Origin: an uncultured Bacteroidales bacterium
Lineage (GTDB): Bacteria > Bacteroidota > Bacteroidia > Bacteroidales > Bacteroidaceae
Direction of reading: 5' to 3'
Assembly (NCBI GenBank): GCA_902774275.1
Contig: CACYHN010000004.1
Coordinates: forward strand, 1 to 63,370
DNA: 63,370 nucleotides
The notes beneath the pieces were generated by a model. It worked only from the letters and a program-made list of their open reading frames with translations, was not told where the DNA came from and made no database searches. Positions 1 through 63,370 of this stretch are shown here, piece by piece. Position 1 is the stretch's first letter. Every line of letters begins with the position of its first letter. The position numbers and the translations under genes are program-made.

Positions 1-34
1 CTTAAAAATAATGTGAAAACTCGTTTAGCGGGCG

Positions 35-42
35 CAAAGTTA
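35..42 (-). promoter_or_regulatory. Bacteroidetes -7 promoter box, leftward
   Basis: Read on the minus strand this is TAACTTTG, a perfect match to the Bacteroidetes sigma-ABfr -7 box TAnnTTTG. It points away from typA, toward a gene beyond the left edge. That gene is not visible. Confidence 0.5.
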
Positions 43-87
43 TATCTTCTTTTTTAATACACAATGAAAAATCTAACATTTTTCCCG

Positions 88-95
88 TAACTTTG
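88..95 (+). promoter_or_regulatory. -7 promoter box of typA
   Basis: TAACTTTG followed by CACC, matching TAnnTTTG. It implies a transcript start near position 100 and a leader of about 65 nt. No clear -33 TTTG is seen at the expected distance. Confidence 0.6.
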
Positions 96-165
96 CACCG
101 CAAATCAACTTGGAAGGGTTGGAGCAAAAAATCAGGCATAAAAAAGGATAAACTAAACATACAAT

Positions 166-1959
166 ATGAACATAAGAAACATCGCAATTATTGCCCACGT
201 TGACCACGGAAAGACCACCCTGGTTGACAAGATGATGCTTGCCGGACACCTGTTCCGTGACAACCAGGCCAAAGGTGAACTGATGCTTGACAACAACGAT
301 CTGGAGCGCGAGCGTGGTATAACCATTCTCTCCAAGAACGTCTCCATTACATATAAGGATACCAAGATTAACATCATTGACACTCCGGGACACTCCGATT
401 TTGGCGGTGAGGTGGAGCGTGTACTCAACATGGCCGATGGCTGCATCCTTCTGGTGGATGCTTTTGAAGGCCCCATGCCCCAGACCCGCTTCGTGCTGCA
501 GAAGGCTCTGCAGATTGGCCTCAAGCCTATTGTTGTAGTAAATAAGGTAGATAAGCCCAACTGCCGCCCCGATGAGGTATATGAGATGGTGTTTGACCTT
601 ATGTTCGCTCTCGATGCCACTGAGGAACAGCTTGATTTCCCCGTACTCTACGGCTCTGCCAAGCAGAATTGGATGAGCACTGACTGGAAACAGCCTACAG
701 ACAACATACTGCCCCTGCTCGATGCAATAATTGAGCATATCCCTGCTCCCAAGCAGGAGGAGGGCACACTCCAGATGCTTATCACATCACTTGACTACTC
801 ATCATACACCGGCCGCATAGCAGTAGGCCGTGTAAACCGCGGTATCCTGAACGAGGGTATGACCTGCACTCTGTCACACCGTGACGGCAGCAAGGAGAAG
901 GTCAAGATAAAGGAATTGCATACCTTTGAGGGAATGGGGCGCAAGCGCGTTCCTACCGTAGAGGCCGGTGATATATGCGCTATCGTAGGACTTGACAAGT
1001 TTGAGATAGGTGATACCATCTGCGATGCGGAGAATCCGGATCCACTGCCACCTATCGCTATTGACGAGCCTACCATGAGTATGCTCTTCTCAATAAATGA
1101 CTCACCTTTCTTTGGCAAGGAAGGAAAATATGTTACATCACGCCATATCCAGGACCGCTTGAACCTGGAGCTTGACAAGAACCTGGCCCTGCGCGTACGC
1201 CGTACCGAGGAGGACGGCAAATGGATAGTTTCAGGCCGTGGCGTGCTGCATCTTTCAATCCTTATTGAGACCATGCGCCGTGAGGGCTATGAACTGCAGG
1301 TTGGTCAGCCCCAGGTTATCATGAAGGAGATAGACGGCAAGAACTGTGAGCCTATCGAGGAACTTACCATCAGCGTGCCGGAGGAGTTTGCCAGCAAGAT
1401 GATTGACCTGGCTACCAAGCGCAAGGGTGAGATGACATCAATGGATACCCAGGGTGACCGCGTGGTCATTGTGTTCGAGATCCCTTCACGCGGTATTATC
1501 GGCCTTAGAACAAACGTCCTTACCGCTTCACAAGGTGAGGCCGTAATGGCACACCGCTTCAAGGAGTATCAGCCTTACAAGGGTGACATTGAGCGCCGCA
1601 CAAACGGTTCTATGGTTGCCATGGAGACCGGAACGGTGTTTGCATATGCACTTGACAAGCTGCAGGACCGCGGCAAGTTCTTTGTGAACCCGCAGGATCA
1701 GGTTTATGCAGGTCAGGTGGTTGGTGAGCACGTTCATGAGAAAGACCTGGTAATCAACGTAACCAAGAGCAAGCAGCTTACCAACATGCGTGCCAGCGGT
1801 GCTGATGAAAAGGCCCACATAGCTCCTCCCGTGATATTCTCACTTGAGGAGGCTCTGGAGTACATCAAGAACGATGAGTACGTAGAGGTTACTCCCAAGA
1901 GCATGCGTATGCGTAAGATCATACTTAGCGAACTGGAGCGCAAACGTGCCGCCAAGTAA
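166..1959 (+). CDS. typA: GTP-binding translational regulator TypA/BipA
   Basis: Ribosome-associated translational GTPase of the EF-G/LepA superfamily that helps 50S assembly and stress adaptation in the cytoplasm. The G1 P-loop AHVDHGKTT is at residues 10-18, G3 DTPGH at 72-76 and G4 NKVDK at 126-130. The C-terminal half has the EF-G-like domains and the BipA-specific end (SMRMRKIILSELERKR). At 597 residues it has the usual family length. The start is the first ATG after a TAACTTTG promoter and is followed directly by the conserved MNIRNIAIIAHVDHGK. It is the first gene of a plus-strand run; the next ORF starts 12 nt after its stop. Confidence 0.97.
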   Translation: MNIRNIAIIAHVDHGKTTLVDKMMLAGHLFRDNQAKGELMLDNNDLERERGITILSKNVSITYKDTKINIIDTPGHSDFGGEVERVLNMADGCILLVDAFEGPMPQTRFVLQKALQIGLKPIVVVNKVDKPNCRPDEVYEMVFDLMFALDATEEQLDFPVLYGSAKQNWMSTDWKQPTDNILPLLDAIIEHIPAPKQEEGTLQMLITSLDYSSYTGRIAVGRVNRGILNEGMTCTLSHRDGSKEKVKIKELHTFEGMGRKRVPTVEAGDICAIVGLDKFEIGDTICDAENPDPLPPIAIDEPTMSMLFSINDSPFFGKEGKYVTSRHIQDRLNLELDKNLALRVRRTEEDGKWIVSGRGVLHLSILIETMRREGYELQVGQPQVIMKEIDGKNCEPIEELTISVPEEFASKMIDLATKRKGEMTSMDTQGDRVVIVFEIPSRGIIGLRTNVLTASQGEAVMAHRFKEYQPYKGDIERRTNGSMVAMETGTVFAYALDKLQDRGKFFVNPQDQVYAGQVVGEHVHEKDLVINVTKSKQLTNMRASGADEKAHIAPPVIFSLEEALEYIKNDEYVEVTPKSMRMRKIILSELERKRAAK

Positions 1960-1971
1960 CCGTATCTGCCC

Positions 1972-3021
1972 ATGAAATCAAGGTTTTATGCAATATTGAC
2001 TCTCTTTGTGCTGTTCCTGTCAGTATCATGCGGCAGGCACAAGGACAGGTTCATATTGTATGGAACGGTTCAGGATGGTACGGATTCAATTCTGGTAGTA
2101 GGATTGGACTCCCGTTTTGAGAGGATAGATACTATTTTCTGCAAGGAAGGACATTTCAAGTGGTCTTTCAAGCCGGATACGGCTACAACTCTCATTCTGA
2201 TTCTGCCTGACGGCCGCCGTCATCCGGTGTTTGCCGATAAGAATGTAGAGTCAACCATAACAATCCCGTCTGACACAAGCCTGTTCTATGTAAATGGAGG
2301 GTATTGCAATGACATGTACCAATCATTCTATGTTGAATCCCAGGGTGATACTTCATTGCAGCAAAGCATAGAACGCATAGATTCATTTATTACCATGGAT
2401 CCTTTCCTGGAGGCTATCCCGTACATGATATTTGAACATTTGGTTCAAAAATATCATATTGAAGAGAAATCCATCATTCCACTCATTTCCAGAATGAGCG
2501 GCAAAATGCAGGATTCTCCTTACATTACAGCCATTAAGACAGAGTTCAGAGGTGAAGTGCCAAGTAACACCAATCTTAACTCCTGGAGCGTAAAAGACTC
2601 TTTAGGACAATCTTTCATATTCTCAGAGGTGGGAGGTTCCTCAAATCATCTGCTTCTATGCGTTTGGGCCACTTGGACCGGTGATGAAGGGTTGTCTGCC
2701 CGTAGGGCAATGGATTCGCTCAGAGTAAAATATTCTGACCGTAAGCTGTATATTGCCGATGTCTCAATCGATGTAAATACTGAAAGGTGGAAGGAAACAA
2801 TAAAGAATGACACTTTAGACTGGTTCTCATATATTGACAACAAGGGATGGGAAAGTACGGTTATCAGAAACTGTTTTATAAAAAGTCTTCCTTATTTTAT
2901 AATTTGTTCCGGATCAAAAAGAGTTATGTTCCATACCGCCTCATTCGATGATTTGGATAATGAATTAAACAGAATATTACCTCAACCAGAAAAGAAACAG
3001 AAAAACAATAAAAAGAAATAA
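1972..3021 (+). CDS. Predicted lipoprotein, DUF4369 / thioredoxin-like
   Basis: 349 residues. The N-terminus is a lipoprotein signal (MKSRFYAILTLFVLFLSVSC) with the lipidated Cys at about residue 20, so export to the periplasmic face or outer membrane is expected. Residues about 25-110 look like the DUF4369 beta domain found at the start of many Bacteroidetes thiol-disulfide lipoproteins. Residues about 205-335 resemble a thioredoxin fold, but the usual WCxxC is replaced by WATWTGDEG, so no redox-active CxxC is present. The C-terminus is lysine/asparagine-rich. It lies 12 nt after typA and is probably co-transcribed. Function unknown; I would not assign oxidoreductase activity. Confidence 0.7.
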   Translation: MKSRFYAILTLFVLFLSVSCGRHKDRFILYGTVQDGTDSILVVGLDSRFERIDTIFCKEGHFKWSFKPDTATTLILILPDGRRHPVFADKNVESTITIPSDTSLFYVNGGYCNDMYQSFYVESQGDTSLQQSIERIDSFITMDPFLEAIPYMIFEHLVQKYHIEEKSIIPLISRMSGKMQDSPYITAIKTEFRGEVPSNTNLNSWSVKDSLGQSFIFSEVGGSSNHLLLCVWATWTGDEGLSARRAMDSLRVKYSDRKLYIADVSIDVNTERWKETIKNDTLDWFSYIDNKGWESTVIRNCFIKSLPYFIICSGSKRVMFHTASFDDLDNELNRILPQPEKKQKNNKKK

Positions 3022-3068
3022 CCTTGTAATTGCTATAATATCAACTTTATTAATACCAATTCTTAACC

Positions 3069-4607
3069 ATGCTTATCAAAGTTTTCGGTGCGGCTGTCCA
3101 AGGGATAGACGCATACATCGTGACAATTGAAGCGAGTACATCGCGCGGTATCAGATTCTTTCTTGTAGGATTGCCTGACAGTGCTGTCAAGGAGAGCCAT
3201 GAACGCATAGTGTCGGCTTTCCAGGTAAACGGCTACAAGTTCCCTTCATGCCAGATCATCATCAATATGGCTCCTGCCGATATACGCAAGGAGGGTGCGG
3301 CTTATGACTTGCCTCTGGCCATAGGCATTATGGCTGCTGTAGGTGAACTGAATGCCGCTATGCTCAATGATTACGTGATTATGGGTGAACTCAGCCTGGA
3401 CGGAACATTGCAACCGGTCAAAGGCGCACTCTCCATGGCTATCCGAGCCAGAAGTGAAGGGTTCAAAGGCATAATACTGCCTGTACAGAACGCACCAGAG
3501 GCTGCCGTCATAGACGGCATAGAGGTGTATGGCGCACGTAACATACGTGAAGTGGTGGACCTTTTGAACCAGGCACCCGGGCACATCACTGTAACTGAGC
3601 GTTCATGTGTTTCTTTTGAACCCGGTACATCACACACATATTCTGATTTTGCCGATGTCAAAGGACAGACAGCGGTAAAACGTGCCCTTGAAGTGGCAGC
3701 CGCAGGCTCACACAATATAATCATGGTAGGCCCTCCCGGCAGCGGTAAGTCCATGATGGCCAGAGCCTTACCATCCATCCTGCCACCGCTCACAGAAGAG
3801 GAGAGCATTGAGACTACACAGATACACTCTGTGGCCGGGTTTACCGGCCACGGGGCAGCCCTTATAAGCGAACGCCCCTTCAGACATCCGCATCATACAA
3901 TCACCAATGTGGCTCTTACAGGTGGCGGCAGCAATGCTCAGCCCGGTGAGATTAGCCTGGCTCACAATGGCGTTCTCTATCTTGATGAACTGCCTGAGTT
4001 CACCCGCAGTGCACTTGAGGTTTTGCGCCAACCCCTTGAAGACCGTACTATCGTAATATCCAGGGCAAAGTACAGAGTAGAATATCCAGCATCATTCATG
4101 TTGGTAGCTTCAATGAATCCCTGTCCCTGTGGCTACTACAACCACCCCACCAAGGAATGCCATTGCACCCCTACCATAATAGAACGCTATCTTGGGCGAG
4201 TATCAGGCCCACTAATGGACCGCTTTGACCTGCAATGTGAGATCCTGCCTGTAGGTTTTGAAGATATTTCATCACAACAGCAGGGAGAAAGCAGCGCAGA
4301 AATACGTGAACGCGTCATTGCTGCCAGAAACGTGCAGGCTGCCAGATTTACCGATGAAAAGGGTATTTATTGCAATGCGCAGATGGATTCCCGCCTGCTC
4401 AGACGGTATGCTCAGGCTGAACCGGCTGCAATACATATCTTAGGAGAGGCCATGAACCGGCTGAACCTCTCTGCCCGCGCTTACGACCGTATCCTCAAGG
4501 TTGCCCGCACCATCGCCGACATGGAAGGCTCCCGCACCATCCAACCCCAGCATATTGCTGAAGCCATAGGTTACCGAAGTTTAGACCGAGCCTCGTGGGG
4601 AAAATAA
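3069..4607 (+). CDS. comM: YifB/ComM-family Mg-chelatase-like AAA+ ATPase
   Basis: 512-residue AAA+ protein with an N-terminal ChlI-like/Lon-type domain (about 1-170), a central magnesium-chelatase ATPase domain with Walker A GPPGSGKS at 221-228 and a C-terminal Mg_chelatase_C segment. The Walker B region reads LYLDELPEF, and a Cys-rich insert (NPCPCGYYNHPTKECHC) is typical of the family. ComM in naturally transformable bacteria is a hexameric branch-migration helicase; in Bacteroidetes the role is inferred by homology only. Located between a lipoprotein gene and metG with no obvious functional link. Confidence 0.93.
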   Translation: MLIKVFGAAVQGIDAYIVTIEASTSRGIRFFLVGLPDSAVKESHERIVSAFQVNGYKFPSCQIIINMAPADIRKEGAAYDLPLAIGIMAAVGELNAAMLNDYVIMGELSLDGTLQPVKGALSMAIRARSEGFKGIILPVQNAPEAAVIDGIEVYGARNIREVVDLLNQAPGHITVTERSCVSFEPGTSHTYSDFADVKGQTAVKRALEVAAAGSHNIIMVGPPGSGKSMMARALPSILPPLTEEESIETTQIHSVAGFTGHGAALISERPFRHPHHTITNVALTGGGSNAQPGEISLAHNGVLYLDELPEFTRSALEVLRQPLEDRTIVISRAKYRVEYPASFMLVASMNPCPCGYYNHPTKECHCTPTIIERYLGRVSGPLMDRFDLQCEILPVGFEDISSQQQGESSAEIRERVIAARNVQAARFTDEKGIYCNAQMDSRLLRRYAQAEPAAIHILGEAMNRLNLSARAYDRILKVARTIADMEGSRTIQPQHIAEAIGYRSLDRASWGK

Positions 4608-4614
4608 TTTTTAT

Positions 4615-4622
4615 TACCTTTG
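4615..4622 (+). promoter_or_regulatory. -7 promoter box of metG
   Basis: TACCTTTG followed by CAC matches TAnnTTTG, 25 nt upstream of the metG ATG. It lies just after the comM stop codon, so metG has its own promoter. Confidence 0.6.
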
Positions 4623-4647
4623 CACTCTGTAAAAACGAACTGATAAT

Positions 4648-6708
4648 ATGAAAGATTACAAGAGGATTCTGGTTACATCGGCACTGCCCTACGCCAACGG
4701 CCCGCTGCACATAGGCCACCTGGCAGGCGCATACGTTCCGGCCGATATTTATGTCCGTTACCAACGTCTCAAGAAGGTTGACGTGATGTTCATTGGAGGC
4801 AGTGACGAGCACGGAGTGCCCATCACCATCCGCGCCAAGAAAGAGGGCGTAACACCCAAGGAGATCATTGACCGCTACCACTATCAGATGAAGGATACCT
4901 TCAAGGGTATGGGCATATCATATGATATCTACGGACGAACCAGTTCTCCTGTACACCATAAGGTGGCATCGGACTTTTTCCGTAAGCTGTACGATACCGG
5001 AAAATTCATCCAGAAGACCAGCGAGCAGTACTACGATGAGGAGGCCAAGATGTTCCTGGCTGACCGTTATATCACCGGTGAGTGCCCTCACTGCCACTAC
5101 GACCATGCATATGGTGACCAATGCGAGAAGTGCGGTACATCACTCTCACCCACTGAACTTATCAATCCGGTAAGTACCGTAAGCGGCAGCAAGCCCGTGA
5201 TGAAGGAGACTACACACTGGTATCTGCCCCTGGAGCAGTATCAGGAGTGGCTTGAGAAGTGGATCCTGCAGGAGCACAAGGAGTGGCGTCCAAATGTTTA
5301 CGGTCAGTGCAAGAGCTGGCTTGACATGGGCCTGCAGCCCCGTGCCGTGAGCCGTGACCTTGACTGGGGTATTCCCGTACCGGTAGAGGGTGCCGAGGGT
5401 AAGGTACTCTACGTATGGTTTGACGCTCCCATAGGTTACATAAGCAACACCAAGGAGTTCTGCGATGCACATCCCGAGCGCGGCAGCTGGGAGACCTGGT
5501 GGAAAGACCCTGAAACCCGTCTGATTCACTTTATCGGTAAGGACAATATAGTGTTCCACTGCATTGTATTCCCCTCAATGCTTAAGGCTGAGGGTTCATT
5601 CATCCTGCCCGACAACGTACCCAGCAACGAGTTCCTGAACCTGGAGGATGACAAAATCTCAACATCACGCAACTGGGCCGTATGGGTACATGAATATCTG
5701 GAGGATTTCCCCGGCAAGGCTGACGTAATGCGTTACGTGCTTACCGCCAATGCTCCTGAGACCAAGGATAACAACTTTACCTGGAAGGATTTCCAGGCAC
5801 GCAATAACAATGAACTTGTAGCCATCTACGGAAACTTTGTAAACCGTGCGCTGGTACTCACACAGAAATATTTTGACGGCGTTGTTCCAGAGTGCGGTGA
5901 ACTTACAGACTATGACCGCGAGACCCTTAAGGAGTTTGCCGATGTAAAGCAGCAGCTTGAGTCACTACTTGACAACTTCAAGTTCCGTGAGGCACAGAAG
6001 GAGGCCATGAACCTGGCCCGCATAGGTAACAAGTACCTGGCCGATACAGAGCCCTGGAAGTTGGCCAAGACTGATATGAAGCGCGTTGAAACCATCCTTA
6101 ACATATCACTCCAGCTGGTTGCCAACCTGGCAATAGCATTTGAGCCGTTCCTGCCGTTCTCAAGTGAGAAACTACGCGGCATGATTGCTCTGGAGGGTGC
6201 CCAGTGGGACCGCTTGGGTGCCATTGACCTGCTGCCCGCCGGCCATAAGCTGAATAAGCCCGAACTGCTGTTTGAAAAGATTGAGGATGACGTGATTGAG
6301 GCTCAGATCCAAAAACTGCTCAAGCGCAAGGAGGAGAACGAGAAGGCTGCCGCAGCCGCACAGCCTGCCAAACCCATCAAGGAAAACATCCAGTTCCCGG
6401 AGTTTGAGAAACTGGATATCCGCGTTGGTACAGTACTTGAGTGCATCAAGGTTCCCAAGTCTGACAAACTGCTCCAGTTCAAGATAGATGACGGACTGGG
6501 AGGCCGCACCATCCTCTCCGGTATAGCCAACTACTACAACCCCGAGGATCTGGTAGGCAAACAGGTTTGCTTCATTGCCAACCTTGCACCACGCAAGATA
6601 CTGGGCCGCGAGAGCCAAGGCATGATCCTTAGCGCCCTTGACGCAGACGGCACACTGGCTGTAACTACAGTACAGCGACCCGTAAAACCAGGTAGCGAAG
6701 TTTGCTGA
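4648..6708 (+). CDS. metG: Methionyl-tRNA synthetase
   Basis: Class I aminoacyl-tRNA synthetase that charges tRNA-Met. The HIGH signature is at residues 21-24 and the KMSKS equivalent is KISTS at 336-340. A zinc-binding insert with CPHC and CEKC pairs lies around residues 145-170. The C-terminal extension from about residue 575 ([20 protein letters not shown]) is an EMAP/Trbp111-like OB-fold tRNA-binding domain used for dimerisation and tRNA recruitment. It is joined through an Ala/Lys-rich linker ([18 protein letters not shown]). At 686 residues it is the long form usual in Bacteroidetes. Confidence 0.97.
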
Positions 6709-6719
6709 AACAATAAGAT

Positions 6720-7421
6720 ATGGAGACCGTAGCTGTAATACTGGCAGCAGGCTCCGGTTCAAGAACCGGCCTTTCCACCCCCAAGCAGTTCCTGCTTCTG
6801 GGTGGAAAGACTGTTTTGGAACACTCCGTACAGACTTTCTGCAATCACCCCGGAATAGATCAGGTGGTAATAGTCACAGCAACTGAATTCATCGGTAAGG
6901 TACAGGATATTGTAAAAGCCAACAACTGGACCAAGGTTACTGCCGTATTGCCCGGTGGAAAGGAGCGTTTTGACTCCAGTCTGGCCGCAGTACGCCATTT
7001 CAGCAACAAACCGGATCTGGTTATGCTTTTCCACGATGCAGCCCGCCCATTGGTATCGGAACGCATCATTTCTGATGCACTCAAGGCAATGGAGACATAT
7101 AATGCTGTTGACGTGGCAATACCTACAGTGGATACCATCGTGCAATGTGATGCCCAGGGAACACACATGGAAACTATCCAAAACCGCAGCCTGCTGTGGA
7201 GGATGCAGACCCCGCAGGGATTCCGCCAGAATACAATACAGGAGGCTTACAGAATAGCTTTGCAGGATCCGCATTTTACAGCCACCGATGACTGCGGCAC
7301 GGTGCTGCGCTATCTCCCCAATGAGAAGGTAGGCATTGTACGCGGAAGCGAACGGAATATCAAGCTGACTTACGCTGACGACCTCTCTTTATTAGAGTTC
7401 CTGCTATCAAACCCAGAATGA
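6720..7421 (+). CDS. ispD: 2-C-methyl-D-erythritol 4-phosphate cytidylyltransferase
   Basis: Third enzyme of the MEP isoprenoid pathway, transferring CMP from CTP to methylerythritol phosphate. The N-terminal nucleotide-binding motif AAGSGSRTG...PKQF, the central HDAARPL and the C-terminal TDDCGTVLR region are all present; 233 residues is normal. It starts 11 nt after the metG stop, so it is likely co-transcribed. Its last 62 bp overlap the 3' end of the convergent yfhO-like gene. Confidence 0.95.
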   Translation: METVAVILAAGSGSRTGLSTPKQFLLLGGKTVLEHSVQTFCNHPGIDQVVIVTATEFIGKVQDIVKANNWTKVTAVLPGGKERFDSSLAAVRHFSNKPDLVMLFHDAARPLVSERIISDALKAMETYNAVDVAIPTVDTIVQCDAQGTHMETIQNRSLLWRMQTPQGFRQNTIQEAYRIALQDPHFTATDDCGTVLRYLPNEKVGIVRGSERNIKLTYADDLSLLEFLLSNPE

Positions 7422-9825
7422 TAGCATACATTATCAGGACACACGCAACTGATATTGCATCTCCTTTGGCAACACTGTCAGGCCTGAACTCCATACGTAT
7501 CTCGTGGTTTCCTGCCGGAATGTTCATGGCACGCAACAGATAATTTGCACGGAAGATATCTGCAGGTTTTCCATCAATATATGCCTTCCAACCGTTAGGA
7601 TAGAATATCTCTGAGAAAACAACGGTACCATCAGCTGATGACTGTGACTTATAGGTGAGCACATCAGGAGCATAACTGGTAAGTTCAATGGCACTGCCTG
7701 GAGCTGCAGATTTAAATCCCTCAACAAACTGTTTGTAATCATCACCTACAATTATTGTATTGGAAAGATCTACATCACCCAATGCAGAACACTCTTCCTG
7801 AGGAGTAGCAGCAAGATTAAGCGAAGACACGAACCATGCATTACCCATGGCACCTGGATTACGCATTGGGGTTACTTTTCCATCTTTATCGGTTGTAATA
7901 ATGTATTTGCCGTTAAGCATGCTCACGATATCAAGATTAAATTTTGAAAGATAAACATCAATTATATCCTGATAACGACGCAATTTAGCGGCACTGTAAC
8001 CACCTATCGATTTCAAATAATATGATGTACGTGAATCATTGAAAGTGTTGGATGTCAGATTCAGTACTCTAAAATGCGGATCATTATCAGCCAATATCGC
8101 TTTCTCATAAGGCTGCATTGTAAATCCGCTTTGGAACTGCTTGGAAGATACGAAATTGCTGTCATTGAAGAAACGTTTATCAATAGGCCACATATCTGCA
8201 ACTACTATTATTCCAAGTATAGCTATCATCCAAACCTTTTTGATCCTTTTATTGGCAAACAGCCAGATTGTGCCTGCAGTCAAAATGATAAACAACAACG
8301 AACGGAAAGAGTCACTCCGCAAAATTGATGCACGTTCATCTATAATTAAAGGATAAATCCAATCAGCACCCGCATTATGGAATTCAGTCACAAGAGCTGA
8401 GTCATATGATGATGTAAATGATAGCAATGACCCTCCTAACAACGCCAACAAAAGACATATACCACCAGTAACTCCTGCCGCAACATAGATGCTACGGTTT
8501 AGTTCCCTGCGTTCAATCTCTCCATCCATTATCTGTTTTATAGCCATAAAACCAAGTAGGGGAACTGTTATCTCAGCAACTATCAGAATGGATGAAACCG
8601 TTCGGAACTTGCTGTACATGGGAAACCAATTGTAAAATAGTTCCGTAAACCACATCATGTTTTTACCCCATGACAACATAAAAGATAAAACAGTACAAAT
8701 AAGTAATGCCCATTTATACGGACCCTTTACAAGCAGTAATCCCAAAACGAACAGGAAGCATACGGCGGCACCCGCATATACAGGACCTGATGTAAAAGGC
8801 TGCTCACCCCAATATGTAGGAGCGGACATACAAAACTGTCTGGCACCTGAACTGGATAATCCTTTTGCAGATAGTTGGCGGTACAACTCAGAGTCTGTTC
8901 CCACATCATAACCTGATGCATTTCCCATAAATCCGGGAATCATAAATGTGAGAGACTCATCAATACCGTAACTCCATGCAGTAGCATATTCCAGACTCAA
9001 ACCTTTAGGATCATCAACATTATTGTCAGAAACCAGATCAGAATGTCCACCACGCATGGTTTCTTTTACATATTCTTTGTTGACAAGTACTCTGGAAGAG
9101 CCCGTTCCCATTCCTATAAGTATAGAAAATAAGAATATGACAGAACCCAATATCAGGTCTTTATACCGTTTCTCTTTTATATGCATATATAGTTCTGTCA
9201 AATACAAAACTCCCATGAACATAAAAATATAGTAGGCCATCTGCGGATGAGGATAGAACCCCATCGACATGAAAATCATAGTGAGTGATGCTCCAAGACC
9301 ATACTTTTTCTGATGGAATATGAAAATGAATCCTGCCACAACCACCGACATCAATGCTATAGACCATGCTTTTGTATGATGCCCTGCCGGTTCAATTATG
9401 AAAAAATATGAGGAGAATCCTATGGCAAGACCGCCTACGATAGAAAGCCATCGGTCAACATTAAAAGAACGCAACAAAATGAAGAAACAGCAGAAATAAA
9501 GCATAAGTACAAGAGGAAGTCTTGTATTATGAGAAGGATGCAGAATCTTTAATAATGGTGTCATCAAATTGTTTGACTTGAAATTACCACCACCAATCTG
9601 ATAATTAGGCATTCCGGAAAACATGGAACCTGTCCACCATGTATAGTTGCCAGTATCCTCATGATACTTAATTGATTCATGTACTGCTTCCCTAAAATGA
9701 ATATTATCACCGGCATACAGTTCTTTACCATCAAATACAGGAGCACAATACACGCAAGCAATAATTGCAAAAATTATCAACGCTGCCAGATAAGGCAGAT
9801 ATTTAAAATACTTTTTCTTATCCAT
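7360..9825 (-). CDS. YfhO-family polytopic membrane protein
   Basis: 821 residues with a short cytoplasmic start (MDKKKYFKYLPYL) and about a dozen hydrophobic segments spread over residues 10-560, then a soluble domain of about 220 residues ending in one last membrane span and a basic tail. This is the layout of the YfhO/GT-C-like membrane proteins that, in Firmicutes, are implicated in glycosylating lipoteichoic acid; in Bacteroidetes the substrate is unknown. The motif GDNIHFREAVHESIKYHE near residue 40 sits in the first large loop, where GT-C enzymes keep their catalytic acid. Its stop lies inside ispD on the other strand. Confidence 0.85.
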   Translation of the reverse strand: MDKKKYFKYLPYLAALIIFAIIACVYCAPVFDGKELYAGDNIHFREAVHESIKYHEDTGNYTWWTGSMFSGMPNYQIGGGNFKSNNLMTPLLKILHPSHNTRLPLVLMLYFCCFFILLRSFNVDRWLSIVGGLAIGFSSYFFIIEPAGHHTKAWSIALMSVVVAGFIFIFHQKKYGLGASLTMIFMSMGFYPHPQMAYYIFMFMGVLYLTELYMHIKEKRYKDLILGSVIFLFSILIGMGTGSSRVLVNKEYVKETMRGGHSDLVSDNNVDDPKGLSLEYATAWSYGIDESLTFMIPGFMGNASGYDVGTDSELYRQLSAKGLSSSGARQFCMSAPTYWGEQPFTSGPVYAGAAVCFLFVLGLLLVKGPYKWALLICTVLSFMLSWGKNMMWFTELFYNWFPMYSKFRTVSSILIVAEITVPLLGFMAIKQIMDGEIERRELNRSIYVAAGVTGGICLLLALLGGSLLSFTSSYDSALVTEFHNAGADWIYPLIIDERASILRSDSFRSLLFIILTAGTIWLFANKRIKKVWMIAILGIIVVADMWPIDKRFFNDSNFVSSKQFQSGFTMQPYEKAILADNDPHFRVLNLTSNTFNDSRTSYYLKSIGGYSAAKLRRYQDIIDVYLSKFNLDIVSMLNGKYIITTDKDGKVTPMRNPGAMGNAWFVSSLNLAATPQEECSALGDVDLSNTIIVGDDYKQFVEGFKSAAPGSAIELTSYAPDVLTYKSQSSADGTVVFSEIFYPNGWKAYIDGKPADIFRANYLLRAMNIPAGNHEIRMEFRPDSVAKGDAISVACVLIMYAIILGLIAGTLIKRGRQRKSA

Positions 9826-9905
9826 AAAAAATGTTTCTTGATTGCGAAAGTACTATTTTTATCCCCATTACCCTAATTAGATTCACTATTTGTTTCTTTT
9901 TTTGT

Positions 9906-9913
9906 TACGTTTG
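9906..9913 (+). promoter_or_regulatory. -7 promoter box close to a start codon
   Basis: TACGTTTG followed by CAAAAATAA matches TAnnTTTG. The predicted transcript start falls only a few nt before the ATG at 9923, so the mRNA would have almost no leader. Confidence 0.5.
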
Positions 9914-9922
9914 CAAAAATAA

Positions 9923-11059
9923 ATGAATGAACAAATGAAGATAGTAATACTCGGAACAGCATGGCCGTATCGTGGCGGATTGGCAGTTTATAATGAGCGT
10001 CTGGCACGTGAATTCGCTGCTGAAGGCAACGATGTCTGCATATATACCTTTACGCTCCAGTACCCTTCATTCCTGTTTCCCGGCAAGACACAATACTCAA
10101 CAGAACCAGCACCCTCTTGCCTTAAGATTGTACGCACTCTGAACTCCATAAATCCGTTAAGCTGGGGCAAGACCGGCCGTGCCATCAGAGCCTTGCAGCC
10201 TGATATTCTTGTCATAAAGTTCTGGCTGCCGTTCATGGCTCCCTGTCTGGGGCATGTGGCACGCATTGTAAAGCGTGGCGGCAAGACAAGAGTGGTTTCA
10301 ATCCTTGACAATATAATCCCGCATGAGCATCGTCCGGGTGACCGTCTCTTTGGCCGGTATTTCACACGTTCCGTGGACGGTTTTGTGGCTATGTCTGATT
10401 CTGTCCTTGAGGATCTGAATCAGTTTGACACCGTAAAGCCCAGGGTGTTCTGCCGCCATCCCCTGTATGACAACTTCGGCCTTAAGGCATCACGTGAGGA
10501 GGCACTTAAGTTCCTTGAACTGGACCCTGGGCAACGTTATATGCTGTTTTTCGGGCTGATCCGTGACTACAAGGGGCTGGACCTGCTGCTCAAGGCATAC
10601 GCTGACAGCCGTTTCCGCAAGATGAATGTAAAGCTGATAGTAGCCGGCGAATTCTACAGCGGATCAGAGAAATACTTTGAGATGGAGAAGGAACTTGGAT
10701 TGGAGGGTATGATTGTATGGAAAAGTGACTTTGTACCTGACAGTGAGGTTCGTTACTGCTTTGGGGCAGCCGATATTATAGTACAGCCTTACAAATCAGC
10801 TACACAGAGCGGCGTGACACAGATAGCCTATCACTTTGAGAAACCCATGCTGGTAACAAACGTGGGCGGTCTGGCTGAGATTGTACCGGACGGCAAGGTA
10901 GGATATGTAGTTGAACCTGATGCTGCCCAAATAGCTGATGCCTTGGTGGATTTCTTTGAGAACAGCCGTCAGGACCAGTTTACAGAGGGAATACTCTCAG
11001 AGAAGAAACAGTACGCCTGGTCAAATATGACAAGGTCTGTAAGGAAAGCTGCTGAATAA
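9923..11059 (+). CDS. Glycosyltransferase, GT4-like
   Basis: 378 residues with a GT-B fold. The N-terminal Rossmann half begins KIVILGTAWPYRGGLAVYNERLA, where the glycine-rich loop is typical of GT4 acceptor domains. The C-terminal donor domain carries ADIIVQPYKSATQSGVTQIAYHFEKPMLVTNVGGLAE, the usual E/G-rich sugar-nucleotide region. Residue 1 could be the ATG at 9923 or the one at 9935 (MKIVILGT). It stands alone on the plus strand between two minus-strand genes, immediately before the heptose operon on the other strand, so a role in lipopolysaccharide or surface glycan assembly is plausible but not shown. Confidence 0.85.
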   Translation: MNEQMKIVILGTAWPYRGGLAVYNERLAREFAAEGNDVCIYTFTLQYPSFLFPGKTQYSTEPAPSCLKIVRTLNSINPLSWGKTGRAIRALQPDILVIKFWLPFMAPCLGHVARIVKRGGKTRVVSILDNIIPHEHRPGDRLFGRYFTRSVDGFVAMSDSVLEDLNQFDTVKPRVFCRHPLYDNFGLKASREEALKFLELDPGQRYMLFFGLIRDYKGLDLLLKAYADSRFRKMNVKLIVAGEFYSGSEKYFEMEKELGLEGMIVWKSDFVPDSEVRYCFGAADIIVQPYKSATQSGVTQIAYHFEKPMLVTNVGGLAEIVPDGKVGYVVEPDAAQIADALVDFFENSRQDQFTEGILSEKKQYAWSNMTRSVRKAAE

Positions 11060-11060
11060 A

Positions 11061-11531
11061 TTACTCCCAGAGCAGGAAATCCATACCGCATTTATCGGCA
11101 AACCCGCGGTCAGAAGGCTGGTCGCCTATCATAAGGGAATGTTCCATGCTGATATCCGGATAATCTTTCATGGCTTGCCGGGCCATCCCTGTGTTAGGCT
11201 TGCGCATAGGGTCACTGTCATCAACTGATGTACACAGGTAAATACGGTCTATCCTGCCGCCTGCGTCAGTAATTGCCTTAAGCATACGTGAATGGATATC
11301 CTCAAGCTGTGCCATAGTCATCAGCCCCTTGCCTACACCGCGCTGGTTTGTAACTATGAATATATGCTTGAATGACGCTGAATATCTGCCGATGAAATCG
11401 AGAAATCCAGGATTGAAACGGAACTCCTGCCAGCTCTTGACATAATCACCCGGAAGCCATACGTTCACTACCCCGTCACGGTCAAGGAACAGGGTATCAC
11501 ACTTTTGGAGCAGAGAATCAGGGATAATCAT
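11061..11531 (-). CDS. gmhB: D-glycero-D-manno-heptose 1,7-bisphosphate phosphatase (HAD-IIIA)
   Basis: 156-residue HAD phosphatase. Motif I is FLDRDGVVN at about 15-23, motif II the TNQ of IFIVTNQRGVGKG, then KPNTGM and motif IV MIGDQPSDRG. It removes the C7 phosphate from heptose bisphosphate in the nucleotide-heptose pathway. It is the last gene of a gmhA-hddC-gmhB operon: its ATG overlaps the hddC stop (ATGA). A generic histidinol-phosphatase-like enzyme would look similar; operon context decides the call. Confidence 0.85.
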   Translation of the reverse strand: MIIPDSLLQKCDTLFLDRDGVVNVWLPGDYVKSWQEFRFNPGFLDFIGRYSASFKHIFIVTNQRGVGKGLMTMAQLEDIHSRMLKAITDAGGRIDRIYLCTSVDDSDPMRKPNTGMARQAMKDYPDISMEHSLMIGDQPSDRGFADKCGMDFLLWE

Positions 11532-12238
11532 AATCTTATGTTTGCAGGAAGGAAAGTCTGAGCCAGAGCGTAATCCTCAGGAATGCCTATGTCAATGAAA
11601 CTGCCGTCAGAGATGAATCCGCATAAACCTCCCTTAGCTGATTCAGGCTCCAGGACATCCTTCTCAAAAGAGAACTTATCAGGTTTACCGTCAAGCAGAC
11701 CGGCACTACAGTCCATGCAGTAAACACCCCCGTTTATAAGACCTTTCTCACAGTAACGCTTCTCATTGAATGAACTGATATGGTTTTCTGAATCAACAGT
11801 AACAGAACCATAACGTTCAAAACGTTCCATAGGCTTGAGTGCAACGGCAAGAGGAGCCGCACTGCTCTCGCGCTGCCGGCACAGGGCGTTAAGGTCAACA
11901 TCAAAGAACGTATCACCGTTAAGAATGACACATTGCGGGGCTGTAACCTTTGAAAGAGCCAGTTTTATGCCTCCACCGGTGCCAAGGGGAGTCTCTTCAA
12001 TGACCCACTCGATGGGAATGGGATAATCCTTCAAGGTGTGCTGTAACCAATCAGTAACCGTTTCTGAGAGATAGCCTAATGAAAGCACAATCTTACTGGG
12101 ACGGAACGGCTCAATCCATGCAAGCAGCCACTCAAGGAAAGGACGGCCCCCGACGGGAGCCATACACTTGGGGACATCGCTCACCACACTGCGCAGGCGC
12201 GTGCCCAATCCACCGGCAAGAATGACCGCATCAAACAT
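11528..12238 (-). CDS. hddC: Heptose-1-phosphate nucleotidyltransferase (HddC-like)
   Basis: 236-residue sugar-nucleotidyltransferase with the signature LAGGLGTRLRSVVSDVPKCMAPV near the N-terminus and the metal-binding LNGDTFFDVD in the centre. In the GDP-heptose pathway HddC couples D-glycero-alpha-D-manno-heptose 1-phosphate to GMP. The context of gmhA and gmhB in the same operon supports this over a hexose-specific enzyme. I chose the ATG at 12238; a GTG one codon upstream is possible. The gmhA stop and this ATG overlap as TGATG, suggesting translational coupling. Confidence 0.85.
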   Translation of the reverse strand: MFDAVILAGGLGTRLRSVVSDVPKCMAPVGGRPFLEWLLAWIEPFRPSKIVLSLGYLSETVTDWLQHTLKDYPIPIEWVIEETPLGTGGGIKLALSKVTAPQCVILNGDTFFDVDLNALCRQRESSAAPLAVALKPMERFERYGSVTVDSENHISSFNEKRYCEKGLINGGVYCMDCSAGLLDGKPDKFSFEKDVLEPESAKGGLCGFISDGSFIDIGIPEDYALAQTFLPANIRL

Positions 12239-12816
12239 CACTTTTTACCGAAAAGGTTCTCCTCAACTATGGCGCAGATGATATGGCCTATCAGTATATG
12301 TGATTCCTGGATACGTGGAGTGCAATCAGAAGGAACCTTGATGCAGAGGTCTGCAAGAGAATCCATCTTACAAGGTTTGTTACCGGTAAGACCTATTGAG
12401 GTGATACCCTTCTCACGGCAAACCTTGAGTGCCTCAACGATATTCTCTGAGTTTCCTGATGTGGAAATGCCTATAAAGACATCACCTTTGGAACCCTGGG
12501 CCTCAATCTGCCTTGAGAACAGATATTTGTAACCTATGTCATTACCGATAGCGGTCATCACTGATGTATCTGTGCTGAGAGAATGGGCAGGGATACCGGG
12601 ACGGGCAAAATAGAACTGATTGACCAGTTCACCTGCCAGATGCTGTGCATCGGCAGCAGAACCTCCGTTGCCGGCCAATAGGGCGCTGTGACCGTTACGG
12701 TATGCATCGGTCATTATCTCTGCAGCCTGAGCTATCTTGGCCAGAAGCTCTTCATTATCAAGAATAGCCTGCTTGGTGGCTATTGACTGTGCTATCTCTT
12801 CTTTTATGTTCTTCAT
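12238..12816 (-). CDS. gmhA: Sedoheptulose 7-phosphate isomerase
   Basis: 192-residue SIS-domain enzyme converting sedoheptulose 7-phosphate to D-glycero-D-manno-heptose 7-phosphate, the first step of nucleotide-heptose synthesis. It has the GmhA signature LLAGNGGSAADAQHLAGELVNQF around residues 43-65, and GISTSGNSENI in the SIS sugar-phosphate site. First gene of the three-gene heptose operon, with a TATTTTTG promoter box 15 nt upstream and an extremely short leader. The kinase step is not here; an hddA-like gene is about 31 kb away at 43.9 kb. Confidence 0.95.
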   Translation of the reverse strand: MKNIKEEIAQSIATKQAILDNEELLAKIAQAAEIMTDAYRNGHSALLAGNGGSAADAQHLAGELVNQFYFARPGIPAHSLSTDTSVMTAIGNDIGYKYLFSRQIEAQGSKGDVFIGISTSGNSENIVEALKVCREKGITSIGLTGNKPCKMDSLADLCIKVPSDCTPRIQESHILIGHIICAIVEENLFGKK

Positions 12817-12830
12817 ATCCTTCTTTTTTG

Positions 12831-12838
12831 CAAAAATA
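12831..12838 (-). promoter_or_regulatory. -7 promoter box of the gmhA operon
   Basis: Minus strand TATTTTTG followed by CA matches TAnnTTTG. It lies in the short gap between the rnr stop and the gmhA start. Confidence 0.55.
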
Positions 12839-12857
12839 TCACTTTTTTGTCAAGCAT

Positions 12858-15026
12858 TTACTCATCGGCCGATACCAGTTCATAATCCATCTGTTTCTTC
12901 TCCAGGTTGCAGCGGGCCACCTTGACCTTTACGTGGTCACCCAGACGGTAGCGTTTGCGGGTACGTTGGCCTATGAGGCAGTAGTTCTTCTCATCAAACT
13001 CAAAGTAATCACCGCCAAGTGAGCGTATCGGGATCATGCCTTCACACTTGTTTTCTATGATTTCAGCGTAAATTCCCCACTCCGTAACACCGCTGATGAC
13101 GGCATCGAAGACCTGACCCATGCGGTCAGCCATATATTCCACCTGCTTGTACTTGATACTGGCGCGCTCAGCCTGCTCTGCCAGCTGTTCACGACCGGAG
13201 CAGTGTTCACAGTACTCCTCATACTTGGGTTGACTCACGCTGCGTCCGCCACCTATGTAGCGGGTGAGCAGACGGTGTACCATAAGGTCCGGATAACGGC
13301 GTATAGGCGATGTAAAGTGCGTATAGAACTTGAATGCAAGACCATAGTGACCGATGTTCTCTGTGGTATAGCAGGCCTTCTGCATTGAACGGATTGAAAT
13401 GGTCTCAATGAGTTCCTGCTCTTTCTTGCCCTTGACCTCGGAAAGCATCTTGTTCATGGATTTGGCCATATCCACAGGATCACCCGTGGCCTTGAGTTTG
13501 TAGCCGAACTTGGCAACGAAATTCTGCAGGTTCTCCATACGCTCGGGGTCCGGCTCATCATGTACGCGATATACAAAGGTCTTGGGATTGCCACCCTTGA
13601 CTTTGCCCACAAACTCCGCTACGGTGCGGTTGGCCAGAAGCATAAACTCCTCCACAAGCTGATTGGCATCCTTTGACTCCTTGAAGAATACGCTTACGGG
13701 ATGTCCTTTCTCATCTATGTCAAAGCGTACCTCAACACGGTCAAAGCTGAGTGCGCCATCGGCAAAACGCTTTTGACGCAGTATCTTGGCCAGGCTGTCA
13801 AGGGTCATTATCTCCTGCTTGAACTCATCGCCGGGGAGAGGATCCTTGCCGCCCTGCTGCTCACGTTCAATTATGGCCTGAACCTCCTCATACGCAAAAC
13901 GACGGTTACTGCGGATTACCGTGCGTGCTATGCGGGAGCGTTTTACCACGCCGGCATCAGTCATCTCAAGTATCACGGAGTAGGTGAGTTTTTCTTCATC
14001 CTGACGCAGTGAACAGAGATTGTTGCAGAGTTTCTCAGGCAACATGGGTATGGTGCGGTCCACCAGATATATTGATGTGGCACGCTTGAATGCCTCCTTA
14101 TCTATGATACTGCCCTCCTGAACGTAATAGCTTACATCGGCAATATGGACACCTACCTCCCAAAGGCCCTTCTTGATGGGACGGATGGAGAGGGCGTCAT
14201 CAAAGTCCTTGGCATCACGCGGGTCAATGGTGAATGTGGTTACGTTACGGAAATCCTCACGGCCGGCAAGTGCGGCATCAGTTATCTCCGATGGGATATC
14301 CTCTGCAGCCTGTTCCACATTCTCCGGGTAGCTGTAAGGCAGTCCGTATTCAGCCAGGATGGCGTGCATCTCAGTATTGTTCTCACCGGCAGCACCAAGT
14401 ATGTCTATTACCTTACCTACGGGGTTGCGGTCAGGGGTATCGGGCCACTCAACCACCTTCACTACGGCTTTCTCTCCGTCACGGCCCTTCTTGAGGCTGG
14501 ACAGAGGTATGTAGATGTCCTTATCGGATTTATCGGGTGTAACAAGATAGGCAAACTTGCCTTTTACCTGGAGCGTGCCTACAAATGTATCCTTGGCACG
14601 TTTGAGAATCTCCGTAACCTCACCTTCAAGGCCTGAGTGCGGCTTACGGGCAAACAGCACAACCTTGACGCGGTCACCGTTTACTGCACCGGCCGAGTTA
14701 CGCTCAGCCACGAAGACATTCTCACTGCCGTCATCGGGCACCAGGAAGTTCTTGCCGCCCACACGACGTTGTAGCACGCCCTCCAGGAACTTGCTCTTCT
14801 GCATAAGCTGGAACTGCCCGTCTTTCTCCTTGAGGAAACCGTCATCAAGCAGCTCCAGAACGATATCCAGACACATGGAACGCATGGGATGCGTCTTGAG
14901 TTTAAGCTCATCATACAGCCTTTTGATGCTGATGGAACTCTCCTGATTGTCACGGAACCAGTCTGTAACAAGGTCCGTCATTGTCCTGCGGTTAAGACGG
15001 ACACCGCCTTTGTATGATCTGCCCAT
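12858..15026 (-). CDS. rnr: Ribonuclease R
   Basis: 722-residue processive 3'-5' exoribonuclease. N-terminal winged-helix/cold-shock domains span about 15-240. The RNB catalytic domain begins with TIDPRDAKDFDDAL at 266-279, whose Asp cluster binds the catalytic magnesium, and a C-terminal S1 domain (VISGVTEWGIYAEIIENKCEGMIPI) lies around 640-715. It degrades structured RNA and takes part in RNA quality control. Start: ATG at 15026 gives MGRSYKGG; an internal Met is at residue 16. A TATCTTCG box lies 24 nt upstream. Confidence 0.95.
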   Translation of the reverse strand: MGRSYKGGVRLNRRTMTDLVTDWFRDNQESSISIKRLYDELKLKTHPMRSMCLDIVLELLDDGFLKEKDGQFQLMQKSKFLEGVLQRRVGGKNFLVPDDGSENVFVAERNSAGAVNGDRVKVVLFARKPHSGLEGEVTEILKRAKDTFVGTLQVKGKFAYLVTPDKSDKDIYIPLSSLKKGRDGEKAVVKVVEWPDTPDRNPVGKVIDILGAAGENNTEMHAILAEYGLPYSYPENVEQAAEDIPSEITDAALAGREDFRNVTTFTIDPRDAKDFDDALSIRPIKKGLWEVGVHIADVSYYVQEGSIIDKEAFKRATSIYLVDRTIPMLPEKLCNNLCSLRQDEEKLTYSVILEMTDAGVVKRSRIARTVIRSNRRFAYEEVQAIIEREQQGGKDPLPGDEFKQEIMTLDSLAKILRQKRFADGALSFDRVEVRFDIDEKGHPVSVFFKESKDANQLVEEFMLLANRTVAEFVGKVKGGNPKTFVYRVHDEPDPERMENLQNFVAKFGYKLKATGDPVDMAKSMNKMLSEVKGKKEQELIETISIRSMQKACYTTENIGHYGLAFKFYTHFTSPIRRYPDLMVHRLLTRYIGGGRSVSQPKYEEYCEHCSGREQLAEQAERASIKYKQVEYMADRMGQVFDAVISGVTEWGIYAEIIENKCEGMIPIRSLGGDYFEFDEKNYCLIGQRTRKRYRLGDHVKVKVARCNLEKKQMDYELVSADE

Positions 15027-15049
15027 AGTGGATATTTTTTAGATTGTCA

Positions 15050-15057
15050 CGAAGATA
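15050..15057 (-). promoter_or_regulatory. -7-like promoter box of rnr
   Basis: Minus strand TATCTTCG, one base off TAnnTTTG (C for the third T), 24 nt before the rnr start codon. Confidence 0.4.
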
Positions 15058-15086
15058 CGAAAAGATATACATAAGGGAAACAAATA

Positions 15087-15119
15087 TGACGGTTCTTTTA
15101 TTCACAAAAAGAACCGTCA
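15087..15119 (-). terminator. Perfect 13-bp hairpin after the GntR gene
   Basis: Arms 15087-15099 and 15107-15119 pair perfectly over 13 bp (TGACGGTTCTTTT with its complement) around a 7-nt loop. It lies 65 nt beyond the end of the ABC/GntR operon and before rnr. It shares the AAAAGAACCGTC core with hairpins at 21258 and 63176. Termination is inferred from position. Confidence 0.55.
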
Positions 15120-15183
15120 CCAATGCCAAATGACTGTGTTTTTACATGGATTACTTGTTTGTCACGAAAAACAACAATAGAAC

Positions 15184-15525
15184 CTAACCTAATCCTAAAT
15201 CCGACACTTTTAGTTGAAGCAATTCCATCTTGCGTTTTATGATGGGTACCTCATTCTGCAAGAAATCGGCCCGCATGTTACGCAAAACTACCTCTTTGGC
15301 GCCATCGGCCACAAAGTATCCTATACCACGCTGATTAAATATGACGCCGTCCATTGTCAGTTTTTCATAACTGCGCATGGCTGTATTGGGATTTACCCCC
15401 AATTCGGCGCCTAATTCCCTCACAGAAAGTATTCTGTCTCCCTCTTTCAGTTCACCGCCCAGAATCTTTTCAGCGATTCCATCGGCTATCTGAAGATAGA
15501 TTGGTTTGTTTTCATTGAATTCCAT
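15184..15525 (-). CDS. GntR-family regulator, YtrA/YhcF type
   Basis: 113 residues: an N-terminal winged helix-turn-helix (IYLQIADGIAEKILGGELKEGDRILSVRELGAELGVNPNTAMRSYEKL) and only about 35 residues after it. This is the short YtrA/YhcF form, which lacks a large ligand domain and usually represses a neighbouring ABC transporter operon. Here it is the third gene after the ATPase and permease genes. A dyad at 17298-17319 over the operon's predicted transcript start is a candidate operator, implying autoregulation. Confidence 0.9.
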   Translation of the reverse strand: MEFNENKPIYLQIADGIAEKILGGELKEGDRILSVRELGAELGVNPNTAMRSYEKLTMDGVIFNQRGIGYFVADGAKEVVLRNMRADFLQNEVPIIKRKMELLQLKVSDLGLG

Positions 15526-15542
15526 AATAGTCCTTTTTTTAA

Positions 15543-16430
15543 TTACAGTTTAATCCTTTTAAGTCTGAACCATATGAAGAAAAGCAGAAGGCAGTTCAGT
15601 ATGTTATCCCATATGGTATCTATCAAAGTGAGATGACTCCACACCCACGCATAAAACGGGTATGAATTAGCAAACGCCTCAGATGTATAGTCCAGATAAC
15701 CGGCGTTGCCCATCTGGTACAAATTTTCCATATTTGTAATATGAGCGAGTATGGGAGCAGTAGCGAGTTTAAAAGCCATACTTATCAATATGACGCTACC
15801 CATTGTCTTGCCTGTTTTTGATGTCTTAAAAATAATGGCACCAAGAAGGAAAATAAGTGACACCTGAATTATATCATCTATGTAAAGATACGGATTGGCA
15901 AGTGATCCGAAATTATTCAATAATCTGCTCAGATTTTCAACCGGCACTCCTGCCAAGGTTGCTTTAAAATCTTCAAGTGAATAAATGAAACTGAATACTG
16001 ATACATCGGTAGTGGAATCAAACATGCAGACCATAACATCCAATCCCAGATAGATAAGGATAAAGATAAAAGGCAGGATAATGCATGTTATCAGTATCAT
16101 TGAGATATACTTTTCAAGTCTTGAAACCGGCAGCAAAAGGAAAGCGGAACCCTCCTTACGATCTGTAAGATGTCCGTACAACCTGGCAGGAGCACTTATA
16201 AGCAGTATCATGCCGAACATAACAAAGAAAGCCAATCGGGAATATACCTCCAAGCCTTGCCATTTACCCATGTTCATTAATGAAAAGACTCCGGTAAAGA
16301 CATCACAAGTAATAGGCATAGTGCTTACTACCAGTAATGTGATGCCATATTTGGATATGAAAGCGTCAAAATCACTCTTTAAATAACGCCAGAACCTGTT
16401 CAGACTGAATACTTCATTTTCCATAGTCAT
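15543..16430 (-). CDS. ABC transporter permease-like membrane protein
   Basis: 295 residues with about six hydrophobic segments (for example TLLVVSTMPITCDVFTGVF, LAFFVMFGMILLISAPA, ISMILITCIILPFIFILIYLGL, LIFLLGAIIF). The motif LYGHLTDRKEGSAFLLLPVSRLEKYISMILITC, with LLLP and S/R before a membrane span, is seen in ABC-2-like permeases. Its ATG overlaps the stop of the ATPase gene (ATGA), so the two make one transporter. Substrate unknown; YtrA-linked systems are often induced by cell-envelope stress. Confidence 0.75.
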   Translation of the reverse strand: MTMENEVFSLNRFWRYLKSDFDAFISKYGITLLVVSTMPITCDVFTGVFSLMNMGKWQGLEVYSRLAFFVMFGMILLISAPARLYGHLTDRKEGSAFLLLPVSRLEKYISMILITCIILPFIFILIYLGLDVMVCMFDSTTDVSVFSFIYSLEDFKATLAGVPVENLSRLLNNFGSLANPYLYIDDIIQVSLIFLLGAIIFKTSKTGKTMGSVILISMAFKLATAPILAHITNMENLYQMGNAGYLDYTSEAFANSYPFYAWVWSHLTLIDTIWDNILNCLLLFFIWFRLKRIKL

Positions 16431-17263
16431 GCGTTTTTATTATTAAACATATCCTTAATAAGATCCTTGTGCATGTGAACAGTGTTGAACAGAGCCTCAA
16501 TGTTCACTTTGCTCTCACTGCCGGTTGTATTCTTAAGCACCTGTATGCAACCTCCGGGAATTGTTTCCGAATACAACGCCTCATCATCAATGGCTGATGA
16601 ATAATCAAAATAGAGCTTCTGGGTTATTTCATCAATAGATGCGTTGAGCAGTACATCCCTGCGGTCCAGAATGATGATGGGATCTATAAGGGCCTCAAGG
16701 TCACGGACCTGATGAGTGGAGATAAGCAGGGTGGAATCATCGGAAGTGTATTTGGATACAGCCTTGCGGAACTGTGCCTTGGATGGGATATCCAAGCCGT
16801 TGGTAGGTTCATCCATCAGGAGATAACTGGCATTGCAGGCAAGAGCAAAACTGATGTATGTCTTCTTGAGCTGACCGTAAGACATGCGGTCCATGCGCAT
16901 CTTCTCATCATTCTCAAATATCTCCATTATCTTGCGGAACTTGTCCAGGTCAAAGCCGGTCCAGAACTGCCCCTGATCTGCTGCATAATCCAAGGCTTTT
17001 GCCTTTACAGCAGCCACCTCATCAGGCAGATAATAGATTTTGGAAAGAAAAGAAGGTTTGCGGTCAAATGGCACATAACCATCAATATCAACAGAACCTT
17101 CAGCGGCCTTTTTAAGACCGGCAAGCAAGGTGAGCAGAGTGGTCTTTCCTACTCCGTTTTCTCCCAGAAGTCCGTAGATACGGCCCTCTTCAAGTTTCAT
17201 CGAAATGTCTTTCAGCACCACGTTATCGCCATAGCTGAAAGCAAGTTTGTTAATTGTAATCAT
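16427..17263 (-). CDS. ABC transporter ATP-binding protein
   Basis: 278 residues. Walker A GLLGENGVGKTTLL is near residue 34-47, the ABC signature region reads RMSYGQLKKTYISFALACN (a degenerate LSGGQ), Walker B is YLLMDEPTNGLD and the H-loop is STHQVRD. First gene of the ATPase-permease-GntR operon, behind a TATCTTTG promoter. The degenerate signature SYGQLKK is common in YtrB/EcsA-type exporters. Confidence 0.9.
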   Translation of the reverse strand: MITINKLAFSYGDNVVLKDISMKLEEGRIYGLLGENGVGKTTLLTLLAGLKKAAEGSVDIDGYVPFDRKPSFLSKIYYLPDEVAAVKAKALDYAADQGQFWTGFDLDKFRKIMEIFENDEKMRMDRMSYGQLKKTYISFALACNASYLLMDEPTNGLDIPSKAQFRKAVSKYTSDDSTLLISTHQVRDLEALIDPIIILDRRDVLLNASIDEITQKLYFDYSSAIDDEALYSETIPGGCIQVLKNTTGSESKVNIEALFNTVHMHKDLIKDMFNNKNA

Positions 17264-17297
17264 AATATTGTTTTGTGTTTGTCCCTTTTGTTTATCG

Positions 17298-17319
17298 GTG
17301 TATTACTTCACTAAGACAC
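17298..17319 (-). promoter_or_regulatory. Candidate GntR operator dyad
   Basis: On the minus strand GTGT-C-TTA, a 6-nt centre, then TAA-T-ACAC: seven matched bases in each arm of a 22-nt inverted repeat. It begins directly downstream of the -7 box of the ABC operon and covers the predicted transcript start, where a repressor would act. The GntR gene at 15184 is the obvious candidate binder. Confidence 0.55.
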
Positions 17320-17321
17320 TG

Positions 17322-17329
17322 CAAAGATA
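17322..17329 (-). promoter_or_regulatory. -7 promoter box of the ABC/GntR operon
   Basis: Minus strand TATCTTTG followed by CAGTG matches TAnnTTTG. It is about 59 nt upstream of the ATPase start codon and abuts the dyad at 17298-17319. Confidence 0.6.
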
Positions 17330-17476
17330 TTGCGTCTTTTTATATGTGCAATACGATTAACACACTTTAACCCAACAAAGTATCCTTGCATTACGTACGC
17401 ACGTGCGAACCTATTTTTACCACTACAATCCTCATCACCACAAAGGCCCATCCCCCCACCGCAACGCGCATTTCTG
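17330..17476. other. Intergenic spacer, no gene seen
   Basis: Part of the 350-nt gap between the ABC operon and the transposase gene. Apart from the promoter/operator on its left and the REP-like element on its right, I see no coding potential, hairpin or box here. Confidence 0.4.
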
Positions 17477-17610
17477 GCCGTACTTGCACACAGTGGCTCT
17501 GTAAACCACATTTCCCGCAAGTACGGCAGCAAAAACGCAGGTTGAGGCCATTTTTGAGGCCATACTTGCAAAAAATCGCCCGCACAAGCCCCACACTTGC
17601 AAGTACGGCC
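17477..17610 (-). repeat. REP/BIME-like 134-bp palindromic element, copy 1
   Basis: Contains four half-sites of GCC(G/A)TACTTGC in alternating orientation that form two hairpins: 17477-17487 with 17517-17527 (11 bp, perfect) and 17558-17571 with 17597-17610 (14 bp, one mismatch). Its reverse complement matches 21064-21197 at about 119 of 134 positions by eye. It ends 3 bp from the stop codon of the Y1 transposase gene. This is the layout of RAYT-associated REP elements. Confidence 0.75.
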
Positions 17611-17613
17611 ACA

Positions 17614-18747
17614 TCAGAGGAAAAGACATCGCCGCGCCTGCATGTCCTGCACATGGAAATCATTGGTGAGGATACGGTGTATTGACCAGCGTTTTTCAGG
17701 ATTCAATTGATAAATGGATTGCACCTTGAACTCCGGTAAAATGAATCGGTCTATAATACCACAAAGATCAATATCACTTCTGGTATTCTTGAAAGTGGAG
17801 GAACGCTCGTTGTAAAGATAATCTTTGATATCGTCATCTGAATGAAGGGGCTCAATATTCGAAATCTGTACTGAAGGTCTGCCATTTCTGTCCTGATCCT
17901 GCTCCTGAATCCACTTTTCATCGGTCTTGCGGAACATGTTATATTCAAATGCTCCCGGTGAAACAAACAACAACTCGGTTTGTCTGAGTTGTTCAAAGCA
18001 AGGCCTCAGGAAAACTCCGGATGGTGACATTACCCATTCATCGGGCCACTCGGAATATCTGGGAAGATATTGTTTCATGTCACTTCGGTCTGTTATCGGA
18101 CTATAACCAAAGGGGAAAAACAGTCCATGAGTAGTCTTATTATTCAAGGAGGTTGATTTAATCCAATGGCCGGACTTGTTTCTACGAAACTCTGTTAAAC
18201 TATTGCTTCCTTGGTATGGCCTGTCGGTCTTACCCAGTTCGGGAACAAACATATCGTTGATTGAAGAGTAGGGATACATGAAAGCAGTACCGGAAACACC
18301 ATGATGCAAACCATTCCTCAACACATAACTACAGGCCGAAATCATATGGTAATTACCCTCAATTACCAATGAGAAGTAGTATTTCTGACCCATCCGTCCT
18401 TCATTGCGATGATATTTCCGGACAAAGAACCAGGTATATCTCCTCCTAAGTGAACTTACAAATTCTGAAAGCTGACTAGAATCGGAATAAAGGATTCCTC
18501 CTTGTGTGTTGAAACCGTTTTTGTGTACTGTTTTGCCTGCGATTCCAAAAGAGAGTCTGTTCTCTTTTTTGTCCGATGAAAACAATAAAAGATGCACATG
18601 ATTGGACATCTCTGTATCGGCAAAGATATCAACGCCGTACTTCCATGAGCATAAGGCCAGAATATTAAGAAAAGTTCCTACATCATCGGGGCTTCTGAAC
18701 ATCACCTCCTCGTGGGAAGTGAAACAACAATGAATCATTTGTTTCAT
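17614..18747 (-). CDS. REP-associated Y1 (HUH) transposase, RAYT-like
   Basis: 377 residues. The Y1_Tnp/IS200-like fold is shown by the HUH motif in SNHVHLLLF (His50, His52) and by the catalytic-helix region ISACSYVLRNGLHHG with Tyr141 as the expected nucleophile, followed by the YPYSS motif usual in RAYTs. Such enzymes nick and join single-stranded REP hairpins. The C-terminal 200 residues are an unusually long extension (typical RAYTs are about 150-250 residues in total) that ends in a helix-turn-helix-like stretch (WSIHRILTNDFHVQDMQARRCL). It is 47 nt downstream of the helicase gene on the same strand, and REP-like elements lie 3 bp after it and beyond the helicase. The gene looks intact. 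Confidence 0.85.
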   Translation of the reverse strand: MKQMIHCCFTSHEEVMFRSPDDVGTFLNILALCSWKYGVDIFADTEMSNHVHLLLFSSDKKENRLSFGIAGKTVHKNGFNTQGGILYSDSSQLSEFVSSLRRRYTWFFVRKYHRNEGRMGQKYYFSLVIEGNYHMISACSYVLRNGLHHGVSGTAFMYPYSSINDMFVPELGKTDRPYQGSNSLTEFRRNKSGHWIKSTSLNNKTTHGLFFPFGYSPITDRSDMKQYLPRYSEWPDEWVMSPSGVFLRPCFEQLRQTELLFVSPGAFEYNMFRKTDEKWIQEQDQDRNGRPSVQISNIEPLHSDDDIKDYLYNERSSTFKNTRSDIDLCGIIDRFILPEFKVQSIYQLNPEKRWSIHRILTNDFHVQDMQARRCLFL

Positions 18748-18794
18748 GATAAATGGTATTTAGAATAGATCAAAAGGGGGCAGCCCCAATTGCA

Positions 18795-20945
18795 TCATTT
18801 TTTGTGTTTGGCAATCAATTCCAGAATTTCCTCACCGTACTGTTTCCATTTTGCGGGGCCGAATCCGTTTACCTGCAACAGTTCCTCTTTGGTCGATGGG
18901 CATGTGTCAGCTATTTCAAGGAGGGTACGCTGGGTTAGAACCCAGTAAGCTCGGATGTTTTGAGCCATGTATTGTTCGGTTCGCCAGTCTATGAGCGGTT
19001 GAATGAGCTCGGGGTGGCGGTTGTCGGAGTAGATTTCCTCAACGGTGGGCTTGGCTTTTACTATCTTCTCCTTAACCGGTTTAGGCTCTTTTATCTTTTT
19101 GACCGATGTTTTAGGCTTGGGTGACAACAGGGAATCATTCCTTATTTTGAGATATGATTCAATGCTGAATCCGTTTTCCTGTATCTCTTTCAGACTTTGA
19201 ATATGCATGGAGAGTTCAGGTAGCAATTCGCCCGATGCCTCAGTGAGGGATTTCTTTACATCTTTATTGTCGATAGATACGGACATGATTGGTGTTACAT
19301 CCGATGCCACTTGGATCAGTATCGGAAGGAAATAACCGGCAGCTTTTTCAACTCTCTCAACAAGATGAGTTTTGTCGTTTGGTCCTATTCTGTCCAGTTC
19401 CCTACGAAATACCTCAGCAACTTTCTCAACATCCCTGATCTTGCGGCGGTTCTCCTCCATCCTTGCGGTCTGTTCCGGGTAGGTGTTCTTGAGATGGTTA
19501 TTGAATATTCCGCCTGCCCAACCGGTTAGTCTTTCAAGTTCACTGAAAGTGAAGCACTCCTTGAGTATGTTCATGAAATACTCTGCACGCGATGCCTCCA
19601 GTTGCCTTTCCATCTCGGATACAGGAAGGAACTGCTCATGGAATCCTGATACATCACTGTTATTGAACAGACAGGATTGTGAAATGGGGCTGCTAAGAAC
19701 AATGCCTTCAAGTGTACGGCAACGTGACAGAGCAACATATACCTGCCCGAATGTAAAGGCCGATGCCGCATCGATAATTACATTGTCAAATGTCAGTCCC
19801 TGGCTCTTATGAATCGTTACAGCCCACGCGGCCCGTAGCGGATACTGAGAGAATGTACCTTCAACCTTAGGTACAATCTCTTTTGTCTCTTTGTCTATCT
19901 CATATTGTATGTTCTCCCACTTTTCTATAGGAACCTTGATTTCATCGCCGTTTTCATCGGTCACTGTGATGCCTTCATCGTAGTCAATATCGGTTACAGT
20001 GGCAATCTTTCCGTTGTAGTATCGTCCCTCACGGGAGTCATTGCGCAAGAACATCACCTGCGCTCCTTCTTTGAGCTGGAGCACCTTCTCAGCAGGGAGC
20101 GTGTTCTCGGGGAAGTTACCCTCAATCTCGGCGTAAAATGTGTATGGCCTTGTTTTCAGGGCTTCCATCTTCTCCTGGTTTATGCTATCTGCCTGGCGGT
20201 TGTGAGTGGTCAAGCGAATCCATCTTTGGCCCGATACCGCAACACTGTCATCGGGATTGAAACGTGGATCCAGGCGGCTGTTCAGCATACGGTATGTGAC
20301 ATTGTCCATCACTCCGCCTCTAATGTTGTTGAGTATGTCCAGAAATGATGTATCTGATTGACGGTAAACAGTTTGCAGTTCTATGGTGATGTACTTGAGT
20401 TGCCTCATGACCTTGGAGTGAAAAAAGAAAGGTGATTGATACACTTTCTTTAACCAAGGCTCATCCTGTTCGGTAACGACGGGTGGCAACTGGTGAGCAT
20501 CGCCTATCATGAGCAACTGGACTCCTCCAAAAGGCAGGTTGTTGTGTCTGTATCGGCGCATTACCGCATCAACGGCATCCAACAGGTCTGCACGCACCAT
20601 GGATATCTCATCTATTATAAGCAGGTCCAGTGTCTTGATTATCTTTACTTTCTCTTTACGCAACTGGCGCCTTGCATCCGGCATCTGGTACTCGTTAACC
20701 AACTCTTTGACATCAGGCAGATAAGGACACAGTGGCAGTTGGAAGAAAGAATGGATTGTAACACCGCCTGCGTTGATTGCAGCCACACCTGTGGGCGCCA
20801 GCACGACACAACGTTTGGGCGTATTCTCTACAATGTATTTAAGGAAAGTGGTTTTACCGGTCCCGGCCCTACCGGTCAGAAAGACGGATATTCCCGTCTC
20901 AGAAATGTAATTTTCGGCCAGTTCAAACAAGTGATCTTTGTTCAT
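18795..20945 (-). CDS. Pif1/RecD-like superfamily 1 helicase with HRDC domain
   Basis: 716 residues. Walker A GRAGTGKTT is at 25-33, Walker B reads LLIIDEISMV, motif III is IGDAHQLPPV and motif VI lies in AWAVTIHKSQGLTFDNVIID and VALSRCRTLEGI. These are Pif1/RecD2 (5'-3') helicase features. The last 65 residues (LTQRTLLEIADTCPSTKEELLQVNGFGPAKWKQYG) form an HRDC-like nucleic-acid-binding domain. Similar helicases are common chromosomal genes in Bacteroidales, so it need not belong to the adjacent transposase, though both lie between the inverted REP-like elements and are probably co-transcribed. Confidence 0.9.
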   Translation of the reverse strand: MNKDHLFELAENYISETGISVFLTGRAGTGKTTFLKYIVENTPKRCVVLAPTGVAAINAGGVTIHSFFQLPLCPYLPDVKELVNEYQMPDARRQLRKEKVKIIKTLDLLIIDEISMVRADLLDAVDAVMRRYRHNNLPFGGVQLLMIGDAHQLPPVVTEQDEPWLKKVYQSPFFFHSKVMRQLKYITIELQTVYRQSDTSFLDILNNIRGGVMDNVTYRMLNSRLDPRFNPDDSVAVSGQRWIRLTTHNRQADSINQEKMEALKTRPYTFYAEIEGNFPENTLPAEKVLQLKEGAQVMFLRNDSREGRYYNGKIATVTDIDYDEGITVTDENGDEIKVPIEKWENIQYEIDKETKEIVPKVEGTFSQYPLRAAWAVTIHKSQGLTFDNVIIDAASAFTFGQVYVALSRCRTLEGIVLSSPISQSCLFNNSDVSGFHEQFLPVSEMERQLEASRAEYFMNILKECFTFSELERLTGWAGGIFNNHLKNTYPEQTARMEENRRKIRDVEKVAEVFRRELDRIGPNDKTHLVERVEKAAGYFLPILIQVASDVTPIMSVSIDNKDVKKSLTEASGELLPELSMHIQSLKEIQENGFSIESYLKIRNDSLLSPKPKTSVKKIKEPKPVKEKIVKAKPTVEEIYSDNRHPELIQPLIDWRTEQYMAQNIRAYWVLTQRTLLEIADTCPSTKEELLQVNGFGPAKWKQYGEEILELIAKHKK

Positions 20946-20983
20946 TGGTTTAGTTTTTTAGTGTATTTCATAATTCATATCTG

Positions 20984-20991
20984 CAAATATA
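20984..20991 (-). promoter_or_regulatory. -7 promoter box of the helicase-transposase pair
   Basis: Minus strand TATATTTG followed by CAG matches TAnnTTTG, 39 nt before the helicase start codon. No separate promoter is seen before the transposase gene. Confidence 0.6.
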
Positions 20992-21063
20992 TGCATTTAG
21001 ACCGAAAAAACGTGCAGGAACAGTCTTTCCTTTCAACGCAGGTGCATTCCATTTCTTTGATTT

Positions 21064-21197
21064 GGCCGTACTTGCAAGTACGGGGCTTGTGCGGGCGGTT
21101 TTTTGCAAGTATGGCCGCAAAAATGGCCCAAACCTGCGTATTTGTTGCCGTACTTGCGGAAAATGTGGCTCACAGCGCTACTGCGTGCAAGTATGGC
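21064..21197 (+). repeat. REP/BIME-like 134-bp palindromic element, copy 2
   Basis: Inverted copy of 17477-17610 (about 89% identical by eye). It opens with an 18-bp perfect palindrome (21066-21083, CCGTACTTGCAAGTACGG) and forms two hairpins: 21064-21077 with 21103-21116 (14 bp, one G-T) and 21147-21157 with 21187-21197 (11 bp). It lies upstream of the helicase promoter, so copies 1 and 2 enclose both genes in opposite orientation, about 3.45 kb apart. It fills much of the 357-nt gap before the CoA-transferase gene. Confidence 0.75.
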
Positions 21198-21257
21198 ACA
21201 AAAGAGACGATCCGCAACGAGATGGCTACGAATCGTTTCTGATATTTCCCAAAAGAG

Positions 21258-21294
21258 GAGGGGCACAAAAAGAACCGTCCCTTTTGTGCCCCTC
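21258..21294 (-). terminator. Hairpin terminator of the CoA-transferase gene
   Basis: Perfect 13-bp stem (21258-21270 with 21282-21294, GAGGGGCACAAAA and complement) around an 11-nt loop AGAACCGTCCC, 8 nt after the end of the minus-strand CoA-transferase gene. A near-copy is at 63176-63215. Confidence 0.7.
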
Positions 21295-21302
21295 CACTTC
21301 TT

Positions 21303-22784
21303 TTAGAATTCTGCGAGGTGCATGTCGCCCTTCTCGGCAAGAGCCTTGTGCAGGGCAAAGGCTTTGTCGAGAGCGTGGCTGGTCTGGCCTTTCTGAGCTA
21401 TCTTGAGGTAATCCCACATGAGCTGCTTGTAGTCAGGATGCACGCAGTTCTCGATGATACACTTGGCGCGCTCGGCGGGTGACTTGCCACGCAAATCGGC
21501 AATACCCTGCTCTGTGATGAGAACCTTTACGCTGTGCTCGTTGTGGTCCACGTGTGTACACATGGGAACGATGGCGCTGATCTTGCCTCCCTTGGCTACT
21601 GACGGGCAGCTGAAGATTGAGATGAAAGCATTGCGGGTGAAATCGGCAGAACCGCCCACACCGTTCATCATCTTGACACCGCTCACATGGGTTGAGTTCA
21701 CATTGCCGTAGATATCGGCCTCAAGGGCAGTGTTCATGGCTATCAGGCCAAGACGACGTGCCACCTCAGGGCTGTTTGATATCTCTGTAGGACGGAGCAC
21801 CAGTTTATCCTTGAAGAAATCCATGTCATCATAGATGCCCTGCAGGGTCTCGTTGCTTACGCTCAGTGATGAGCTTGATCCGAACTTGCAGTGACCCTCA
21901 CGCATCAGGTTGATGACTGAATCCTGGATGACCTCAGTGTACATCTGGAAAGCAGGAACTGACGGATCCTCACCTAAGGCACCCAGAACTGCGTTTGCCA
22001 CATTGCCTACACCGCTCTGAAGGGGCAGGAAGGTTGAAGGGATAATGCCGCGCTTGAGGTCAGAGATAAGGAACTGCGCCACATTGTGACCTATCTGGAG
22101 AGTGGTCTCATCAGGAGCGGTAAAGCCGCGTGCCTCATCAGGGATATTCACTTCAACTACACCCAGAATCTTGGAGGGATCAACCTGAATGTAATCCTTA
22201 CCTATATGGTCACTGGGAGAATAAACAGGTATCTCGCGACGATAAGGGGGATCAGCCGGTTCATATATGTCATGCAGGCCTTTGGCGCAGCGGGCATGAG
22301 CGGCATTCAGTTCAATTATTATCTTGTCAGCAAGACGGGCTACGGTGGGAGCGATACCCACACCTGCGGTTACCCAAATCTTACCGTCATCAGTAACATC
22401 AAAGGCCTCCATTATGCCGATGTTCAGTTTGCCGTAGAAACCATAACGCATCTCCTGTGCCATGTGGCTCAGATTGATGTCATTGTAAGCAATCTCACCG
22501 TTGTTGACAGCGGTACGGAAATCCTTGTTTGTGGTGTAAGGCGCACGGTAGCGCAGGGCGTGCTCGCGAGCCAGGATACCATCACAGGAGTCACCGGTAG
22601 ATGCACCGGTAAACAGGCTTATCTGAAACTCCTGCCCCTTCTCATGGAGTTCATGGGCCATTAAACCAATCTCATGTGTTACTGCCTTAGGAGTTCCTGC
22701 GGGTGTGAAACCGCTCAGACCTACATTGTCACCATTCTTGACGAAACGTGCTGCCTCAGCAGCGGTGATTCTTTTGAAAGCCAT
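21303..22784 (-). CDS. Acetyl-CoA hydrolase/succinate CoA-transferase family protein
   Basis: 493 residues of the Cat1/ScpC-type CoA-transferase family. The N-terminal half begins KRITAAEAARFVKNGDNVGLSGFTPAGTPKAV. The catalytic glutamate is expected in FQMYTEVIQDSVINLM, and the CoA-binding loop NGVGGSADFTRNAF and ITEQGIADLRGKSPAERA follow. In propionate- and succinate-producing Bacteroidetes such enzymes move CoA between succinate, propionate and acetate; which pair is used here cannot be read from sequence. Monocistronic, with its own promoter and a strong terminator. Confidence 0.9.
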   Translation of the reverse strand: MAFKRITAAEAARFVKNGDNVGLSGFTPAGTPKAVTHEIGLMAHELHEKGQEFQISLFTGASTGDSCDGILAREHALRYRAPYTTNKDFRTAVNNGEIAYNDINLSHMAQEMRYGFYGKLNIGIMEAFDVTDDGKIWVTAGVGIAPTVARLADKIIIELNAAHARCAKGLHDIYEPADPPYRREIPVYSPSDHIGKDYIQVDPSKILGVVEVNIPDEARGFTAPDETTLQIGHNVAQFLISDLKRGIIPSTFLPLQSGVGNVANAVLGALGEDPSVPAFQMYTEVIQDSVINLMREGHCKFGSSSSLSVSNETLQGIYDDMDFFKDKLVLRPTEISNSPEVARRLGLIAMNTALEADIYGNVNSTHVSGVKMMNGVGGSADFTRNAFISIFSCPSVAKGGKISAIVPMCTHVDHNEHSVKVLITEQGIADLRGKSPAERAKCIIENCVHPDYKQLMWDYLKIAQKGQTSHALDKAFALHKALAEKGDMHLAEF

Positions 22785-22832
22785 TTTTATATGTTTTTTA
22801 CTTGTTTGATGTCAAAAAAACTGAAAACGGTG

Positions 22833-22840
22833 CAAAATTA
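22833..22840 (-). promoter_or_regulatory. -7 promoter box of the CoA-transferase gene
   Basis: Minus strand TAATTTTG followed by CACC matches TAnnTTTG, 49 nt before the start codon. Confidence 0.6.
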
Positions 22841-22907
22841 AGCATATACTTATTTAAAAGCAAGAGCACGCTTGCCCAAATCCCTATTACTTATTACAGA
22901 AAATGAG

Positions 22908-22915
22908 TAACTTCG
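22908..22915 (+). promoter_or_regulatory. -7-like promoter box of miaB
   Basis: TAACTTCG followed by CGG, one base off TAnnTTTG, 22 nt before the miaB start codon. Confidence 0.4.
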
Positions 22916-22936
22916 CGGCCGGAAAGAAAAAGGAAT

Positions 22937-24265
22937 ATGGAAGAACAGGCTAAGAAACTTTTCATTGAGACCTACGGCTGCCAGATGAATGTGGCCGACA
23001 GCGAGGTTATTGCATCAATCATGCGCATGGCTGGCTACGAGCCTACGGAGAGCATTGATGAGGCCGATGCCATATTCCTGAACACCTGTTCCATACGTGA
23101 AAACGCCGAACAGAAGATATGGAACCGTCTGGAGGCTCTGAATGCCATGAAAAAGAAGAAAAAGAGCCTTTTCATCGGTGTTATGGGCTGTATGGCGGAG
23201 CGTACCAAAGAGGATCTCACGGAAAACCATCACGTGGATGTGGTGTGCGGACCGGACGCCTACCTTTCACTGCCTGACCTGATGGCTCAGGTTGAGGCCG
23301 GACACAAGGCGATGGATGTGGAACTCTCCACTACAGAGACCTACCGCGACATTATTCCGGAGCGTATCTGCGGAAACCACATAAGCGGATTTGTATCTAT
23401 CATGCGCGGCTGCAACAATTTCTGTCACTACTGCATTGTGCCATATACCCGCGGACGTGAGCGCAGCCGTGATCCGCAAAGCATACTGAACGAGGTACTG
23501 GACCTTAAGAAAAAAGGTTACAAAGAGGTTACCCTGCTGGGTCAGAACGTAAACTCATACAGGTTTGAAAACGGTGAGTCAACGGTGGAATTCCCCCAGT
23601 TGCTGCGCATGGTTGCGGAGGCTGTTCCCGGGATGAGGGTGAGGTTCACCACATCACACCCCAAGGATATGAGTGACGAGACCCTGCACGTGATTGCAGA
23701 GGTTCCCAATATATGCCGCCACATACATCTGCCCGTGCAGAGCGGCAGTTCACGGATACTGAAACTGATGAACCGCAAATATACACGTGAATGGTATCTT
23801 GAAAGGGTTGATGCAATCAAACGGATTATCCCGGACTGCGGCCTTACTACCGATATGTTTACAGGCTATCACTCTGAAACAGAGCAGGATCACGAGGAGA
23901 GCCTGTCACTCATGCGCGAGTGCCGTTTTGACGCCTCATTCATGTTCCGCTACTCAGAGCGTCCCGGTACCTACGCCAGCAAACATCTGCCCGATGATGT
24001 TCCGGAAGAGATTAAGATCCGCCGCCTGAACGAGATGATTGAGCTACAGAACCAGCTCTCATTGGAACGTAACCGCGAGTGCATCGGAAAAGAGTATGAG
24101 GTGCTTGCTGAAGGTTACTCCAAACGCTCCCGCGAGCAGCTGTACGGCCGTACTGAGCAGAACCGCACCGTGGTGTTTGACAAGGGCAGCCACAGACCGG
24201 GAGATTTCCTTACAGTCCGCATTACTGACGCCACCTCAGCCACACTATTTGGAATTGAGAATTGA
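22937..24265 (+). CDS. miaB: tRNA-2-methylthio-N6-dimethylallyladenosine synthase
   Basis: 442-residue radical-SAM methylthiotransferase modifying A37 of tRNAs reading UNN codons. The N-terminal UPF0004 domain has the auxiliary-cluster cysteines in TYGCQMN, NTCSIRENA and GCMAER. The radical-SAM CxxxCxxC is CNNFCHYC near residue 162, followed by PYTRGRERSR. A C-terminal TRAM domain (EYEVLAEGYSKRSREQLYGRTEQNRTVVF) binds tRNA. The last codons (GIEN) and the stop are made of the first units of an AATTGAGAATT repeat. Confidence 0.96.
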   Translation: MEEQAKKLFIETYGCQMNVADSEVIASIMRMAGYEPTESIDEADAIFLNTCSIRENAEQKIWNRLEALNAMKKKKKSLFIGVMGCMAERTKEDLTENHHVDVVCGPDAYLSLPDLMAQVEAGHKAMDVELSTTETYRDIIPERICGNHISGFVSIMRGCNNFCHYCIVPYTRGRERSRDPQSILNEVLDLKKKGYKEVTLLGQNVNSYRFENGESTVEFPQLLRMVAEAVPGMRVRFTTSHPKDMSDETLHVIAEVPNICRHIHLPVQSGSSRILKLMNRKYTREWYLERVDAIKRIIPDCGLTTDMFTGYHSETEQDHEESLSLMRECRFDASFMFRYSERPGTYASKHLPDDVPEEIKIRRLNEMIELQNQLSLERNRECIGKEYEVLAEGYSKRSREQLYGRTEQNRTVVFDKGSHRPGDFLTVRITDATSATLFGIEN

Positions 24266-24284
24266 AAATTGAGAATTGAGAATT
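24253..24284 (+). repeat. Short AATTGAGAATT-type tandem repeat
   Basis: Thirty-two bases built from overlapping AATTGAGAATT/AATTGAAAATT units starting inside the last codons of miaB. A complementary-orientation copy (TTCTCAACTC, AATTCTCAATTTT) lies at 24351-24383, so the two blocks can pair around the hairpins between them. Confidence 0.6.
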
Positions 24285-24285
24285 A

Positions 24286-24309
24286 GAGCGTGTTTGACAC
24301 GCTCTTTTT
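24286..24309 (+). terminator. Intrinsic terminator of miaB
   Basis: GAGCGTGT, loop TTG, ACACGCTC: 8-bp GC-rich stem (24286-24293 with 24297-24304) followed by five T residues, 21 nt after the miaB stop. A second small 7-bp hairpin (24323-24339, TACGCAG with CTGCGTA) follows. Confidence 0.8.
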
Positions 24310-24433
24310 AATCCCAATAACTTACGCAGGTTCTGCGTATTAATTATCATTTCTCAACTCTAAATTCTCAATTTTAAACTCTCTATTATCATTTTTTACC
24401 TCAAAATACTTGACAAGGGGTACCCGCGAGTAT

Positions 24434-24441
24434 TATCTTTG
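24434..24441 (+). promoter_or_regulatory. -7 promoter box of the methyltransferase-ftsX operon
   Basis: TATCTTTG followed by CGG matches TAnnTTTG, 53 nt before the ATG at 24495. Confidence 0.6.
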
Positions 24442-24494
24442 CGGTCGCTTTGCGCCTACGCGTGCGTATATATGGTGACAAAGCACTTTCCGGA

Positions 24495-25391
24495 ATGGTT
24501 TATCAGGATTTCAAGCCTTGTCCGTTATGCGGAGCGTCGGGACAGATCTTTTACGCAAGCTGCACCGATTACATGGTAAGCAAAGAGTCTTTCTATCTTT
24601 TGCGTTGCCCAGACTGTGGTGTGGTCTATACCCTTGACCCTCCAGAGGAAGGGGAGATGAAACGGTATGACAAGCTAAACCTGAAACTGAAACTTGGAGA
24701 TTCACCGAACGGTATTACCAGCAGGCTTTACTACCATGTAAGGAACTTCATGCTCAAACGGAAAGTCAGGATTGTTGAGATGCAGGCATACCGTACAAGC
24801 GGTTCGCTTCTGAACTATGGAGCCAAAACAGGATTCTTTTCACACCGGATGGAAAAGCACGGATGGAAAGTGACATCGGTAGAAAAGTATCATGAAGAGA
24901 GGCAGTTCTCCATGGAGATGTTCCGTCACCGCATGATTGACGTTCCGGAAATAGAAGCCCTGCACCCCGGCACTTTTGATGTGATTACGATGTGGCATGT
25001 ATTTGAACATAGTTATCATCCTCATGAACTGTTGGACAAGTTCTATGAACTGCTCCGGCCGGGAGGTGTACTCATAATGGCATGCCCCAACATATACTCT
25101 ACCGATGCAATACATTACGGTTCATATTGGGCGGCATACGATGTACCCAGACACCGTTGGCATTTTTATCCGGGTTCCCTGACTATGTTGGCACAAAAAC
25201 ACGGATTCACCCTTATGCATCATGAGAGGATGCCTTTTGACAGTTTTTACATTTCTGTTCTGTCAGAAAGGAATATGAGACACAAAATGGCCTTCCTGCG
25301 CGGAATGCTGATGGGTTTGTACTCATGGATTGTATCTCTATGGAACCGCGGAAAAAGCAGTTCAATTGTTTATGTTTTCAGAAAAAGATAA
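24495..25391 (+). CDS. Class I SAM-dependent methyltransferase with N-terminal zinc ribbon
   Basis: 298 residues from the ATG at 24495; an upstream TTG is in frame but is less likely because the protein proper begins MVYQDFKPCPLCG. The N-terminal CPLC...CPDC quartet (about residues 9-45) is a zinc ribbon. A Rossmann methyltransferase domain follows: LLNYGAKTGFF as motif I, then FDVITMWHVFEHSYHPHELLDKFYELLRPGGVLIMACPN. The layout fits the Methyltransf_23 type acting on sugars or quinone-like small molecules. The substrate is unknown. First gene of the run that continues with ftsX. Confidence 0.85.
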   Translation: MVYQDFKPCPLCGASGQIFYASCTDYMVSKESFYLLRCPDCGVVYTLDPPEEGEMKRYDKLNLKLKLGDSPNGITSRLYYHVRNFMLKRKVRIVEMQAYRTSGSLLNYGAKTGFFSHRMEKHGWKVTSVEKYHEERQFSMEMFRHRMIDVPEIEALHPGTFDVITMWHVFEHSYHPHELLDKFYELLRPGGVLIMACPNIYSTDAIHYGSYWAAYDVPRHRWHFYPGSLTMLAQKHGFTLMHHERMPFDSFYISVLSERNMRHKMAFLRGMLMGLYSWIVSLWNRGKSSSIVYVFRKR

Positions 25392-25403
25392 CACAAGGAC
25401 GAT

Positions 25404-26276
25404 ATGGCCAAACAGAAGAAAAAAAGAAAGATAGACCTGCTGTTCGTAACAGCATGCATCAGCACCTCACTGGTTCTGCTGCTCATAGGTATTGTAGCCC
25501 TGCTGTTGCTTACGGCCGGTGACCTGTCACGTCATCTCAAGCAGGAGATGACCGTGGAGGTGATACTCAAGGAGAGCATCACTGACACGCAATTCTCTTC
25601 ACTCCGACGGAGCATCGAGTCTTCATCCTACTGTGCAGCCTGTTCTTTCATCTCAAAGGACGATGCATTGGAAAGCATGACCAAGGCCATGGGAACAGAC
25701 CCTTCACAATTCCTTGAATACAATCCCTTCTACGCATCACTATCTGTAAAGTTAAATGCCGATTATGCATGCAGCGACAGCCTCAAAAGAATAGAGAAGA
25801 TCATATCCGCCAAGGAAGGAGTACGTGAAGTGACCTGGCAGAAAGACCTGCTGGATATAATAAACAGCAACATCCGTAAGGTGGCCGGCATACTGCTAAT
25901 ACTGGCAATAATCCTTTCCCTGGTATCATTCACACTGATAAACAACACAATAAAACTTACCATTTACTCTCAACGTTTCATCCTTTACTCCATGAAACTG
26001 GTTGGAGCAAAATGGTCATTCATACGTAAACCCTTCATAACAAGAAACCTTTGGATAGGGTTGGTTTCAGCCCTGCTCGCCTGCATAATAATCTGGTACG
26101 GGCTCAAGTTAGGCCTCAAATATGAACCGTGGCTTATTATGCTGGCAGAACCAAGGATTTTAATCCCTGTTTTTGCAGTGGTTACTCTCATCGGCCTGCT
26201 CATAACAGGCGTATGCGCCCTGCACTCCGTGAACCGTTTCCTCAGAATGAAATCAGGGGAACTCCATTATGTATAA
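25404..26276 (+). CDS. ftsX: Cell division protein FtsX
   Basis: 290 residues: a basic cytoplasmic start (AKQKKKRKI), a first membrane span (residues about 13-38), a periplasmic domain with the FtsX pattern VILKESITDTQFSSLRRSIES, then three more spans in the C-terminal half (LLILALILSLVSFTLINN-like, LLACIIIWYGLKL, IPVFAVVTLIGLLITGV). FtsX and FtsE form the ABC-like complex that activates peptidoglycan hydrolases at the septum. FtsE is not next to it, as is common in Bacteroidetes. Confidence 0.93.
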   Translation: MAKQKKKRKIDLLFVTACISTSLVLLLIGIVALLLLTAGDLSRHLKQEMTVEVILKESITDTQFSSLRRSIESSSYCAACSFISKDDALESMTKAMGTDPSQFLEYNPFYASLSVKLNADYACSDSLKRIEKIISAKEGVREVTWQKDLLDIINSNIRKVAGILLILAIILSLVSFTLINNTIKLTIYSQRFILYSMKLVGAKWSFIRKPFITRNLWIGLVSALLACIIIWYGLKLGLKYEPWLIMLAEPRILIPVFAVVTLIGLLITGVCALHSVNRFLRMKSGELHYV

Positions 26277-26293
26277 TCAAACAACTTTTAGAT

Positions 26294-26542
26294 ATGGACA
26301 AGAAGAAACTTGCTTTTACCAAGACAAATTACATTCTGGTGGCAATCGGAATGGCAATCATCATCATCGGTTTCCTACTGATGACAGGCCCTAACTGTAC
26401 CAACGAGTATTTTGAACCTGATATATTCAGTGTTCGCCGCGTAAAAATAGCTCCGGTGGTTACTTTAATAGGTTTTTTGACCATAATCGTAGCTATCGTT
26501 TACAAACCCAAATCTGAAAAAGAGGAGAACAAGGCAGAATGA
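26294..26542 (+). CDS. DUF3098 small membrane protein
   Basis: 82 residues starting [19 protein letters not shown], with two membrane spans (about 12-30 and 55-73) separated by [23 protein letters not shown], a motif conserved in Bacteroidetes DUF3098 proteins. It sits between ftsX and uppP, as it does in many Bacteroidales, and overlaps uppP by 4 nt (ATGA). Function unknown; the neighbourhood suggests the cell envelope. Confidence 0.9.
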
Positions 26543-27357
26543 ACTGGTTTGAATCACTTCTATTAGGACTATTGCAAGGATTGACAGAATACCTGCCCAT
26601 AAGCAGTAGCGGACATCTGGCAATAGCATCATCTCTGTTCGGAATAGACGGGGAACAGAATCTGGCATTTACAGTTCTGGTTCACGTAGCCACCGTGCTG
26701 AGTACCCTGGTTATCCTGTGGAAAGAGATAGTATGGATTCTCCGTGACCTTTTTACCAGACAGTCATGGAAGAGTTACGACAATCTGAATGAAGGCACGC
26801 GCTATGCTATCAATATCATCATCTCAATGATTCCTGTAGGCATAGTAGGTGTTTTCTTCAAGGACAAGATCGAGGCTGTTTTCGGCTCAGGTACAACGGT
26901 TGTGGGTTATTGCCTGCTTGTAACGGCAGCACTGCTTACATTCTCATATTACGCCAAACCACGCCAGAGGGAACAGATTTCAGGATGGCATGCCTTCATC
27001 ATAGGCATTGCACAGGCTGTGGCAGTCCTTCCGGGAATCTCTCGCTCAGGCTCCACCATTGCCACAGGAATTATGCTGGGCAATAAGAAGGAACGCCTGG
27101 CACAGTTCTCATTCCTGATGGTAATACCGCCGATACTTGGTGAGGCATTGCTTGATATGAAAGACCTGGTTGAAGCCGGAGCAGGTGCTTCCGGCAGTGA
27201 AGCCGGCATCGGTGTGCTTGCCATAGGATTCATCGCAGCATTCCTATCAGGATGTGCAGCCTGCAAATGGATGATATCAATTGTGCGCAAGGGTAAGTTG
27301 ATCTGGTTTGGAGCCTATTGCGCCTTAGCCGGAATACTGACACTTATATTCCTTTAA
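26539..27357 (+). CDS. uppP: Undecaprenyl-diphosphatase
   Basis: 272-residue polytopic inner-membrane phosphatase that recycles undecaprenyl pyrophosphate to the monophosphate carrier used for peptidoglycan and surface glycans. The BacA/UppP motifs are clear: [18 protein letters not shown] near the N-terminus and [16 protein letters not shown] around residue 155-170. Loss or overexpression of this family affects bacitracin sensitivity. Part of the ftsX-DUF3098-uppP-truB-queA-folK run. Confidence 0.97.
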
Positions 27358-27362
27358 GCAGA

Positions 27363-28076
27363 ATGGATTTTCAGGAAGGGGTTATCATAGCGTTTGACAA
27401 GCCGTACCGCTGGACATCATTCGATGTAGTGGGTAAGGTCCGCTGGCTTATTTGCCGCCGCCTTGGTGTAAAGAAACTCAAGGTGGGACATGCCGGAACA
27501 TTGGATCCTCTTGCTACAGGTGTACTGATTGTATGTACAGGCAGGGCTACCAAACGCATTGAAGAACTCCAGTCCGGCACAAAGGAGTACTATGCCACCA
27601 TAAGGCTCGGTGCAACCACACCCTCATACGATCTTGAAAAACCCATTGACGCCACCTATCCTACGGAACATATCACCCGTGAGATGGTGGAACAGGTCTT
27701 AGAGCGTTTTAAAGGAAAGATTGAGCAGGTTCCGCCTACATTCTCAGCCTGCAAGGTTGACGGCAAACGCGCCTACAAAATAGCCCGTAAAGGCGATGAT
27801 GTGGAACTCAAGCCTAAGACTCTGGTTATTGACGAGATTGAACTGACCGAATGCAATCTGCCTGATATAACAATCAGGGTGGTTTGCAGCAAAGGTACAT
27901 ATATAAGGGCTCTGGCCCGTGATATCGGGCAGGCTCTTGAGAGCGGCGGCCATCTGATAGCCTTGAGACGCACCCGGGTGGGTGATTTCAAGGTTGAGGA
28001 TTGCCTGAACCCGGAAAAGTTCAGCGAGTGGCTGGACACCGCTGAAATAGAGATGCCGCAAAAGGAAAATGAATAG
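27363..28076 (+). CDS. truB: tRNA pseudouridine(55) synthase
   Basis: 237 residues from the ATG at 27363 (MDFQEGVIIAFDKPYRWTSF), 6 nt after the uppP stop; longer in-frame starts run into uppP and lack homology. The catalytic motif KLKVGHAGTLDPLATGVL carries the nucleophilic Asp. The motif KGTYIRALARDIG is the second TruB signature. It forms pseudouridine 55 in the T-loop of tRNAs. Confidence 0.96.
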   Translation: MDFQEGVIIAFDKPYRWTSFDVVGKVRWLICRRLGVKKLKVGHAGTLDPLATGVLIVCTGRATKRIEELQSGTKEYYATIRLGATTPSYDLEKPIDATYPTEHITREMVEQVLERFKGKIEQVPPTFSACKVDGKRAYKIARKGDDVELKPKTLVIDEIELTECNLPDITIRVVCSKGTYIRALARDIGQALESGGHLIALRRTRVGDFKVEDCLNPEKFSEWLDTAEIEMPQKENE

Positions 28077-28102
28077 TAAACAACAATAAACTTAAAAAGG
28101 GA

Positions 28103-29221
28103 ATGAAACTATCACAATTCAAATTCAAACTCCCAGAAGACAGGATTGCACAGTATCCTGTAGAACACCGCGACGAATCAAGACTGATGGTCGTGCACAA
28201 GAAAAGCGATGAGATTGAACATGTTCTGTTCAAAGACATCCTGAACTATTTTGATGAAAAGGACGTTTTCGTATTCAATGACACCCGCGTATTCCCTGCC
28301 CGCATGTACGGCAATAAGGAGAAGACAGGTGCCTGCATTGAGGTTTTCCTGCTGCGTGAGCTGCGTGAGGAGAACCTGTTGTGGGACGTTCAGGTAGATC
28401 CGGCCCGCAAGATCCGTATCGGAAACAAACTTTACTTTGGTGAAGACAACTCAATGGTGGCAGAGGTGATTGACAACACCACCTCACGTGGCCGCGTACT
28501 CCGTTTCCTCTATGACGGACCGCATGATGAGTTCAAGAAGGCACTCTATTCACTTGGAGAGTCACCAATCCCCACCTATCTGAAGCGCAAGGCCTGCGCA
28601 TGGTCATACAACCAGGACGGAACGGTCAATCCAGTGCCCACAGCACAGATGACCAGCAATGATTACAGTGATGACGAGTGCTTCCAGACCATATTTGCAG
28701 AGAATGAGGGTGCTGTTACAGCTCCAACCGCCGGTATGCACTTTAGCCGTGAACTCATGAAGCGCATGGAGATAAAGGGCATAGACCGCGCATTCATAAC
28801 CATGCACTGCGGCCTGGGTAACTTCCGCGAGATTGACGTGGAGGACCTGACCAAGCATAAGATGGAATCAGAGCAGATGTTCGTTACAGAGGAGTGCACA
28901 GAGATTGTGAACAAGGCCAAACTGGGCGGACACAAGATATGCGCCATAGGCAATACCGTAAACCGTGCCCTTGAGACAGTAGTTGGCACAGACCATCTGA
29001 TCAAGCCGTTTGACGGATGGACCAACAAATTCATATTCCCGCCATACGACTTCAGCGTGGCTGACAGCATGGTAAGCAACTTCCAGCTGCCTGAATCAGT
29101 ACAACTAATGCTCACCTGCGCATACGGAGGTTACGATAAGATCATGGCTGCATACAACCTGGCTGTCAAGGAGGGTTACCGCTTTGGTTGCTACGGTGAC
29201 GCAATGCTGATTACAGACTGA
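28103..29221 (+). CDS. queA: S-adenosylmethionine:tRNA ribosyltransferase-isomerase
   Basis: 372 residues. It transfers the ribosyl group of SAM to preQ1-modified tRNA to make epoxyqueuosine. The start MKLSQFKFKLPEDRIAQYPVEHRDESRLMVV, the FNDTRVFPARM segment, and TAGMHFSRELMKR with GLGNFREIDVEDLTKHKMESE are QueA hallmarks. The usual family length is about 350. It follows truB by 26 nt in the same operon. Confidence 0.97.
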   Translation: MKLSQFKFKLPEDRIAQYPVEHRDESRLMVVHKKSDEIEHVLFKDILNYFDEKDVFVFNDTRVFPARMYGNKEKTGACIEVFLLRELREENLLWDVQVDPARKIRIGNKLYFGEDNSMVAEVIDNTTSRGRVLRFLYDGPHDEFKKALYSLGESPIPTYLKRKACAWSYNQDGTVNPVPTAQMTSNDYSDDECFQTIFAENEGAVTAPTAGMHFSRELMKRMEIKGIDRAFITMHCGLGNFREIDVEDLTKHKMESEQMFVTEECTEIVNKAKLGGHKICAIGNTVNRALETVVGTDHLIKPFDGWTNKFIFPPYDFSVADSMVSNFQLPESVQLMLTCAYGGYDKIMAAYNLAVKEGYRFGCYGDAMLITD

Positions 29222-29226
29222 TACTG

Positions 29227-29649
29227 ATGGCTACGTTGTACCTCTCTTTAGGCACCAATCTGGGTGACAGACGGTCCAATCTGGAGACCGCCATCACCCA
29301 CATTGCCCGTGAGGTGGGTACGGTAGTGTCAGCATCGGACGTGATTGAAACAGAGCCGTGGGGGTTTGACAGTTCAAACTCTTTCCTGAACATGGCGGTT
29401 AAAGTGGAAACAGAACTGCAGCCCCTTGAGGTGTTGCATGCCACCCAGCAGATTGAACGCCAATTGGGACGCAGTGAGAAGTCTGTAAACGGACAGTATA
29501 AAGACAGGGTGATAGACATTGACTTGCTTCTGTATGATGACATAGTCATGAATACGCCCGAACTCACAATTCCCCACCCTCTGATGTATCAGCGGGACTT
29601 TGTAATGAAACCGCTCTTACAGATTGCACCGGAACTGAAAAAGAGTTGA
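29227..29649 (+). CDS. folK: 2-amino-4-hydroxy-6-hydroxymethyldihydropteridine diphosphokinase
   Basis: 140 residues. HPPK pyrophosphorylates the pterin precursor of folate. Signature features: LYLSLGTNLGDRRSNLETAI at the N-terminus, the VIETEPWGF segment, and the family motif KDRVIDIDLLLYDD near residue 96-110 with the magnesium-binding Asp pair. It begins 5 nt after queA. Confidence 0.96.
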   Translation: MATLYLSLGTNLGDRRSNLETAITHIAREVGTVVSASDVIETEPWGFDSSNSFLNMAVKVETELQPLEVLHATQQIERQLGRSEKSVNGQYKDRVIDIDLLLYDDIVMNTPELTIPHPLMYQRDFVMKPLLQIAPELKKS

Positions 29650-29651
29650 CT

Positions 29652-29783
29652 ATGGCAGACAACTATCTGGAAAAGCATTACGAAGATTATCTCAAGCGCA
29701 AGGCAGCCTGGGAGAAATCACACCGGCACAGTACGGCATCACGTCCGCAGGCCCCTGACCACCCTGACGATGAAGCACTATAA
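29652..29783 (+). CDS. Small 43-residue protein after folK
   Basis: Starts 2 nt after the folK stop. The translation begins MADNYLEKHYEDYLKRKAAW and continues EKSHRHSTASRPQAP to an acidic end. The Tyr-Leu-x-Lys, Tyr-x-x-Tyr and Lys/Arg pattern is helical and highly charged, without membrane span or signal. From memory, similar short MADNYLE-type ORFs accompany folK in Bacteroidales and are sometimes mis-annotated as dehydrogenases; this was not checked here. Function unknown. Confidence 0.65.
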   Translation: MADNYLEKHYEDYLKRKAAWEKSHRHSTASRPQAPDHPDDEAL

Positions 29784-29795
29784 TGATAAATTAAC

Positions 29796-29803
29796 TATTT
29801 TTG
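29796..29803 (+). promoter_or_regulatory. -7 promoter box of the phosphonate/glycan locus
   Basis: TATTTTTG followed by TG matches TAnnTTTG, 23 nt before the ATG of the PEP mutase fusion. The following genes are spaced by 0-70 nt, so a long transcript is likely. Confidence 0.55.
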
Positions 29804-29826
29804 TGTGAATAATATTTTACTAACAA

Positions 29827-31836
29827 ATGAAAGCTATTATCCTTAATTCCGGACTTGGGCATAGGATGGGTGCCATAACACATACCCATCCCAAGTGTAT
29901 GACCGAGATATCATCGGACAGTACCATTCTAAGCCGACAACTGAAACAGTTGGCTGCATTCGGAGTGGAAGATGTCATTATGACCACAGGATATTACGAT
30001 AAGATACTGGAGGAGTATTGCATCGGTCTGCATCTTCCGATAAAGTTCACTTTCGTAAACAACCCAATATACGACAAAACCAACTACATATACAGCATTT
30101 ACTGCGCCAAAGACCTTCTCAAGGATGACGACATTATCCTGATGCACGGAGACCTGGTATTTGAACCTCTTGTATTGGAAACCATCCAGAACAGCGATGT
30201 CAGCTGTATGACCGTAAGCAGTACACTGCCGCTTCCGGAGAAAGATTTCAAGGCTGTCATCAGAAACGGACTCATTGAGAAAGTAGGCATTGAGTTCTTT
30301 GATGATGCCATGGCTGCCCAGCCTCTATACAAAATCCTGAAGGAAGACTGGCTGATTTGGTTGGAGAACATTGAAAAGTTCTGCGAGCAGGATAACCGCA
30401 AATGCTATGCAGAGAACGCATTCAATGAGGTATCTGATAAGTGCAAGATTTATCCTTGCGACGTAAAGGATATGCTATGTGCCGAAATTGACACTCCTGA
30501 AGACCTGGAGATTGTAAGCTCAAGGGTTAAGGAAGTCAACAACCGTACGGTATATATGTGCTGCTCTACTGATTATATTCACAGTGGACACATTGCCATC
30601 ATCAACAAAGCCTGCCGTTTGGGACGTCTCATAATTGGTGTTTTGTCTGATGAAGCAGTTGCAAGCTACAAACGCTATCCGCTACTGCCTTTTGATGAAC
30701 GGAAATCCCTGTTTGAGAACATAGCCGGAGTAGAGAAGGTGGTTGAACAGAAGACCTTGAGTTATGCTGATAACCTCAGGGCATTGAGACCAGATTATGT
30801 AGTTCACGGTGACGATTGGGTTAACGGATTCCAGAAACCCATACGTGAAGAGGTGCAGAAAGTTCTCGGTGAATACGGAGGAAAACTTGTAGAATATCCC
30901 TATTCATCAGACCCAAAATACAAGCAACTTGACTCAACACTACGTGCGGAACTGGCCATGCCTGACATGCGTCGCGGCCGTTTACGCAAGCTCATAAGCA
31001 TGAAGGGACTAGTTACAGCAATGGAAGCCCATAGCGGTATTACTGGTCTGATTGTTGAGAAGACCACAGTGCTTCAGGAGGGTAAGACATATCAGTTTGA
31101 CGCCATGTGGATAAGTTCTCTCTGTGATTCCACCGCCAAAGGCAAACCTGACATTGAACTGGTGGATATGACCAGCCGTTTCCGCACCATAGACGATATT
31201 ATGGAGGTGACAACCAAGCCTATCATATTTGACGGAGATACAGGCGGACTTACAGAGCATTTTGTATATACCGTACGTTCATTGGAGCGTATGGGTGTAT
31301 CAATGGTCATCATTGAAGATAAGACGGGGCTCAAGAAGAACTCCCTGTTCGGTACCGAGGTCAAGCAGACCCAAGACACCATTGAGAACTTCTGCGAGAA
31401 AATCAAGGCAGGAAAGAGAGCCCAGAAAACAAAAGACTTCATGATATGCGCCCGTATTGAGAGCCTTATTCTGGAACAAGGTATGAATGATGCACTTAAA
31501 CGTGCATTTGCCTTTACTGAGGCCGGCGCCGATGCCATCATGATACACTCCCGCAAGAAGGATCCTTCTGAGATATTTGAATTTGTGGAGAAGTTCCGTG
31601 AAAAGAACAGCACCACACCTATCGTGGTTGTACCCACATCATTCAACACTGTGACAGAAGATGAGTTCAAGCGCCGCGGCGTAAATGTGGTCATCTACGC
31701 CAACCAGCTTACACGCACCGGATTCCCGGCCATGCAGGATGCCGCCAGAACCATCTTAGAGAATCACAGAGCAAAGGAATGTGATGACAAATGTATGTCA
31801 ATCAAGGAAATCATTACCTTAATACCCGAAGAATAA
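29827..31836 (+). CDS. Trifunctional LicC-like / cytidylyltransferase / PEP mutase fusion
   Basis: 669 residues in three parts. Residues 1-235 are a LicC-like NTP-transferase (LNSGLGHRMG..THPKCM, metal-site HGDLVFE). Residues about 240-370 are a second, HxGH-type cytidylyltransferase (STDYIHSGHIAIINKA, VVHGDDW). Residues about 385-665 are phosphoenolpyruvate mutase with the diagnostic EDKxxxxxNS motif (EDKTGLKKNS) and DGDTGG. PEP mutase makes the C-P bond of phosphonopyruvate. The second and third parts match the layout of Fom1 of fosfomycin synthesis, whose cytidylyltransferase activates 2-hydroxyethylphosphonate as the CMP ester. The extra LicC-like domain is additional. Its stop overlaps the next start (TAATG). 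Confidence 0.92.
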   Translation: MKAIILNSGLGHRMGAITHTHPKCMTEISSDSTILSRQLKQLAAFGVEDVIMTTGYYDKILEEYCIGLHLPIKFTFVNNPIYDKTNYIYSIYCAKDLLKDDDIILMHGDLVFEPLVLETIQNSDVSCMTVSSTLPLPEKDFKAVIRNGLIEKVGIEFFDDAMAAQPLYKILKEDWLIWLENIEKFCEQDNRKCYAENAFNEVSDKCKIYPCDVKDMLCAEIDTPEDLEIVSSRVKEVNNRTVYMCCSTDYIHSGHIAIINKACRLGRLIIGVLSDEAVASYKRYPLLPFDERKSLFENIAGVEKVVEQKTLSYADNLRALRPDYVVHGDDWVNGFQKPIREEVQKVLGEYGGKLVEYPYSSDPKYKQLDSTLRAELAMPDMRRGRLRKLISMKGLVTAMEAHSGITGLIVEKTTVLQEGKTYQFDAMWISSLCDSTAKGKPDIELVDMTSRFRTIDDIMEVTTKPIIFDGDTGGLTEHFVYTVRSLERMGVSMVIIEDKTGLKKNSLFGTEVKQTQDTIENFCEKIKAGKRAQKTKDFMICARIESLILEQGMNDALKRAFAFTEAGADAIMIHSRKKDPSEIFEFVEKFREKNSTTPIVVVPTSFNTVTEDEFKRRGVNVVIYANQLTRTGFPAMQDAARTILENHRAKECDDKCMSIKEIITLIPEE

Positions 31837-32960
31837 TGATCAGACCGGAATATTTCATAGAAAAGCTCAAAGAAAACGGGATTGACTGCTTCGCAGGAGT
31901 TCCGGACAGTCTTCTGAAGAATATCTGTGCCTACATCACAGACCATTGTGATGCCCGGCACAACATCATCGCTGCCAATGAGGGAGCAGCTGTAGGTCTG
32001 GCTGCCGGCCACTATCTGGCCACAGGCAAACCCGCATGTGTCTATATGCAGAACAGTGGTGAGGGTAATATTATCAACCCGATAGCATCACTCACTGACC
32101 CTGAGGTGTACAACATCCCCGTGCTGCTTCTTATAGGGTGGCGCGGACGTCCGGGCGTTCATGATGAACCCCAACATGTCAAGCAGGGCAAGGTTACTAC
32201 CGGCCTGCTCAATATCATGGGCATCAACTATGATGTACTGAGTAAAGAAGAGGAGAAGGCCGCCAAACAGATTGACAAAGCCATTGCCGCCCTCCAGCGA
32301 AAGGAGGTTTATGCCCTGGTGATTGAGAAAGACACTTTTGAAGAGTACAAGCTTCAGAACATTGAGGTAAATGACCTGACCATGACGCGTGAAGAGGCAA
32401 TACAGACCGTGGCTTCCGCCTTATCACCTAAAGATGTGATAGTAAGCACCACCGGTATGATAAGCCGTGAACTGTTTGAAGCACGCACAGCCTGGGGACA
32501 GGGCCACGAGCGTGATTTCCTGACAGTAGGTTCTATGGGACATGCCAGCCAGATTGCATTGGGAATAGCTTTAGAGAAGACAGACCGCAGGGTATGGTGT
32601 TTTGACGGTGACGGCGCCACAATAATGCATATGGGTTCCATGGCCATAGTGGCCAATAAGGCTCCCAAGAACTATGTTCATGTGGTTTTCAACAACGGAG
32701 CCCACGACAGCGTAGGCGGCCAACCCACCGTAGGGCTTAAGATAGACCTTCCCGCCGTAGCCAAAGCCGTTGGATACAACGTAACCTGGTCTGTAGCCGA
32801 TGCCTCGATGCTTGCAAAGGCACTTAAGGAGTGTAATAAAGTTACAGGACCTGTTTTACTGGAAATTAAGGTCAAGAAGGGCAACCGCAAGGATCTGGGC
32901 CGTCCTACAACGACCCCGGTTGAGAACAAGGAAGCACTGATGCAATTCCTTAAAGACTGA
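31836..32960 (+). CDS. aepY: Phosphonopyruvate decarboxylase
   Basis: 374 residues from the ATG at 31836 (MIRPEYFIEKLKENGIDCFAG). This start overlaps the upstream stop and fits the family better than the upstream in-frame codons. Thiamine-diphosphate enzyme: N-terminal Pyr domain with the catalytic Glu in IIAANEGAAVGLAAGHYLATGKPA, C-terminal PP domain with GDGATIMHMGS...VVFNNGAHDSVGGQPT. It converts phosphonopyruvate to phosphonoacetaldehyde, pulling the unfavourable PEP mutase reaction forward. Confidence 0.95.
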   Translation: MIRPEYFIEKLKENGIDCFAGVPDSLLKNICAYITDHCDARHNIIAANEGAAVGLAAGHYLATGKPACVYMQNSGEGNIINPIASLTDPEVYNIPVLLLIGWRGRPGVHDEPQHVKQGKVTTGLLNIMGINYDVLSKEEEKAAKQIDKAIAALQRKEVYALVIEKDTFEEYKLQNIEVNDLTMTREEAIQTVASALSPKDVIVSTTGMISRELFEARTAWGQGHERDFLTVGSMGHASQIALGIALEKTDRRVWCFDGDGATIMHMGSMAIVANKAPKNYVHVVFNNGAHDSVGGQPTVGLKIDLPAVAKAVGYNVTWSVADASMLAKALKECNKVTGPVLLEIKVKKGNRKDLGRPTTTPVENKEALMQFLKD

Positions 32961-32964
32961 TGTC

Positions 32965-34083
32965 ATGCAAAAGATCATACAGGGAATAGACAAACTGCAA
33001 GATATTCTTGAAACCATAGGCTGCCGAAAGCTGTTTATGGTTATAGACTCTTCATATCCGTTCCTTAACATAAAGGATCAGATAGAGCAGACATCCGTCA
33101 CTAAGGTCTGTTTCTCAGATTTCAGTCCTAACCCTCTGTTTGAGGATGTTTGTAAGGGTATTGACCTGTTTAATGTCCAGGAATGCGATGCCATTCTCGC
33201 CGTAGGAGGCGGCAGTTCCATTGATGTGGCCAAATGCATTAAACTGGCCGTGCTTGCCCGTGAAGGCAATGACGTCCTGATTCCTCCCCTTGTATCAAAA
33301 CAAGTTGAAATAGAAGGAAAACGCATACCGTTTATTGCCATTCCCACTACGGCAGGAACAGGCAGTGAATCCACCCACAACGCAGTAATGTATTACCAAG
33401 GTTCCAAGCAGACAGTGACAAATGACGGTGTCCTGCCAGACTATGCACTGCTGGAACCCAAGGTTCTTTCCACACTCCCGTTGTATCAGAAGAAATGTAC
33501 AATGCTGGATGCTCTCTGTCAAGGCATAGAAAGCTGGTGGTCAGTGAATTCCACCGATGAAAGCAAGGGTTATGCCAAGAAAGCGGTAGAACTCATTACC
33601 AAATACTGGCGCAAGTACATTTTCAACAATGACGCCGATGCTGCCTCAAACATCATGCTGGCCGCCAACTATGCGGGACGCGCCATAAACATATCGGCCA
33701 CAACCGCAGCCCACGCCATGAGTTACAAGATAACGTCAATGTACAAACTTCCTCACGGTCATGCCGTAGCAGTCTGTCTGCCGGAGATATGGGAATACAT
33801 GACGGCTCACCCGGAACATTGCATTGACCCCAGGGGGCAAGAGTATCTGACAGATATCTTCAACCTCATTTCAAAAAGCCTTGGAACAGTTGGGGCCTAT
33901 GAATCCATAACTCTCTTCCGCAATATGATGAAAGAGATGAATATGCCAAATCCTATAACAACCGACAGACAACATGAGTTGGAACTGTTGGCCTCTTCTG
34001 TCAATCCGGTACGTCTTAAAAACAATCCGGTTCAGTTGACACAGCCTGTTTTGTACAATCTATATAACACCATCATAAAATGA
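32965..34083 (+). CDS. Iron-type alcohol dehydrogenase, probable phosphonoacetaldehyde reductase
   Basis: 372-residue group III metal-dependent alcohol dehydrogenase. The nucleotide loop is AVGGGSSIDVAKC, with IAIPTTAGTGSES following, and the metal-binding histidines are expected in TAAHAMSYKITSMYKLPHGHAVAVCLP. Position directly after PEP mutase and phosphonopyruvate decarboxylase points to reduction of phosphonoacetaldehyde to 2-hydroxyethylphosphonate, as done by PhpC/FomC. No class V AEP transaminase is found next to it, so aminoethylphosphonate is less likely as end product. Confidence 0.85.
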   Translation: MQKIIQGIDKLQDILETIGCRKLFMVIDSSYPFLNIKDQIEQTSVTKVCFSDFSPNPLFEDVCKGIDLFNVQECDAILAVGGGSSIDVAKCIKLAVLAREGNDVLIPPLVSKQVEIEGKRIPFIAIPTTAGTGSESTHNAVMYYQGSKQTVTNDGVLPDYALLEPKVLSTLPLYQKKCTMLDALCQGIESWWSVNSTDESKGYAKKAVELITKYWRKYIFNNDADAASNIMLAANYAGRAINISATTAAHAMSYKITSMYKLPHGHAVAVCLPEIWEYMTAHPEHCIDPRGQEYLTDIFNLISKSLGTVGAYESITLFRNMMKEMNMPNPITTDRQHELELLASSVNPVRLKNNPVQLTQPVLYNLYNTIIK

Positions 34084-35195
34084 ATTCAGGACCCGAAATA
34101 ATAACTGTAACATCACCTTTGCTCCCAGACCTGGATGAATACAACAAATTGTTGAAGGATATCTGGAACAGGAAATGGATTACAAACAACGGCTGTTACC
34201 ACAAACAGTTTGAGGCTAAATTATGCAGTTATCTCAAGGTACCCTACATAAGCCTTTTCACCAATGGAACGCTACCGCTGATTACTGCTCTACAGGCTCT
34301 GCGTATCACCGGAGAGGTTATTACAACTCCCTTCAGTTTTGTAGCAACCACCCACTCAATATGGTGGAATGGACTCAAACCTGTGTTTGTAGATATAGAT
34401 CCTACAACATGCAATATGGATCCTGATAAAATTGAAGCTGCTATAACGCCGCGAACTTCGGCTATCATGCCGGTTCACTGTTACGGTAACCCATGTGATG
34501 TAAAAAGGATACAGGAGATTGCCGATAAATACCACCTTAAAGTCATCTATGATGCAGCCCATGCCTTTGGAGTAGAAAAAGACGGACAGTCCATACTAAA
34601 ATACGGTGACCTTTCTACACTGAGTTTCCATGCCACAAAGGTGTTCAACACTGTGGAAGGAGGAGCAATGGTTATGCCGGACGAAAGCATGAAGAAGTAT
34701 ATTGACTACCTCAAAAACTTTGGATTTGCCGGAGAAACAGAGGTTGTAGCTCCCGGTATTAACAGCAAGATGGATGAAGTACGTTCTGCTTACGGTATTT
34801 TGAATCTAGATATAGTGGATTCTGCCATTGAAGCCCGCAAGAAAGTAGCCTTTACATACAGGGAGGCGCTCAAAAATGTTCCAGGCATTCGCTATTTGGA
34901 AGATATGCCCGGCGTCAAGCATAACTACGGATATTTTCCCATATTTGTTGATGAAAAGGAATATGGGATGAGCAGAGATGCACTCTATGAGAAAATGAAA
35001 AAGAACAATGTTTATGGAAGGCGTTATTTCTATCCTTTGATCAGTACCTTCACTACTTACAGAGGACTGGAATCATCTGCACCATCTAATCTTCAAGTGG
35101 CAACACTTCTTGCCAATCAGGTTATTTGTCTGCCTATTCATCATAACCTGACAGACAATGACGTGAACAGGATAATAGAACTAATCGTTTCCTGA
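34080..35195 (+). CDS. DegT/DnrJ/EryC1/StrS-family PLP aminotransferase
   Basis: 371 residues, overlapping the previous gene by 4 nt. The PLP-binding lysine is in LSFHATKVFNTVEGGAMV; the pocket residues DAAHAFG and the family segment TTPFSFVATTHSIWWNGLKPVFVDIDP are intact. These enzymes usually aminate 3- or 4-keto sugar nucleotides for surface glycans. Given its place inside the phosphonate genes, transamination of phosphonoacetaldehyde to aminoethylphosphonate is an alternative, but known AEP transaminases are of another class. Confidence 0.88.
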   Translation: MNSGPEIITVTSPLLPDLDEYNKLLKDIWNRKWITNNGCYHKQFEAKLCSYLKVPYISLFTNGTLPLITALQALRITGEVITTPFSFVATTHSIWWNGLKPVFVDIDPTTCNMDPDKIEAAITPRTSAIMPVHCYGNPCDVKRIQEIADKYHLKVIYDAAHAFGVEKDGQSILKYGDLSTLSFHATKVFNTVEGGAMVMPDESMKKYIDYLKNFGFAGETEVVAPGINSKMDEVRSAYGILNLDIVDSAIEARKKVAFTYREALKNVPGIRYLEDMPGVKHNYGYFPIFVDEKEYGMSRDALYEKMKKNNVYGRRYFYPLISTFTTYRGLESSAPSNLQVATLLANQVICLPIHHNLTDNDVNRIIELIVS

Positions 35196-35196
35196 G

Positions 35197-36468
35197 ATGC
35201 AGAAAAAAAACATACTCGTATTTCCATGTGGCTCCGAAATAGGTTTGGATATCTTTGACGGTGTTCAATATTCAACCTATTTCCATCTTATTGGTGCAAG
35301 TTCTGTGGACGATCACGGAAAATTTGTCTTTCAGGATTATATAGGAGGAATGCCTTTTGTAACAGATCCTTTTTTTGGAGACGCACTGAAAGACATTGTA
35401 AAGAAGAAGCATATTGATGCCGTATTCCCGGCAACAGATATGGCTGTCACTTGCCTGAAAAGACTGGAAAAAGAGATTGGCTGCCCTGTTATCACATCTC
35501 CTCTTGAAACAACAGAAATATGCCTTTCCAAACAAAAGACTTACGATACTTTCAGGAATTTATTACGTACCCCTGTTGTCTTTAATAAAAAGCCTGAATC
35601 TTTTCCGGTTTTTGTAAAACCGACAATCGGACACAGTTCTATCGGAACAAAGAAGGTCTGTTCACAAACCGAACTTAACAATGCGCTTGCAGAAAGACCG
35701 GATTTAATGGTTTTGGAATATCTTCCCGGTCAAGAATACACGGTTGACTGCTTTACTGACAAGGAAGGAAAACTGTTGTTTTGTGGCGCCAGAGAGAGAA
35801 ACCGCATCAAGGCCGGAATCAGCGTAAACACAACATTTGTATCTGATCAGCTTCCATTCAGAAAGATGGCAGAAACCATCAACTCTGCCATCAGTTTGAG
35901 AGGAGCATGGTTCTTTCAAGTAAAAAAGACTGCAACAGGGGAACTCTGCCTTCTGGAAATTGCCGCCAGATTTGGAGGTTCTTCCATACTCTGCAAAGCC
36001 ATTGGTGTAAACCTTCCTCTTATGACACTGTTCGATGCCTTTGGTTATACGGTCAGGATTCAGCAGGCAGAATATTATGTTGAATTGGACAGAGCCCTAA
36101 GCAACCGATTCAGATGCGATATTGATTACGATACTGTATATGTGGATTATGACGATTGTCTTATTCTTGACAATAAAACAGTCAATATCCGTCTGGTGGA
36201 ATTCCTTTTCAAAAGTCTGAATGAAGGAAAGAAACTTGTTCTTCTTACAAAACATGAAGGAAATCTGAAAGAAGACCTTAAAAGATTCCGTCTCTCAGAC
36301 CTGTTTGATGAAATAATCCATATCTTGGAAGAACAGGATAAATCTCTGTATATAAATGAAACAAAGGCCATTTTTATTGATGACTCATTTGCAGAAAGAC
36401 AGAGGGTGGTTGAAAACAGACATATCCCTGTCTTCAGTCCTGAAATGATTGACGTATTAATGGGATAA
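35197..36468 (+). CDS. ATP-grasp ligase fused to HAD-like domain
   Basis: 423 residues. Residues about 1-290 are an ATP-grasp fold: an N-terminal pre-grasp Rossmann part, ATP-binding PVFVKPTIGHSSIGTKKV and LEYLPGQEYTVDCF, then metal-binding LLEIAARFGGSSI. Residues about 300-423 look HAD-like: DYDDCLILDN (motif I), LLTKHEG (motif II) and IFIDDSFAERQ (motif IV). ATP-grasp enzymes of this sort join a carboxylate to an amine or phosphate group. No known pathway step requires this fusion here; it may add an amino acid to a sugar or phosphonate. Confidence 0.8.
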   Translation: MQKKNILVFPCGSEIGLDIFDGVQYSTYFHLIGASSVDDHGKFVFQDYIGGMPFVTDPFFGDALKDIVKKKHIDAVFPATDMAVTCLKRLEKEIGCPVITSPLETTEICLSKQKTYDTFRNLLRTPVVFNKKPESFPVFVKPTIGHSSIGTKKVCSQTELNNALAERPDLMVLEYLPGQEYTVDCFTDKEGKLLFCGARERNRIKAGISVNTTFVSDQLPFRKMAETINSAISLRGAWFFQVKKTATGELCLLEIAARFGGSSILCKAIGVNLPLMTLFDAFGYTVRIQQAEYYVELDRALSNRFRCDIDYDTVYVDYDDCLILDNKTVNIRLVEFLFKSLNEGKKLVLLTKHEGNLKEDLKRFRLSDLFDEIIHILEEQDKSLYINETKAIFIDDSFAERQRVVENRHIPVFSPEMIDVLMG

Positions 36469-36470
36469 AG

Positions 36471-37235
36471 ATGTACACACTACAAGATGTAAAGAGAGTT
36501 CAGGACAGGCTTCTTGTCATGGCAAAAACCATCAAGAGTATTCTTGAAAAAGAAAATATTCCCTATTTCATAACTTATGGAACCCTGTTAGGTGCCGTAA
36601 GACATCAGGGATTTATTCCATGGGATGATGATTTTGACTTTTATCTTTTTGACGATTCCTATGATTCTGCCATGGAAGTGTTGCAAAAAGAACTTCCCGA
36701 TGATATGTTTTTGGAAAACGCAGAATCTGAACCACTGTTTTTCCACGGTTGGGGACGGGTAAAAGACAAGAACTCTATCGTTACTTTTGATTTGTTTCCT
36801 CAAGACAGCGTTTATGCCCACAAAGGCTTGACAATTGATCTCTTCAGAACAGTATTGATTCCTGAAAACAGAGAAAAGCTATATCGGGCGAAACAACATC
36901 TGGAATATATCAAAAGAAGATATAGCCATGGACTCTTTACAGAAACTGAATATCAGAAGAAAGAATGCCTGATTTTAAAAGAGATAGAAAAAGAAAAAGA
37001 ATCATCCGCCACTCCCAGTAATAAAAAGATATATGCCTTTTGTATAAATTATGATGACCGTTTGTATCCCGAAGAGTTATTCCCTTTAAGGCAATACAGA
37101 TTTGAGGATACTGAATTCTTAGGTCCCAACAAACCTGAGGCTCTTCTGACACGTTGTTATGGTGATTTTATGCAACTGCCACCCATGGAGAAAAGAAAAC
37201 CCCATTATTCATCGGTAGAGTTTTTAGATAAGTAG
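36471..37235 (+). CDS. LicD-family phosphotransferase (first copy)
   Basis: 254 residues. The LicD core is clear near residue 38-60: TYGTLLGAVRHQGFIPWDDDFDFYL, with the metal-binding DDDFD. LicD proteins move phosphocholine from CDP-choline to cell-surface sugars. With a CMP-phosphonate generator in the same operon, transfer of a phosphonate group is a reasonable inference. 2 nt after the ATP-grasp gene. Confidence 0.88.
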   Translation: MYTLQDVKRVQDRLLVMAKTIKSILEKENIPYFITYGTLLGAVRHQGFIPWDDDFDFYLFDDSYDSAMEVLQKELPDDMFLENAESEPLFFHGWGRVKDKNSIVTFDLFPQDSVYAHKGLTIDLFRTVLIPENREKLYRAKQHLEYIKRRYSHGLFTETEYQKKECLILKEIEKEKESSATPSNKKIYAFCINYDDRLYPEELFPLRQYRFEDTEFLGPNKPEALLTRCYGDFMQLPPMEKRKPHYSSVEFLDK

Positions 37236-37237
37236 CC

Positions 37238-38704
37238 ATGGGAGATAACCTAAAAAACAAGGCTGTAAAAGGTGTGGGATGGAGTGCAACCGATGCCTTA
37301 CTTACACAAGGGATCAATTTCATTGTCGGATTGATTCTGGCTAACAAGCTTGACCCCCATGACTATGGATTAATAGGTTATGTCACTATCTTTATTGCCC
37401 TATTCAACTGCATTGTTAACAGCGGCTTTTCAAATGCTCTGATAAGGAAGAAAGACGTTAAAGAAATTGATTTCAGCACAACTTTTACCATTAACATGGT
37501 CTTGTGTCTGATAATGAGTCTTACGTTGTTCTTGTCCGCACCTTTAATTTCAAAATTTTTCAATGAGCCAGAACTCATCCCTGTAACAAGGGTTATGAGC
37601 ATAATTGTAATAATCAATGCTTTTTCTATTGTTCAGAAAACAGTTCTGACCAAACGGATAGATTTCAAGACCCAAACAAAAATATCATTAATTGCAAATC
37701 TTACAAGCGGTATTATCGGCATTACCATGGCCTTTATGGACTATGGAGTATGGGCTCTTGTTGGACAACAGATTTCAGCACAGTTGCTCTCCACTATTCT
37801 GTTGTGGATATTTGTACGTTTCTTCCCGGGTTTGAAATTCTCCAAAGAGAGTTTCAGGGAACTATTCAATTTTGGATGGAAACTGATGGCAAGCAGTATC
37901 ATTGACACTTTGTGGAAGGAGATCTATCAGATCGTCATAGGCAAAACTTATCATACCGACGCACTTGGCCAATATACCAGAGGTAAACAGTTTGCCGAAC
38001 TGTTATCCACAAACCTCACTACTGTAGTACAACGTGTCAGTTATCCTACCTTAAGTGCGATTCAAGATAATCAGGAACGTCTTAAGAACGCCTACAAGAC
38101 CATAATAAAAACAACGATGTTTGTATCTTTCATCCTCTTGTTCGGACTCGCAGCCATCGCTAAACCACTTATCTTTACTCTTATAGGCGAAAAATGGGCT
38201 TTTGCCGCAGCACTACTGCCCATAATCTGTTTTAGTTTTGTTCTTTATCCTCTTCATTCCATCAATCTGAATATGCTCCAGATTGAGGGAAGAAGTGATT
38301 TGTTTCTTAAACTGGAAATCATCAAGAAATGCGTAGCGGTAATACCTATCTTAATGGGTATTTTCATCAGCATAAAAGCAATGCTTTGGGCAAACGTTGC
38401 GTCTGGAATAGTAGCATATTATTTGAATTCCTTTTATTCCGGAAAGCTCATAGGATACTACATGAAAGAACAGATTAAGGATATTCTGCCTTCATTTATC
38501 CTGGCTTCACTTATGGCTGCCGCTGTTTATCCCATTTCACTTATACCTTTCTTGCCTTTCTATTTAATTCTGATAATTCAGGTTTTTATTGGAGCTATAA
38601 TCGTTTTCGGTTATTGCGAATGCACGAAAATGGAAGAATACATTAAAGTAAAGCTGTCTGTAATCCAGCTGATTGGCAATAAAATAAGACAAAATGAAAA
38701 ATGA
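37238..38704 (+). CDS. Polysaccharide flippase, MOP/Wzx-like
   Basis: 488 residues with about 12-14 membrane spans. The N-terminus (LKNKAVKGVGWSATDALLTQGINFIVGLILANKLDPHDYGLIGYVTIF) is typical of the Wzx/WzxC-type lipopolysaccharide biosynthesis protein family. It would flip undecaprenyl-linked oligosaccharide across the inner membrane. The only flippase in the locus. Its last 11 nt overlap the next glycosyltransferase gene. Confidence 0.92.
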   Translation: MGDNLKNKAVKGVGWSATDALLTQGINFIVGLILANKLDPHDYGLIGYVTIFIALFNCIVNSGFSNALIRKKDVKEIDFSTTFTINMVLCLIMSLTLFLSAPLISKFFNEPELIPVTRVMSIIVIINAFSIVQKTVLTKRIDFKTQTKISLIANLTSGIIGITMAFMDYGVWALVGQQISAQLLSTILLWIFVRFFPGLKFSKESFRELFNFGWKLMASSIIDTLWKEIYQIVIGKTYHTDALGQYTRGKQFAELLSTNLTTVVQRVSYPTLSAIQDNQERLKNAYKTIIKTTMFVSFILLFGLAAIAKPLIFTLIGEKWAFAAALLPIICFSFVLYPLHSINLNMLQIEGRSDLFLKLEIIKKCVAVIPILMGIFISIKAMLWANVASGIVAYYLNSFYSGKLIGYYMKEQIKDILPSFILASLMAAAVYPISLIPFLPFYLILIIQVFIGAIIVFGYCECTKMEEYIKVKLSVIQLIGNKIRQNEK

Positions 38705-39626
38705 ACCCGATAAAAATACTTTAACAGTTTCAATTAAATGTGTCGTCTATAATCACGAACCATATCTGAAACAATGTCTTGACGGATTTGTAATGCAAAA
38801 AACCAACTTCCGTTTTGAAGCAATAGTACATGATGATGCTTCAACTGACAAAAGCGCAGATATAATACGTGAATATGCTGAATTATATCCTGACATAATT
38901 ATTCCTGTACTTGAAGAGGAAAATTTATACTCTAAGGATAAGGTTCTTCTGAGACGTAAAATGAATAATCTTTGTAAAGGTAAATATGTGGCGTTGTGTG
39001 ATGGTGATGATTTCTGGACAGATCCATATAAACTTCAAAAGCAGGTAGATTATATGGAAACTCACCCCGGTTGCTCACTATGCTTTACTGCGGCAACAAT
39101 CATTTATGAAAAAGGTGTTATTGAAAACTATAAATTGCCTTTTGAAGAACAGACAACAAGAGATTTTTATGGGACAGAATTAGCAAAAAAATGGGTTGTT
39201 GCTACAGCAAGTATATTGCACATCAATGATATGCAGGATTACCCATATGACCCCAGATTCATCTATGGCGATTTTCCTTTAATTCTATACATGCAACAAA
39301 AAGGATACATTCATTGTATCGGAGAAAAAATGGTTACATATCGCCGTAACGTTAACAGTGTCTTGTTTCAAACTAAGAATGCACAGAAAATCATTGATCA
39401 CTATGAAGCTATCAAAGAAGTATTCGGAAAGAAGTATCATTGTGTTGATGATAGAATTGTTCCGTTATATATGAAAATCTTCAGATTAGGAAAATTTGGA
39501 AAAGAGTCCTGGAGGGCACTGTTTTCAATACTGAAAAATCCAAGATACGTAATTCAGATGATTCGTTTTCTTCCAAAAGTCTTGTTTCGTTCACAAAAGG
39601 ACAAAGTACAGTATGTCATCAGATAA
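38694..39626 (+). CDS. Family 2 glycosyltransferase
   Basis: 310 residues, GT-A fold. The N-terminal TVSIKCVVYNHEPYLKQCLDGFVMQKTNFRFEAIVHDDASTDKSADI, with the DDASTD motif, and CDGDDFWTDPYKLQKQVDYME (DxD-like DGDD) are typical of Bacteroidetes GT2 enzymes. Acceptor unknown. Very AT-rich compared with the housekeeping flanks. Confidence 0.92.
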   Translation: MKNEPDKNTLTVSIKCVVYNHEPYLKQCLDGFVMQKTNFRFEAIVHDDASTDKSADIIREYAELYPDIIIPVLEEENLYSKDKVLLRRKMNNLCKGKYVALCDGDDFWTDPYKLQKQVDYMETHPGCSLCFTAATIIYEKGVIENYKLPFEEQTTRDFYGTELAKKWVVATASILHINDMQDYPYDPRFIYGDFPLILYMQQKGYIHCIGEKMVTYRRNVNSVLFQTKNAQKIIDHYEAIKEVFGKKYHCVDDRIVPLYMKIFRLGKFGKESWRALFSILKNPRYVIQMIRFLPKVLFRSQKDKVQYVIR

Positions 39627-39695
39627 AAAACCGGTATCACTCTATATCGCTACTTCAAAATAAATCAGTGTTTAATCTCTATACGGAAGATTATT

Positions 39696-40523
39696 ATGGA
39701 AGATTTTTCACAATATAATGGACCAGGCACTCCTCTGCGTAAAGCCCAAATGCTCTCTGTTGAAATCCTGGATGAATTTGATCGTGTCTGTCAGGAAAAC
39801 GGTTTTACTTACTGGCTGGATTACGGTTCTTTATTAGGCGCCGTGAGACATAAAGGATTCGTTCCCTGGGATGATGATATTGATGTCTCAATGCCTTTGG
39901 ATGACTTTGAAAGATTCAAAAAAACAGCAGGTGATAAGCTGGGTAAGGGATTCTTTTTACAGACAAAAGAAACTGATCCCGACTCCAAAATGGGCGACGG
40001 ATTATTCAAAATAAGAAAAGACAATACCCTGTTTATTCATGATTTCGATGATTTCCGGGTCCGATATCATAAAGGGGCATCAATTGATGTCTTTGCAGAT
40101 GTTCCGTATCCTTCCATTTCCAAAGGTATATTGAACTTTCTCAGAAAACGCATTAGTAATGCCTGGGGCTTTTTTCATTATCGCCCCAGACTCAATTTTA
40201 AGAATATAGTATCCTACTTTATCTATCCTCTCTCTTTTGTATTTTTCTATGGCATTTGGAAAATGATATGTGCTTTAAAGAAAAATGAACGTGAATTTAC
40301 CCCGATATATAGACTAACATACGGATATCCTACTCTCCAATCAGAAATGTTACCTACTTCAAAGATAGAGTTTGAAGGAAAAATGTATTCTGCACCAAAA
40401 AATCCTCATTCCCGTCTGACAAATATATACGGAGACTACATGACTGTTCCTTCTAAGGATAAACGTCGCATACATGCAAAATTCATCTGCGTGGACACTA
40501 GTGAACAATATGTCAATCTATGA
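39696..40523 (+). CDS. LicD-family phosphotransferase (second copy)
   Basis: 275 residues with the LicD core WLDYGSLLGAVRHKGFVPWDDDIDVSM near residue 36-62. It is related to but clearly different from the first copy at 36471, and has an additional hydrophobic stretch (NIVSYFIYPLSFVFFYGIWKMICAL) around 168-192. Two LicD proteins suggest two phospho- or phosphonate-ester positions, or two donors. A 69-nt gap precedes it, with no promoter box seen. Confidence 0.88.
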   Translation: MEDFSQYNGPGTPLRKAQMLSVEILDEFDRVCQENGFTYWLDYGSLLGAVRHKGFVPWDDDIDVSMPLDDFERFKKTAGDKLGKGFFLQTKETDPDSKMGDGLFKIRKDNTLFIHDFDDFRVRYHKGASIDVFADVPYPSISKGILNFLRKRISNAWGFFHYRPRLNFKNIVSYFIYPLSFVFFYGIWKMICALKKNEREFTPIYRLTYGYPTLQSEMLPTSKIEFEGKMYSAPKNPHSRLTNIYGDYMTVPSKDKRRIHAKFICVDTSEQYVNL

Positions 40524-40552
40524 TCTCCAACAATTAACAATTCCATATAAAA

Positions 40553-41650
40553 ATGAAACAGTATGATTATCTGATAGTGGGAGCTGGTCTTTTTGGCAGT
40601 ATGTTTGCCTACCGTGCACACAAGGTAGGTCGGAAATGTCTTGTTATAGACCGAAACAATCACATAGGAGGCGGATGTTATACTGAGAGAATCAACAACA
40701 TAAACGTTCACAAGTACGGACCCCACATATTCCACACTTCTAACAAGGATGTATGGGATTTCATGAACAGTCTAGTCCCGTTCAATGATTTCATTAATTC
40801 ACCTATTGCATGCTACAAGAATAAACGCTATAACCTGCCTTTCAATATGAACACTTTCCACCAGTTATGGGGAGTGAATACACCTGATGAAGCCAAAGCA
40901 ATCATTGAAAGCCAAAGGGCCGAATACGCTCATATCGGGGAACCGCAAAATCTTGAAGAACAGGCTCTCAAATTAGCGGGACGAGATATCTATGAAACGC
41001 TCGTAAAAGGATACTCCGAAAAACAGTGGGGAATGAAAGCTACAGAGATTCCTGCTTTCGTAATCAGACGGTTGCCTTTCCGATTTGAATTCAACAACAA
41101 CTATTTTAACGACACATATCAAGGCATTCCCATAGGCGGCTATACCCGGATATTCAACAAACTGCTTGAAGGCATTGAAGTAAGTCTAGACTCTGATTAT
41201 TTCCAGAACAGGGATTATTATGACAGATTGGCAAAAAAGATCGTTTTTACCGGTCAAATAGATGCTTTTTATGAATACAAGTTTGGAGAGCTGGATTTCC
41301 GTTCTCTGCGTTTTGAACATAAACTTTTGGAGGGAGTAAAAGATTTCCAAGGCAATGCGGTAGTCAACTATACCGAGGCTGAAGTTCCATATACCCGATG
41401 TATTGAGCACAAACACTTTGAATTCGGTCAACAACCTGATACGGTTATAACATACGAGTATTCACAAAAGTGGGAAAAGGGCGCTGCACCCTATTATCCC
41501 ATAAACAATGACCGAAACAACACAATGTATTCCAAGTATGCCGAACTGGCAAAACAGGAAAAGGATGTCATTTTCGGTGGCCGTCTAGCCGAATACAAGT
41601 ACTACGATATGCACCAAATTGTAGAAAATGTTTTGAAAATGAATATATGA
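40553..41650 (+). CDS. glf: UDP-galactopyranose mutase
   Basis: 365 residues. FAD-dependent enzyme interconverting UDP-galactopyranose and UDP-galactofuranose. The N-terminal FAD loop is YLIVGAGLFGSMFAYRAHKVG and the signature RNNHIGGGCYTERINNINVHKYGPHIFHTSN follows; YEYSQKWEKGAAPYYPINNDRN near the end is characteristic. It shows that the glycan made here contains galactofuranose. Confidence 0.96.
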   Translation: MKQYDYLIVGAGLFGSMFAYRAHKVGRKCLVIDRNNHIGGGCYTERINNINVHKYGPHIFHTSNKDVWDFMNSLVPFNDFINSPIACYKNKRYNLPFNMNTFHQLWGVNTPDEAKAIIESQRAEYAHIGEPQNLEEQALKLAGRDIYETLVKGYSEKQWGMKATEIPAFVIRRLPFRFEFNNNYFNDTYQGIPIGGYTRIFNKLLEGIEVSLDSDYFQNRDYYDRLAKKIVFTGQIDAFYEYKFGELDFRSLRFEHKLLEGVKDFQGNAVVNYTEAEVPYTRCIEHKHFEFGQQPDTVITYEYSQKWEKGAAPYYPINNDRNNTMYSKYAELAKQEKDVIFGGRLAEYKYYDMHQIVENVLKMNI

Positions 41651-42723
41651 GCAAACTGCTGTCACTGATAATCCCTACATACAACATGGAAGCCCTGCTT
41701 CCACGCTGTTTGGATTCGCTTCTTGTGGATAGTGCCCTACAACGTTTAGAGGCAATAGTGGTGAATGACGGAAGCAAGGATGGCTCTTTAGCTGTTGCCA
41801 ACCGTTACAAAGAGCGTTTTCCTGATACAGTTACCGTAATTGACAAGCCCAACGGCAACTACGGGTCAACCATTAACGCAGCTCTGCCGGAGGCTCAGGG
41901 AAAATATGTCAAGGTGCTTGACTCTGATGATTGGTTTAACTCAGATGCATTAGTGAATTTTCTGGATGCACTTGAGAAAATAGATGCGGATTTTATTGTG
42001 ACTCATTTTACCATCATCCATCCGGGTGGAAAAAAGGAGTTCGCCAAGTACAACCTTTATGGAAAGGAACCATATGAGTATGGCAAAGTGTATGATTTGG
42101 GATATGTGCTTGGTGACGGATATATACGGTTCTTCATGATGCACTCCATAACATACCGGACAGACTTACTTAGAAAAAACGGCTACATTCAGACTGAAGG
42201 TATCTCATATTCTGATACGGAATGGGATACTTATCCTATGTTTTATGCTAAAGATGTGGTATTCCTTAACCTGAATCTCTATCAGTACAATATGGACCGT
42301 GAAGGACAGACTATGGATCCAAAGGTTTTCAACAGGAGCATAGCCCAACAGGAAAAAATAACATCACAGATTCTGGCTTTCCTTGAGAAAAACGGATTGG
42401 ATAATCTGGATTCCGGAAGACAATTATTCCTGCGACAGTACTATCTGAATCGACTCAGACTGATTTGCAAGTGTCATCTGTTTGACATCGACCGCAAAGA
42501 CTTCAATCCAGAACACTTTACGGAACTGGAATCGCAATATCAGGAGGTTTGCAAACGTTTCAACCTAGGTGAAATAAAACTGTATCCTGAGAACAAAATT
42601 ATTAGATGTAACGCCATGAAATATTGGCACAAGCATCATAAACGTTGGCCAGCATGGTTCGAAGCTTTCAACAGAAGTGTAAATTCAATAATGAAAACCA
42701 TTTATATGTTGTTGTTCAGATGA
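41647..42723 (+). CDS. Family 2 glycosyltransferase
   Basis: 358 residues, overlapping glf by 4 nt. GT-A motifs LSLIIPTYNMEALLPRCLDSLL, VVNDGSKDGS and VKVLDSDDWFNSDAL are present. The C-terminal 140 residues are charged and helical. With glf next to it, a galactofuranosyltransferase is possible but not demonstrated. Confidence 0.9.
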   Translation: MSKLLSLIIPTYNMEALLPRCLDSLLVDSALQRLEAIVVNDGSKDGSLAVANRYKERFPDTVTVIDKPNGNYGSTINAALPEAQGKYVKVLDSDDWFNSDALVNFLDALEKIDADFIVTHFTIIHPGGKKEFAKYNLYGKEPYEYGKVYDLGYVLGDGYIRFFMMHSITYRTDLLRKNGYIQTEGISYSDTEWDTYPMFYAKDVVFLNLNLYQYNMDREGQTMDPKVFNRSIAQQEKITSQILAFLEKNGLDNLDSGRQLFLRQYYLNRLRLICKCHLFDIDRKDFNPEHFTELESQYQEVCKRFNLGEIKLYPENKIIRCNAMKYWHKHHKRWPAWFEAFNRSVNSIMKTIYMLLFR

Positions 42724-43805
42724 ATAAACTGCTTTTTATACGATACAAGAATCCTGCCAAGCTTTCAGAAGGAGGAGAAATAGGTACTCAGATGAAGATT
42801 AACGTCCTGTACCGTATTCTTGGTAAGGAAAATGTAACAATATTCTGCATTCATGACGAAAATCGGAAGCGTAAAGTCTCTGAATATATAAAAGGTCTCT
42901 TTTGGTTTCCGTTCGGCTATTTCTTTGGCCTTACACCTAAACGGGTAAGAGAAATTCTCGCCGAGGCAGAACAGTATGATTACATCTTTATAGACCGTAC
43001 CGTTTTTGGAATATTGGCCAAGAAACTCAAGCAAAACGGGTACAAAGGTAAAGTTTTCTGTTTTTTCCATAACATTGAACCTCTTTACTTCAAGGCTAAG
43101 TTGGGCAAAAAACCATGGAGTTTTATCATAACCAAATGCGTTGCTAAAAATGACCAATGGTCATGCCGATATGCAGATCATGTCATATCCCTTAATTCCC
43201 GTGATGCAAAAGAGATAGAAAAACGTTACGGACGTTATCCGGATTCCATAATTTCTCTGGCTCTTGATGACAGATATAAAAAACAGGAATATCCATCAGG
43301 AATGACAGGAGAAAAACCCCTCTGCATGTGCATCGGAGCATATTTCAAACCTAACTGTGACGGTATTGACTGGTTCATCAAGAACGTTTATCCGAAAGTG
43401 GATATTAGACTGCGAATTGTAGGTAAAGGAATGAGTAAAATGGCAGACAATTATCATATACCGGCAGATGTGGAACTCATTAGTGACGTCCCCGATCTGG
43501 TTCCTTATTATGAAGAAGCCGATATAATGACAATACCTCTTTTTCAAGGCAGTGGAATGAAAGTCAAGACATGTGAAAGCTTGATGTTCGGTAAGAATAT
43601 CATTGCTTCAGATGAGGCTCTGGAAGGTTATGAACTTGATTATGACAAGATAGGAGGAAAATGCAACAATGCACAAGAGTTCATCACAGCCATCCAGTCT
43701 TTCATAGAAAAACCACGTCCCAGATATAACTGTTATTCACGTAAAGTCTTTCTGGAAAAATACTCAACAGACAGTATGATTGAGGCCTTCAAGAATATTC
43801 TGTAA
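42720..43805 (+). CDS. Glycosyltransferase, GT4/GT1-like
   Basis: 361 residues from the ATG at 42720, which overlaps the previous stop (ATGA); in-frame codons further upstream only read into the previous gene. GT-B fold: N-terminal acceptor part (LLFIRYKNPAKLSEGGEIGTQMKINVLYRIL) and a C-terminal donor part (MCIGAYFKPNCDGIDWFIKNVYPKV, PLFQGSGMKVKTCESLMFGKNIIAS with the E of the EX7E-type motif). Confidence 0.87.
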   Translation: MNKLLFIRYKNPAKLSEGGEIGTQMKINVLYRILGKENVTIFCIHDENRKRKVSEYIKGLFWFPFGYFFGLTPKRVREILAEAEQYDYIFIDRTVFGILAKKLKQNGYKGKVFCFFHNIEPLYFKAKLGKKPWSFIITKCVAKNDQWSCRYADHVISLNSRDAKEIEKRYGRYPDSIISLALDDRYKKQEYPSGMTGEKPLCMCIGAYFKPNCDGIDWFIKNVYPKVDIRLRIVGKGMSKMADNYHIPADVELISDVPDLVPYYEEADIMTIPLFQGSGMKVKTCESLMFGKNIIASDEALEGYELDYDKIGGKCNNAQEFITAIQSFIEKPRPRYNCYSRKVFLEKYSTDSMIEAFKNIL

Positions 43806-43822
43806 TAATTACATCAATTTTA

Positions 43823-43830
43823 TATCTTTG
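43823..43830 (+). promoter_or_regulatory. -7 promoter box before hddA
   Basis: TATCTTTG followed by TAATC matches TAnnTTTG, 25 nt before the ATG. It suggests the heptose genes are transcribed separately from the glycan locus upstream. Confidence 0.55.
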
Positions 43831-43854
43831 TAATCTGAAACTTATGCTGAATTT

Positions 43855-44871
43855 ATGATAATCACTAAAACACCTTTCCGTATGTCATTCTTTGGAGGGG
43901 GAACAGATATGCCTTCTTTCTTCAATGAGCATGGTGGAGCTGTAATATCAACTACTTTTGATAAATACTGTTATGTAAACGTCAGGCATCTGCCTCCTTT
44001 TATGCCCTATTATTCTGAACTGGTTTACAGTAAGATTGAAAGGGTAAACAGCCTGGATGAGATTTTACATCCAGCTATACGTGAGGCAATGAAGATGCTT
44101 GATATCCATGAAATACGCCTGACATATGAAGGTGATCTTCCTGCCCGTACCGGACTTGGTACCAGCAGCACATTTGCTGTAGGCATGCTCAACGCCTTTT
44201 ATGCACTCAAGGGGAAACAAGTAGGTAAGCGTAAACTGGCAGAAGATGCCATATATCTGGAACGTGAACTTTGTAAGGAAAGCGGTGGATGGCAAGATCA
44301 GATTGCAGCTTCTTTTGGAGGCATGAACCGAATTGATTTTGCTGATAACCAATTTAAAGTTACTCCGATCATAATACACCCTGACCGAAAGGCTTTGCTA
44401 AATCAGAGCCTACTGCTTTTTTACACTGGTGTATCCAGATTCTCGGCCGAGGTTCAAAAAGATACGATGTCTAATCAGAAGGATAAGATTGCAGAACTTA
44501 AGGAGATGCTTTCTCTGGTAAATGAAGCGCAATCTATCCTGGAAGATAAACATTCTGATTTCAACGATTTTGGCCGATTGCTTGACCATACATGGCGTCT
44601 AAAACGCAAGACTGGCGGAAAAATAAGCAATGGCAGTATTGATGAACTGTATGAGAAAGGTCTGAAAGCCGGTGCTCTGGGTGGCAAACTGCTTGGAGCA
44701 GGCGGTGGAGGATTCTTCCTGTTCTATGTAGAACCGGATAAACGTCAAGCCGTAATAGATGCTCTTGACAATCTGATGCATGTTCCTTTCATTTTTGAAA
44801 ATGAAGGTACATCAGTAGTTCATTACAACCCTGTGACCTATATTCCACGTAAAGAGATAATCATTGAATGA
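43855..44871 (+). CDS. hddA: Heptose 7-phosphate kinase, GHMP family (HddA-like)
   Basis: 338 residues. GHMP kinase: N-terminal KTPFRMSFFGGGTDMPSFF, the ATP loop DLPARTGLGTSSTFAVGML at about 95-113, and the C-terminal motif GKLLGAGGGGFFLFYV. HddA phosphorylates D-glycero-D-manno-heptose 7-phosphate at C1, completing the gmhA-hddA-gmhB-hddC set started at 11-13 kb. A fucokinase-type enzyme is the main alternative; the SFFGGGTD...FF start is more HddA-like. The stop overlaps the start region of the next gene. Confidence 0.85.
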   Translation: MIITKTPFRMSFFGGGTDMPSFFNEHGGAVISTTFDKYCYVNVRHLPPFMPYYSELVYSKIERVNSLDEILHPAIREAMKMLDIHEIRLTYEGDLPARTGLGTSSTFAVGMLNAFYALKGKQVGKRKLAEDAIYLERELCKESGGWQDQIAASFGGMNRIDFADNQFKVTPIIIHPDRKALLNQSLLLFYTGVSRFSAEVQKDTMSNQKDKIAELKEMLSLVNEAQSILEDKHSDFNDFGRLLDHTWRLKRKTGGKISNGSIDELYEKGLKAGALGGKLLGAGGGGFFLFYVEPDKRQAVIDALDNLMHVPFIFENEGTSVVHYNPVTYIPRKEIIIE

Positions 44872-44872
44872 T

Positions 44873-45829
44873 ATGAGCTACATTGTTACAGGCGGAGCCG
44901 GTTTTATCGGTTCCAACATGGTAAAAAAACTCAATGAAAAAGGGATAAATGATATAATAATCATTGACTCTTATGACGATTACAAGATGAAGAATCTTCT
45001 TGGGCTGAAGTTCATTGATTTTGTAGATTATCAGGATGGTAAACAAGCTATTCATGATTATCTTATGAAGATAGAGAAACCTCAGGCTTTCTTCCACATA
45101 GGAGCCAATGCCGATGTTTTGGAATATAACCCTAAAAAAATGATGAGTGACAACTTTGAGTTTTCAAAGATGTATTGCGAATTTGCCAATTCCCGCAATA
45201 TTCCTTTCATTTATGCATCATCATCGGCAGTATATGGTAACGGTAGAAATCAGGGTGTAGAAAACGGAGAAGAGGCTCCGCATAATACATACGCCTGGTC
45301 AAAATGGCTGTTTGATCAATATGTTATTGCTAACAAAGACCGTTTTGTTAATAAAGTAGCAGGTTTCCGTTTTTTCAATGTGTTCGGTTGGGGAGAATTT
45401 CATAAGGGCAAGAATGCAAATATAGTTTACCGTTTCTACCGTTTTATTAAGGAGAATAACTGCATAGATCTTTTCAATCGTGAAATAATCCGTGACCATA
45501 TATGGGTAGAAGATGTTGCGGAGGTAATGTTTCAAGCTGTCAAACATAAAGAAATAATTACAGGAATTTATAATTTGGGAGGCAATCATCCTATCTCACA
45601 CCGTCAGGTGGCAGAGATAGTAATTGATACTATGATAGAAGAGGGTGTTATTCCCAAAGCAGATCCCGATACTTATATCAAACTCATTGATATTCCTGAA
45701 GAACTGCGTGAAAAGTTTCAGTTCTACACTCATGCCACCGGTCAGCTGCCATTCATTACAGAGATTGCACAAGGCAATAATAAAAAAATGAAGGAATACG
45801 TTAAGACTCTGATCAAAGCAGACAAATAA
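44873..45829 (+). CDS. hldD: ADP-glycero-manno-heptose 6-epimerase-like NAD-dependent epimerase
   Basis: 318 residues from the ATG at 44873 (MSYIVTGGAGFIGSNMVKKL); an in-frame TTG three codons upstream is less likely. Extended SDR with GxxGxxG (GGAGFIG) and the catalytic YxxxK in NTYAWSKWLFDQYV, close to HldD/RfaD, plus RFFNVFGWGEFHKGKNAN. HldD inverts C6 of nucleotide-activated heptose. Following hddA directly, it may act on the ADP- or GDP-heptose made by this pathway. Confidence 0.88.
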   Translation: MSYIVTGGAGFIGSNMVKKLNEKGINDIIIIDSYDDYKMKNLLGLKFIDFVDYQDGKQAIHDYLMKIEKPQAFFHIGANADVLEYNPKKMMSDNFEFSKMYCEFANSRNIPFIYASSSAVYGNGRNQGVENGEEAPHNTYAWSKWLFDQYVIANKDRFVNKVAGFRFFNVFGWGEFHKGKNANIVYRFYRFIKENNCIDLFNREIIRDHIWVEDVAEVMFQAVKHKEIITGIYNLGGNHPISHRQVAEIVIDTMIEEGVIPKADPDTYIKLIDIPEELREKFQFYTHATGQLPFITEIAQGNNKKMKEYVKTLIKADK

Positions 45830-45835
45830 CAGTCA

Positions 45836-46774
45836 ATGAAACGAGATAGCAAACTGCTATACCATGTTCTGGCGTTCATGACAATGGCGCTTTGGGGCGT
45901 GACGTTCGTATCTACAAAGACACTCATTAACCAGAGGCTTACGCCGGCACAGATCTTTACCATAAGATTCATCATTGCCTATATAGGACTGCTCACGGTA
46001 TGTCTGGTGCGCGGTGGCCGCAACAAGAAGGCTTTCTCTCAATCTCTAAAGGATGAATTCCTTTTTCTTGTCATGGGCATAAGCGGCGGCTCACTCTATT
46101 TCTTTACTGAAAACACTGCGCTCAGCTTTACACAGGCTTGCAACGTTTCTTTCATTGTATGCATAGCGCCACTGCTCACCATACTCCTTACCCTGCTTAT
46201 CAAGAAACTGTTCAAGGGCCCTATCGTTGACGGTCTGGAAGATGTAAAGGTGGGGCTGCCACTTATAGCAGGCACGGTTATAGCTCTAACAGGCATGGCC
46301 ATGGTGGTGTTTGACGGCAACAGTCTGAACCTGTCACCCAAGGGTGATATCCTGGCTTTTATGGCTGCTCTCAGTTGGGCCGTATACAGCCAGCTATCCG
46401 GACAGATGGCTGAGCGTTACGGTACGCTCTACGCCACACGGAAGGTCTTCTTTTACGGTCTGCTTACCATTATTCCAGTTCTGATCCTTTCAGATAACTC
46501 CAATCTGGCTACAGTAGAGTTTGACAACGTAAAGGTTTGGGGAAACCTGCTGTTTCTCTCAACAATAGCATCTCTGTTCTGTTTTGTACTGTGGAACAGG
46601 ATTCTTATCGCGATAGGCAATGTCACTGCCACCAATTATGTATATCTGAACCCGGTATTCACACTTATAGGAGCTATTCTGTTCCTTAGCGAGAGCATGA
46701 CCTTGGTATCCGGCATAGGATCAGCCATGATTCTGGGTGGTGTGATTCTATCGGGAGTAAAAAAAATACGGTAA
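45836..46774 (+). CDS. DMT-superfamily transporter, EamA family
   Basis: 312 residues with ten predicted membrane spans in two EamA repeats (about 10-140 and 165-310). The first span MALWGVTFVSTKTLINQ and the repeat-2 span FMAALSWAVYSQLSGQMAERYG are characteristic. Substrate unknown (family members export amino acids or metabolites). It follows the epimerase gene by 6 nt. Confidence 0.9.
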   Translation: MKRDSKLLYHVLAFMTMALWGVTFVSTKTLINQRLTPAQIFTIRFIIAYIGLLTVCLVRGGRNKKAFSQSLKDEFLFLVMGISGGSLYFFTENTALSFTQACNVSFIVCIAPLLTILLTLLIKKLFKGPIVDGLEDVKVGLPLIAGTVIALTGMAMVVFDGNSLNLSPKGDILAFMAALSWAVYSQLSGQMAERYGTLYATRKVFFYGLLTIIPVLILSDNSNLATVEFDNVKVWGNLLFLSTIASLFCFVLWNRILIAIGNVTATNYVYLNPVFTLIGAILFLSESMTLVSGIGSAMILGGVILSGVKKIR

Positions 46775-46792
46775 AAAGGGTATTTTTACAAT

Positions 46793-48787
46793 ATGAAATC
46801 AATTTATAAGATTATGATGATAGCTGGATTGCTGGCCATGACAGCCGGCTGCGGACAGAAGAAGAGTGATTTCAAGTATCTGCTTGATGAGTTTGCTGAC
46901 CTCAAGGTTATGCGCTATACCATTCCAGGATGGGACGAACTGACACTACAGCAGAAAGAGTATGCATACCACCTCTCTGAGGCAGCCAAATGGGGCCGTG
47001 ACATCCATTGGGACCAGAACTGCAAATGGAATCTGCCTATACGTCACGTGGTGGAGAACATACTTGAGAACTATAAGGGTGAGCGTAATTGCAAGGAGTT
47101 TGAGCAGTTTACCGTCTATGCCAAGCGTCTTTTCTTTGCCAACGGCATACACCATCACTATGCTGAGGACAAATTCTTCCCGGAGTGCTCACAGGACTAT
47201 TTCAAGTCTCTTATGGAGGCTGTAGGTGACGGTTCAAAATGCTCGCAGCTACTACCCATAATCTATGATCCGAACTCTCTTCTGCAACGCCGCTCCACAT
47301 CTACTGACGGTGATATAGTAGTGCTCTCAGCCGGCAACTTCTATGAGGGTGTAACCCGTGCCGAGGTTGAGAAATACTATGATTCCATCGAGGATAAGAC
47401 CGATGAGACTCCCATTGCCTATGGCCTTAACACCAAGGTGACCAAGGATGCAAACGGCAATATCGTGGAGATTCCATGGAAGATTGACGGCATGTACGGT
47501 CCGGCCATCAGAAAGATTTGTGAGGAGTTGAAACTGGCTGCCGCATGTGCCGAGAATGACGTCCAGAAACGTGCTATTGCTCTGCTTATTAAATACTATG
47601 AGACAGGAGATCTCAAGATTTGGGATGAATACAACATAGAGTGGGTAAAGGATACACTCGGAACAGTCGATTTCATCAACGGATTCATTGAGGATTACAA
47701 TGACCCGCTGGGACGCAAAGGTGCGTGGGAAGGTCATGTGAACATCAAGGATCACAAGGCTTCTGAGCGCTCCGATATTCTGAGCGCCAATGCCCAGTGG
47801 TTTGAAGACAACTCACCTGTTGACCCGCGTTTCAAGAAAGACAAGTGCAAGGGCATTTCTGCCAAGGTTATCAACGCAGTATGCCTGGCGGGTGACTGCT
47901 ACCCTTCAACACCCATAGGCATCAACCTGCCCAACGCTGATTGGATACGCAAGATGTACGGCAGCAAGTCTGTAACCATTGCAAACATAACCCACGCGTA
48001 TGACTACGCTGCTCAGGAATCACCGACCAGCACTCTGGATGAGTTTGCCTGGGATGATGAAGAAAAAGCTCTCTACCGCAAATGGGGTACTTATGCCGAT
48101 GAAATCCACACTGACCTTCACGAATGCCTAGGTCATGGTTCCGGCCAGCTGCTGCCGGGAGTATCAAGCACTGCCATGGGTGAGTATGCATCAGCCCTGG
48201 AGGAGGCACGTGCCGATCTGTTCGGACTCTACTACACGGCCGATCCCAAGATGGTGGAACTGGGAATCATGCCCGACAAGGATGCCTACAAGGCTGAATA
48301 CTCAAACTATATCCGCAACGGTATCATGGTACAGTTCACACGTGTGGAACTGGGCAGGCCCAATACAGAGGCCCACATGCAGAACCGCAAGCTCATAGCC
48401 GAATGGTGCTATCAAAAGGGACTCAAGGACAATGTCATTGAAAAGAAGGTACGTGACGGCAAGACCTACTTTGTGGTAAATGACTTTGTGAAACTGCGTT
48501 CTCTGTTTGCAGAACTGCTGGCCGAGATACAGCGAATCAAATCAGAGGGAGACTATGAGGCGGGCAAGAACCTTATAGAAACCTATGCTGTACATATTGA
48601 TCCCGTTTTACACAAAGAGATCAAGCAGCGTTATGAGGCTCTGAACCTGAAACCTTACGGCGGTTTCATCAACCCTGACATAGTTCCGGTTGAGAAGGAC
48701 GGCAAGATTGTTGACTATGAGGTAATCTACAATGATGACTACCTGAAGCAGCAGCTTGACTACGGCCGCAAATACAGTACTCTGTAA
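46793..48787 (+). CDS. Dipeptidyl peptidase III lipoprotein (M49)
   Basis: 664 residues. Zinc peptidase that removes N-terminal dipeptides. The unusual M49 zinc motif HExxxH with a one-residue insertion is HECLGH at residues 443-448, and the third ligand Glu is expected in ALEEARADLFGLYY about 50 residues later. HECLGH, rather than the eukaryotic HELLGH, is the form described for the Bacteroides thetaiotaomicron enzyme. The N-terminus is a lipobox signal (MIAGLLAMTAGC), implying envelope location. Confidence 0.93.
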   Translation: MKSIYKIMMIAGLLAMTAGCGQKKSDFKYLLDEFADLKVMRYTIPGWDELTLQQKEYAYHLSEAAKWGRDIHWDQNCKWNLPIRHVVENILENYKGERNCKEFEQFTVYAKRLFFANGIHHHYAEDKFFPECSQDYFKSLMEAVGDGSKCSQLLPIIYDPNSLLQRRSTSTDGDIVVLSAGNFYEGVTRAEVEKYYDSIEDKTDETPIAYGLNTKVTKDANGNIVEIPWKIDGMYGPAIRKICEELKLAAACAENDVQKRAIALLIKYYETGDLKIWDEYNIEWVKDTLGTVDFINGFIEDYNDPLGRKGAWEGHVNIKDHKASERSDILSANAQWFEDNSPVDPRFKKDKCKGISAKVINAVCLAGDCYPSTPIGINLPNADWIRKMYGSKSVTIANITHAYDYAAQESPTSTLDEFAWDDEEKALYRKWGTYADEIHTDLHECLGHGSGQLLPGVSSTAMGEYASALEEARADLFGLYYTADPKMVELGIMPDKDAYKAEYSNYIRNGIMVQFTRVELGRPNTEAHMQNRKLIAEWCYQKGLKDNVIEKKVRDGKTYFVVNDFVKLRSLFAELLAEIQRIKSEGDYEAGKNLIETYAVHIDPVLHKEIKQRYEALNLKPYGGFINPDIVPVEKDGKIVDYEVIYNDDYLKQQLDYGRKYSTL

Positions 48788-48799
48788 TCATTTTCCAAG

Positions 48800-48866
48800 A
48801 GAACTTTTAGGGGGATTGGTTTCTGAAACAGCGCAGACTTCGTAAACCAATCTCCCTAAAAGTTCT
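48800..48866. repeat. Long 23-bp hairpin between DPP III and BlaI genes
   Basis: Arms 48800-48822 and 48844-48866 pair over 23 bp with one G-T (AGAACTTTTAGGG... with its complement) around a 21-nt loop. An outer 8-bp pair (48788-48795 with 48886-48893, ATCATTTT/AAAATGAT) can extend it. The stem is far longer than a usual terminator, and no T-tract follows directly. Confidence 0.7.
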
Positions 48867-48901
48867 GTGCACTATGGTAGAATAAAAAATGATCTAAAAG
48901 T

Positions 48902-48932
48902 TTTGCGGTTATATTTAAATTTTTTATATTTG
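48902..48932 (+). promoter_or_regulatory. Full -33/-7 promoter of the blaI-M56 operon
   Basis: TTTG at 48902-48905 and TATATTTG at 48925-48932, separated by 19 nt, match both parts of the Bacteroidetes promoter. The start codon is 28 nt downstream. No perfect BlaI dyad (TACA-type) was recognised. Confidence 0.65.
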
Positions 48933-48960
48933 CCTCGAAAACAGTTCAAAACATATCGTA

Positions 48961-49317
48961 ATGAGACAGTTGACCAAGAAAGAAAAAGAGATAATGGAGT
49001 TCTTCTGGGACAGAGGTCCCATGTTCATAAGGGAACTTCAGGGATGTTACGGAAAAGAGCCTAATTTCAGTACGCTCTCCACTCAGGTCCATACGCTTCA
49101 GGTTGACGGTTTCCTGGACCGCGAGGCATTTGGCAGCAACTATCGTTATTTTCCTGTCGTTAGTGCCGATGAATACTGCAACAGCAGCATACACGGCCTC
49201 ATAGACGAGTATCTGGGCAGTTCCTACTCAAATGCTGTAATGGGATTCGTCAAGAACGAGAAACTCTCTGTTGATGACCTGAGACGTATTATTGACAAGA
49301 TAGAGAAAGGACAATGA
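48961..49317 (+). CDS. BlaI/MecI-family transcriptional repressor
   Basis: 118 residues: a winged helix beginning LTKKEKEIMEFFWDRGPMFIRELQGCYG and NFSTLSTQVHTLQVDGFLDREAFGSNYRYFPVVS, then a dimerisation helix region. BlaI-type repressors bind the operon promoter and are inactivated after cleavage triggered by the partner M56 sensor. It overlaps the M56 gene by 4 nt (ATGA). Confidence 0.93.
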   Translation: MRQLTKKEKEIMEFFWDRGPMFIRELQGCYGKEPNFSTLSTQVHTLQVDGFLDREAFGSNYRYFPVVSADEYCNSSIHGLIDEYLGSSYSNAVMGFVKNEKLSVDDLRRIIDKIEKGQ

Positions 49318-52300
49318 ACGCATTCCTTATATATATGCTGAAAGTGGCCATTCTATCGGCTGTTTTCATTGCCCTTTACCACTTGTTGCTCAGTCGGGAA
49401 ACTTTCCACAAGACAAACAGGATCGTACTGGTTTCATCACTGGTATTATCCTATATTCTGCCATTTGTGGTCATAACCGTGCATAGAGAGGGCACTCCCT
49501 CAGAAAGGACTGAAATCACAACAGCAAACAGAGGTAAAGACCCCGTTGCCCAACCCTATCAGCCGGTCATAACCAGCGGGAGCGTCTATTCATCAGTTTC
49601 AGGAGAGGAGGCGGGGCAATCTGTTCAAACTCAAAACCTGACTCAGGTAATAGAGGTTAGCGCAAAACAAGATACGCCAAAGCCTGCGGTTACATCACGC
49701 CTGCCCATTCAGATTGACTGGTGGAAGGTGCTGGCGGGAATATATATGCTTGGATTCCTGGCAGTTCTGGCATATCGGGTTCTATGCACCACCAAGGTAG
49801 TAAGGATTATCCGAAAAGCGGATGTGGTTGAAAAGAACAATGACTTCACGCTCGTACGGACACGACAGTCTGTGCATCCTTTCAGTTGGATGAAATATAT
49901 TGTGATGCCATGGGAGGGTAAAGCTGCCGGGCAGACTCCTATTCTTGACCACGAGAAGGCGCATCTGGCACATCATCACTCACAGGAACTACTCTGGACC
50001 GATATACTGTCCACTCTCCAGTGGTTCAATCCGGCTCTGCTGCTGTTCCGCCGCGACCTTTATTCAATTCATGAATTCCAAGCCGATGCCGACGTTCTCA
50101 ATAAGGGATATGACCGCAGGCAATACCAGTACCTGATGCTGGACTGCGCCACTGAAAAGACGGAACTGAGAGCTGCCAATACATTCAGAAAAAGTACTTT
50201 AGAAGGAAGAATTGATATGATTAACCGTAAAAGATCAACAGGAAAGAGCATCCTGAAGTTTGCCTACATTCCAGTTTTATTACTACTCTCCTTAGGTGCG
50301 TTTGCAGAGACTGTTTATGACAAAGGTCTTGATGAGACCATTGAAGTTGGCAACTATGTCCGTATTGACGGGCTCTGGTATAAGTTTAAGGGTGATGAGG
50401 CCCGTGTGGTAAGCCGCAAGACAGATCATGTCTATCCTGCCGATATTGTCATTCCGGATACCGTTATATATAAGGATGTAAAGTATCCGGTCACATCATT
50501 CAGTGGACCGGCTTTCCAGGATGCTGCCGAGATTGAATCCGTGACAATACCTTTAACCATCAAGGAAATAGAAAGAAGTGCTTTCTGGAGATGTACCGGT
50601 CTTAAAAAGGTTGTGATTCCCACATCGGTAACAACAATTCAGAATGATGCATTCTCTGAATGCACAGGCCTTGAGGAGGTGATAATTCCTAAGACTGTAA
50701 CAACTATAGGCGTCTCTGCCTTTTCAAATTGCTCCGGCTTAAAATCACTTTACATACCTGAATCTGTCAGAAAAATAGGACAAACTGCATTTAACGGATG
50801 CGGCTTTACCAATATTACCGTTGACCCTGCCAACCCTGTTTATGACAGCCGCGAAAACAGCAACGCCATTATAGAGACTGAAACAAACACCATGCTGGTT
50901 GCCAGCAGTTCAACTGTGATTCCTGCCTCAGTCACAGAATTGGATGACTATGTTTTCAGCGGAGTAAAGGGATTGGAACATCTTGAAATTCCTGGGAACG
51001 TCAGGAAAATAGGTTGGCATTGCTTCAGTGAATCTGGAATTAAAAGCATCAGGATAAACAGTAATCTGGTATATTCAATGGAAACATTTAACAACAGTAC
51101 TTCATTGGAGGAAGTTGAATATGGCCCTGATGCTACAGAGATAAAGATTCCTCAGGATTGTCCCAATCTGAAGAGGCTTTTCATTCCGGCAACAGTAACC
51201 AAAATAGATTTCGGAGCCCTGAACAGGCACCCTAATATTGAAACCATTATTGTAGAAGAGGGAAATCCTGTTTATGACAGTAGGGATAACTGTAATGCAA
51301 TAATCCTGTCAGAAACCGATGACCTTGTGTTCGGATGCAAAAACACGGTCATTCCCGGAACGGTAAAGAAGATTTCAAATAATGCATTCCTTAGTTGTAG
51401 TTTTTCTGAATTCTATATTCCTGCATCTGTAGTTGATATATATCCCGTTGAATACGCTCTTCCCGATAAGAACACAACCGGTTCAATAGTTGTTGACCCT
51501 GCAAATCCGGTTTATGACAGCCGTGAGGGTTGCAATGCAATAATAAAGACTGCAACTAACACTTTGCTTTACGGTTGCAGCAATGCTTTCATTCCTAAGT
51601 CAGTGACAGCCATTGACACTTATGCATTCGAGGGAATCCGGAACCTTAAGGAGATATCAATTCCGGATGGTGTGGTAAAGATGGGACACTCTGCTTTCCG
51701 CGACTGCAAGAATCTGGAAAAGGTCCATTTCGGAGCCGGAATAACAGAAATTCAGCCATCCCAGTTCCTTGACAGCCATAAACTCTCTGAAATTACAGTG
51801 AGCCCTGCCAACAGGAAATATGACAGCAGGAACAACTGCAATGCCGTAATAGAAACAGCTACCGGTATTCTGGTTATAGGCGGCAACAAGTCAACTGTAC
51901 CTGATGGGGTGACAACCATAGGACGTGAAGCCTTCCGTTTCCGCGATGAACTGAAATCCCTTACTCTACCGCCGTCAGTCAAGACTATTGAGGATATGGC
52001 TTTTGAAAGTTGTAAGAAATTTGAAAGCATCAATCTTGAATATGTGACCCAGAAAGGCAGATCAGCCTTCAACGCCACGCCCTATGAATCCGGACAGAAG
52101 ATTGATGATTATGACGGATACCTGTCATTCAATCTGAGCGGAAGTGAAGCAGTAATCACAAGTGCATCCCAAAATGCTCCCTCAAAAGTGGTTATACCTG
52201 AAACCATCATGAATGAAGGGAAAGAATACAGTGTTGTAGAGATTGATGAGGAGGCTTTCAACGGCATTACAGGAATAGAATCCTTATCCGTTCCGGGATC

Positions 52301-53855
52301 TGTGAGAAGAATAGGTTCACGTTCCTTCATGGATTGTTCAAACCTGAAAGAGGTAAGCCTCAAAAACGGACTTACCAGTATTGGAGACAAAGCCTTTGCC
52401 AATTGCCGCAAGCTTGAAAAGATCAAACTGCCTTCAACCCTGGAGTCAATTGGACGGTTTGCCTTTACCAGGACAGCCATCAAGACTCTGGCTATTCCCG
52501 CATCAGTCAATGAAATAGGTAATAATATTGCATTGGACTGCAAGAACCTGAAATCCATCTCAGTAGATTCCAGAAACAGTGTTTATGACAGCCGCAGGAA
52601 ATGCAATGCCATAATCCGGACCGATGGCAATATCCTTCTGCAGGGATGCAACAGCACCAGGATTCCAGATGGGATAGAAATCATAGCACCATACGCGTTG
52701 GCGGGAATGCCCGATTTCAAGGCATCGGACATACCGTCATCTGTGCGGCTGATCCTTAAGATGGCATTCTCTTTCTGCACATCCATTGAGAAAATAAACA
52801 TTCCGGCATCAGTTGTCTATCTGGACGGTAATCCATTCTTTGGGTGCAGTTCCGTCAAGAGCATAACGGTTCAGGATGGCAATCCCACCTATTTCAGCCC
52901 GGCAGGAAGCAATGCCGTAATCTCAAATGGCAACAGCGTCAAGGAAAGTATGGATGAGACTGTATTCAGTCTGCGTGAAGGCTATGACTTTGACTTCTTT
53001 GAAACTTATTGGAGATTTAATGTCAGAACGGGAAGACTGGTTCTGGGTTGCCGCAACACTGAAATACCGGAGGCTGCTACATCCATAGGCGCTGATGCGT
53101 TTGCTTACTGCAAGGGATTGGAAAAGATAAGCATTCCTGAAAGAGTTTTCGAAATTGAAGGGAACGCCTTCATTTATTGCGCTGATTTGAAGGAAATTGT
53201 CATTCCTGCATCAGTAAGATTATTGGAAAAATCCAATTACTGTCCTAACCTGGAAAGGATTGTTATAGAAGAAGGAAATGAGGCTTATGACAGCCGTGGT
53301 AACTGCAATGCCATTATCAGTATAGGCAATGATGAACTTATATGGGGATGCAGAAACACCGTTATTCCTGAAACTGTAAAGGGTATAGGCAATGGTGCTT
53401 TCAGTCATGTTCCTGGGCTGAAGACAATCGTCATTCCGGAGTCTGTCACTTATATTGAAGCTGCCGCATTCCAGGATTGCAGAGACCTGGAGGCAATAAA
53501 CATCCCGGCTTCTGTCATCTATCTGGCAGGACAGCATTTTGATTCTCCTGGCTATGAATCCTCAAAGAATCCCTTTGAGAACTGTCCAAAACTTAAGAGC
53601 ATTACAGTTGACAGCGGCAATCTGTATTGGGACAGCCGCAATAACTGCAATGGCATAATAGAGACATCGGCCCGTAAACTGGCAGTTGCCTGCTCAGAGA
53701 CTGTTGTACCTGAAATTGTTAAAGACAGATACTATTCAGCTTACGGGACAACAAAAGAATTCCGTGAAAGGGATTATCTCGATGTGGGTTCCGTATTCTT
53801 TGACGGTTGGATAGTTGAGGATGGCCTTTTTGAGGTTGGGGAATTTGATGATTGA
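49314..53855 (+). CDS. M56 (BlaR1/MecR1-type) metallopeptidase fused to giant BspA-like LRR domain
   Basis: 1513 residues. Residues 1-340 are an M56 membrane peptidase: spans at about 5-22, 35-58, 142-160 and 318-336, with the zinc motif HEKAH at 213-217 and the EFQADADVL helix. From about 340 to the end is a series of LRR_5 (BspA/Treponema type) repeats, I-P-x-x-V-x-x-I-x-x-x-A-F, with at least seven interspersed YDSR..NAI (or WDSR) units and one degenerate one (YFSPAGSNAVI). By topology the LRR part is outside the inner membrane, where BlaR1 has its penicillin-sensing domain. Canonical Bacteroidetes M56 proteins end far earlier. Confidence 0.9.
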   Translation: MNAFLIYMLKVAILSAVFIALYHLLLSRETFHKTNRIVLVSSLVLSYILPFVVITVHREGTPSERTEITTANRGKDPVAQPYQPVITSGSVYSSVSGEEAGQSVQTQNLTQVIEVSAKQDTPKPAVTSRLPIQIDWWKVLAGIYMLGFLAVLAYRVLCTTKVVRIIRKADVVEKNNDFTLVRTRQSVHPFSWMKYIVMPWEGKAAGQTPILDHEKAHLAHHHSQELLWTDILSTLQWFNPALLLFRRDLYSIHEFQADADVLNKGYDRRQYQYLMLDCATEKTELRAANTFRKSTLEGRIDMINRKRSTGKSILKFAYIPVLLLLSLGAFAETVYDKGLDETIEVGNYVRIDGLWYKFKGDEARVVSRKTDHVYPADIVIPDTVIYKDVKYPVTSFSGPAFQDAAEIESVTIPLTIKEIERSAFWRCTGLKKVVIPTSVTTIQNDAFSECTGLEEVIIPKTVTTIGVSAFSNCSGLKSLYIPESVRKIGQTAFNGCGFTNITVDPANPVYDSRENSNAIIETETNTMLVASSSTVIPASVTELDDYVFSGVKGLEHLEIPGNVRKIGWHCFSESGIKSIRINSNLVYSMETFNNSTSLEEVEYGPDATEIKIPQDCPNLKRLFIPATVTKIDFGALNRHPNIETIIVEEGNPVYDSRDNCNAIILSETDDLVFGCKNTVIPGTVKKISNNAFLSCSFSEFYIPASVVDIYPVEYALPDKNTTGSIVVDPANPVYDSREGCNAIIKTATNTLLYGCSNAFIPKSVTAIDTYAFEGIRNLKEISIPDGVVKMGHSAFRDCKNLEKVHFGAGITEIQPSQFLDSHKLSEITVSPANRKYDSRNNCNAVIETATGILVIGGNKSTVPDGVTTIGREAFRFRDELKSLTLPPSVKTIEDMAFESCKKFESINLEYVTQKGRSAFNATPYESGQKIDDYDGYLSFNLSGSEAVITSASQNAPSKVVIPETIMNEGKEYSVVEIDEEAFNGITGIESLSVPGSVRRIGSRSFMDCSNLKEVSLKNGLTSIGDKAFANCRKLEKIKLPSTLESIGRFAFTRTAIKTLAIPASVNEIGNNIALDCKNLKSISVDSRNSVYDSRRKCNAIIRTDGNILLQGCNSTRIPDGIEIIAPYALAGMPDFKASDIPSSVRLILKMAFSFCTSIEKINIPASVVYLDGNPFFGCSSVKSITVQDGNPTYFSPAGSNAVISNGNSVKESMDETVFSLREGYDFDFFETYWRFNVRTGRLVLGCRNTEIPEAATSIGADAFAYCKGLEKISIPERVFEIEGNAFIYCADLKEIVIPASVRLLEKSNYCPNLERIVIEEGNEAYDSRGNCNAIISIGNDELIWGCRNTVIPETVKGIGNGAFSHVPGLKTIVIPESVTYIEAAAFQDCRDLEAINIPASVIYLAGQHFDSPGYESSKNPFENCPKLKSITVDSGNLYWDSRNNCNGIIETSARKLAVACSETVVPEIVKDRYYSAYGTTKEFRERDYLDVGSVFFDGWIVEDGLFEVGEFDD

Positions 53856-53863
53856 ATCACAAG

Positions 53864-53901
53864 ACAGTGCCAAAAAGAAACGTTCTCTTTGGCACTGTTT
53901 T
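53864..53901 (+). terminator. Terminator of the M56-LRR gene
   Basis: ACAGTGCCAAA (53864-53874) pairs with TTTGGCACTGT (53888-53898); GAA/TTC pairs inside, then a TTTTC tail. 9 nt after the stop codon and just upstream of the metK promoter. Confidence 0.75.
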
Positions 53902-53912
53902 CAATTTATTCG

Positions 53913-53920
53913 TATCTTTG
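53913..53920 (+). promoter_or_regulatory. -7 promoter box of metK
   Basis: TATCTTTG followed by CAGCGG matches TAnnTTTG. The predicted transcript start is at about 53924, giving a leader of about 150 nt, unusually long for this window. Confidence 0.65.
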
Positions 53921-53921
53921 C

Positions 53922-54071
53922 AGCGGACAATGTGGAAAGATTTGCGGACCTTATGGTTCCAGACAGCTTGCAACCACACAAAAAAATGCTAAAAGTCACT
54001 CTTTTTTAAGATACTTTGCATAGACGTTGCAGCCCCTTTGTCCGCTTAAGACATTGGGATTTTTTATTTTT
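53922..54071 (+). ncRNA. Structured metK leader, candidate riboswitch
   Basis: By eye: P1 is 9 perfect bp (53922-53930 with 54038-54046). Inside, P2 pairs 53931-53935 with 53974-53978, continues with TTGC/GCAA (53942-53945 with 53970-53973) and ends in a GGACC/GGTTCC hairpin with loop TTAT (53951-53954). P3 pairs 53986-53989 and 53992-53996 with 54013-54021 around a 2-nt bulge. After P1, TGTC (54039-54042) can instead pair with GACA (54050-54053), with flanking CCC/GGG, before a T-rich tract at 54060-54070: a possible alternative terminator hairpin. I recognise no known SAM riboswitch class. Confidence 0.5.
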
Positions 54072-54075
54072 ATAT

Positions 54076-55368
54076 ATGTCATACTTATTCACATCCGAAT
54101 CGGTGTCTGAGGGACACCCTGACAAGGTAGCGGACCAGATATCCGATGCCGTCGTTGACGAACTTCTGGCCTTTGATCCTGATTCAAAGGTTGCATGTGA
54201 AACCCTTGTAACCACCGGACAGGTGGTGCTTGCAGGTGAGGTAAAATCCAAGGCATACGTAGATCTGCAGGATATTGCCCGCCGAGTAATCAACCGTATA
54301 GGCTACACCCGCGCCGAGTACAAGTTTGACGGTGACTCCTGCGGTCTGTTCAGTGCAATTCATGAGCAGAGCGCCGACATTAACCGCGGCGTAGAGCGCG
54401 AGGACCCCGAAAATCAGGGTGCCGGCGACCAAGGCATGATGTTCGGCTACGCCACAAATGAGACCGATGAATACATGCCTGTATCCCTGGCCCTTTCACA
54501 CCGCATTCTGCGCGTTCTGGCCGACATACGCCGTGAAGGCAAGGTAATGACCTACCTGCGTCCCGACTCCAAAAGCCAGGTGACAGTTGAGTACAATGAC
54601 AACGGCAAACCGGTGCGCATAGACACAATTGTTGTATCTACTCAGCATGACGAATTCATCGCACCTGAGAACTCGACCGTTGAGGCCCAGCTTGAGGCTG
54701 ACCGCAAGATGCTCGCTCAGATTGAATCAGACGTTAAGAACATACTTATACCCCGCGTTATCAGCACAATCACATCGGATAAGGTAAAAGCCCTTTTCAA
54801 CGATGGAATCAAGTTTTTTGTGAATCCTACCGGCAAGTTCGTGATTGGAGGACCGCACGGAGACACAGGTCTTACCGGACGCAAGATTATTGTTGATACC
54901 TACGGAGGCAAGGGAGCTCACGGCGGCGGTGCTTTCAGCGGCAAGGATCCCAGCAAGGTGGACCGCTCAGCAGCCTACGCAACACGTCATATTGCCAAGA
55001 ACCTGGTTGCAGCAGGTGTAGCTGATGAGGTTCTAGTTCAGGTTTCATACGCCATAGGTGTGGCTAAGCCCATCAATATATTTGTAAACACCTACGGCAC
55101 AAGTCACGTTAAGCAGTCGGACGATAAGATTGCCAACATAGTAGGCAGCCTGTTTGATATGCGCCCCAAGGCCATTGAGAACCGCCTGAAACTGCGTAAC
55201 CCCATCTACAGCGAGACCGCAGCCTACGGTCACATGGGCCGCGAGCCGCAAACCGTTACCAAGGTCTTCAAGTCACATTATCTTCCCGCCAAAACAGTAG
55301 AGGTGGAACTTTTCACTTGGGAGAAGCTGGATTACGTGGACAAGATCAAGAAGGCATTTGATCTCTAA
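54076..55368 (+). CDS. metK: S-adenosylmethionine synthetase
   Basis: 430 residues from the ATG at 54076 ([26 protein letters not shown]); in-frame codons further upstream fall in the leader and are not conserved. Motifs: GHPDKV with the catalytic His, [16 protein letters not shown], and the second signature [22 protein letters not shown]. It makes SAM from methionine and ATP. The next gene begins within its stop codon (TAATG), so SAM synthetase and the following cytidylyltransferase fusion are translationally coupled. Confidence 0.97.
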
Positions 55369-56708
55369 TGAAACGTGTAATAACATACGGAACATTTGAC
55401 CTTTTGCATCAGGGTCACATTAACTTACTAAGGCGTGCTAAGGAACTTGGCGACTATCTTATAGTAGGAGTAACCAGTGACAGCTTCGATGTGGGGCGAG
55501 GAAAAATGAATGTCAGGAACAACGTCCTGGAGCGTATTGAAGCGGTCAAGGCTACAGGCTATGCAGATGAAGTAATCATAGAGGATTATCTTGGGCAGAA
55601 AATAGATGACATTCAGAAATATGATGTGGATATCTTTGCCATAGGCAGCGACTGGGAAGGAAAATTTGACTATCTGAAAGAGTATTGCCAGGTGGTATAT
55701 CTGCCTCGCACTGAAGGAATCTCTTCAACTATGCTTAGAGAAGAGAGCCAGAATAACTATCGGATAGGAATAATAGGTAGCGGACGTATAGCAAATCGTT
55801 TTGTACCTGAAGCAAAAATGGTGAACGGAACACAAATTACGTCTGTTCTGAATCCAGACCCGCTACAAGCAGAATCATTTGCTAAAGCACATGACATTGA
55901 ATATTACACAGATTTTGACGATTTCATTAAAACGGTAGATACCGTTTATATTGCAACACCCCACCTCACTCACTATGATTATGCCAAGCGTAGCTTATTG
56001 GCAGGCAAACATGTGCTTTGTGAGATACCTTTCACTCTTAAAAAAAATGAGGCTCTGGAATTATACAGTCTGGCTGAAAAACAGAATCTCGTTCTGCTGG
56101 AAGCCAGTAAAACTGCATATTGTCCGGCTTTTGGCCATATTATCACATTAGTAAAAAGCGGCATTATAGGAGATGTAGTTGATGTAAAGGCTTCCCTCAG
56201 TAAAATGGTTGCGCCACCGATACGCGAGTTGGATGCATCACAAGCTGGAGGAGCTATGACAGAACACGCTCCACTTACAGTGATGGCTATTGTTAAACTT
56301 CTTGGCACCAATTGGCATGATATGAATTTCCATAGTCGCATGGAGAACGGAGTGGATGTTTACACTCAAGGCGTAATCAATTACCCTCATGCCACATCAA
56401 GTTTTACATTGGGAATTGGTGTCAAGACTGAAGGAAACCTGGTAATAAGCGGCACCAAAGGTTATATTTATGTACCTGCTCCATGGTGGCTCACCGACTT
56501 CTTTGAGGTTCGTTATGAAGACCAGACCAAGAACAGGAAATACTTCTATAGCTATGACGGTGAAGGCTTAAGGTATGAAATTCAGGAATTTCTTTCCATG
56601 ATAGTGAACAACCGGCGTTACTGTTATAAACTCCGCCATCACGAAAGTGTAGCCATTGCTGAGATTATTGAAAAATACCGTAACAAAGAAAATGTGACAG
56701 TAATATGA
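55368..56708 (+). CDS. TagD-like cytidylyltransferase fused to Gfo/Idh/MocA oxidoreductase
   Basis: 446 residues. Residues 1-130: glycerol-3-phosphate cytidylyltransferase-type domain with the HxGH motif (TFDLLHQGHINLLRRAKELGD) and the RTEGISSTMLRE motif (family RTxGISTT). Residues about 135-446: Gfo/Idh/MocA oxidoreductase with NAD loop RIGIIGSGRIANRF, the CEIPFTLKKNEA helix (EKP-type motif) and a C-terminal beta domain. The layout suggests making a CDP-activated polyol or sugar acid and an oxidoreduction on the same building block. The true substrate is unknown. Confidence 0.85.
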   Translation: MKRVITYGTFDLLHQGHINLLRRAKELGDYLIVGVTSDSFDVGRGKMNVRNNVLERIEAVKATGYADEVIIEDYLGQKIDDIQKYDVDIFAIGSDWEGKFDYLKEYCQVVYLPRTEGISSTMLREESQNNYRIGIIGSGRIANRFVPEAKMVNGTQITSVLNPDPLQAESFAKAHDIEYYTDFDDFIKTVDTVYIATPHLTHYDYAKRSLLAGKHVLCEIPFTLKKNEALELYSLAEKQNLVLLEASKTAYCPAFGHIITLVKSGIIGDVVDVKASLSKMVAPPIRELDASQAGGAMTEHAPLTVMAIVKLLGTNWHDMNFHSRMENGVDVYTQGVINYPHATSSFTLGIGVKTEGNLVISGTKGYIYVPAPWWLTDFFEVRYEDQTKNRKYFYSYDGEGLRYEIQEFLSMIVNNRRYCYKLRHHESVAIAEIIEKYRNKENVTVI

Positions 56709-57400
56709 AATATGCAGTTGTAACCGGCGGAACATCCGGCATAGGGCTTGGAGTGGCAAAAAAACTGATAGAAAAAGGCTATTATGTATTTGCAACATAT
56801 GTGGGGCCTCTTTTTACTGAGAATATTGAAAACTTTGAACCCCACATCGTTGACCAAACCAAACGTGATGAAGTCTATTCTTTCATAAACTATGTAAAAT
56901 CCAAGACTAATCACATAGACTGCCTGATATGCAACGCTGGTGTAAACATACGCAAAAGCTTTACAGAGATGAAAGACAGCGAGTGGGATGCCATGATGGA
57001 GGTGGCTGTCAACTCACATTACATCATGGTCCGCGAGTTCTTTAAATTATTTCCTGCCGGTTCCAGGATAATATTTACAGGTTCTCAGATGGGCTTACAC
57101 CCACACGCTACAGTATTGGCCTATGGTGTTACGAAGTCTGCCGTACATGCATTGGTCAAAAACCTTGTAAAAGAATTTGAGGGCACCGGTACCACTGTAA
57201 ATGCTGTTGTCCCAGGTTTTGTAGATACACCCTGGCAGAAATCCAAACCTGAAGAGATAAAGCAAAACATCTATAACAAGACAGCTATCCACCGTTTTGC
57301 CGGTATTGATGAAATTGTTGATGCCTTCAACTTCTGTATTGACAATCCTTTTGTCAACGGAAGCCTGATTGAAGTCAACGGCGGTTACTGCTTTAAGTGA
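56705..57400 (+). CDS. Short-chain dehydrogenase/reductase
   Basis: 231 residues, overlapping the fusion gene by 4 nt (ATGA). Classical SDR with TGGTSGIGLGVAKKL, ICNAGVN, the Ser of FTGSQMG and YGVTKSAVHALV (YxxxK). PGFVDTPWQKSKPEE and NGSLIEVNGGYCF complete the fold. Its position after the CDP-type fusion is reminiscent of CDP-ribitol genes, where cytidylyltransferase and reductase go together, but the domain families differ. Confidence 0.88.
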   Translation: MKYAVVTGGTSGIGLGVAKKLIEKGYYVFATYVGPLFTENIENFEPHIVDQTKRDEVYSFINYVKSKTNHIDCLICNAGVNIRKSFTEMKDSEWDAMMEVAVNSHYIMVREFFKLFPAGSRIIFTGSQMGLHPHATVLAYGVTKSAVHALVKNLVKEFEGTGTTVNAVVPGFVDTPWQKSKPEEIKQNIYNKTAIHRFAGIDEIVDAFNFCIDNPFVNGSLIEVNGGYCFK

Positions 57401-57439
57401 AAACGTGAAATTAGGGACAGTCCCCTTTTTCACGTTTTC
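57399..57439. terminator. Bidirectional terminator between convergent genes
   Basis: GAAAACGTGAAA (57399-57410) pairs with TTTCACGTTTTC (57428-57439), a perfect 12-bp stem. The loop contains its own GGGAC/GTCCC mini-hairpin. It sits exactly between the SDR stop and the end of the transglycosylase gene on the other strand. Confidence 0.75.
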
Positions 57440-57442
57440 TCA

Positions 57443-58360
57443 CTATTTCACCCAGGCGGAGCTGTGAACCTTTGTTTTTGAGGGGTCATAGTACTGGGCC
57501 TTTACATCAGGAATGTCGATGTAATAAGTACGATGTGACTTGTTGTTGAGTTTGGTTTCCCTAAGCCAAAGATTGGCACGCTTGAGATCTGCATACGATA
57601 TACCGTGTTCCTCTGCAAAGGCCACAAGATCATCAACTGGATCCGTTATCTTTATCTGTTCCTTTATGGGTATGTAAGGGTAAAGGTCTTCACGCTGGAA
57701 GCTGAACCCAAACAGGAATGGATTCTCAAACATCATCTTGACCGCCAACAGACGGAACATATATCGCGATGTCTCTTCAACAAGCCACATATCCATAGCA
57801 TTAGTCTGATGCTGCGCCTCAATGCGGCGGTCCATACCCTGCTGCCCTCCGTTATAGCTGGCTGCAACAGTCATCCAGTTTCCATATTTTTCATACGCCT
57901 CCAAAAGAAAACTGCAAGCCGCCTCAGTAGCCTTGACGGTATGGAAGCGCTCATCAATATTGGCATTTACCTCAAGCCCGTATGCCCTGCCGGTACTCTG
58001 TATAAACTGCCACAGTCCTGCAGCACCAGCACTTGATGCGGCCTGGGGATCCAGGTTACTCTCTATAACCATCAGGTATTTAAGGTCATCGGGCACACCC
58101 ATGCGCTTGAGTATGGGCTCTACCTGCGGAAAGTATCTGTTGGCCCTTTTGATCATCAGGGTTGACATGTTATGGGAATAGGTGAACGCGATAAGTTCAC
58201 GGTCCATGCGCTCCCTAAGGTCGGCCCGGTCAAAACGTATGGTTTGACCGGCAAAAACCACATAATCCGGAACGGAAGGAGGCAGTTGTTGCACTGACTG
58301 GGCATGGATAGATAAAAATGATAAGACCAATGTAAGGAACAGTAGTAATTGCTTTCTCAT
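57443..58360 (-). CDS. Lytic murein transglycosylase (SLT domain)
   Basis: 305 residues from the ATG at 58360, which gives a clean signal peptide (MRKQLLLFLTLVLSFLSIHAQ); longer in-frame starts add no recognisable sequence. The SLT catalytic core is LKYLMVIESNLDPQAASSAGAAGLWQF, with the catalytic Glu in the ESNLDP motif, followed by NGGQQGMDRRI (YNGG-type motif). The C-terminus (LVAFAEEHGISYADLKRANLWLRE) is LysM-like. It cleaves peptidoglycan glycan strands in the periplasm, MltD-type. Confidence 0.92.
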   Translation of the reverse strand: MRKQLLLFLTLVLSFLSIHAQSVQQLPPSVPDYVVFAGQTIRFDRADLRERMDRELIAFTYSHNMSTLMIKRANRYFPQVEPILKRMGVPDDLKYLMVIESNLDPQAASSAGAAGLWQFIQSTGRAYGLEVNANIDERFHTVKATEAACSFLLEAYEKYGNWMTVAASYNGGQQGMDRRIEAQHQTNAMDMWLVEETSRYMFRLLAVKMMFENPFLFGFSFQREDLYPYIPIKEQIKITDPVDDLVAFAEEHGISYADLKRANLWLRETKLNNKSHRTYYIDIPDVKAQYYDPSKTKVHSSAWVK

Positions 58361-58432
58361 AATAAGTATGCTAAGTGGCAGTAAAATTAGACTCTTTTCC
58401 GGAATTATGGGGCATATTACGATATGTTTCAT

Positions 58433-58440
58433 TAAATTTG
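58433..58440 (+). promoter_or_regulatory. -7 promoter box of the GH31 pair
   Basis: TAAATTTG followed by CTGC matches TAnnTTTG, 29 nt before the first GH31 start codon. Confidence 0.6.
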
Positions 58441-58469
58441 CTGCAAATCAATAACTAACCCTAAATAAT

Positions 58470-60788
58470 ATGAAATTAAGATTCGCATTTTTGTATGCAA
58501 TAGCCTTTCCTTTTCTGGCTATAGGCGTTTGCAGTTGTAGTTCTACTTATCAGGAACTGGACAACGGAGTAGCTCTCAACTCCGCTCATGGAAAGCTTAC
58601 AGTCACCGTTCCCTCTCCCGGTTCCATACGCGTCCAGTGTGTTCCCCAGGACATAAAGCTACCCCAACTGGAAGAGCTGGTCTATACGGAGAACCCTAAG
58701 AACGACATCAAGGTGAATATCACCACAAAGGGCAATAATATTATTCTCATGCCCGATAAAGGGAACCTTGGAGTACGCATCAACCCGCGCAACGGGAAAC
58801 TCACCTTCATTGACGCCGATAATAACGTAATACTTGATGCGCTCCCCATATCGGCCATACTCAGGACTGAGGCTGAGCCTTTGAATTATCTCTCGGTATC
58901 CCAGTCTTTCAGGACCGCGCCCGATGAGTTCATATTCGGAACAGGCCAGTTCCAGGACGGATACCTGAACATACGCGGCCTGTCACGGCGTCTGACCCAG
59001 GTAAATACACAGATTTCAATCCCCATGATAATATCCAACAAGGGATACGGAATACTCTGGAACAACTATGGACTTACAGAATATAACCCGTCTGACTTTT
59101 TCATCGAACTCCAGCAGGGAGGATCGGACGGGACATCGGTAACGGTCAATGCCACCGGTACCGCAGGTAATGTTCGCGAGCGCCGTTTCTTCAACGATTT
59201 CAGCGGTGAAATCGAGGTTAAGGAGAGCGGTGATTACTCCATACTGCTTGATGTAGGCCAGTCAATGGCACGCAAGCATCTGCTCACCATTGACGGCGAT
59301 ACAGTAATCAATGCCAACAACACATGGCTGCCGCCCACATCATCGGCTATAACACATCTTGACAAGGGTACACACAAGATCTTTGTAAGCGGATCACGCG
59401 GAGACAAACCGTCGGTAGGCGTACGCAAGGTTACTGATGTCACCACATTTCTGTCGCCGGTGGCCGTGGCACTTGACTACACCGTATTTGCCGGCAGCGC
59501 AGATGAGATAATCAGTTCCTACCGCAACCTGACCGGTAAGGTTCCGCAAATGCCAGACTGGGCTTTCGGTTACATACACTGCCGCGAGCGTTATGACAGC
59601 CAGAAGGAACTCCTGGAGAACGCCCATCGTCTTAATGATGAGGGCTACAAGACCAGCGTGATAGTGCAAGACTGGCAGTGGTGGGGTAAGTACGGCTGGA
59701 ACGCCATGCAGTTTGACGAGGGCAAGTACCCCAACCCCAAGGCCATGACCGACGAGCTTCACAGCATGGACATGAAACTCATGCTCTCCGTATGGTCCAA
59801 GATTGACAAGAACGCAGGATATTATATAGACGGCACAGACTGGATAGATTTCTTCAACCCCAAAGCAGCCGATGCCTATTGGAAGAATTTCAGTGAACGC
59901 CTGCTCCCCACAGGAATAGATGCATGGTGGCAGGACGCTACCGAGCCTGAGAACGATGACCTGAAGGGACGTATGGTGGCAGGAGGTAAGATTCCTGGAG
60001 AGTTCTACCGCAACGCATACCCCAACATGGTTAACCATACCGTCTATAACGGCCTTAAGAAGGACCAACCCGACCGTGACCCCATGATACTTACCCGCAG
60101 CGGATTCACCGGGATACAGCGTTACGGTGCCATCAACTGGTCGGGTGATGTAGGCAATGACTGGGAGACCCTGCGCCGCCAGATAGCAGGAGGCCTTAAC
60201 CTGATGGCAACCGGCCAGCCCTGGTGGACATACGATGCAGGCGGATTCTTCCGTCCAAACAACCAATATACCGATCCCGATTATCAGGAGCGTATGCTGC
60301 GATGGATACAGATTGCCGTATATCTGCCGTTCATGCGTGTACACGGTTATATGAGCCGCACCGAGCCCTGGAACTATTCAGAGGAGACACAGCAGATATT
60401 CCGCAAGCAGATAGACCTGCGCTACAAACTCCAGCCTTACATTCTTGAATGCGCTAAAAAGGTAACTGAGGAGAACTACACCATGATGCGTCCGCTGGTA
60501 TTTGACTATCCTGATGATACAGAGGCTCTCAAGCAGCAGACAGAATTCATGTTCGGCCCGTCACTGCTGGTATGCCCTGTAACTGAGCCCGGCATAAAGA
60601 CAATGCGCGTATATCTGCCTGGTAACGGGCAGGAATGGGTTTCATTCAATGCCTTGGTCAATGCATCAGAGAAGGGCATCATGGTCAAACCTTATGTCTA
60701 TAAAGGAGGTACTTACGTTGACGTTGAAGTATCAAGGGACTGCATTCCGGTATTTGAAAAAGCTGATCACCTAATAGAATTGAAATAA
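58470..60788 (+). CDS. GH31 glycoside hydrolase, alpha-xylosidase-like, with PA14-like insert
   Basis: 772 residues with a lipoprotein-type signal (FPFLAIGVCSC). After the N-terminal GH31 beta domain, residues about 230-330 (RRFFNDFSGEIEVKESGDYSILLDVG) look like a PA14 insert, as in bacterial xyloglucan alpha-xylosidases. The catalytic barrel has the nucleophile Asp489 in IDAWWQDATEPE and the acid/base Asp560 in INWSGDVGNDWE. These motifs favour alpha-xylosidase over starch alpha-glucosidase, but specificity is not proven. It overlaps the second GH31 gene by 1 nt (TAATG). Confidence 0.9.
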   Translation: MKLRFAFLYAIAFPFLAIGVCSCSSTYQELDNGVALNSAHGKLTVTVPSPGSIRVQCVPQDIKLPQLEELVYTENPKNDIKVNITTKGNNIILMPDKGNLGVRINPRNGKLTFIDADNNVILDALPISAILRTEAEPLNYLSVSQSFRTAPDEFIFGTGQFQDGYLNIRGLSRRLTQVNTQISIPMIISNKGYGILWNNYGLTEYNPSDFFIELQQGGSDGTSVTVNATGTAGNVRERRFFNDFSGEIEVKESGDYSILLDVGQSMARKHLLTIDGDTVINANNTWLPPTSSAITHLDKGTHKIFVSGSRGDKPSVGVRKVTDVTTFLSPVAVALDYTVFAGSADEIISSYRNLTGKVPQMPDWAFGYIHCRERYDSQKELLENAHRLNDEGYKTSVIVQDWQWWGKYGWNAMQFDEGKYPNPKAMTDELHSMDMKLMLSVWSKIDKNAGYYIDGTDWIDFFNPKAADAYWKNFSERLLPTGIDAWWQDATEPENDDLKGRMVAGGKIPGEFYRNAYPNMVNHTVYNGLKKDQPDRDPMILTRSGFTGIQRYGAINWSGDVGNDWETLRRQIAGGLNLMATGQPWWTYDAGGFFRPNNQYTDPDYQERMLRWIQIAVYLPFMRVHGYMSRTEPWNYSEETQQIFRKQIDLRYKLQPYILECAKKVTEENYTMMRPLVFDYPDDTEALKQQTEFMFGPSLLVCPVTEPGIKTMRVYLPGNGQEWVSFNALVNASEKGIMVKPYVYKGGTYVDVEVSRDCIPVFEKADHLIELK

Positions 60789-63172
60789 TGAAAAAATTAC
60801 TGACCCTTTGCCTTGCGCTTATCGGTCTGTCCACCGTTTGCGGCGCACAGGAACCTGACGACTGGACCACCCAGGTCACGTTCTTTACTCCTTCAATAGT
60901 ACATATATACAAGACAGGCCCTGACAACCCCGATAAAAAGCAGAGCCTCTCAGTTACCATGCAGCCTGAGCAGGTAAAGAGTACCGTCACTGTCCAGAAC
61001 GGAGACCTTCTCTACAAGAGCTCTGTACTGACGGTAAAGGTATCAGGTAATGACGTGACCTTTATGGACAAGAAAGGCAATGTTTTGCTTGCCGAGAACG
61101 GTTATGGTCACGGCAATGTGGCCATGACCCGCCCGGATTATGCAGACATACCCGTTGACCAGGGATTCAAACTTGATGCCGATGAACCTCTTTATGGAAT
61201 CGGGATACAGCAGGACGGTAAGATGCCCAAGACCGGAACCTATCAACGCATGATACAGGGCAACACCGATGATTACTGCAATATCATCCAATCCATCAAG
61301 GGATACGGTCTGTTTTGGGACAACTATTCTCCCACCACACTGGGCATTGAGGAGGAAAAGTTCTACTTTACTTCTGAAAACGCCGGCTGCATAGATTACT
61401 ATTTCATCTGGGGCGGTGATGCTGACGGTGTCATAGCAGGCATACGCCAGCTTACCGGAACCGTTCCCATGCTACCGTTATGGAGCTACGGATTCATGCA
61501 GAGCCGCGAGCGTTACAAGTCATCGGCCGAACTGACCGAGGTGCTGGACCGCTACCGCTCAATAGGAGTGCCTATCGACGTGATGATACAGGACTGGCAG
61601 TATTGGGGCAGCAACTACCTGTGGAACGCCATGGAGTTCAACGCTCCCGAGTTCAGCAATCCCGAGCGCTGGATAAAGCATATCCATGACCAGAATGCCA
61701 AACTGATGATTTCAATATGGTCATCATTCGGTCCCATGACAAAACCCTTCCGTGAGCTGGAGCCCAAGAACCTGCTCATAGACGTACAGACATGGCCGCA
61801 GAGCGGACTCACCGACTGGCCTCCACGCATGGACTATCCGTCGGGAGTACGTCCGTATGACCCTTACAGCAAAGAGGCGCGTGACATCTATTGGAACCAC
61901 CTGACACGCCTGTATAACCTCAATATTGACGGCTGGTGGATGGACTCAACCGAGCCCGACCACATGGACTTTAAGGAGACAGACCTGGACCTGCCCACCG
62001 CAATGGGTCCCTGGCGCAGGGTACGTAACGCATTCCCCCTGATGGCAGTGGGCGGTGTATATGACAACCAGCGTGCTATGCCAAACGGCAATGACAAACG
62101 TGTGCTTATCCTTACCCGTTCCGTGTTTGCAGGCCAGCAGCGTTACGGCTCCAACACATGGTCCGGTGACGTGCAGTCCAACTGGAACAGCCTCAGAAAT
62201 CAGGTTCCCGCAGGTCTTAACTTTGCCCTTACCGGTAACCCCAACTTTAACAGTGACCTGGGCGGATTCTTTGCCAACAGCTATAACGAGCGCTCACAGG
62301 ACGGCAGCGCCACCAAGAATCCTCTCTATCAGGAACTCTACGTACGCTGGATGCAGTATGGTGTGTTCTGCCCCATGATGCGCAGCCACGGTACCGAGGT
62401 GCCGCGTGAACTCTACTACTACGGCCAGGCCGGCGAACCCGTCTATGACGCCCTGCTTGGCGCAATCAAGATGCGCTACAGCCTGCTCCCCTACATCTAC
62501 TCTCTGGCACACGATGTAAACGCCAACAACGGCACCTACCAGCGTGCCCTGATGATGGATTTCAAAAATGACCGTAACGTATGGAACATAGGCAATGAGT
62601 TCATGTTCGGCCGCTCCCTGCTTGTAGCCCCTGTCCTGGAAGCCAAGTACACTCCCGAAAGAGCCCAGAGCAAGAGCCGTGCCGGCATAGGTGATGTAGA
62701 TTTCATGGAGGCAAAGAGCACCAAGCTTTATCTACCCGCAGGTACAAGCTGGTATGACTTTGAGACCATGCAGAAATATGACGGTGGACAAGAGATAGAA
62801 CGCACCGTAAACATCAAGAGCATACCTCTCTACGTAAAGGCCGGAAGCATCCTGCCCATAGGCCCGGATGTGCAATACTCGACTGAGAAACCCTGGGATG
62901 ACCTTGAGATACGCGTATATGCCGGAGCCAACGGCATATTCTGCCTCTACGAGGATGAGTTTGACAACTACAACTATGAGAAAGGCGCCTTTTCAACGAT
63001 AGATTTCAGCTGGAACGACAAGAGCCGCAGCCTGACGATAGGTGCACGCAAAGGAACATACGATGGTATGATAAAGAACCGCAAGTTCCGCGTAATCCTA
63101 ATCAAGGACGGCAAGCAAAGCGAGCCCAAAACAGTCAGTTATTCCGGAAAGAAAGTCACAGTCAAGCTTTAA
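60788..63172 (+). CDS. GH31 glycoside hydrolase
   Basis: 794 residues with a signal peptide (MKKLLTLCLALIGLSTVCGAQ). The predicted nucleophile is Asp386 in NIDGWWMDSTEPD and the acid/base Asp461 in NTWSGDVQSNWNSL, the same motif types as its upstream partner. There is no PA14 insert; the C-terminus ends in a beta domain. The two paralogues are about equally long and translationally coupled. No SusC/SusD pair or regulator is present, so this is not a full polysaccharide-utilisation locus. Confidence 0.92.
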   Translation: MKKLLTLCLALIGLSTVCGAQEPDDWTTQVTFFTPSIVHIYKTGPDNPDKKQSLSVTMQPEQVKSTVTVQNGDLLYKSSVLTVKVSGNDVTFMDKKGNVLLAENGYGHGNVAMTRPDYADIPVDQGFKLDADEPLYGIGIQQDGKMPKTGTYQRMIQGNTDDYCNIIQSIKGYGLFWDNYSPTTLGIEEEKFYFTSENAGCIDYYFIWGGDADGVIAGIRQLTGTVPMLPLWSYGFMQSRERYKSSAELTEVLDRYRSIGVPIDVMIQDWQYWGSNYLWNAMEFNAPEFSNPERWIKHIHDQNAKLMISIWSSFGPMTKPFRELEPKNLLIDVQTWPQSGLTDWPPRMDYPSGVRPYDPYSKEARDIYWNHLTRLYNLNIDGWWMDSTEPDHMDFKETDLDLPTAMGPWRRVRNAFPLMAVGGVYDNQRAMPNGNDKRVLILTRSVFAGQQRYGSNTWSGDVQSNWNSLRNQVPAGLNFALTGNPNFNSDLGGFFANSYNERSQDGSATKNPLYQELYVRWMQYGVFCPMMRSHGTEVPRELYYYGQAGEPVYDALLGAIKMRYSLLPYIYSLAHDVNANNGTYQRALMMDFKNDRNVWNIGNEFMFGRSLLVAPVLEAKYTPERAQSKSRAGIGDVDFMEAKSTKLYLPAGTSWYDFETMQKYDGGQEIERTVNIKSIPLYVKAGSILPIGPDVQYSTEKPWDDLEIRVYAGANGIFCLYEDEFDNYNYEKGAFSTIDFSWNDKSRSLTIGARKGTYDGMIKNRKFRVILIKDGKQSEPKTVSYSGKKVTVKL

Positions 63173-63175
63173 CTG

Positions 63176-63220
63176 AAACAGGAGCACAAAAAGAACCGTC
63201 CCCTTTGTGCCCCTGTTTTC
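63176..63220 (+). terminator. Terminator after the GH31 pair
   Basis: AAACAGGAGCACAAA pairs with TTTGTGCCCCTGTTT, one mismatch, followed by TTTC. The loop region AAGAACCGTCCC and lower stem are nearly identical to the terminator at 21258-21294. Confidence 0.75.
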
Positions 63221-63233
63221 AATTTAAAATGAT

Positions 63234-63241
63234 TACCTTTG
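63234..63241 (+). promoter_or_regulatory. -7 promoter box of the last gene
   Basis: TACCTTTG followed by CAG matches TAnnTTTG, 25 nt before the ATG at 63266. Confidence 0.6.
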
Positions 63242-63265
63242 CAGTCTGAAATCATCCCGTTTCTG

Positions 63266-63370
63266 ATGACAGAATTTGAAATGATAGCCAAGACCTTCCA
63301 GGGGCTGGAAGAGATTCTTGCAAAGGAACTTATTGAACTTGGAGCCAATGGGGTGGCCATTGGCAACCGA
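63266..63370 (+). CDS. THUMP-domain class I SAM RNA methyltransferase (partial, 5' end)
   Basis: 35 residues remain before the window ends: MTEFEMIAKTFQGLEEILAK followed by ELIELGANGVAIGNR. The KTFQGLEEILAKEL pattern is the start of Bacteroidetes RlmL/YpsC-like 23S rRNA guanine methyltransferases with an N-terminal THUMP domain. The rest of the gene is beyond the right edge. Confidence 0.7.
   Translation, partial: MTEFEMIAKTFQGLEEILAKELIELGANGVAIGNR

Follow-up and report, generated by a model that had tools for sequence, protein, structure and literature searches.

The metK leader in the window, the 63,370-nt stretch of Bacteroidales DNA analysed here, belongs near certainly to the SAM-II class of riboswitches, and its ligand would be SAM. 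We propose, with a probability of roughly 0.78, that this leader is an OFF switch working by transcription attenuation, with the 5' end of the transcript acting as the antiterminator. The class itself is already known, because SAM-II has been in print for the Bacteroides group since 2005 and for the 'long loops' of Bacteroidetes since 2010. The metK leader is therefore no novel riboswitch class, and what is new likely lies in a lineage-specific expression platform built on a known aptamer.

A scan of the window against Rfam 15 gave a sole match at gathering thresholds, SAM-II (RF01726), at 53926–54002 on the forward strand (49.7 bits versus a gathering score of 44, E = 1.6e-6). In a 401-nt search the same match reached an E value of 1e-8, with model positions 1–60 of 60 aligned. 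A cmscan of 53800–54200 at E ≤ 1 returned no other riboswitch family; apart from SAM-II it reported nothing more than a sub-threshold sRNA on the opposite strand (BTnc005, 14.8 bits versus a gathering score of 174.8), which we rejected as a chance match. The placement is also that of a SAM-II element, with a methionine/SAM gene downstream and a promoter box just before stem P1. The genome of the window (78% complete) contained a single SAM-II match. An earlier note on this DNA had described a leader of the riboswitch type upstream of metK, with which the RF01726 match above the gathering score agrees. However, it had recognised no layout of a known SAM class and had favoured an unknown class, a reading it would have given up for an Rfam match to a known class; RF01726 is such a match, and the new class was thereby ruled out. 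The SAM-II aptamer itself was missed because the fold drawn in that note is the other, ligand-free state.

The core residues of SAM-II were all matched in the window, namely UGUGG...CCACA (P1), GGAAAGAUUUG, UUGCAACC and AAAAAAAUGCUAAA. From the model alignment, the 5' strand of P1 (UGUGG) lies at 53931–53935 and its 3' strand (CCACA) at 53974–53978. The pseudoknot P2 would be formed by GAC at 53962–53964 and the complementary GUC at 53995–53997, which follows the conserved GCUAAAA and was placed from the model alignment and the aligned rows. For comparison, we collected 29 leaders from the genus of the window, of which 28 reach the metK start and were tested. The same core (GGA-AGAUUUG, UUGCAACC, GCUAAA) was parsed in 28/28 of these and is nearly invariant within the genus. 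In the alignment of 25 leaders described below, neither P1 nor P2 showed a two-sided change, because both stems hardly vary; P2 was complementary (GAC/GUC) in 25/25 rows, but being invariant it is uninformative for covariation.

The P1 loop carries a lineage-specific hairpin insert, GGACC-UUAU-GGUUCC (53945–53961), which sits between AUUUG and the 5' strand of P2 and was delimited from the inserts of relatives and the minimum free energy (MFE) fold. This is the inner hairpin pointed out previously, located at 53946–53960 and present in the MFE fold. The 28 genus leaders had 20 distinct insert sequences of 14–29 nt, every one of which had a hairpin as its MFE fold, and 11/20 of these hairpins beat 95% of mononucleotide shuffles.

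The leader as a whole is structured, as had been claimed: the MFE of 53922–54076 was −36.9 kcal/mol versus a shuffled mean of −28.9 (z = −2.36), with 1/200 shuffles as good. The 9-bp outer helix of the earlier note is present in this fold, 53922–53930 (AGCGGACAA) being the perfect complement of 54038–54046 (TTGTCCGCT). The second arm exists too, but as 3 + 5 pairs with a bulge (53966–53974 with 54026–54033) and not as nine continuous pairs. The perfect helix ends at 53930 and leaves P1 of the aptamer untouched. In the MFE fold, however, G53932 and GG53934–35 extend it by pairing with CCC at 54034–54036, and GUUGCAGC at 54026–54033 occupies the aptamer's GCU-GCAAC at 53966–53974. The full fold thus dismantles P1, with which it shares G53932, GG53934–35 and C53974. 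We therefore designate 53922–53935 (core GGACAAUGUGG, 53925–53935) as the 5' strand of an antiterminator, its last five bases being the 5' strand of P1, and 54026–54033 as the inner antiterminator strand. A sequence UUGCAGC similar to the latter was seen by eye in many, not all, relatives. The closed fold once taken for the aptamer is best read as the ligand-free antiterminator, and the 'P1' named there differs from P1 of the aptamer.

The 3' strand of the antiterminator is a switching strand (CCCCUUUGUCCGCU, 54033–54046), of which 54034–54042 is also the 5' arm of an intrinsic-terminator-like element at 54034–54071 (CCC-UU-UGUC/GACA-UU-GGG, U-rich tail 54060–54071), found by a scan for hairpins with U tracts. 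Here the earlier description was accurate: GACA at 54050–54053 lies within a hairpin flanked by CCC (54034–54036) and GGG (54056–54058), and this GC-containing hairpin (54034–54058) is directly followed by U6-A-U5, as in an intrinsic terminator. CCCCUUUGUCC thus has two alternative partners, the 5' end GGACAAUGUGG or GACAUUGGG, which precedes U6-A-U5. The two alternative states suspected before are borne out, since both use 54034–54042 and both are conserved. The hairpin of the window ends 17 nt before the metK AUG and is weak (−8 to −10 kcal/mol); a simple consensus terminator scanner did not list it, presumably owing to its internal mismatches.

Both pairings recurred throughout the genus. 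In 28/28 leaders, the first 14 nt formed their best duplex with the terminator 5' arm. In the window this complementarity was matched by 0/500 dinucleotide shuffles of the downstream part, while in some leaders it was weak, with 116/500 (L023) and 162/500 (L045) shuffles as good. At the decision point, defined as the RNA ending just after the terminator 5' arm, the unconstrained MFE fold held the antiterminator in 28/28 leaders with a probability of 0.98 or more. The extension of the outer helix was more variable, position f1 being paired in 4/28 and f3 in 9/28.

Pairing was assessed in an alignment of 25 of the 28 leaders, omitting L039, L040 and L041 as near copies of L038 and L037. For the antiterminator, 94.4% of cells were paired, compared with 36–56% when one strand was slid, and two pairs showed two-sided changes, which came from one lineage. 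For the terminator, 88.0% of cells were paired (36–46% when slid) and three pairs showed two-sided changes. The number of two-sided pairs was reached by 18/500 column shuffles for each helix, while the number of further pair types did not exceed that of column shuffles (492/500 as high for the antiterminator and 376/500 for the terminator). In L018 and L019, C→U in column 146 is accompanied by G→A in both of its alternative partners, columns 5 and 159; this three-strand change in the aligned sequences preserves both pairings and, coming from one lineage, counts as one event. An RNAalifold consensus, which can display neither a pseudoknot nor alternative pairings, recovered P1, loop pairs and part of the terminator. 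Left out of these comparisons were L035, a genus leader with no metK start found downstream, L046, a sub-threshold second match in genome G038, and six leaders that did not match the core pattern (L106, L110, L117, L123, L146 and L153); L009, whose leader is too long, was omitted from the complementarity tests across leaders.

The position of the 5' end matters for this scheme. A Bacteroidetes-type −7 box (TATCTTTG; consensus TAnnTTTG as given in PMC7366714) lies at 53913–53920 and is present across the genus leaders. A TAnnTT(T/C)G box occurred 10–14 nt upstream of the P1 GTGG in 29/29 of them, at 11 nt in 25/29; outside the genus, 47/53 leaders had it upstream as well, with a less uniform spacing. 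The transcript is hence expected to start at about 53923–53925, so the 5' strand of the antiterminator would be its very beginning. The outer helix may thus be without its outermost pairs (53922–53924) in the transcript, since transcription is predicted to begin at or within its 5' strand. With the first 3 nt removed, the core antiterminator (GGACAA) still formed at the decision point in 28/28 leaders, but in 24/28 if the start is 53926 (4 nt off) and in 13/28 if it is 53928 (6 nt). Because its survival drops with removal from the 5' end, the start site is a real condition of the model.

The proposed mechanism is as follows. When SAM is scarce, the nascent 5' end GGACAAUGUGG, including the 5' strand of P1, would pair with CCCCUUUGUCC once the latter is made, and GUUGCAGC would hold the aptamer's GCU-GCAAC; this antiterminator would delay or prevent the terminator, and metK would be transcribed. 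When SAM is plentiful, it would stabilise P1 and the P2 pseudoknot, and the antiterminator would lose the pairs overlapping P1 together with its inner arm. We infer that the terminator 3' arm GACAUUGGG would then displace the remaining antiterminator, and that transcription would end directly before the metK start codon.

The coupling of the aptamer to the terminator is the weak step of this model, as seen from constrained folding, which ignores the shape of the pseudoknot and the ligand. When P1 was imposed and the first ten bases were barred from pairing, which excludes the antiterminator by construction, the full leader folded a terminator of 6–11 pairs in 28/28 cases. An occupied aptamer was then imitated by imposing P1 and barring the aptamer core from any other pairing; when the 5' end was left free, the MFE fold of the full leader was the terminator in 23/28; the antiterminator was kept in the window, L034, L038, L039 and L041 (RNA from 53922). 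An RNA 3 nt shorter gave the terminator in 27/28, and in the window, starting at 53925, the terminator won by −22.3 versus −21.2 kcal/mol. Without any constraint, the full-length MFE fold was the terminator in 20/28 and the antiterminator in 7/28 (window included), compared with 25/28 and 2/28 for the RNA 3 nt shorter. At the decision point, occupancy of the aptamer excluded just the pairs overlapping P1 and the inner arm, and the antiterminator core GACAA:UUGUC persisted in the MFE fold in 27/28. Since most unconstrained full-length leaders already favour the terminator, switching would have to depend on kinetics, and control by SAM would in general be kinetic or steric. In these models the pairings would allow a switch, while its direction and its dependence on SAM would rest on kinetics, on pseudoknot shape, and on the loss of the inner arm and of the pairs that overlap P1.

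The same folds would also suit a constitutive attenuator, in which a SAM-II aptamer is followed by a terminator that sets the metK level independently of SAM, or in which SAM acts at a later step. The terminator preference of unconstrained full-length leaders and the survival of the antiterminator core beside an occupied aptamer both fit it, as does the S. meliloti metA SAM-II, which according to PMC9373788 precedes a terminator for which no riboswitch dependence is predicted. We nevertheless consider this explanation unlikely, because a constitutive terminator needs no match between its arm and the 5' end, which was found in every leader tested; moreover, the genus leaders hardly vary in their GACAA core, where by eye the sampled family members mostly have variable, A-rich sequence, and all three strands changed together in one lineage. 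It is improbable as well that the downstream hairpin acts on translation by occluding ribosome loading. Its distance of 14–23 nt from the start codon in 28/28 genus leaders would suit such a role, the metX SAM-II is described as RBS-occluding (PMC10907184), and the AU-rich sequence before the start codon also occurs in relatives without the hairpin. However, the 12 nt past the hairpin contain 7–11 U in 28/28 leaders, and the median at −18 to −7 is 9/12 U in the genus versus 5 in the family and 4 in other families; because a terminator needs U, this richness counts for termination. Some additional occlusion of ribosome loading may occur beside termination.

Hardly credible is a new SAM- or methionine-responsive class in which the 9-bp outer helix is the closing stem of the aptamer. 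That helix is real and stable, and in terms of secondary structure it can coexist with P1 of SAM-II. Yet the SAM-II match spans the full 60-position model, the SAM-II core is nearly invariant while the extension of the outer helix varies, and the 3' strand of this helix is shared with the terminator arm. The attenuation switch with a 5'-end antiterminator thus remains our preferred reading, and a testable mechanism takes the place of the candidate new class, with the switching strand, both of its partners and a natural three-strand compensatory change now defined.

To place the genus among its relatives, we compared SAM-II leaders across the Bacteroidales. Matches at E ≤ 0.001 were found in 29/37 genus genomes, 124/151 genomes sampled in the family and 266/393 sampled in the order. 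The order and family loci compared were the best-scoring matches and not a random draw (16, plus 30 requested from each of the order and family searches). Within the family sample, SAM-II matches spanned 58–62 nt in 118/118 places outside the genus versus 76–78 nt in 6 genus places. A terminator (hairpin of −8 kcal/mol or stronger with a U tract) was present in 28/28 genus leaders versus 3/28 from other genera of the family and 2/41 from other families, a total of 5/69 outside the genus. By sequence, the genus leaders are set apart from the sampled relatives by the aptamer hairpin and the terminator, as well as by the nearly invariant GACAA ahead of P1.

Complementarity was also tested across 96 leaders. 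A complement to a leader's own 5' end and P1, reached by at most 10/200 shuffles, was found in 19/28 genus leaders, 3/28 from the rest of the family and 3/40 from other families; for a complement to the leader's own L1/P2 segment, these numbers were 6/28, 8/28 and 17/40. When matched and mismatched leaders were compared outside the genus, the 5' end gave no signal (63 leaders, p = 0.16), but the P2 segment did (18 distinct segments, p = 0.0005). Just 2/18 own partners beat every mismatched partner, so anti-P2 pairing is a tendency rather than a rule. The genus 5' ends also paired well with some leaders outside the genus (0 to 24 of 68 as good). Complementarity alone is therefore unspecific, and more weight falls on the fact that it coincides with the terminator arm.

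An example of anti-P2 pairing outside the genus is GAGUAG with CUACUC. In ten leaders of other Bacteroidaceae (L125, L128–L134, L143 and L148), CUACUC lies downstream of the aptamer and complements GAGUAG of the P2 5' strand; several of these leaders have UCCGUACACGGA next, a small hairpin without a U tract. Two family leaders, L145 and L151, had a very strong downstream complement to the 5' end and P1 (−16.4 and −14.2 kcal/mol, 1/200 shuffles each) and are perhaps independent 5'-end switches. Taken together, the leader sequences suggest that more than one SAM-II platform exists within the Bacteroidales.

A pattern scan of named genomes found 27 stretches, all titled Bacteroidales, Bacteroidaceae or Prevotellaceae except one, 'Candidatus Colenecus caballi' (L083), a taxon assigned to the Bacteroidaceae by NCBI. 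The hosts, where titled, were reindeer, red deer, yak, water buffalo, sheep and horse. Our tentative reading, close to an even call, is that a Bacteroidaceae genus of herbivore guts has rebuilt its SAM-II switch into a three-strand device, which combines a terminator with an extra hairpin in the aptamer and uses the first ~11 nt of the transcript both as antiterminator and as P1 strand, while elsewhere in the Bacteroidales there is an anti-P2 tendency and the terminator is rare. If this is true, one and the same aptamer would be open to swaps of its expression platform within a single bacterial family, and SAM-II could switch through P1 instead of P2.

The aptamer resembles known SAM-II systems closely. 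It shares P1, GGAAAGAUUUG, UUGCAACC, the A-rich linker and GCUAAA with RF01726, which includes the 'SAM-II long loops' of PMC2864571 (Weinberg et al. 2010), where Bacteroidetes are among the taxa named. It differs in the 17-nt hairpin insert between AUUUG and the P2 5' strand (14–29 nt in the genus), where the RF01726 alignment has 3 loop positions. The SAM-II elements of alphaproteobacteria and the Bacteroides group described in PMC1273637 (Corbino et al. 2005) have the same aptamer and a possible transcript start a few nt before P1, and many are said there to precede putative intrinsic terminators; in the genus of the window, the transcript 5' end and the P1 5' strand would serve as the antiterminator. 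According to a statement in PMC2258182, SAM-II in alpha- and betaproteobacteria is mostly associated with predicted terminators, and as of 2007 its mechanism had yet to be established by experiment. For the S. meliloti metZ SAM-II, SAM binding is predicted in PMC9373788 to trigger Rho-independent termination, and the RNA levels reported there agree. This is the direction proposed for the window, although metZ SAM-II is alphaproteobacterial and controls metZ, not metK. The metX SAM-II (2QWY; PMC10907184) belongs to the same H-type pseudoknot class, but is described as an RBS-blocking switch whose P1 is protected whether or not SAM is present, whereas our proposal for the window gives the P1 5' strand a part in switching. 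A SAM-II platform with a 5'-end antiterminator was not described in the titles and abstract openings of the literature searched, which mostly excluded subscription journals.

The gene behind the leader, metK, encodes an S-adenosylmethionine synthetase of 430 aa (54076–55368 on the forward strand, stop codon included; Pfam S-AdoMet_synt N, M and C), and a metK start followed in 28/29 genus leaders. In L035, from genome G005, an apparent internal metK coding sequence follows the aptamer within ~10 nt, and both the metK start and the remainder of the leader are missing, reflecting either an assembly join or a deletion. Eight of the 37 genus genomes had no SAM-II match, and six of those eight carry a leaderless metK, which gave no Rfam match at E up to 5 and makes these sister genomes natural controls. 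In G016 (L062), whose MetK is 91% identical to that of the window, the leader is missing and the distance from the end of the promoter box to the start codon is 7 nt, compared with 24 nt in G024. For G030, G032, G001 and G027, no promoter box was found within 300 nt of metK, and one frame was open for 73–95 codons in the 300 nt upstream, as if metK follows another gene there. In the other two genomes (G004 and G019), both incomplete, no MetK match was found.

Around the leader, a strong hairpin at 53862–53899 (ACAGTGCCAAA...TTTGGCACTGT), right after the upstream gene and followed by TTTT, is possibly a terminator that separates metK from this gene. The upstream gene (49314–53855) encodes a 1513-aa protein that combines a BlaR1-type M56 peptidase domain with BspA-type LRR_5 repeats (8 stretches), a pairing that seemed unusual to us. 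In the downstream stretch 55368–57400, a gene with cytidylyltransferase-like and GFO/IDH/MocA oxidoreductase domains overlaps the metK stop codon with its start (TAATG), so the riboswitch may control more than metK. This gene is in turn followed by an overlapping gene for a short-chain dehydrogenase.
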